Positions 1 to 20,192 of a stretch of DNA of 20,192 nt are shown in pieces. The notes beneath the pieces are model-generated. The model ran no database searches, was not told where the DNA came from, and saw only the letters and a list, made by a program, of their open reading frames with translations. The stretch covers positions 1 to 20,192 of IMG/VR virus record IMGVR_UViG_3300005664_000139. One strand, given 5' to 3'. Origin of the DNA: a virus. Made by a program: the position numbers and the translations under genes. Numbering within the stretch: the stretch's first letter is position 1; each line of letters opens with the position of its first letter.

Positions 1-405
1 ACTAAGTGTTCCTATATAATACGAGAAAATTTTAATATTTTCATGGTAATTACTAAATTCCCCAATATTTATTTTGTTTATGTTACCACAATAAAATAGA
101 GACTTATCATTTTTCTCTAACCATACAAACAGTTTGTCTAAAAATATTCTAAAAGACCTCTTTCTTGGGAAGTAATATTTATAAGTTAAAAATATATCAG
201 AAATACTCCTATAAGTATTTACCATTTTTCCAAATGCCCTCATGCCGCTATTCACATATATAGTATCTGTCGGATTAGCCCCATAATAAGTCCAATCTAA
301 CATTTCTTCTAACGAGTCAAATTGTAAACCGTCTAGTTTGAATTTAACCTTTCCTGAAACGGAAATTTTTTCTTCAAACTCTTTGAATTTTTCACTCCAC
401 TCCAT
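1..405 (-). CDS. Hypothetical protein, 3' end cut by window edge
   Basis: An open frame starts at ATG 405-403 and runs 135 codons to the window edge without a stop, so the C-terminus is missing. The start overlaps the end of the ATP-grasp gene by 14 bp, as is usual for this operon, which supports it as a real gene. The visible protein begins MEWSEKFKEFEEK, with a mixed, rather aromatic composition and a basic stretch (FPRKRS) near residue 88. I recognise no domain. Its position, translationally coupled behind an ATP-grasp ligase and an amidoligase, suggests a part in the same amide-bond-forming cassette, but that is inference from context only. Confidence 0.7.
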   Translation of the reverse strand, partial: MEWSEKFKEFEEKISVSGKVKFKLDGLQFDSLEEMLDWTYYGANPTDTIYVNSGMRAFGKMVNTYRSISDIFLTYKYYFPRKRSFRIFLDKLFVWLEKNDKSLFYCGNINKINIGEFSNYHENIKIFSYYIGTLS

Positions 406-1330
406 TTACAATATTGTTTACGTCATTTCCAAAATTACTAGCATTCAGTTGACTGTCTTTCCAGAAAAAGGATACTCTTTTTTGCCAGTTTTCAAAATTC
501 CATGGTTTTAATTTAGTTCCATTATGGTTTCTAAAAATAAATTCAAACACTTTAGCATATTTTTCTGTAACATGTGGACTGCTATTTAAAGTAGGACTGC
601 TATTTACTTCTACGACATATGCTTGGTCATCTTTGAATAGTACATCCGCTGCACCAATATCTAATCCTAGGGCTTTAACTGCTCGACAAGCTTGAAGCAT
701 TATGTCTTTCTTAACAGTTTTCCATTCCTGTAATTCAAAAGCTTCACCATTAATAGCTCTGTTCCAAGCTTCTCCACCATCATCAGGTCGAGGTTTCTCA
801 AGTACAGCTAGAACTTTCCCCATCACTACATGTACCCTAAACTCTCTATCTTTATCAATAAATTCAGAATAATACCAACCATTCTTATAATGATTAAGAA
901 AAGCTTGTTTTGATTTCAACACAATAAAGTTTTTACCTTTAGCATGAGAATGCGGTCTAGCAATTACTTTAGTAGGATTAATCTCATCATAATTTTGTGG
1001 TGTGATTAATCTTGGACATCTAACCCCATTTTCGATAAATTTTTCCCTACTGAGTTTTTTGTTTGTACATACTTCAATTGCTTTAGCAGTATTATATGAA
1101 ACAAAATTACCTGTAAATGGGATTCTAGAACCCCATCTAATAATCACATCTCCGTCATTAGGATTAAAAGTTTTCACTTTTGTATACCCAATTCTTCCAT
1201 GTTTATACTCTCTCCAATATTCTTTATTGGGCAAACGTCTTCTATGCATCATCATTCCTAATGTCATTAATGCGAAAACACCTTTCATTGACGGCCTACC
1301 GTCTTTACCTGCGATAATTAATTTATTCAT
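392..1330 (-). CDS. ATP-grasp ligase (RimK/peptide-ligase type)
   Basis: This 312-residue protein has an ATP-grasp core. It shows the nucleotide-binding lysine/arginine strand VIARPHSHAKGKNF (about residues 122-135), an EFRVHVVMGKVLAVLEKPRP strand, and the metal/ATP site GAADVLFKDDQAYVVEVNSSPTL near residues 225-250, where the E and N of VEVN are the usual Mg2+ ligands. Family members activate a carboxylate as an acyl phosphate and join it to an amine. The gene starts 1 bp after the amidoligase stop and overlaps the next gene by 14 bp, so it belongs to the same operon. A GAT domain, an amidoligase and an ATP-grasp together point to synthesis or attachment of a small peptide or modified amino acid. 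The substrate is unknown. Confidence 0.88.
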   Translation of the reverse strand: MNKLIIAGKDGRPSMKGVFALMTLGMMMHRRRLPNKEYWREYKHGRIGYTKVKTFNPNDGDVIIRWGSRIPFTGNFVSYNTAKAIEVCTNKKLSREKFIENGVRCPRLITPQNYDEINPTKVIARPHSHAKGKNFIVLKSKQAFLNHYKNGWYYSEFIDKDREFRVHVVMGKVLAVLEKPRPDDGGEAWNRAINGEAFELQEWKTVKKDIMLQACRAVKALGLDIGAADVLFKDDQAYVVEVNSSPTLNSSPHVTEKYAKVFEFIFRNHNGTKLKPWNFENWQKRVSFFWKDSQLNASNFGNDVNNIVNGVE

Positions 1331-1331
1331 T

Positions 1332-1535
1332 TTATTTTATTTTTACGCCGTGTTGATTTAAAAGGACACGGGCCTTTTCTAAGTCACTATTGTTGATTAT
1401 TTCAGCAACCTCTTCCCAATTATCTACAGTATTACCTGAATTTACAAAATCAATAGATTTCATAATTCCACGCCAAACATACCTAATCAATTCCTCACTA
1501 GAAGCCCAATAATTAGATAAAGTCCTATATTCTAT
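1332..1535 (-). CDS. COOH-NH2 amidoligase, exon 3
   Basis: This is the C-terminal exon of the amidoligase (67 codons plus stop), beginning IEYRTLSNYW, a motif strongly conserved in the phage COOH-NH2 ligase family (glutamine-synthetase/GCS-like fold). An open frame does extend upstream to a TTG at 1538, but those bases belong to the intron end. No ATG or other good start exists, and an isolated 68-residue protein starting in the middle of a conserved motif makes no sense alone. Joining codon 1535 to exon 2 gives YG-IEYRTLSNYW in frame. The exon boundary is set by the candidate terminal G of the intron (1536) just after a P9 hairpin. Confidence 0.82.
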   Translation of the reverse strand: MEYRTLSNYWASSEELIRYVWRGIMKSIDFVNSGNTVDNWEEVAEIINNSDLEKARVLLNQHGVKIK

Positions 1536-1667
1536 CAAGCAGGTTCTCTCCTACTTAGACTTTCCCTTCACCCTCGTCTTTACGTTAGGGGTGCGCCGTC
1601 AAGTCGTTGCACACTTCCATACAATACTATATCTTAGTAACATCCCACCACATTTTTTCTTGTGATG

Positions 1668-2612
1668 CTACTCCTTAGTATCAAGGGTTGGCTCAGGATT
1701 CCCAACGCTGGTTCCCTGAATTTGACGCAGTTTCATCAGACTATTTCTAATCTGACAGGCATTATTGTACTTTCGATTCATGAAAGTACAAGCGTTAAAA
1801 TACAATAAACATATTAAATTTAGAACACTACTCTGTTTATTTATTTCTAAATAGTGTATATTTTTTTCTCCTTGAATCTTAGTGTGTCTGGAGAATTCTA
1901 TAAGATTTTTTGTTAAAAATGCAGAAATTTGCTCAATATGTACTAAAGAAGCTGATACCAAACATATTCTATCTTGTTTGGGATCAATATACCCATCACC
2001 TTCTATGTATCCTCTCATATAAGGAAAAGACAATGGGAACAAAGTCTCTAGTGTAAAAGTTTTGTTTTCTGTAATTCCTAAACTTTTTAAAAATTCTGCT
2101 ATTTCAGCGTTTCTAAAACTTATAGAAAGTTGCTTAAATTTTTTGTGATGTATTGTTTCGCGGATATTTATTTTAGGATTTCCTAAAAAATCACGAAATT
2201 TTTCTAAAACATCCCTATCTTTTTCGGCTAATGATAGAGATATTCTATTTTTATGCACACACCCATCACTTGCTAACCAACCTAGCCAATATTGAACATC
2301 TTCTCTACTTAAATCAGAGAATACATTTTCAGTCACAAGTCGCCTAGATTTTCTATTCTCACCAATAATTCCTCTCTTTATATAAGGCTCAGAACAAAAG
2401 AATATCCTTGCTATCTCAGCAACACTAAACCCATTGTTGTAAAGATTGATAGCTTTTTCTCTGTCTAAATCACTTAATTGAGTAATTCTATGAGGAAGTT
2501 TAAGACTTTTTCTAAATTTTTCTATTTCGGGTACAGTCATACCCATTTCTTTTGCTATTCTAGAATCGGTATATTGTAAATTATACAATTCTAAAAATTT
2601 TTGTTGTTCCAT
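1668..2612 (-). CDS. LAGLIDADG homing endonuclease inside intron 2
   Basis: This 314-residue protein has two LAGLIDADG-type helices, YWLGWLASDGC (about residues 108-118) and YMRGYIEGDGYI (about 197-208), each ending with the acidic residue that binds the catalytic metal. So it is a single-chain, two-repeat endonuclease. The N-terminus carries one or two helix-turn-helix-like segments (about residues 10-40 and 45-80, ending EIARIFFCSEPYIKRGI), probably DNA-binding. It lies wholly inside the group I intron, and a Bacteroidota-type promoter sits just upstream, so it is probably expressed separately from the amidoligase. Its last 20 or so codons read through the P3-P6 part of the ribozyme core, so the C-terminal tail is probably not under protein-level selection. 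Confidence 0.93.
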   Translation of the reverse strand: MEQQKFLELYNLQYTDSRIAKEMGMTVPEIEKFRKSLKLPHRITQLSDLDREKAINLYNNGFSVAEIARIFFCSEPYIKRGIIGENRKSRRLVTENVFSDLSREDVQYWLGWLASDGCVHKNRISLSLAEKDRDVLEKFRDFLGNPKINIRETIHHKKFKQLSISFRNAEIAEFLKSLGITENKTFTLETLFPLSFPYMRGYIEGDGYIDPKQDRICLVSASLVHIEQISAFLTKNLIEFSRHTKIQGEKNIHYLEINKQSSVLNLICLLYFNACTFMNRKYNNACQIRNSLMKLRQIQGTSVGNPEPTLDTKE

Positions 2613-2628
2613 GTTGTACTTATTGGTA

Positions 2629-2659
2629 CAAATATACGAACAAAAAGTAATTATAGCAA
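2629..2659 (-). promoter_or_regulatory. Bacteroidota-type promoter for the intronic endonuclease
   Basis: On the minus strand, TATATTTG (2636-2629) matches the -7 element TAnnTTTG and TTG (2659-2657) lies 20 bases upstream. The ATG of the endonuclease is 16 bases beyond. Placement inside the intron, just before the ORF, makes a chance match less likely. No start-site data can be seen. Confidence 0.6.
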
Positions 2660-2710
2660 GAGATATTTTGTTTATTGTAGTGTTTTTTTTCTTCTACCAT
2701 TTAAATCAGG

Positions 2711-2875
2711 ACCATACTCTTTCAAGCGGATGCAACTAGCTTTACCATAAAGCTCCCTACGTTTAGTCACAGGTTCCAAAAATAGCATTGGCAAACCTAA
2801 AAATAAGTCCATAGCTGCTATTAATTGTAAACCTACCTCTAAGTCAAATCCTGGCCAAGCCATATGAAGGTGTCC
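2711..2875 (-). CDS. COOH-NH2 amidoligase, exon 2
   Basis: This 55-codon middle exon encodes GHLHMAWPGFDLEVG, then AMDLFLGLPMLFLEP, then TKRRELYGKASCIRLKEYG. These match the family pattern of a GGH(I/L)H strand, a DLFLG(V/L)P helix and a RRELYGKAG loop that binds nucleotide or substrate. The frame runs on past 2711 for 12 non-family codons to a stop at 2672, which is intron sequence. The first in-frame ATG (2863) lies within the conserved motif, so it is not a real start. The exon begins at GGA (2875) directly after the intron's terminal G and ends at GGT (2711). Confidence 0.85.
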
Positions 2876-3157
2876 CCTTCCTTGTTACCCTATAAGCTTT
2901 TTATCTCATAGTTCTATAGCTACATTTCACTCGCTATAGTTCGGCATATATTTTCACCCAACAGACTGTTGGGGCGCGCACTCTTGGTTGAATTATATTT
3001 ATTCATCAACTATGCTCTACGGTGTTAGAAAGCCTTTCGTTATCCTTCTAATTACCTCGGTATTTAAAATAATTCTTTTAGAATTAACTGAAATTTTTAT
3101 TCACCGATTTTACGCGATTTTGCTCACAAATTACTTTATGAGGTGGCAGACATTTTT
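2876..3157 (-). ncRNA. Group I intron 1 in the amidoligase gene (no ORF)
   Basis: This compact 282-nt intron has both splice sites defined by RNA pairing. The exon end GTGGT (3162-3158) can pair with the internal guide GCCAC (3147-3143), leaving the U-G pair at the cut. The adjacent guide bases TGTCT (3152-3148) can pair with the start of exon 2, GGACA, as P10. Candidate core pairings are P4 CGGTG (3106-3102) with CACCG (3024-3020) and P7 CATAGTT (3014-3008) with AACTATG (2913-2907). Additional hairpins are CCCAACA/TGTTGGG (2973-2957) and CTATAGC/GCTATAG (2939-2914). The intron ends in G at 2876. It carries no endonuclease, so it depends on another nuclease or is no longer mobile. Confidence 0.82.
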
Positions 3158-3568
3158 ACCACAACTCCTGAACATAATATCATCAACTTCAGGTTTATTA
3201 TTAACACTCCTAGTACGAGCATTATAATCCTGATCACAACCTAAAGTCATTGCATTTTCAGTGGAGAGTTCTTCAGCACTAAATTCTCTACATGGATAAA
3301 TATCTACTTCTAAATCCTTGTCTTTGACATAATCTGATATATGATTTAACATATATTGGATTTCTTTGACAAATTCATCTTCTGATACAACTGGATTAAT
3401 TGTAAATTCAGAACTAACATTATCTAAAGATAATGTTCTAAAACCCTCTACGACATGAGGATTATATTTTTCCCCAGGAATAATCCCCTCCGATGATACT
3501 GGCACACCTTCTTTATTTTTTAAGAAGACTTCAATATCTGAACCGATTGTTATATTATTTATTAACAT
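3158..3568 (-). CDS. COOH-NH2 amidoligase (phage type 2), exon 1
   Basis: This N-terminal exon (137 codons) begins MLINNITIGSDIEVFLKN, where GSDIE(V/L)F is the first metal-binding strand of the glutamine-synthetase/GCS-like amidoligase fold. It continues with EGIIPG, LDNVSSEFTINPV and GCDQDYNA, all typical of the phage COOH-NH2 ligase family. The frame ends at 3131, eight codons into the intron, just where the family needs GGH-H. Joined with the other two exons it makes a 259-residue protein, a normal length. The family condenses a carboxylate with an amine using ATP. The start overlaps the preceding gene by 14 bp, consistent with translational coupling. Unspliced, the product would be truncated and inactive. 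Confidence 0.88.
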
Positions 3569-4193
3569 ATGTCAAACCTAAATTATAATGTATTTGATGT
3601 GGTGTCAAATTGTCATCATAGTCTTGAAAAACTAAATTTTCACCACTCCATATTTTTCTAATTACTTTTTCGAAATCGTAAAAATATCTTGAGCGTATGG
3701 CATCATTTTTAGCAACTACCATAAAATCTTCAAAATCTACAAATTCTCTCCTTACAGGATAACAACTAAGTAAAGTTGTAAATAATGCCATCATATATGG
3801 TTTTTCAAACCAGTCTTTCGACATTTTTACAACTAGAAGTTGTTCTTGTATTCCCACACTACTTCTTTTAAAACCTAATTGGTTTTCCCAAAAATTTAAA
3901 ATATTCTGAAGAGTCTTACTTTGAACTTCAGTAATATTAGCATCTTTGTTTCTAACAAGAATATAGATATTTTTCCTTAATATATTTTGAGGTTTCCAAT
4001 TGAATTTATATAATCCAAAAGGTTTTTTAGTTTTTTCCGACCAAATTACATCAGTTAAAAAATCCTTACATCTAGTAAATCCAAACAATGGACGCACTTG
4101 ACCTTGTTTTATTATTCCCATGGAAAATTCTATACCTGAAGAAAATGATTCCGCATATTTTCCTCTCTCAATCTCTTGGATAGCTACTTGCAT
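3555..4193 (-). CDS. Hypothetical protein in the amidoligase cassette
   Basis: This 212-residue protein belongs to no family I recognise. It is soluble-looking, with no signal peptide or membrane segment. A tail conserved-looking in character, with DFMVVAKNDAIRSRYFYDFE and DYDDNLTPHQIHYNLGLTY, follows a hydrophobic helix (MMALFTTLLSCYP). It overlaps the preceding GAT-like gene by 26 bp and the amidoligase by 14 bp, so it is co-translated with them. The placement between a glutamine amidotransferase pair and the amidoligase suggests a partner or substrate-handling role in the same pathway. It could also be a second, highly diverged amidoligase, but I see no metal-binding motif that would show this. 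Confidence 0.82.
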   Translation of the reverse strand: MQVAIQEIERGKYAESFSSGIEFSMGIIKQGQVRPLFGFTRCKDFLTDVIWSEKTKKPFGLYKFNWKPQNILRKNIYILVRNKDANITEVQSKTLQNILNFWENQLGFKRSSVGIQEQLLVVKMSKDWFEKPYMMALFTTLLSCYPVRREFVDFEDFMVVAKNDAIRSRYFYDFEKVIRKIWSGENLVFQDYDDNLTPHQIHYNLGLTYVNK

Positions 4194-4839
4194 TTTGCTT
4201 ATTTCTTATTGTGTTAACCGCTTCTCGAATCACGTCTCTACAACTATTCTCATATTCTTTAATGTAAGTTCCACCCAAGTAACCTAGACAAAAAAGAATA
4301 TTTTCAGTTTTCCAGTAAATAACATCTATGTTTTCAATAGACTTATCGTCATCTACTTTAGTGCGTATATAGGTTCTATTTTCAAGATTCCACCCTTTAG
4401 CAATAACCAAACAATCATCAATAATACTTGAAAAATCAATAGCGAAAGGGTGTGTAGAATCACTGCATGCAGTAGTATTATTGTAAAACATTACTGCGTG
4501 ATTAACTCTATTACCTGGACTAGATACTAAAGGTAAATCATATTTTTCAGCCAAATAAAGTGCTGCACCAGAAACAGCTACTACTAGAGTTTTTTCAAGA
4601 TCTCTTGTTTCAACAATACTTTTAATAAATGTATCATTAGAACTTCTATTAGGGGATTGGTAATCATTATACATTCCCAATCCTGTGTAAAGTATTACTT
4701 CAGCATCTTTTGGTTCTTCTACCAAGGTGAGGTCTTTTTGGGCTGTTTCATAATTATTATGAAAATAACCTGGCTTACTAAGCCACCCTGTATGGTATGG
4801 TGCAGAATGATTAATTGCTTTTGGAATATAAACTTTCAT
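4168..4839 (-). CDS. Degenerate class I glutamine amidotransferase-like protein
   Basis: This 223-residue protein appears to be a diverged paralogue of the next-upstream amidotransferase. VILYTGLGMYND (about 48-59) aligns with VVFFTGGEDVSP of the neighbour. LVVAVSGAALYLA (85-97) aligns with the nucleophile elbow MFSVCRGFQFIS, and IDVIYWKTENILFCLGYLGG (171-190) aligns with the strand ending in FHPE. The nucleophilic cysteine and the catalytic His-Pro-Glu are both absent, so glutaminase activity is not expected. The alignment is by eye and weak outside these blocks. A pseudoenzyme partner of the active GAT, or a carrier of a different chemistry, is possible. It overlaps both neighbours by about 26-29 bp. 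Confidence 0.72.
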   Translation of the reverse strand: MKVYIPKAINHSAPYHTGWLSKPGYFHNNYETAQKDLTLVEEPKDAEVILYTGLGMYNDYQSPNRSSNDTFIKSIVETRDLEKTLVVAVSGAALYLAEKYDLPLVSSPGNRVNHAVMFYNNTTACSDSTHPFAIDFSSIIDDCLVIAKGWNLENRTYIRTKVDDDKSIENIDVIYWKTENILFCLGYLGGTYIKEYENSCRDVIREAVNTIRNKQNASSYPRD

Positions 4840-5494
4840 ATAGTTTGTTATTTAAAAAATCATTGAATAGGTTTCTGCAATACTGAATGTATTCAATATC
4901 TTTTGGGTCATTACTGTGAGTCCTGTATTCTGGATGAAATTGAACACCTAAACAATTAGTCTTAGGGTAAAATACAATTTCAGTTTCTTTATCCATTTTA
5001 ACATGTCCCCCATCATTATCATAAAGATATTTAACATCCCGTGAATTTTCTACCCAACCTATTAGTCGGTAATCTTCTTTTGGTAATTCACCTAAATATA
5101 CCATTTGGTGATGTGAACAGGATACTTGAATCTGTTTTCCATCTACAGTCACCATATTCTGAGAGCCACCATGTCCATAAAAATCCTGAATCATTTTAGC
5201 TCCCGACATAACAGATATGAATTGAAATCCTCTGCATACACTAAACATCTTTTTATTTAATGCTAGGGCCTCATTAAAATATATTACTTCTTGTTCGTCT
5301 CTACGACTATTTGTGTAAGAAGCTAAATTCTGATGATTATATAACTCTGGAGAAACATCTTCTCCTCCAGTAAAGAATACAACATCACTTTCTTCTATTG
5401 AGTCTACAAGTTGTACATTTTCCATCCAATTGACGTAGCTCGCATCGCCAATTAGGAATATTTTTGTTTTACCAATTAATTGTTTTTTTTCCAT
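4811..5494 (-). CDS. Class I glutamine amidotransferase domain protein
   Basis: This 227-residue single-domain protein has the full triad of class I (triad) glutamine amidotransferases. The nucleophile is Cys87 in SVCRGFQF, and His187 and Glu189 lie in QFHPEY. An oxyanion/entry motif TGGEDVSPELY sits at 42-52, as in gamma-glutamyl-hydrolase/PuuD-like members. Such domains hydrolyse glutamine to deliver ammonia, or cleave gamma-glutamyl amides. It overlaps ung by 26 bp upstream and its degenerate paralogue by 29 bp downstream. With an amidoligase and ATP-grasp in the same operon, it could supply ammonia or trim a gamma-glutamyl intermediate. Which of the two cannot be told here. Confidence 0.9.
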   Translation of the reverse strand: MEKKQLIGKTKIFLIGDASYVNWMENVQLVDSIEESDVVFFTGGEDVSPELYNHQNLASYTNSRRDEQEVIYFNEALALNKKMFSVCRGFQFISVMSGAKMIQDFYGHGGSQNMVTVDGKQIQVSCSHHQMVYLGELPKEDYRLIGWVENSRDVKYLYDNDGGHVKMDKETEIVFYPKTNCLGVQFHPEYRTHSNDPKDIEYIQYCRNLFNDFLNNKLYESLYSKSN

Positions 5495-6173
5495 TTATTT
5501 TTAAAATTTCATTTATTTTACTAAAATGTTTACATCCAAAAAATCCAGAATTAGCACTAAAGGGACTTGGGTGAGCAGCCTCCAATATAAAATTTTCATT
5601 AGGGTTAATAAACATTTTATACATTTGACTCTTTCTACCCCACAAGACGTAAATAACATCTTTTTTTTTTGCTAATGCTCTAAAGATTCCCTCAGTAAAC
5701 TCCATCCAGTATTGAATATGTGATTCAGGGTGTTCATGTATCACTGTCAAAGCAGTATTCATCATTAACACACCTTGCTTAGACCACGAATTTAAATTAG
5801 GAGTGTATAATTCCAAATCACTAATTAACTCTTTGTGGATATTACGCAATGAAGGTGGTACAAAATTTTCAACACCACTTTCAAAACATAAACCCGTAGC
5901 AACTTCCAATTGTCCAACAGAGCTATGATAAGGATCTTGACCCACTAAAACCACATTAACGTCTGAGAACGGAGTGTTTTTAAATGCTTTAAATACTTTA
6001 TGCTTTTGTGGATGTACTAGATACTGTTTTCTTTGATTCGCAATATTTACACCTAATGCGTACATATAATCCTCGTGTAAAATGTCACTTAGAGCATCTA
6101 CCCAAGAACTATCTAAATTTAACTCTTCAAGAATTTTTCTCGAAGGTTTTCTTTCTCCAATAACGTTTGTCAT
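5469..6173 (-). CDS. ung: Uracil-DNA glycosylase, family 1
   Basis: This 234-residue protein has all family 1 UDG motifs. GQDPYH is at 78-83 (Asp80 activates water), VPPSLRNIHKEL at 105-116, GVLMMNTALTV at 134-144 (Asn for uracil recognition), and the DNA-intercalation loop HPSPFSA at 201-207 with catalytic His201. It removes uracil from DNA to start base-excision repair. The water-activating loop has a slightly longer link (GQDPYHSSVGQLEVATGLCF) than the usual GPGQAHGLCF, so binding-pocket geometry may vary. It lies at the front of the amidotransferase/amidoligase cassette and overlaps the next gene by 26 bp. A gap of 51 bp separates it from the primase gene. Confidence 0.96.
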   Translation of the reverse strand: MTNVIGERKPSRKILEELNLDSSWVDALSDILHEDYMYALGVNIANQRKQYLVHPQKHKVFKAFKNTPFSDVNVVLVGQDPYHSSVGQLEVATGLCFESGVENFVPPSLRNIHKELISDLELYTPNLNSWSKQGVLMMNTALTVIHEHPESHIQYWMEFTEGIFRALAKKKDVIYVLWGRKSQMYKMFINPNENFILEAAHPSPFSANSGFFGCKHFSKINEILKINGKKTINW

Positions 6174-6224
6174 CGTTTAATTTTTTTATTTTTCTTTCAT
6201 ACTCGTCAATTTTCTTCTTACTAA

Positions 6225-7202
6225 CTACTCTAAATGGTAGTAGGTTTTTAAATAATCTGTTAGCCATTTTTCTGGTTCCTCTTTATCCATTTTCACCCAA
6301 TCGCCAAAATCTTTAGGTTTATTTTCTGGATTACAAATGCCTTCCAGTCCATATTCCTTTTTATATTTTAACAACATTTCTTTTCCCAGTTTGTCATTAT
6401 CCATATATGGAATGACATATTTGAAACGCATTTTCAATAAATTCAATGCATTTTCACTAATCATAATTCCTTCACCACGCACACCAACAGAACTAAATCC
6501 ATAAGAATACATGCTAAAGGATTCTTTCATGGCCTTTTGTATGAAGCAAACAGTACCGCAAGAAGGTAATTGTTCCCAACCATCCAAAAGTCCCCCATAA
6601 TAATTGTTTCTAAATTTATCTTCTTTTTTAGAAAAAGGTCGATAAATTTTTATTTTGTCTTTTTGCCGATACCTATAAATAGGCTCACTCTCTTTAGTGA
6701 CTTTCCATATCTCATTATTGATCCAAACTCTCTCACATTTTCTAATGTTAAAGAATTTTAATAGTCTGAGAGTTTCTGATTCACTTTTTACATATTGCGA
6801 CCAGTATTGAATATCTTGATCAGCAAATGGTATTAGTGTCACTTTAATATCACACTCTTTTTTTTGAGTGGTGATAATTTCTCTATTATAAACAAATTTC
6901 AACTGTTTTTCTAAATCTGAATGAATCCTGTTTATAATTTTTGGAAATTCCACACCAGTTGCCATAGAAGCAACATCGAAACAATTTAAATGTGTTTTAG
7001 TATTGGCATAATCCACAAAATAAAGTACCCCTGAAGAGCTATATAAGAAAAAACAACCTTTTCGAGTATCCCCACTTCGTAAGGGATTGATAAATTTATC
7101 TTTAGTGTTAATTTCATAACCTAAGTAGTATTTCATAATACTTTCTTGAGATACTAATTTTAACAAATCCTCTTTATTAAGATTATTTTCTATTATAATC
7201 AT
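6225..7202 (-). CDS. DnaG-type DNA primase (Toprim)
   Basis: This 325-residue protein has a divergent zinc-domain-like N-terminus (residues 35-85: FINPLRSGD...GCFFLYSSSGVLYFVDY, with most zinc ligands gone). A middle segment with IKIYRPF and KFRNN resembles the RNA-polymerase subdomain of bacterial primases. A Toprim region follows, CFIQKAMKESFSMYSYGF at about 219-236 and VIPYMDNDKLGKEM at 263-276, with the acidic metal residues Asp268 and Asp270. It ends in a PKDFGDWVK motif. Its role would be RNA primer synthesis for lagging-strand replication. It starts 4 bp inside the end of the 94-residue gene. The helicase-binding domain is absent, in keeping with short phage primases. Confidence 0.82.
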   Translation of the reverse strand: MIIIENNLNKEDLLKLVSQESIMKYYLGYEINTKDKFINPLRSGDTRKGCFFLYSSSGVLYFVDYANTKTHLNCFDVASMATGVEFPKIINRIHSDLEKQLKFVYNREIITTQKKECDIKVTLIPFADQDIQYWSQYVKSESETLRLLKFFNIRKCERVWINNEIWKVTKESEPIYRYRQKDKIKIYRPFSKKEDKFRNNYYGGLLDGWEQLPSCGTVCFIQKAMKESFSMYSYGFSSVGVRGEGIMISENALNLLKMRFKYVIPYMDNDKLGKEMLLKYKKEYGLEGICNPENKPKDFGDWVKMDKEEPEKWLTDYLKTYYHLE

Positions 7203-7483
7203 ATAAGAACTTTTATTTCCTCAGTATATTGTAAGAGCATAAATTTTGTAAATCTACCAAATGGTAGATTTGGATAATCACTCCACCTAGGATAATTTTG
7301 TAAAAAGAGCTCCAAACGCTTTCCTCTGTAGTGATTTAACCCCATTGAATATATATCTAGCATTTCTCGCGAAGTATCCAAATCTCCAACAAGATACTGT
7401 TCTAGTCTGGACTTCAAATATTGTAAATGGGGGCCGTAATTTGTAGATAATTTTGCGATTTCTTCTTGCTTTAATAATTTCAT
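7199..7483 (-). CDS. Small paralogous protein B (MKLLKQEEI, WSDYPNLPF)
   Basis: This 94-residue protein of unknown function is clearly related to the gene just upstream. Both begin MK(I/L)L-Q-(D/E)EI and both end with (F/Y)P-WS-YP-LPF- F. The shared spacing and similar length indicate a tandem duplication. No enzyme motif, membrane segment or zinc site is visible; it looks helical and soluble. It overlaps its paralogue by 4 bp and the primase by 4 bp, so all three are probably translated together. A role with the primase or at the fork is plausible only from position. A 9-bp inverted repeat lies inside the gene at 7250-7271. Confidence 0.85.
   Translation of the reverse strand: MKLLKQEEIAKLSTNYGPHLQYLKSRLEQYLVGDLDTSREMLDIYSMGLNHYRGKRLELFLQNYPRWSDYPNLPFGRFTKFMLLQYTEEIKVLI
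7250..7271. repeat. 9-bp inverted repeat inside the small paralogue gene
   Basis: AAATCTACC (7250-7258) and GGTAGATTT (7263-7271) are perfect complements with a 4-base loop, inside the 94-residue gene. It may be a chance hairpin, since it encodes the conserved NLPFGRF part. Confidence 0.45.
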
Positions 7484-7755
7484 ATTATTGTAGTTCCAAA
7501 AGAAAGAGGTAAACTCATAACAAAATCCGCAAATGGTAATTCTGGATACTGACTCCAGTCAGGAAAGGCTTTTACAAAAGTTGATACTGAATAGGATGCA
7601 TACTCTAAAATGTTTTCTGAATATATCGCCATCATTTGATCAATTTTTTCTCTATCTTTAATGATACGTTCTAACTCTACTCGTATCCCATTAAGAATTT
7701 CTTTCTCTGAACTATTGCGAAGATTTCTAATTTCGTCCTGTGTTAATATTTTCAT
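7480..7755 (-). CDS. Small paralogous protein A (MKILTQDEI, WSQYPELPF)
   Basis: This 91-residue protein is the paralogue of the following gene. The conserved parts are the N-terminal MKILTQDEI and the C-terminal FPDWSQYPELPFADF. The middle is charged and predicted helical (about residues 18-50). No known domain was recognised. Its start codon is only about 7 bases beyond the T-run of an intrinsic terminator after the ssb-like gene, so it has no room for its own promoter. Its expression must come from read-through of that terminator. Its N-terminal nine residues are also shared with the 82-residue gene at 10537-10785. Confidence 0.85.
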   Translation of the reverse strand: MKILTQDEIRNLRNSSEKEILNGIRVELERIIKDREKIDQMMAIYSENILEYASYSVSTFVKAFPDWSQYPELPFADFVMSLPLSFGTTII

Positions 7756-7761
7756 ATAAAT

Positions 7762-7790
7762 AAAAAAGGCGAGTATCTCTACTCGCCTTT
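7762..7790 (-). terminator. Intrinsic terminator after the ssb-like gene
   Basis: A perfect 11-bp stem (arms 7790-7780 and 7775-7765, AAAGGCGAGTA against its complement) closes a 4-base loop. On the minus strand it is followed by a run of six T (7767-7762). It sits 19 bp after the stop of the SSB-like gene and about 7 bp before the next ATG. It is GC-richer than its surroundings, as expected for a rho-independent terminator. Confidence 0.9.
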
Positions 7791-7808
7791 ATACTTTAGT
7801 TAATTTAA

Positions 7809-8609
7809 TTAAAACAATGGATTATCAGAATCTTTATTACCACCCACCTCTTGTTCCATATTCATAGGGGCTGATGTTGGAGTAAACTCTTTAAAGTCTT
7901 CTGTGAAGTAAGCTTTATAGCCGTAATTAACATCTTTCAAGAATCTTTTCATCTGGTAAGACTGATAACCATATGGTAAGAATTTTTTACCGTATACATC
8001 TTGATACTTTTCATCTTTAACACCACACATGGCATAAAAAACTTTACCTTTATCGATTGCAGGCTGTAGAATCTCAATCAATTCTGTGACATTACCATTA
8101 GCAATCTTAGAATAATTCTCAAAGTATACTTTTGATGCCGTTGGATTAATATTTCTAACAGCAATGATAAATTCTAATAGTTCTACTTCTCCACCTTTAG
8201 CTTTATGGGCTCCTGTAAGGTCATATTTCTTATAGTCCTCATCTGCTAATTCATTTGCACTGACAATTTCTTCTAAAGAATTGTAGTAAAATGATACTCC
8301 AGAATGGTTAACAAATAAATACTTTCCTGTTTTACTTGTCACTTCTTCATCTTTTGTGAAAAAGGACACTTTCATAATAGGTTCCTTTTCCATTTCTTCC
8401 ATCATACCTTTATTATACTTTAAATATACATCGATACGATGGCCTTTATCTTCACCCATATTATAGTTAGGTTCTCTAACTTCTGCTGAGTCATCCCATC
8501 CATAAATTTTCCTAATCCCAAAAGAATCAGGATTTACTGCAATTACAGAGAATAAACCTATTCCTGTGTACAGTTTTTTTGATTTTACTGAATTTTCTAC
8601 TATTTCCAT
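7809..8609 (-). CDS. Probable ssDNA-binding protein
   Basis: This 266-residue protein ends in an acidic tail with a terminal hydrophobic pair (KDSDNPLF), the arrangement of SSB C-termini (DDxPF) that recruit partner proteins. It follows a Sak4-like ATPase with a 1-bp overlap and shares a unit with RecA, as phage SSBs often do. The body contains GWDDSAEVREPNYN and GHRIDVYLKYN, with beta-rich composition, but I could not match it to a specific OB-fold signature. The identification is therefore by tail, position and length and is an inference. An alternative is a recombination mediator. The terminator directly after it suggests it is the end of the recA unit and made in quantity. Confidence 0.62.
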   Translation of the reverse strand: MEIVENSVKSKKLYTGIGLFSVIAVNPDSFGIRKIYGWDDSAEVREPNYNMGEDKGHRIDVYLKYNKGMMEEMEKEPIMKVSFFTKDEEVTSKTGKYLFVNHSGVSFYYNSLEEIVSANELADEDYKKYDLTGAHKAKGGEVELLEFIIAVRNINPTASKVYFENYSKIANGNVTELIEILQPAIDKGKVFYAMCGVKDEKYQDVYGKKFLPYGYQSYQMKRFLKDVNYGYKAYFTEDFKEFTPTSAPMNMEQEVGGNKDSDNPLF

Positions 8610-9418
8610 TATTTGTAAATGTTATTCCAATACGTTTCTACTACACCACTTTCCAATTTTTCACTAATTTTAATTTTTCCAGATAACCATGGTGCTCGAC
8701 TACCTGCAATAATACTATCATTTGCAACATCAAATGATAAGTATCTAGAATCGCCATCGGCAATTAGTTTAGCTAGTGTGGTTACTTTAGCACTAAATAT
8801 AGATTTAAGCTTACCCGTCAAACTAATCTCACTACCTACAACTTCATCTTTTCCAGCATCTTTAATGTACTTATCTGAAACGTGAGCAGCATAAATACGA
8901 TAAGGAGCTATTTGTGAAAAAATTTCAATCTGATCCATAAACCATTTTCTAGTATGTTGAAATCCTGCACCATCAGGTAAAGAAGTAACGTACTTAAATT
9001 CTGGATCACCTAATTCATATCTGTTTCCTGTCTTAATATCCTTATTAAAATTCTTACCTGTTGTTGTGGAATGCATATATGCAATAGTACCACCTATTTC
9101 AGAAAATTTGTCTAATTCTGTTAAAACATCTAATATCAGATATTCATACTTACCTTTATTTTTTAGGAGTTCATTTCTCCATGCTACGTAATTAGAATAT
9201 GCTTCTAATACTGTAGTTTCTTGAGTGGGGTACACACTGATTTTTCTAGCATCAATGTATTCATAACCACCCTTTTCCAAATCAAATACAATCGCATTGT
9301 ATTTTTTGGTAAAATCCCCAAGGATTGTACCTTTTCCCATTTTAGGCTGGGAAATTATTACTAAATCTCTAGGATTTAATCCTTTTGCCTCTTCCACTTT
9401 ATCTGGTAACTCAAACAT
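8609..9418 (-). CDS. Sak4-like RecA-fold ATPase (single-strand annealing)
   Basis: This 269-residue protein resembles phage AAA/Sak4 nucleotide-binding proteins. It has a P-loop region VIISQPKMGKGT (20-31), an early acidic strand IVFDLEKGGYEYID (about 43-56), and a Walker B-like strand YEYLILDVLTEL (about 90-101). A late AAHVSDKYIKD strand corresponds to the sensor region. The P-loop is unusual: family members have G-P-P/K-x-GK(S/T), here the first glycine is serine and the lysine is followed by glycine. The Sak4 family promotes annealing and strand exchange with SSB, and its neighbours, RecA and an SSB-like protein, fit that. It overlaps the SSB-like gene by 1 bp. Confidence 0.75.
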   Translation of the reverse strand: MFELPDKVEEAKGLNPRDLVIISQPKMGKGTILGDFTKKYNAIVFDLEKGGYEYIDARKISVYPTQETTVLEAYSNYVAWRNELLKNKGKYEYLILDVLTELDKFSEIGGTIAYMHSTTTGKNFNKDIKTGNRYELGDPEFKYVTSLPDGAGFQHTRKWFMDQIEIFSQIAPYRIYAAHVSDKYIKDAGKDEVVGSEISLTGKLKSIFSAKVTTLAKLIADGDSRYLSFDVANDSIIAGSRAPWLSGKIKISEKLESGVVETYWNNIYK

Positions 9419-9496
9419 TTATTTTTCCCTCTCTTTCCCCATAGCAAGAGTTAATCCCACCATAAGACATATAAATAATATTATTCCGATATACAT
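9419..9496 (-). CDS. Short membrane peptide between recA and sak4
   Basis: A 25-codon frame starts at ATG 9496, within the end of recA (16-bp overlap), and stops with TAA 9419-9421 directly before the ATG of the Sak4-like gene. The peptide begins MYIGIILFICLMVGLTLAMG and ends KEREK, so it has one hydrophobic segment and a charged tail: a single-pass membrane microprotein. It fills the recA-sak4 gap exactly and has the same stop-to-start spacing as its neighbours. The overlap and the compositional pattern argue for translation, but it is too short to be certain and I know of no homologue. Confidence 0.5.
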   Translation of the reverse strand: MYIGIILFICLMVGLTLAMGKEREK

Positions 9497-10482
9497 TTTT
9501 CTACAATTTCGTTGAACATTTCAGGGTTGTCTTTAAGTATATCGATGAATTGTTCCAAAACCTCCTCTTTAGAGGAACCTTCTAGTTCGAAATCTTCATA
9601 ACTTATTTTCTTACCCCTGTGTTTAATTATTTCTTTACTTCTAGCCAATTCTATCAGTTCGCCATATTTGTCAATACCTACACCATATAGAATATTAAAC
9701 TCGCATTTTTTGAAAGGTGCTCCACATTTATTTTTAGTAATATGAACTTTAGTTAGATTACCCATTTTCACATCTTTCTCAACAATAGAATTTGCTGCTG
9801 TAGTACTTCTACTAATCTCCATTCTAATAGAAGCAAAAAACTTTAAGGCATTTCCCCCACTTGTCACATCTGGTGATCCAAACATAACTCCTATTTTTTG
9901 TCTAAACTGATTGATATAAATCAAACAGGTGTTCGAGGTAGCCACTTCAGCGACTTGAATACGCATAGCTTGAGATAACATTCTGGCTTGTAATCCTATT
10001 TTGCTATCACCAACCTGCCCTTCAATTTCACTCAATGGAGTCAATGCTGCAACAGAATCTACTACAATAACATCAAAAACCTTTTGTTTTAGTAAATCAG
10101 TAACTAAATTAAGAGCCTCTTCTCCACTAGAAGGTTGATAAAAATATAACTCATCTAAATTAATACCTATATTTTTAGCATATTCTGGGTCAAAAGCATG
10201 CTCTGCATCAATGAATGCACAAATACCGCCTTTTTTCTGTGATTCTGCAATTATATGCATTGCTACCGAAGTTTTTCCACTTGACTCCCATCCAAACAAT
10301 TCCACAATTCTTCCCTTAGGAACTCCACCAATACCAAGTGCTTGATTTAAACCTATGGAACCAGTTGGTATTACATCATAGACTCTTTTATCAGAGCTAT
10401 TTAATGTTTTAAAGTCTCCATACTTTTTCTCAAGGGCACCTAAACCCTCTTTCAATTTTTTTAATTTATCTTCTTTATTCAC
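9481..10482 (-). CDS. recA: RecA recombinase
   Basis: This 333-residue protein is a complete bacterial-type RecA. It has Walker A GWESSGKT (64-71) and Walker B VFDVIVVDSVAALTP. The L1/L2 DNA-binding region includes NQFRQKIGVMFGSPDVTSGGNALKF. The EHAFDPEYAKNIGI segment, with its catalytic glutamate, is present. It differs from host RecA in length and in a short C-terminal tail without the long acidic stretch, as usual for phage copies. It forms ATP-dependent filaments on ssDNA for strand exchange and repair of replication forks. It is probably the first gene of the unit recA, microprotein, sak4, ssb. A TAnnTTTG promoter element lies just before the start. Confidence 0.97.
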   Translation of the reverse strand: MNKEDKLKKLKEGLGALEKKYGDFKTLNSSDKRVYDVIPTGSIGLNQALGIGGVPKGRIVELFGWESSGKTSVAMHIIAESQKKGGICAFIDAEHAFDPEYAKNIGINLDELYFYQPSSGEEALNLVTDLLKQKVFDVIVVDSVAALTPLSEIEGQVGDSKIGLQARMLSQAMRIQVAEVATSNTCLIYINQFRQKIGVMFGSPDVTSGGNALKFFASIRMEISRSTTAANSIVEKDVKMGNLTKVHITKNKCGAPFKKCEFNILYGVGIDKYGELIELARSKEIIKHRGKKISYEDFELEGSSKEEVLEQFIDILKDNPEMFNEIVEKCISE

Positions 10483-10486
10483 TGTA

Positions 10487-10515
10487 CAAAGATAGTGAAA
10501 ATTTGGGATATAAAA
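10487..10515 (-). promoter_or_regulatory. Bacteroidota-type promoter before recA
   Basis: The minus strand reads TATCTTTG (10494-10487), a match to TAnnTTTG, 5 bases before the recA ATG. The upstream region at the expected -33 distance is only a T-run (TTTTTT), not a clean TTG, so this is weaker than the two endonuclease promoters. The 54-bp gap is the longest untranslated gap in this stretch, which supports a promoter here. The very short leader would leave almost no 5' untranslated region. Confidence 0.5.
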
Positions 10516-10536
10516 AAATTTTTTATTGGAGGAGGT

Positions 10537-10785
10537 TTAGTTTTCGACTAGTTTAAATATTATGGGTGACACTGAATGAGGCGGTACTTCTTTTAACCAC
10601 ACCTCACCAACATAAAATACTCCCATGGTATTTACACTCCATGGTAAACGAGTTTTAAGTCCCGTAGAAGTTATAATTTGAGTCCCTATAGCTACAAAAT
10701 AGGGCTTTCCAATTTCAGGTTTTATAGATGTAGTGTTTTTAGAACCGATATTTTTTTCTATTTCTTCTTGCGATAATATTTTCAT
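10537..10785 (-). CDS. Hypothetical protein with MKILSQEEI leader
   Basis: This 82-residue protein begins MKILSQEEIEKN, the same leader as the two small paralogues before the primase, but the rest is unlike them. The body is beta-rich (PYFVAIGTQIITSTGLKTRLPWSVNTMGVFYVGEVWLKEV), suggesting a small beta-barrel. No function is recognised. It overlaps the upstream gene by 4 bp and ends before the recA promoter, so it is the last gene of the helicase unit. Confidence 0.8.
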   Translation of the reverse strand: MKILSQEEIEKNIGSKNTTSIKPEIGKPYFVAIGTQIITSTGLKTRLPWSVNTMGVFYVGEVWLKEVPPHSVSPIIFKLVEN

Positions 10786-11366
10786 GTTAAAGTTAAAAAT
10801 GATGCTGTTGAGTCCATAGATCTACTTAAAAATTCTGCATTTGTTCTAATTTTTAAATTTTTGTGGACATTACTATGGCCTGGAGAGAAAGTACTCCCGT
10901 GATAAATTTCACTAGCGACTTTATTAGCATGAGTTAATCTTTGCATAGCGTCCCCAGTATTATTTTCCAAAGTTTCAAAAAATAATTTACTGAACCCTTT
11001 GTAAGGTTCATACCAACAATATCTGATGAAATTCAACAATATTAAATTGTTATTATATCCTAAATCAACCATGGTGTATTTAATCCTTCTGTGTTTATAA
11101 TCAAGTTTACATGGAGTAATCTCGTCAATTAATTTACATAGTAGTTTTATCTCTTTAAAACTTATCTCAGGCTCTTTAAACCTTTTGATAAAAATAGTAT
11201 CGTCTTTTAGAAAATTTTTTCTAGCATTAAAGTGAAAAGATGGTGTACACTCTCCATTAACATAACAATAAAAACGATTTATTCCTACCCAACAAGCAGT
11301 ATTTCCATTTTGATGTTTAGTACCATCTTTCAGAGTAATATCGTAATAACAATCATAAATTCTCAT
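10782..11366 (-). CDS. Hypothetical protein after the helicase
   Basis: This 194-residue protein belongs to no family I recognise. It contains several cysteines scattered singly and a TLKDGTKHQNGNTACWVGINRFYCYV start. A helical middle follows (FKEIKLLCKLIDEITPCK), and the C-terminus is rich in serine and asparagine. No membrane segment or signal peptide is seen. It overlaps the helicase gene by 4 bp and the 82-residue gene by 4 bp, so it is coupled to replication genes. Such genes next to phage helicases are often accessory fork proteins, but nothing in the sequence proves it. Confidence 0.8.
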   Translation of the reverse strand: MRIYDCYYDITLKDGTKHQNGNTACWVGINRFYCYVNGECTPSFHFNARKNFLKDDTIFIKRFKEPEISFKEIKLLCKLIDEITPCKLDYKHRRIKYTMVDLGYNNNLILLNFIRYCWYEPYKGFSKLFFETLENNTGDAMQRLTHANKVASEIYHGSTFSPGHSNVHKNLKIRTNAEFLSRSMDSTASFLTLT

Positions 11367-12499
11367 AATTTGTAAGTTGGTATTTTTTCTAACATCATTG
11401 GGTTCTCTCTATAAAACTTAGAAGTATTCATTTCTTCGAAATATGGTGTAAATCCTTCAAAGTATAAATTCAATCGACTCCCTTCTTTTCCACCAAGCCT
11501 GTCTTTCAAAAATAATAATCTTCTAAAAGATCTACCGTAATTCAAAATAGGTATTCTTATATCCAATCCTTCAATATTATCAATTTCATATCTAATAGGA
11601 TTAAATAGTCCTAATCCAACATCCCAATTTCTAGGAGTTTTTCTACTATCGCCTATAGAATCTAAACTTGGTTCAAGTTTTCTTTCAATTAAGCCACCAC
11701 GATTTGTAAAGATTTGGGATTCACTATCTGCCGCTTGTTGTTGGACATCTACAGCTATTCCCCCATATCTTTTACAAAATACATTTAACGCATAAGTCAT
11801 TGAGTAGAATTCCATTGTCTGTGATTTATTCATCATACTATCCGTAAAGAAGTTTTTTTCTTCCTGAAGTAGATTATTATTGTCTACTACTGTAAAAACA
11901 TATAGGTCATCTGTTAATTGTCGATAATTTTTAATATGATCCTTACCCTTATAGCTTTCAACATCCCATTTTCCAATTTCAGGAGTCAAAAAATATTCAT
12001 CCATCTTCCTCTTAATTCCAGTAGGATTATGAATGTCATCGTATACTTCCACTTTCTCTAATAGAGTCTTAAAGAAACTACTTTTTTCAGCCGCTGATAT
12101 GGCAGCTAATTCGACTGGAGTAAGTACTCTTTTTGTAAATCCCTGGATACTAGTGGAACTTAATTTTATTTTTCCACTACTGTTGTGATATAACACTAAA
12201 GATAGCATGGTAAACCAGAATTCTTCTTCACTCTCTTCTAGAGCAAACCATTTGATTTTCCAATCAAATGAATAATTACTTCTGATCCATTGATTATAAG
12301 TAGAATATATTGTTAGCCATTTAGTAAATTGCGTTTTTCCTATCGAAGAATTCGCCGTCACGCCAAAATATTTACCTTTTATAAACCCTGGATAATCATA
12401 TTCAGAAGTTAATCTGGGTAGAGACCAGTAAATACTATTTACCTTACCCTGTTCTTTTCTACGTTGATTGTGAAGAACTTTATCATAAAGTGTCGCCAT
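11363..12499 (-). CDS. DnaB-like replicative helicase (RecA-fold C-terminal domain)
   Basis: This 378-residue protein matches the helicase domain of DnaB. The P-loop GVTANSSIGKTQFTKW is at about 46-61, and a Walker B-like strand is LYVFTVVDNNNLL. A later strand GGIAVDVQQQAADSES is in the place of DnaB's sensor motif (IALSQLNR). A C-terminal LFLKDRLGGKEGSRLNLYFEG matches DnaB's KHRNGPTG with its arginine finger. The N-terminal hub domain of DnaB is missing, as in many small phage helicases, and the protein is shorter than DnaB (about 450-470). It would unwind the fork with the DnaG-type primase at 6225-7202. It overlaps both neighbours slightly. Confidence 0.8.
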   Translation of the reverse strand: MATLYDKVLHNQRRKEQGKVNSIYWSLPRLTSEYDYPGFIKGKYFGVTANSSIGKTQFTKWLTIYSTYNQWIRSNYSFDWKIKWFALEESEEEFWFTMLSLVLYHNSSGKIKLSSTSIQGFTKRVLTPVELAAISAAEKSSFFKTLLEKVEVYDDIHNPTGIKRKMDEYFLTPEIGKWDVESYKGKDHIKNYRQLTDDLYVFTVVDNNNLLQEEKNFFTDSMMNKSQTMEFYSMTYALNVFCKRYGGIAVDVQQQAADSESQIFTNRGGLIERKLEPSLDSIGDSRKTPRNWDVGLGLFNPIRYEIDNIEGLDIRIPILNYGRSFRRLLFLKDRLGGKEGSRLNLYFEGFTPYFEEMNTSKFYRENPMMLEKIPTYKL

Positions 12500-12956
12500 A
12501 TGATTTTATTTCTCCTTCACCATCTCTATTATCAACAACTTGTTCACAAAATGAAGCCAACATACTTTTTTCTTCACTTTTGAATCCATCTCTTTTGAAG
12601 ATAAAATAATCTGCCTGCATTATGTATGTTGGATTATCTACGCTTTTAATATATAAATCTGTAGCTTCTAGAATAACATCTTCAGAATAACCATATTGTA
12701 GAACAAACCTATTGAGTTTATTTGACACAGATGATGGATCACCTGTTTTACCTACAATTCCAATATTATTCTTTTTGAATTTCGATCTATATATTTCAGT
12801 AAAACCAACATTTTCCTTAAATTTACTCTTCAAAATCTGTTCAGCACCTACAGGACTAATTGTTGTAAAATCTGTTAAATAACCTGCTGTGACAAGTTGT
12901 TCTACTATTCCAGTGGCACTGCACATCTTATAGAAATTTTCATAAAATTCTTTCAT
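12483..12956 (-). CDS. Hypothetical protein upstream of the helicase
   Basis: This 157-residue protein has no recognised domain. It is largely helical and includes LTDFTTISPVGAEQILKSKF and GYSEDVILEATDLYIKSV. The C-terminus is acidic and polar (CEQVVDNRDGEGEIKSYGD). It overlaps the helicase start by 17 bp and the upstream 51-residue gene by 4 bp (ATGA). Phage replicative helicases of DnaB type usually need a loader, and a small helical protein encoded directly before the helicase is a reasonable candidate. This is positional inference only; no loader family motif is visible. Confidence 0.8.
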   Translation of the reverse strand: MKEFYENFYKMCSATGIVEQLVTAGYLTDFTTISPVGAEQILKSKFKENVGFTEIYRSKFKKNNIGIVGKTGDPSSVSNKLNRFVLQYGYSEDVILEATDLYIKSVDNPTYIMQADYFIFKRDGFKSEEKSMLASFCEQVVDNRDGEGEIKSYGDTL

Positions 12957-13108
12957 TCATCCATCTCCTCTTTAAAAATTCTTTTTATTATACCAGTTAA
13001 ATATTCCACTGAAATACATTCAATTTCATCACCTTCAGTAGTAGATAACCACTCAGTATTATCTTTTACTTCAGAAAAAACTTTTTTTATCTTATCTCCC
13101 ACGTTCAT
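12953..13108 (-). CDS. Small acidic protein (51 residues)
   Basis: An open frame fills the gap between the phosphatase and the 157-residue gene. It starts at ATG 13108, overlapping the phosphatase end by 17 bp, and stops with TGA sharing the next gene's ATG (an ATGA junction at 12956-12953). The peptide is mixed-charge and acidic overall, reading KIKKVFSEVKDNTEWLSTTEG in its first half. It ends in helix-forming residues GIIKRIFKEEMDE. The two-sided overlap is typical of real genes here. No family is recognised. Confidence 0.7.
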   Translation of the reverse strand: MNVGDKIKKVFSEVKDNTEWLSTTEGDEIECISVEYLTGIIKRIFKEEMDE

Positions 13109-13859
13109 CTGGATATAGTATTGAATTTAAATCACTTTGAAAATATTCTTCAGTATCAACATTCATTATTGTTACTTTACCTTCTTTATATCCACCACCA
13201 GTATCAATATTCCAAATTACTGATGCTTTTTTAGGTAAATTGGTTTTCCAATTAATCGTTGGAGTATGTCCAATAAATATTTTCTTAAAGTTGTCTTTTA
13301 TTTTATATGGGTATGATGTTTCACTCCAAGATAAAGCAGAACTCCATAAATCCCTATCCCATAGGAATATGGATGGTTTTTGTTCTTCTACCAAGGAATG
13401 TCTATTAAATCCACCGTGAGTAAAACAAATATCATCTTCCACAAAGTATGATATTGATGAATGTAATAAGTCTCTATGGGTTTTTGGAATATCCATGAAA
13501 GTGAGATTAGTTCGAAAACCTCCCATATCAGGCATACAAAAAATATCCCTGTCACTATGTTTAGCATAATTTTTAATTACTGCATCACCTCCATGATTCC
13601 AATCGAACCCATGTCTTCCTGTGTTCATCCAATCTAGAAATATATCGTCATGATTACCTCTAATAAAAATCAAGTTTTCTATTGTTAGTAATTCTTCAAT
13701 ACATTCATAAGATTCTGAATATCCATCAAAAACATCACCTAAAAATATAAGTCTATCTTTTTTCTTATCGAAGCCACTTCTTTCAAGTACTTGCAATAGT
13801 CCCCTGTAGTTACCGTGTAAATCGCCTAAGGTGAAAGTTCTTACTTTTTTATTTTCCAT
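13092..13859 (-). CDS. PPP-family metallophosphatase
   Basis: This 255-residue protein has the dinuclear-metal motifs of calcineurin-like phosphatases in order: GDLHG (12-16), GDVFDG (41-46), GNHDD (68-72) and a later CFTHGGF. Near the C-terminus come GHTPTINW and the DTGGG motif. The spacing matches lambda-type serine/threonine phosphatases and diadenosine tetraphosphate hydrolases; which substrate it uses is undetermined. Such a phage protein could reverse host protein phosphorylation or clear dinucleotide alarmones. It lies immediately downstream of a 140-residue unknown and a HAD phosphatase, and it overlaps the small 51-residue gene. Confidence 0.93.
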   Translation of the reverse strand: MENKKVRTFTLGDLHGNYRGLLQVLERSGFDKKKDRLIFLGDVFDGYSESYECIEELLTIENLIFIRGNHDDIFLDWMNTGRHGFDWNHGGDAVIKNYAKHSDRDIFCMPDMGGFRTNLTFMDIPKTHRDLLHSSISYFVEDDICFTHGGFNRHSLVEEQKPSIFLWDRDLWSSALSWSETSYPYKIKDNFKKIFIGHTPTINWKTNLPKKASVIWNIDTGGGYKEGKVTIMNVDTEEYFQSDLNSILYPDERGR

Positions 13860-13860
13860 A

Positions 13861-14283
13861 CTAATTTCTCCACCTACTTGATTGATACATCACAACCCTT
13901 ACTACTTCTTCTTGTGTGGCAAATCTATGTTCTTGTGACAGTTCTGGATTATTTAAATAATTTACAAGCTTTTGTAATCCACTACCATTCTCACCTTGCC
14001 AAATAGTTTTTTCATAATTATTTGTTTGAGGTTCCTTGGATGTGTAATTACTTATCCTTGTCATGCCATCAGACATATCTGTTAATGTATAAATCTGTTC
14101 ACCGTCTCCAATATCATAGTTATTCGTAATCCAACCAACTTTTTTAACGAGGCTCGTTAAATGACCTGTATCAGAATAACCTTCAAACGGTAAATTGTTT
14201 GATTTACAGTAAATTTCTCTTGGAGACATTCTCAACAGATATTGACCTGCCCCACTAAAATCTTCTATTTTAAAATTTCTCAT
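13861..14283 (-). CDS. Hypothetical protein between two phosphatases
   Basis: This 140-residue protein is of unknown function, with a helical start (MSPREIYCKSNNLPFEGY) and a polar middle (DIGDGEQIYTLTDMSDGM). It has no membrane segment or cysteine cluster. Its ATG overlaps the HAD gene stop (TAATG) and its end is 1 bp before the phosphatase, so the three form a translational group. A 9-bp palindrome with a single central base lies at 14143-14161 inside it. I cannot assign a function. Confidence 0.8.
   Translation of the reverse strand: MRNFKIEDFSGAGQYLLRMSPREIYCKSNNLPFEGYSDTGHLTSLVKKVGWITNNYDIGDGEQIYTLTDMSDGMTRISNYTSKEPQTNNYEKTIWQGENGSGLQKLVNYLNNPELSQEHRFATQEEVVRVVMYQSSRWRN
14143..14161. 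repeat. 19-bp near-perfect palindrome with single central base
   Basis: TTTAACGAG and CTCGTTAAA flank one G at 14152. The arms are fully complementary. It lies inside the 140-residue gene and encodes LTSLVKK. The geometry suits a dimeric protein-binding site more than an RNA hairpin, but nothing else supports it. Confidence 0.4.
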
Positions 14284-14813
14284 TATTTTTTGTTTAAAAA
14301 TCTTTCAGCCCTATAGATAATATTGGGTGTTAATCCGCAATAAGCATCAACTCTAAAATAGTTTTCTCTTTGCCAATACATCATATCTGAATCATCATCA
14401 AATATAACATATCTTACCTCTTCCATTTTAGCTCCCAATATACCTTTATTAGTTTCTAACCAAGCTTTTATTTCACAACCTCTAGGTACAGAATAATTAT
14501 AACCTTCCATATCTGATTGAAACCATAATCTAGGTGTTCTCCCAAGCACTTTACCTGTTATTCCACCACGTCTAAGATATTCAATACATTCCTCATTTGA
14601 TTTACCAACTCTGTGACTAGAACTAAGTACTATTTCAGCACCAGTTCTATCTGTTAATTCATTTAACATATCTACACTTCTTGGACAAAAATAATCCAAT
14701 GCGTCATCACTAGGAGTTTCCCTAGTTTTTCCTGGTCCTCTTATTTCTTCATACCATAACTGATGATTTAACACACCATCTATGTCTAAAAAAATTATTT
14801 TTTTACTACTCAT
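14283..14813 (-). CDS. HAD-superfamily phosphatase (nucleic-acid-repair-like)
   Basis: This 176-residue protein starts with the HAD nucleophile motif FLDIDGVLN (Asp10, Asp12). It continues with IVLSSSHR as motif II and VIFDDDSDM as the acidic motif IV. A compact size without a large cap and the pattern LDIDGVLN...SSSHR...DDDSDM recall the HAD domain associated with RNA repair or polynucleotide phosphatases. It could remove 3'-phosphates from nicked tRNA or DNA ends, or act on small phosphates. Nearby AEP-like and PPP genes give no clear pathway. It is separated by 11 bp from the preceding gene. Confidence 0.85.
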   Translation of the reverse strand: MSSKKIIFLDIDGVLNHQLWYEEIRGPGKTRETPSDDALDYFCPRSVDMLNELTDRTGAEIVLSSSHRVGKSNEECIEYLRRGGITGKVLGRTPRLWFQSDMEGYNYSVPRGCEIKAWLETNKGILGAKMEEVRYVIFDDDSDMMYWQRENYFRVDAYCGLTPNIIYRAERFLNKK

Positions 14814-14824
14814 TATTTTAATTA

Positions 14825-15403
14825 TTAAGGGATAAACAATAAGGTTGGATTATTTTTGTGAATTTCGACATCTGAAAATTGCTTTTTAAATTTCTCAGTA
14901 TTGAAGGGGGTTGTGATAAGATGAAAACCACTTTTAGTTGGTATAATATGTGAACATTTATCACCAATAGGTTCTAAGTTACCGATAAAATAGATAACAT
15001 CTTGTACAAAAACCTCATCCTTTACATCAATATCTATTACCCAAAGCTTATCTTTTGAGTGATGCCTACCACATGCTGTAGTATAAGCTTTGTGAACAAA
15101 TTCTTCTTGATGATTTTTAATCATCGTTGCAACTTGTTCCAAATGCTCTAAAGCTACTACTTTACTATCTCTTCTTCCAGGATGAATATAAATTCTACCT
15201 TTAGTAGAATTAGCAATTTCTTTCATCTCCTGCTCTTTTTTTTCCAAATACTCTAAAGAATAAACAAAATAGGCTTTGACCATTCGATTATTTTTAGTGA
15301 GTTTGTCAATATCCTTACTTCTCTGTATAATTTGTATATAATAAAACTTGGTTGGATCACTAAAATCCAACCAAGTCTTAAACTTTTTAAAATTGTCAAT
15401 CAT
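14825..15403 (-). CDS. Protein with primase-like (AEP) motifs
   Basis: This 192-residue protein has KLWVIDIDVKDE (119-130) with a strand-ending D-x-D (124-126), followed about 30 residues later by IPTKSGFHLITTPFN (154-168). DxD followed by SGxH matches motifs I and II of archaeo-eukaryotic primases. An N-terminal segment GRIYIHPGRRDSKVVALEHL precedes it, and DIHKNNPTLLF-type C-terminal conservation (here EIHKNNPTLLF) follows. A third AEP acidic motif is not apparent, and the protein is short. The region resembles an uncharacterised phage and bacterial family, so a nucleotidyl-transferase role is only a hypothesis. It overlaps the upstream gene by 4 bp. Confidence 0.8.
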   Translation of the reverse strand: MIDNFKKFKTWLDFSDPTKFYYIQIIQRSKDIDKLTKNNRMVKAYFVYSLEYLEKKEQEMKEIANSTKGRIYIHPGRRDSKVVALEHLEQVATMIKNHQEEFVHKAYTTACGRHHSKDKLWVIDIDVKDEVFVQDVIYFIGNLEPIGDKCSHIIPTKSGFHLITTPFNTEKFKKQFSDVEIHKNNPTLLFIP

Positions 15404-15750
15404 TTCTTTTCTTTAAAGCAATCATAAAGATAATCAATAGGATGTCCTACAAAATTTTCACCAGTAACTACATCGTAATAATCACCTAAACTATCTGTAA
15501 ATTTTGGTAGAAGGTATCGTAATGAAAATTCATACCAATGAACAAAAATACCATCATCAAAAGGAGCATTTTCCATCTTCGAAAGAAAAATGTGATTGGA
15601 TTTTCGAAATTGATTAACTTCCCAACCGTAATAAGAGCCAATGTCTAAATCTTGGTCATCCCAACTTACGCGTTTATATTCTGGAAAAAGTTTTTTTAAC
15701 ATTTCCAATAATTCATCTTTCTGTTCTTCAGTTATTGTTATAGGTGTCAT
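15400..15750 (-). CDS. Hypothetical acidic protein
   Basis: This 116-residue protein has no recognised domain. It begins ITEEQKDELLEMLKKLFPEYK and is rich in aromatic and acidic residues (GIFVHWYEFSLRYLLPKF). It overlaps both neighbours by 4 bp (ATGA-type junctions), which supports its being real. No catalytic or binding motif is visible. Confidence 0.8.
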   Translation of the reverse strand: MTPITITEEQKDELLEMLKKLFPEYKRVSWDDQDLDIGSYYGWEVNQFRKSNHIFLSKMENAPFDDGIFVHWYEFSLRYLLPKFTDSLGDYYDVVTGENFVGHPIDYLYDCFKEKK

Positions 15751-15947
15751 TTCTTTTTACTTTCTTTTAAATATTCTTCAAATGTCAGATCTGGTAAACA
15801 TCGACATATCTTAATCCATTTGTTATCTCTAGTGATTTTATACACTTCACCACCCCACTTAGAAAAACAATCAAAACCATCATTTTTCAATAAGTAAACT
15901 CTTAATTGTTTAAAAGATCTCGGTCTAGTAGATTTATTTGTGCTCAA
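15747..15947 (-). CDS. Small basic hypothetical protein, TTG start
   Basis: This 66-residue protein is basic at its start (STNKSTRPRSFKQLRVYLLK) and contains two cysteines in KICRCLP. The start is TTG (15947-15945), overlapping the TGA of the prs C-terminal gene. No ATG exists in the frame, and the alternative would be an upstream ATT. Its tail overlaps the next gene by 4 bp. No function is recognised; a short DNA-binding protein is possible from its charge. Confidence 0.72.
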   Translation of the reverse strand: MSTNKSTRPRSFKQLRVYLLKNDGFDCFSKWGGEVYKITRDNKWIKICRCLPDLTFEEYLKESKKK

Positions 15948-16423
15948 AATACATCTAATTGTTTAACAAATTTTTCATATTGCATATCCCCATCTCTTTG
16001 AGTTAAAGCATCTCCATAACTATTAGTACAATAAATACCATCAAAATATTGAGAAAGTTCTTTAAAACCTTTACTAAAAATTCCATGCGTAACTATGAGG
16101 TAGATTTTTGAATTAAAATTAGTTTTATCATACACTTCAAACCTATTTTTAATAGATTTTGCAACATTGATAAAAGTAGCACCTCCATCACAAATATCAT
16201 CAATAATGATAAAATCTTTATTTTGAGTTTTAGCTGTAGAGAAAGGTACGTAAGTTTTAGTCAATTTACCATCAACATCTCTATCTTTACTACAAGTAAT
16301 AATATCTCCTTTATAACCAATTTGTTCAGCTAATTTGTAGATTTTCTTTAGAGATCCGCTGTCAGGGGCTATGAGTATAAATTTATCATTTATATCTTGT
16401 TTTAATTTGTTTGTATCTGTCAT
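15944..16423 (-). CDS. prs: Ribose-phosphate pyrophosphokinase-like, C-terminal half
   Basis: This 159-residue protein is the C-terminal domain of a Prs-like enzyme. It starts IAPDSGSLKKIYKLAEQIG (18-36), the beginning of the second phosphoribosyltransferase-fold domain. It contains the PRPP-binding loop FIIIDDICDGGATF (71-84) and the VTHGIFSKG motif (111-119). It lacks the N-terminal ATP-binding domain, which is encoded at 18085-18549. The ATG (16423) lies inside the homing endonuclease gene's end (38-bp overlap). In ordinary Prs the two domains are one chain; here they must associate as separate proteins, if active. The product could make PRPP, or ADP-ribose pyrophosphate as in phage NAD+ reconstitution. 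Confidence 0.9.
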   Translation of the reverse strand: MTDTNKLKQDINDKFILIAPDSGSLKKIYKLAEQIGYKGDIITCSKDRDVDGKLTKTYVPFSTAKTQNKDFIIIDDICDGGATFINVAKSIKNRFEVYDKTNFNSKIYLIVTHGIFSKGFKELSQYFDGIYCTNSYGDALTQRDGDMQYEKFVKQLDVF

Positions 16424-17213
16424 GTTTTCTTTTTAATTTTAAGTTAGAATTATTATATAAATAATCCATTAATTTAATAACTTGTAGTCTACCAGAAATG
16501 GTAATTGTTCTAATATTATGATTTCTTTCAGGATGTCTTGTTTCTATTGAGCAGTTTATGTTTAATTCTTCTTTAAATATATTAATAAGAGAATTTACAA
16601 ATAATTCTGTTCCAACTATAGAAACTTTGTCTTTAAAATGTCCTTTAGAATTAGTAATAGTTCCGATATATCCATCTCCATCAAAGTAACCCCTAATAAA
16701 ATGAGGATATAAATCTTTAGATAACCATAAAGGAAAAACTATTTTATGAGTTTTAGCTTTAACAATTCCTAATTCCTCAAGTTTGAGAGAGATATGTTTA
16801 TTACTTATTCTGATACCGTATTTATTTGAATGATTATTTCTATAATCTTTTTCAAATATTAACTCTTTATCTGGAAAAATTAATTTATTAAGTTGCTCAA
16901 GAATTTCTCTATCATCTTCTTTTAGAATTAAAGTAACAATATTTCTTGGTCTTTTATTACAACCATCAGCATAGAGAAATCCAAGAAAGTAAGCTTTATC
17001 TTGAGAATTAATATTATCAAAATAATCTTCATTTATATCAAATCTTTGACAAGATTTTGACATATCATACTTGAATCCTCTATGCTTTAGTAATACTCTA
17101 ATTGCTACATCAGTTATTCCAAAATAAGCACTTAATTCTTTAGAACTTTTACCTTGTTTAAATAATTCTACGAGTTCAATCTTTTGTAAATCTGTTAATC
17201 TTTTTTGTTTCAT
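16386..17213 (-). CDS. LAGLIDADG homing endonuclease splitting prs
   Basis: This 275-residue two-repeat LAGLIDADG protein has YFLGFLYADGC at about residues 78-88 and FIRGYFDGDGYI at 173-184. An N-terminal helix-turn-helix (SKELSAYFGITDVAIRVLLKHRG) precedes them, the same architecture as the intronic endonuclease at 1668-2612. It lies between the two halves of prs. Its end overlaps the C-terminal half's start by 38 bp in another frame. A Bacteroidota-type promoter stands immediately upstream. It has no splice sites or group I core around it and no intein-type Cys/His-Asn junctions, so it appears to be a free-standing nuclease gene inserted in the enzyme gene. Confidence 0.93.
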   Translation of the reverse strand: MKQKRLTDLQKIELVELFKQGKSSKELSAYFGITDVAIRVLLKHRGFKYDMSKSCQRFDINEDYFDNINSQDKAYFLGFLYADGCNKRPRNIVTLILKEDDREILEQLNKLIFPDKELIFEKDYRNNHSNKYGIRISNKHISLKLEELGIVKAKTHKIVFPLWLSKDLYPHFIRGYFDGDGYIGTITNSKGHFKDKVSIVGTELFVNSLINIFKEELNINCSIETRHPERNHNIRTITISGRLQVIKLMDYLYNNSNLKLKRKHDRYKQIKTRYK

Positions 17214-17239
17214 ATTATATAGTCTTTATTATTAGACTA

Positions 17240-17271
17240 CAAAGATACGAAAAAGTTTAACAAAAAACAAA
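17240..17271 (-). promoter_or_regulatory. Bacteroidota-type promoter for the prs endonuclease
   Basis: The minus strand carries TTTG (17271-17268), a 20-base spacer and TATCTTTG (17247-17240), the full TTTG-N20-TAnnTTTG form. The endonuclease ATG is 27 bases further. A small inverted repeat TAGTCT-N8-AGACTA (17239-17220) lies around the expected start of transcription and could be an operator or a leader hairpin. Confidence 0.68.
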
Positions 17272-17307
17272 TTATTTTTAGTTATTCTTACAATTATTTA
17301 CTAACTT

Positions 17308-17336
17308 ATTGAAAATCAACAAGATTAATTTTCAAT
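17308..17336. repeat. AT-rich 9-bp inverted repeat at the end of the 256-residue gene
   Basis: The arms ATTGAAAAT (17308-17316) and ATTTTCAAT (17328-17336) are perfect complements with an 11-base loop. The repeat spans the stop of the 256-residue gene. It could form a weak hairpin that ends or stabilises the transcript before the endonuclease promoter. It lacks GC pairs and a T-run, so it is not a convincing terminator. Confidence 0.4.
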
Positions 17337-18095
17337 GTAATTTTTAATCCAGTTAAAATCTTTAATTAATTCAGGATTTGGACAATTTGAGTTACCTTTT
17401 CCATCATATGATACAGATGAACAAATAAAAATAGGTTTGCCATCTTTTGAAAATTTACCTTCTAAATATTTATAAGAAACTAAACCTTTTACTATTGATG
17501 AACCAAATAATACATTATCATTTTTATCATAAAACCTTGATATAATTTCTTCAGGAATATCTTTTTTAATTAAAATATTTCTATCCCATTTACTAAGATT
17601 AGCTTCTATGAATGCGTTAAATTGTTTATCTACATACTGTTCAGGTGTTAATTCTGATACTCCTGATTCTTCAATAACAATATAACATTTCATCCAATCT
17701 TTATCAGTATGAGTAGAAGCTAATAATAATAAAGTTTCTTCTGTATATTTTGAATAATCTTTCCAATGGTCTAATTGTTCTTGAGTATATTGATCTAAGT
17801 CATAGTGAAGTTTTCCAGCTTTAGGATGTTTAAATGTTTCAACAATTTTCCATTTATAATTCTTATATACAGGAATTTTTTCAACTAACTTTTTAGGTTC
17901 TCTTTTGTTAACAGCACTTTTTAAAGTTAAATTAGGTTCATATTTAAATTCCCAATGATGATCTATTCCACAATAATCAGGTAATTTTGTTTTAATAGGG
18001 AAAATATTTTCTCTTTTACCTGTTTCATTATTCCATTTTGTAATTTCAGAATAATGTTTTCCCCAATCTACTACATAAACATTTTTATTTTTCAT
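17325..18095 (-). CDS. Hypothetical 256-residue protein between the prs halves
   Basis: This protein belongs to no family I recognise. It starts MKNKNVYVVDWGKHYSEITKW and has LPDYCGIDHHWEFKYEP near residues 38-54. A helical middle follows (DQYTQEQLDHWKDYSKYTEETLLLLAS), and the C-terminus includes SVSYDGKGNSNCPNPELIKDF. Its ATG lies inside the last codons of the prs N-terminal gene (11-bp overlap), so it would be translated by re-initiation. It is carried between the two prs pieces along with the endonuclease, so it may be cargo of the inserted element or a gene the insertion trapped. No membrane segment is visible. Confidence 0.82.
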   Translation of the reverse strand: MKNKNVYVVDWGKHYSEITKWNNETGKRENIFPIKTKLPDYCGIDHHWEFKYEPNLTLKSAVNKREPKKLVEKIPVYKNYKWKIVETFKHPKAGKLHYDLDQYTQEQLDHWKDYSKYTEETLLLLASTHTDKDWMKCYIVIEESGVSELTPEQYVDKQFNAFIEANLSKWDRNILIKKDIPEEIISRFYDKNDNVLFGSSIVKGLVSYKYLEGKFSKDGKPIFICSSVSYDGKGNSNCPNPELIKDFNWIKNYIEN

Positions 18096-18549
18096 ATATT
18101 GAATTTAAAGCAAACTTTACTAAATCTAAGTTTGATTGTGATTTAAAATTGTTAAGACATCCTTCAAGAACAAAGGAATGTGGATCTAATACAGTTACAG
18201 ATTCAAAGTTAAGACTATTAATAATAGGACATATAACATCTTTAAGATAGTTATTTCCACCTTTTTCAAACTGGCGATCGCTTCTAGATCCCAAAAAATA
18301 TGGAGTACATAGATGTATTTCTTTTACTCCAAGATTTCTTAGAGACTTAGTAGCACAAATGATAAGTTCCAAGTCAAGAAAGTTGTTTAATCTTGATTGG
18401 ATTTCCACAACTCCATTCTTTAAAGTCGCAATAGGTACACCTAAAACTCCTACTTTTGTTAAAGTCAGATTTTGTTGTCCGTCGGGGAATTTATCCTTTC
18501 TATATTTTATATTAGATGCGTCTTTATTTGTTAAATTAAGTGTTTTCAT
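18085..18549 (-). CDS. prs: Ribose-phosphate pyrophosphokinase-like, N-terminal half
   Basis: This 154-residue protein carries the N-terminal domain of a Prs-like enzyme: KFPDGQQN (20-27), QSRLNNFLDLELI (51-63), PYFLGSRSDR (83-92) with the catalytic-loop arginines, and TVLDPHS (119-125). It stops at NSIYEK, exactly where the family passes into the second domain. Residues 141 to about 151, LDLVKFALNSI, lead naturally to the INDKFILIAPDSG start of the C-terminal half, so the two genes were once one. Its ATG overlaps the preceding 117-residue gene by 4 bp (18549-18546). The enzyme would use ATP to pyrophosphorylate a ribose 5-phosphate-like substrate. Confidence 0.9.
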   Translation of the reverse strand: MKTLNLTNKDASNIKYRKDKFPDGQQNLTLTKVGVLGVPIATLKNGVVEIQSRLNNFLDLELIICATKSLRNLGVKEIHLCTPYFLGSRSDRQFEKGGNNYLKDVICPIINSLNFESVTVLDPHSFVLEGCLNNFKSQSNLDLVKFALNSIYEK

Positions 18550-18899
18550 ATAATGTTAACAGTTGCCGCAAGTAGAGAACCTTTCTCTTTGAAAAGAAAA
18601 TGTTTATACTTTTCGTGAAATTTAAACTCTTCTGCTTTAAAAATACAAACGTTATATCCGTCGTTTTTAAGTTTAAAAAGTTCTTCTCTACCAAACCAAT
18701 CAAACAATGAATCCATAGAATCTGTACAAGATAAAAATCCACCTGCACATTCTTCATTATGGTTCATTTCTAAACCAGCACATGAAAGATCTAATTTTAC
18801 GATTTCCTGAGTAAACTCAGCGTTTTTATTGTACCAGAGACCTTTTCCATCAGGATGGTGTACTCTGAAAAATAGTTTTTCTTGCATTTTATTAATCAT
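18546..18899 (-). CDS. Hypothetical protein before the prs N-terminal gene
   Basis: This 117-residue protein starts FRVHHPDGKGLWYNKNAEF and contains GGFLSCTDSMDSLFDWFGREEL (positions about 53-75) and a charged C-terminal half. I do not recognise a family; the FRVHHPDGKGLWY...GGFLSCTDS pattern may be conserved in other phage proteins, but I cannot check. It overlaps the prs N-terminal gene by 4 bp and the preceding membrane gene by 4 bp, so it belongs to the NAD/PRPP operon. It could be a regulatory or modifying partner of that pathway. Confidence 0.83.
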   Translation of the reverse strand: MINKMQEKLFFRVHHPDGKGLWYNKNAEFTQEIVKLDLSCAGLEMNHNEECAGGFLSCTDSMDSLFDWFGREELFKLKNDGYNVCIFKAEEFKFHEKYKHFLFKEKGSLLAATVNII

Positions 18900-19105
18900 G
18901 CTTTAGGTTTACCTGGTTGAAATTCTTTTTCTAACATATCAATATTTCCGTGTTCATCACACTCATAATAAAAACTATCAGTACATCCAGGTAGATAATA
19001 AGATTCTTTACATTTTTTGTTACATTTTGGACACTTTGTTGAAAATAATGATGGTAGTAAACTTAATGTAGATAGTACGATAAAAGTTACAAATAATATA
19101 TTCAT
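18896..19105 (-). CDS. Small membrane-anchored zinc-ribbon-like protein
   Basis: This 69-residue protein begins with a hydrophobic helix (residues 1-22, MNILFVTFIVLSTLSLLPSLF). Next comes CPKCNKKC and two further cysteines, CTDSF and YECDEHG, a zinc-ribbon-like arrangement. It would be a single-pass membrane or exported protein with a small metal knuckle. It follows the 93-residue gene by 44 bp without recognisable promoter and overlaps the 117-residue gene by 4 bp. No exact function is assigned. Confidence 0.78.
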   Translation of the reverse strand: MNILFVTFIVLSTLSLLPSLFSTKCPKCNKKCKESYYLPGCTDSFYYECDEHGNIDMLEKEFQPGKPKA

Positions 19106-19149
19106 TTTAAATATTTATTAAATTATTACGAAATAGTCCTTTTGAGTTT

Positions 19150-19431
19150 TCATAATGTCATTCCTCCAAGTCTTCCTGATTTTTGAATAGAATTGTCAAT
19201 TTTTAAACTTTTAATTTCTCGTTCTGAAAGCTCTAAATAAGTACATTCTTTTTTTTTACAATTAGGATTAATACATTCGACACGTATAATACCATTTTTT
19301 TGAATATCTGTGATTTTACGAGCATTGTAGAGTGATGTTGAAACATCTGGACGTATTGTCATTGTTAACATATCCCCAACTTTGGCGTTGGGGATATGTT
19401 TAAGCTTAATTTTTATAAAAGTTTGTTTCAT
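19150..19431 (-). CDS. Hypothetical protein (93 residues), Cys pair
   Basis: This beta-rich 93-residue protein contains KVGDMLTMTIRPDVSTSLYN and a CINPNCKKKEC cysteine cluster near residues 53-63. The latter could bind a metal. No family is recognised. A perfect 14-bp inverted repeat lies in its first third. It overlaps the nicotinamide phosphoribosyltransferase-like gene by 4 bp (19431-19428), so it is translationally coupled to it. Confidence 0.82.
   Translation of the reverse strand: MKQTFIKIKLKHIPNAKVGDMLTMTIRPDVSTSLYNARKITDIQKNGIIRVECINPNCKKKECTYLELSEREIKSLKIDNSIQKSGRLGGMTL
19367..19400. repeat. Perfect 14-bp inverted repeat inside a gene
   Basis: The arms AACATATCCCCAAC (19367-19380) and GTTGGGGATATGTT (19387-19400) are exact complements across a 6-base loop. 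The repeat lies inside the 93-residue gene, about 30 bases after its start. In RNA it would be a strong stem with a GC-rich upper part. No T-run follows on either strand, so it is not a standard terminator. It may be an operator, processing site or translational block. Confidence 0.85.
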
Positions 19432-20192
19432 GAATTTTTCAATTTCTCTCTAACTTCAGTTAAAGTCGTTTGATTATAGAATTTACCATCTTCATAAATT
19501 GTTTGAAGTACATCATATATATCTTCTTCATGATTTATAGGCATACGACCAGCATCTACATATTTAGGATCACATTCTTGATATACTACATATTCTTGAA
19601 TACCAGTATCTATATTAGTTTCATCAGAAACCATACACATACCTTTTAAAGATTTCTTAGTACCATCATCAGTTACTGGGTCTTTGTAAATGTTATAGGA
19701 TTTTCTACATCTGTTTCTTTCAGAGCATCCTTCAGCTATTTTTTCACCTCTTTGTGTACATGAACAATCAGCAACTTCAAACCAAGCACCTTTAGCAGCA
19801 TAACCCATTGTGTCTCTGCTGACCATTTGGAAAGTATAGGAACCTATTCCTAGAACAATATTACTAGCAGCAAAGCCTTTAGCTTCAAGTCTTTTATAAA
19901 TTTCAACTTGTCTTTCGAGATTAATACTATCACCATAAATAGCTCCAATATGAGGATCTAATACTTTATAACCTTGTTCATTTACAGTACCACCAAAGAT
20001 ACCCCAAAGAAGTTCTATTACACCTTTAGCTTCTGGTAAATCAATATGTTCATTGTCTCTACTTCCACCAATAATAAAATATTTATCTCCAATTTTACCA
20101 GTTTTATGACCACAAATAATATCAACAGGGTCACCAGAATCAGGTCTAATTACCAATTTACCATTTCTAGCCATAATAGCTTCTTTATTAGC
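19428..20192 (-). CDS. nadV: Nicotinamide phosphoribosyltransferase-like, 5' end cut by window
   Basis: The frame is open to the window edge; the visible 254 residues are the C-terminal half of an approximately 490-residue NAMPT-type enzyme, so the Met at 20174 is internal. Motifs are LVIRPDSGDP (about residues 13-22), GAIYGDSINLERQVEIY, and the GIGSYTFQMVSRDTMG loop that corresponds to the ribose-phosphate/NAM site. YKDPVTDDGTKKSLKGMC follows. The enzyme joins nicotinamide to PRPP to make NMN, or in phage NAD+ reconstitution joins nicotinamide to ADP-ribose pyrophosphate. A cysteine-rich insertion (19766-19707) is unusual. Its partner is the Prs-like protein encoded downstream. Confidence 0.93.
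   Translation of the reverse strand, partial: ANKEAIMARNGKLVIRPDSGDPVDIICGHKTGKIGDKYFIIGGSRDNEHIDLPEAKGVIELLWGIFGGTVNEQGYKVLDPHIGAIYGDSINLERQVEIYKRLEAKGFAASNIVLGIGSYTFQMVSRDTMGYAAKGAWFEVADCSCTQRGEKIAEGCSERNRCRKSYNIYKDPVTDDGTKKSLKGMCMVSDETNIDTGIQEYVVYQECDPKYVDAGRMPINHEEDIYDVLQTIYEDGKFYNQTTLTEVREKLKNS

Follow-up and report, generated by a model that had tools for sequence, protein, structure and literature searches.

Three separate frames on the minus strand of a phage genome fragment each resemble part of a COOH.NH2 amidoligase, which raises the question of whether they make up one gene and, if so, how a continuous ligase would be produced from it. The window (the whole stretch of DNA analysed) is a complete IMG/VR virus record of 20,192 bases, and a single one; no near-identical relative was found in IMG/VR. 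Its replicative helicase (12499-11363) matched 46 phage records, nearly all from Bacteroides or uncultured crAss-like phages, the remaining ones being two Cellulophaga phages and Leptolyngbya phage Lbo-JY46. Based on these helicase matches, the window is most likely a fragment from a crAss-like phage of Bacteroidota.

On the same strand, a RimK-like ATP-grasp ligase (392-1330, PF08443 E 1.4e-6, phrog_2599) lies directly downstream of the amidoligase, and a class I glutamine amidotransferase is encoded at 4811-5494 (minus strand, PF07722 E 4.6e-17, phrog_7218). The three genes are predicted to form one peptide-modification cluster, and the amidoligase has the same two neighbours in cr108_1 and Lbo-JY46. 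Elsewhere in the window, two adjacent and overlapping ORFs (7199-7483 and 7480-7755) look like paralogues, as from a tandem duplication.

The amidoligase gene in three exons

Searching the window with the phrog_3815 profile yielded three separate, ordered matches on the minus strand, at 3562-3149 (profile positions 3-141), 2875-2708 (139-197) and 1535-1341 (197-266). The corresponding exons are exon 1 (3158-3568, residues 1-137, ending in AGT TGT GGT; phrog_3815 3-141, alignment A1), exon 2 (2711-2875, residues 138-192, GHLHMAW...KEYG; phrog_3815 139-197, PF14395) and exon 3 (1332-1535, residues 193-259 followed by the stop; phrog_3815 197-266). Once joined, the 259-residue product matched phrog_3815 over positions 3-266 of 268 (E 2.2e-64), in agreement with the original prediction that the frames encode successive portions of a single COOH.NH2 amidoligase. 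The match to PF14395 that had been anticipated for the joined product was also obtained (E 2.6e-11, above the cut-off, partial); among the single frames only exon 2 reached this family, just at the cut-off, with exons 1 and 3 below it.

When aligned with nine intact phage homologues, the joined product shows no gap where exon 1 meets exon 2 (SCG/GHLHM), and its exon 2/exon 3 join (KEYG/IEYRTL) is colinear with them. The exon coordinates first proposed proved exact and both joins are in frame. Both also fit the rules for group I introns, a U before the 5′ site and a G at the intron end. A single-protein search of IMG/VR returned no close relative of the spliced ligase, and no intron-less close relative of the window's own amidoligase was found. 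We conclude, with high confidence, that this is one amidoligase gene into which two group I introns, each of a different type, are inserted, and that it would be spliced to a 259-residue ligase.

The same alignment bears on whether the gene is instead a decaying pseudogene, its introns dead and its ligase no longer made. An accessory gene with two insertions might be suspected of this, the RF00028 score of intron 2 is low (29.4 bits), and two otherwise invariant columns are altered, both in exon 2 (S167M and G184S). However, 31 of the 33 columns invariant among the nine intact homologues are retained (15/15, 11/13 and 5/5 in exons 1, 2 and 3), all exons are free of frameshifts and stops, and a methionine at position 167 also occurs in an intact amidoligase, L017. 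The P7 and P3 helices of intron 1 are moreover intact, and the ends of both introns obey the splice-site rules. We therefore hold decay of the gene to be highly improbable. An assembly chimera of the metagenomic contig, which a single record with no near-identical relative could bring to mind, has a negligible probability: the insertions start as well as stop exactly at the positions given by the splice rules, in frame, and the same kind of insertion is present in the same gene in four further contigs (see below).

Intron 1 belongs to a phage family not covered by Rfam Intron_gpI

Intron 1 (2876-3157, minus strand, 282 nt) separates the two adjacent glycine codons in SCG/GHLHM. It had been described as having neither a group I core nor an endonuclease gene; the second part stands, as the intron contains no reading frame, while the first does not. 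By blastn, the segment 2882-3064 is 68-75% identical to stretches that separate annotated gene pieces in other phages: terL of Staphylococcus phage vB-SscS-F1, terminase and helicase regions of crAss-like phages, the polymerase region of Dulem virus 41, and Clostridioides and Leptolyngbya phages. A structure from P1 to P10 was written out by hand and tested on an 11-sequence alignment against slid versions of itself. The cells were paired in 82.7% of cases, vs 30-46% in the slid controls, and 51 of the 76 pairs showed compensatory change on both sides. Pairing reached 91-100% in P3, P4, P6, P7, P7.1, P9 and P9.1 (P3 94%, P4 91%, P6 98%, P9 93-100% of cells). P8 is variable in this family, with 54% of cells paired in the 11-sequence alignment and 84% in alignment A8. 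Pairing was weaker than in the core helices for P1, P10 and P2, as expected, given that P1 and P10 vary with the host exon and that alignment of the 5′ parts is poor.

The P7 helix of intron 1 is formed by 3015-3011 with 2948-2944, with a bulged A3016 and an outer pair G3017-C2943. P7 is paired in all sequences, and among the ten other introns the outer pair across the bulge is GC, AU or CG; covariation of the P7 closing pair across a bulged nucleotide is a hallmark of the guanosine site. At the 5′ end (P1 and P10 strand, 3143-3162), exon GUGGU (3162-3158) pairs with GCCAC (3147-3143) in P1, ending on the U.G pair, and this hairpin is present in the minimum-energy fold (z -3.84). For P10, UGUCU (3152-3148) pairs with GGACA of exon 2 (2875-2871), and the terminal G2876 is present.

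A covariance model, R1, was built on a 126-position core from the ten other phage introns, with the intron 1 of the window excluded. Run on the window, it gave a single match, to intron 1 (core P6-P7-P7.1-P3′-P8-P7′, 2938-3060, minus strand), with 119.2 bits and E 5.7e-24. RF00028 gave no match to intron 1 even at E 10; Rfam Intron_gpI does not cover the intron-1 family. Judged by homology and covariation, intron 1 is a group I intron with a complete core.

Intron 2 and its endonuclease gene

Intron 2 (1536-2710, minus strand, 1175 nt) is inserted at KEYG/IEYRTLSN. Rfam queries with the whole window or with 2.5 kb missed both introns, and a short query recovered this one: RF00028 aligned to 1774-1536 over all of its 253 positions, with 29.4 bits and E 5.7e-6 for a curated cut-off of 50 bits, and terminated exactly at the proposed 3′ site (1536). 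Of the Intron_gpI matches foreseen for both introns, that of intron 2 was thus obtained, below the cut-off, and that of intron 1 never. In the catalytic core (1536-1774, fold z -3.0), P3 is formed by about 1729-1722 with 1602-1592, P7 by 1605-1601 with 1562-1558 and P8 by about 1593-1569, and P9 adjoins the 3′ site. The P8 element, CCCTAACGTAAAGACGAGGG, recurs in other phage introns and adjoins the textbook GAUAUAGUC in several of these; a pattern for the P4-P6 core of intron 2 found no matches. From its RF00028 alignment, the core of intron 2 reads as a canonical group I core.

Both expected bases, U2711 and G1536, are present at the intron ends. A putative P1 (2652-2716, minus strand) would pair UAUGGU (2716-2711) with GCUAUA (2657-2652), ending on a U.G pair; it is a weak candidate seen in sequence, and its 6 bp are not favoured when the region is folded alone. 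The 5′ site is therefore placed by the protein alignment together with the U/G rule.

The gene inside intron 2 (1668-2612, minus strand) encodes a 314 aa LAGLIDADG endonuclease with phage relatives (PF14528 E 1.3e-13, in two stretches), so that both elements first read in this intron, a group I core and a LAGLIDADG gene, are recovered. Its motifs, YWLGWLASDG and YMRGYIEGDG, retain the acidic residues, and its N-terminal segment is HTH-like. The 3′ end of the gene overlaps the P3-P6 strands of the core. A single-protein search of IMG/VR gave no close relative of the endonuclease. At 14 nt upstream of its start lies TATATTTGTA (2627-2636, minus strand), an element of the Bacteroidota -7 type. 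It is a possible, weak candidate for the endonuclease's own promoter, such elements matching the window 4 times vs 3.2 expected by chance. Just upstream of both LAGLIDADG genes of the window we observed TATATTTGTA (2636-2627) or TATCTTTGTA (17247-17238), at a frequency close to chance.

Spliced gene or split enzyme

The three frames could also be translated separately and their pieces assemble into a split enzyme, with no RNA splicing. Split enzymes of this kind are documented for some phage genes split by endonucleases, and the frames of exons 2 and 3 have possible internal starts (ATG 2863 and TTG 1538). The window itself holds what looks like such a gene. Its ribose-phosphate pyrophosphokinase (PRS) is encoded in two parts, matching phrog_619 at positions 6-140 and 146-272, in a region with ORFs at 18549-18085, 18095-17325, 17213-16386 and 16423-15944. 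Between the parts are an uncharacterised ORF and a LAGLIDADG gene, the latter sharing 38 nt with the beginning of the second part. An intron core was looked for there, including with R1, and was not found, which is why PRS looks like a gene split around a free-standing endonuclease. In the amidoligase, however, both intervening stretches have group I cores with fitting ends, translation from ATG 2863 would leave out the conserved GHxH residues, and exon 3 by itself would amount to 67 residues. We regard translation in pieces as very unlikely, and retain splicing of a single amidoligase transcript.

Interrupted amidoligases in other phages

Six-frame translations of amidoligase loci, representing 167 distinct amidoligases, were scanned for interruptions. 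Besides the window, four further interrupted amidoligases were found, all in IMG/VR (L125, L160, L284 and L279). The 5 carriers among 167 should not be read as a frequency, since the sample was picked for resemblance to the window and with a single pattern requiring an intron end. The original prediction had called two introns in this gene unusual; interruption of the amidoligase is in any case not a one-off. The insertions of L125 and L160 lie at the identical codon to that of intron 1, that of L284 lies one codon further in the GGHxH motif, and that of L279 is at the GC[DE] motif. All four match the intron-1-family model, in which L160 is included and the other three are not. LAGLIDADG genes are located in P5 of the L125 and L279 introns. 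No intron at the site of intron 2 was found in the other amidoligases of the sample. A fifth candidate, L259, was rejected, as its frames overlap without an insertion.

A second, different amidoligase gene of L125 (PF12224, 11735-14310) is also interrupted; its parts are separated by an HNH-like ORF together with an intron core (13591-13707, R1 E 4e-4).

An empty allele is available for one of these insertions. Removal of the 1062-nt intron of L279 (2858-3919) leaves a sequence 93% identical to the uninterrupted L296 and gap-free at the junction, a comparison by which the intron boundaries in L279 are confirmed as precise. The differences between the two sequences are concentrated in the 13 bases preceding the insertion site, and this cluster is possibly a co-conversion tract left by homing.

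On the tree of the 167 distinct amidoligases, five changes are required to account for the five carriers, meaning that each stands among uninterrupted relatives. On the intron tree, a single clade of the four introns at the GGH site was rejected (p-AU 0.0005), chiefly because the L125 intron is sister to that of L279, which occupies another site; grouping all five introns found in amidoligases as one clade was not rejected (p 0.11). With carriers scattered and the GGH-site clade rejected, repeated arrival of introns in amidoligase genes is likely, though not proven. Whether group I introns have a preference for the amidoligases of crAss-like phages and their relatives, reaching the active-site GGHxH codons repeatedly and independently and not by one invasion, is in our judgement evenly balanced.

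Intron 1 might be the remnant of an endonuclease-bearing intron that lost its gene, as the flanks of its P5 are similar to the sequences that border the gene in L125. Such a loss is one possibility among others, because L284 has the same flanks and no gene.

Proposed mechanism

Group I splicing is an established two-step reaction. In the minus-strand transcript, each intron would fold within the precursor RNA; guanosine bound in the P7 pocket would lead to a cut after the U of the 5′ exon, and the exons would then be ligated, restoring the ligase frame and giving the 259-residue product. Intron 1 is a gene-less member of the family present in crAss-like phages and in phages of staphylococci, clostridia and Leptolyngbya, and its spread would depend on co-transfer or on an endonuclease encoded elsewhere. 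The endonuclease of intron 2 would cut intron-less alleles, into which the intron would be copied by homing. Splicing in cells, endonuclease activity and homing are all inferred here from sequence. Homing systems prefer conserved sequence, and insertion within codons of conserved motifs fits this known preference (PMC3984707).

Comparison with known systems

Intron 1 resembles introns of crAss-like and staphylococcal phages (vB-SscS-F1 terL, helicase and polymerase regions of crAss-like phages), with a core 68-75% identical and the same P3-P9.1 layout. It differs from them by its location in an amidoligase and by lacking the endonuclease gene that several of these relatives carry. Intron 2 is close to LAGLIDADG introns of the RF00028 type, since it matches the whole model and its P8 element is common to Vibrio and other phage introns, but it scores below the curated cut-off, its endonuclease gene enters the P3-P6 strands, and its insertion site is new.

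A phage protein gene with two group I introns has a precedent in Twort nrdE, according to a title cited in PMC3984707, and Twort terL is annotated in three pieces. The Twort genes serve nucleotide metabolism or packaging, whereas the window has an accessory ligase with two clearly different intron types. Heavy intron loads occur in crAss-like phages and in Jug phages, which are phages of Bacteroidota in which group I introns split many genes. Of the 76 introns predicted in Jug phages, 37 were confirmed by metatranscriptome reads, and the targets named for them include terL, nrdD and DNA polymerase (PMC12363816), compared to an amidoligase here. In full-text literature, with most subscription journals outside the coverage, group I introns were found alongside amidoligase or glutamine amidotransferase in one paper, PMC10580990, and the intron suspected there lies in a DNA polymerase. 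COOH.NH2 ligase added nothing among the papers listed, and no report of this host gene was found. Phage group I introns, and two of them per gene, are already known; the amidoligase as a recurrent host gene is apparently unreported.

These results extend the known host genes of group I introns to an accessory biosynthetic gene of phages. They also point to a family of phage introns that is unseen by the group I model of Rfam and easily recognised with a dedicated one: it would escape annotation pipelines based on Rfam, while R1 detects it with E below 1e-20, and annotators will report intron-bearing ligases as broken or missing. With five interrupted ligases and their uninterrupted relatives, including an empty allele at 93% identity, homing into a catalytic motif becomes directly testable.
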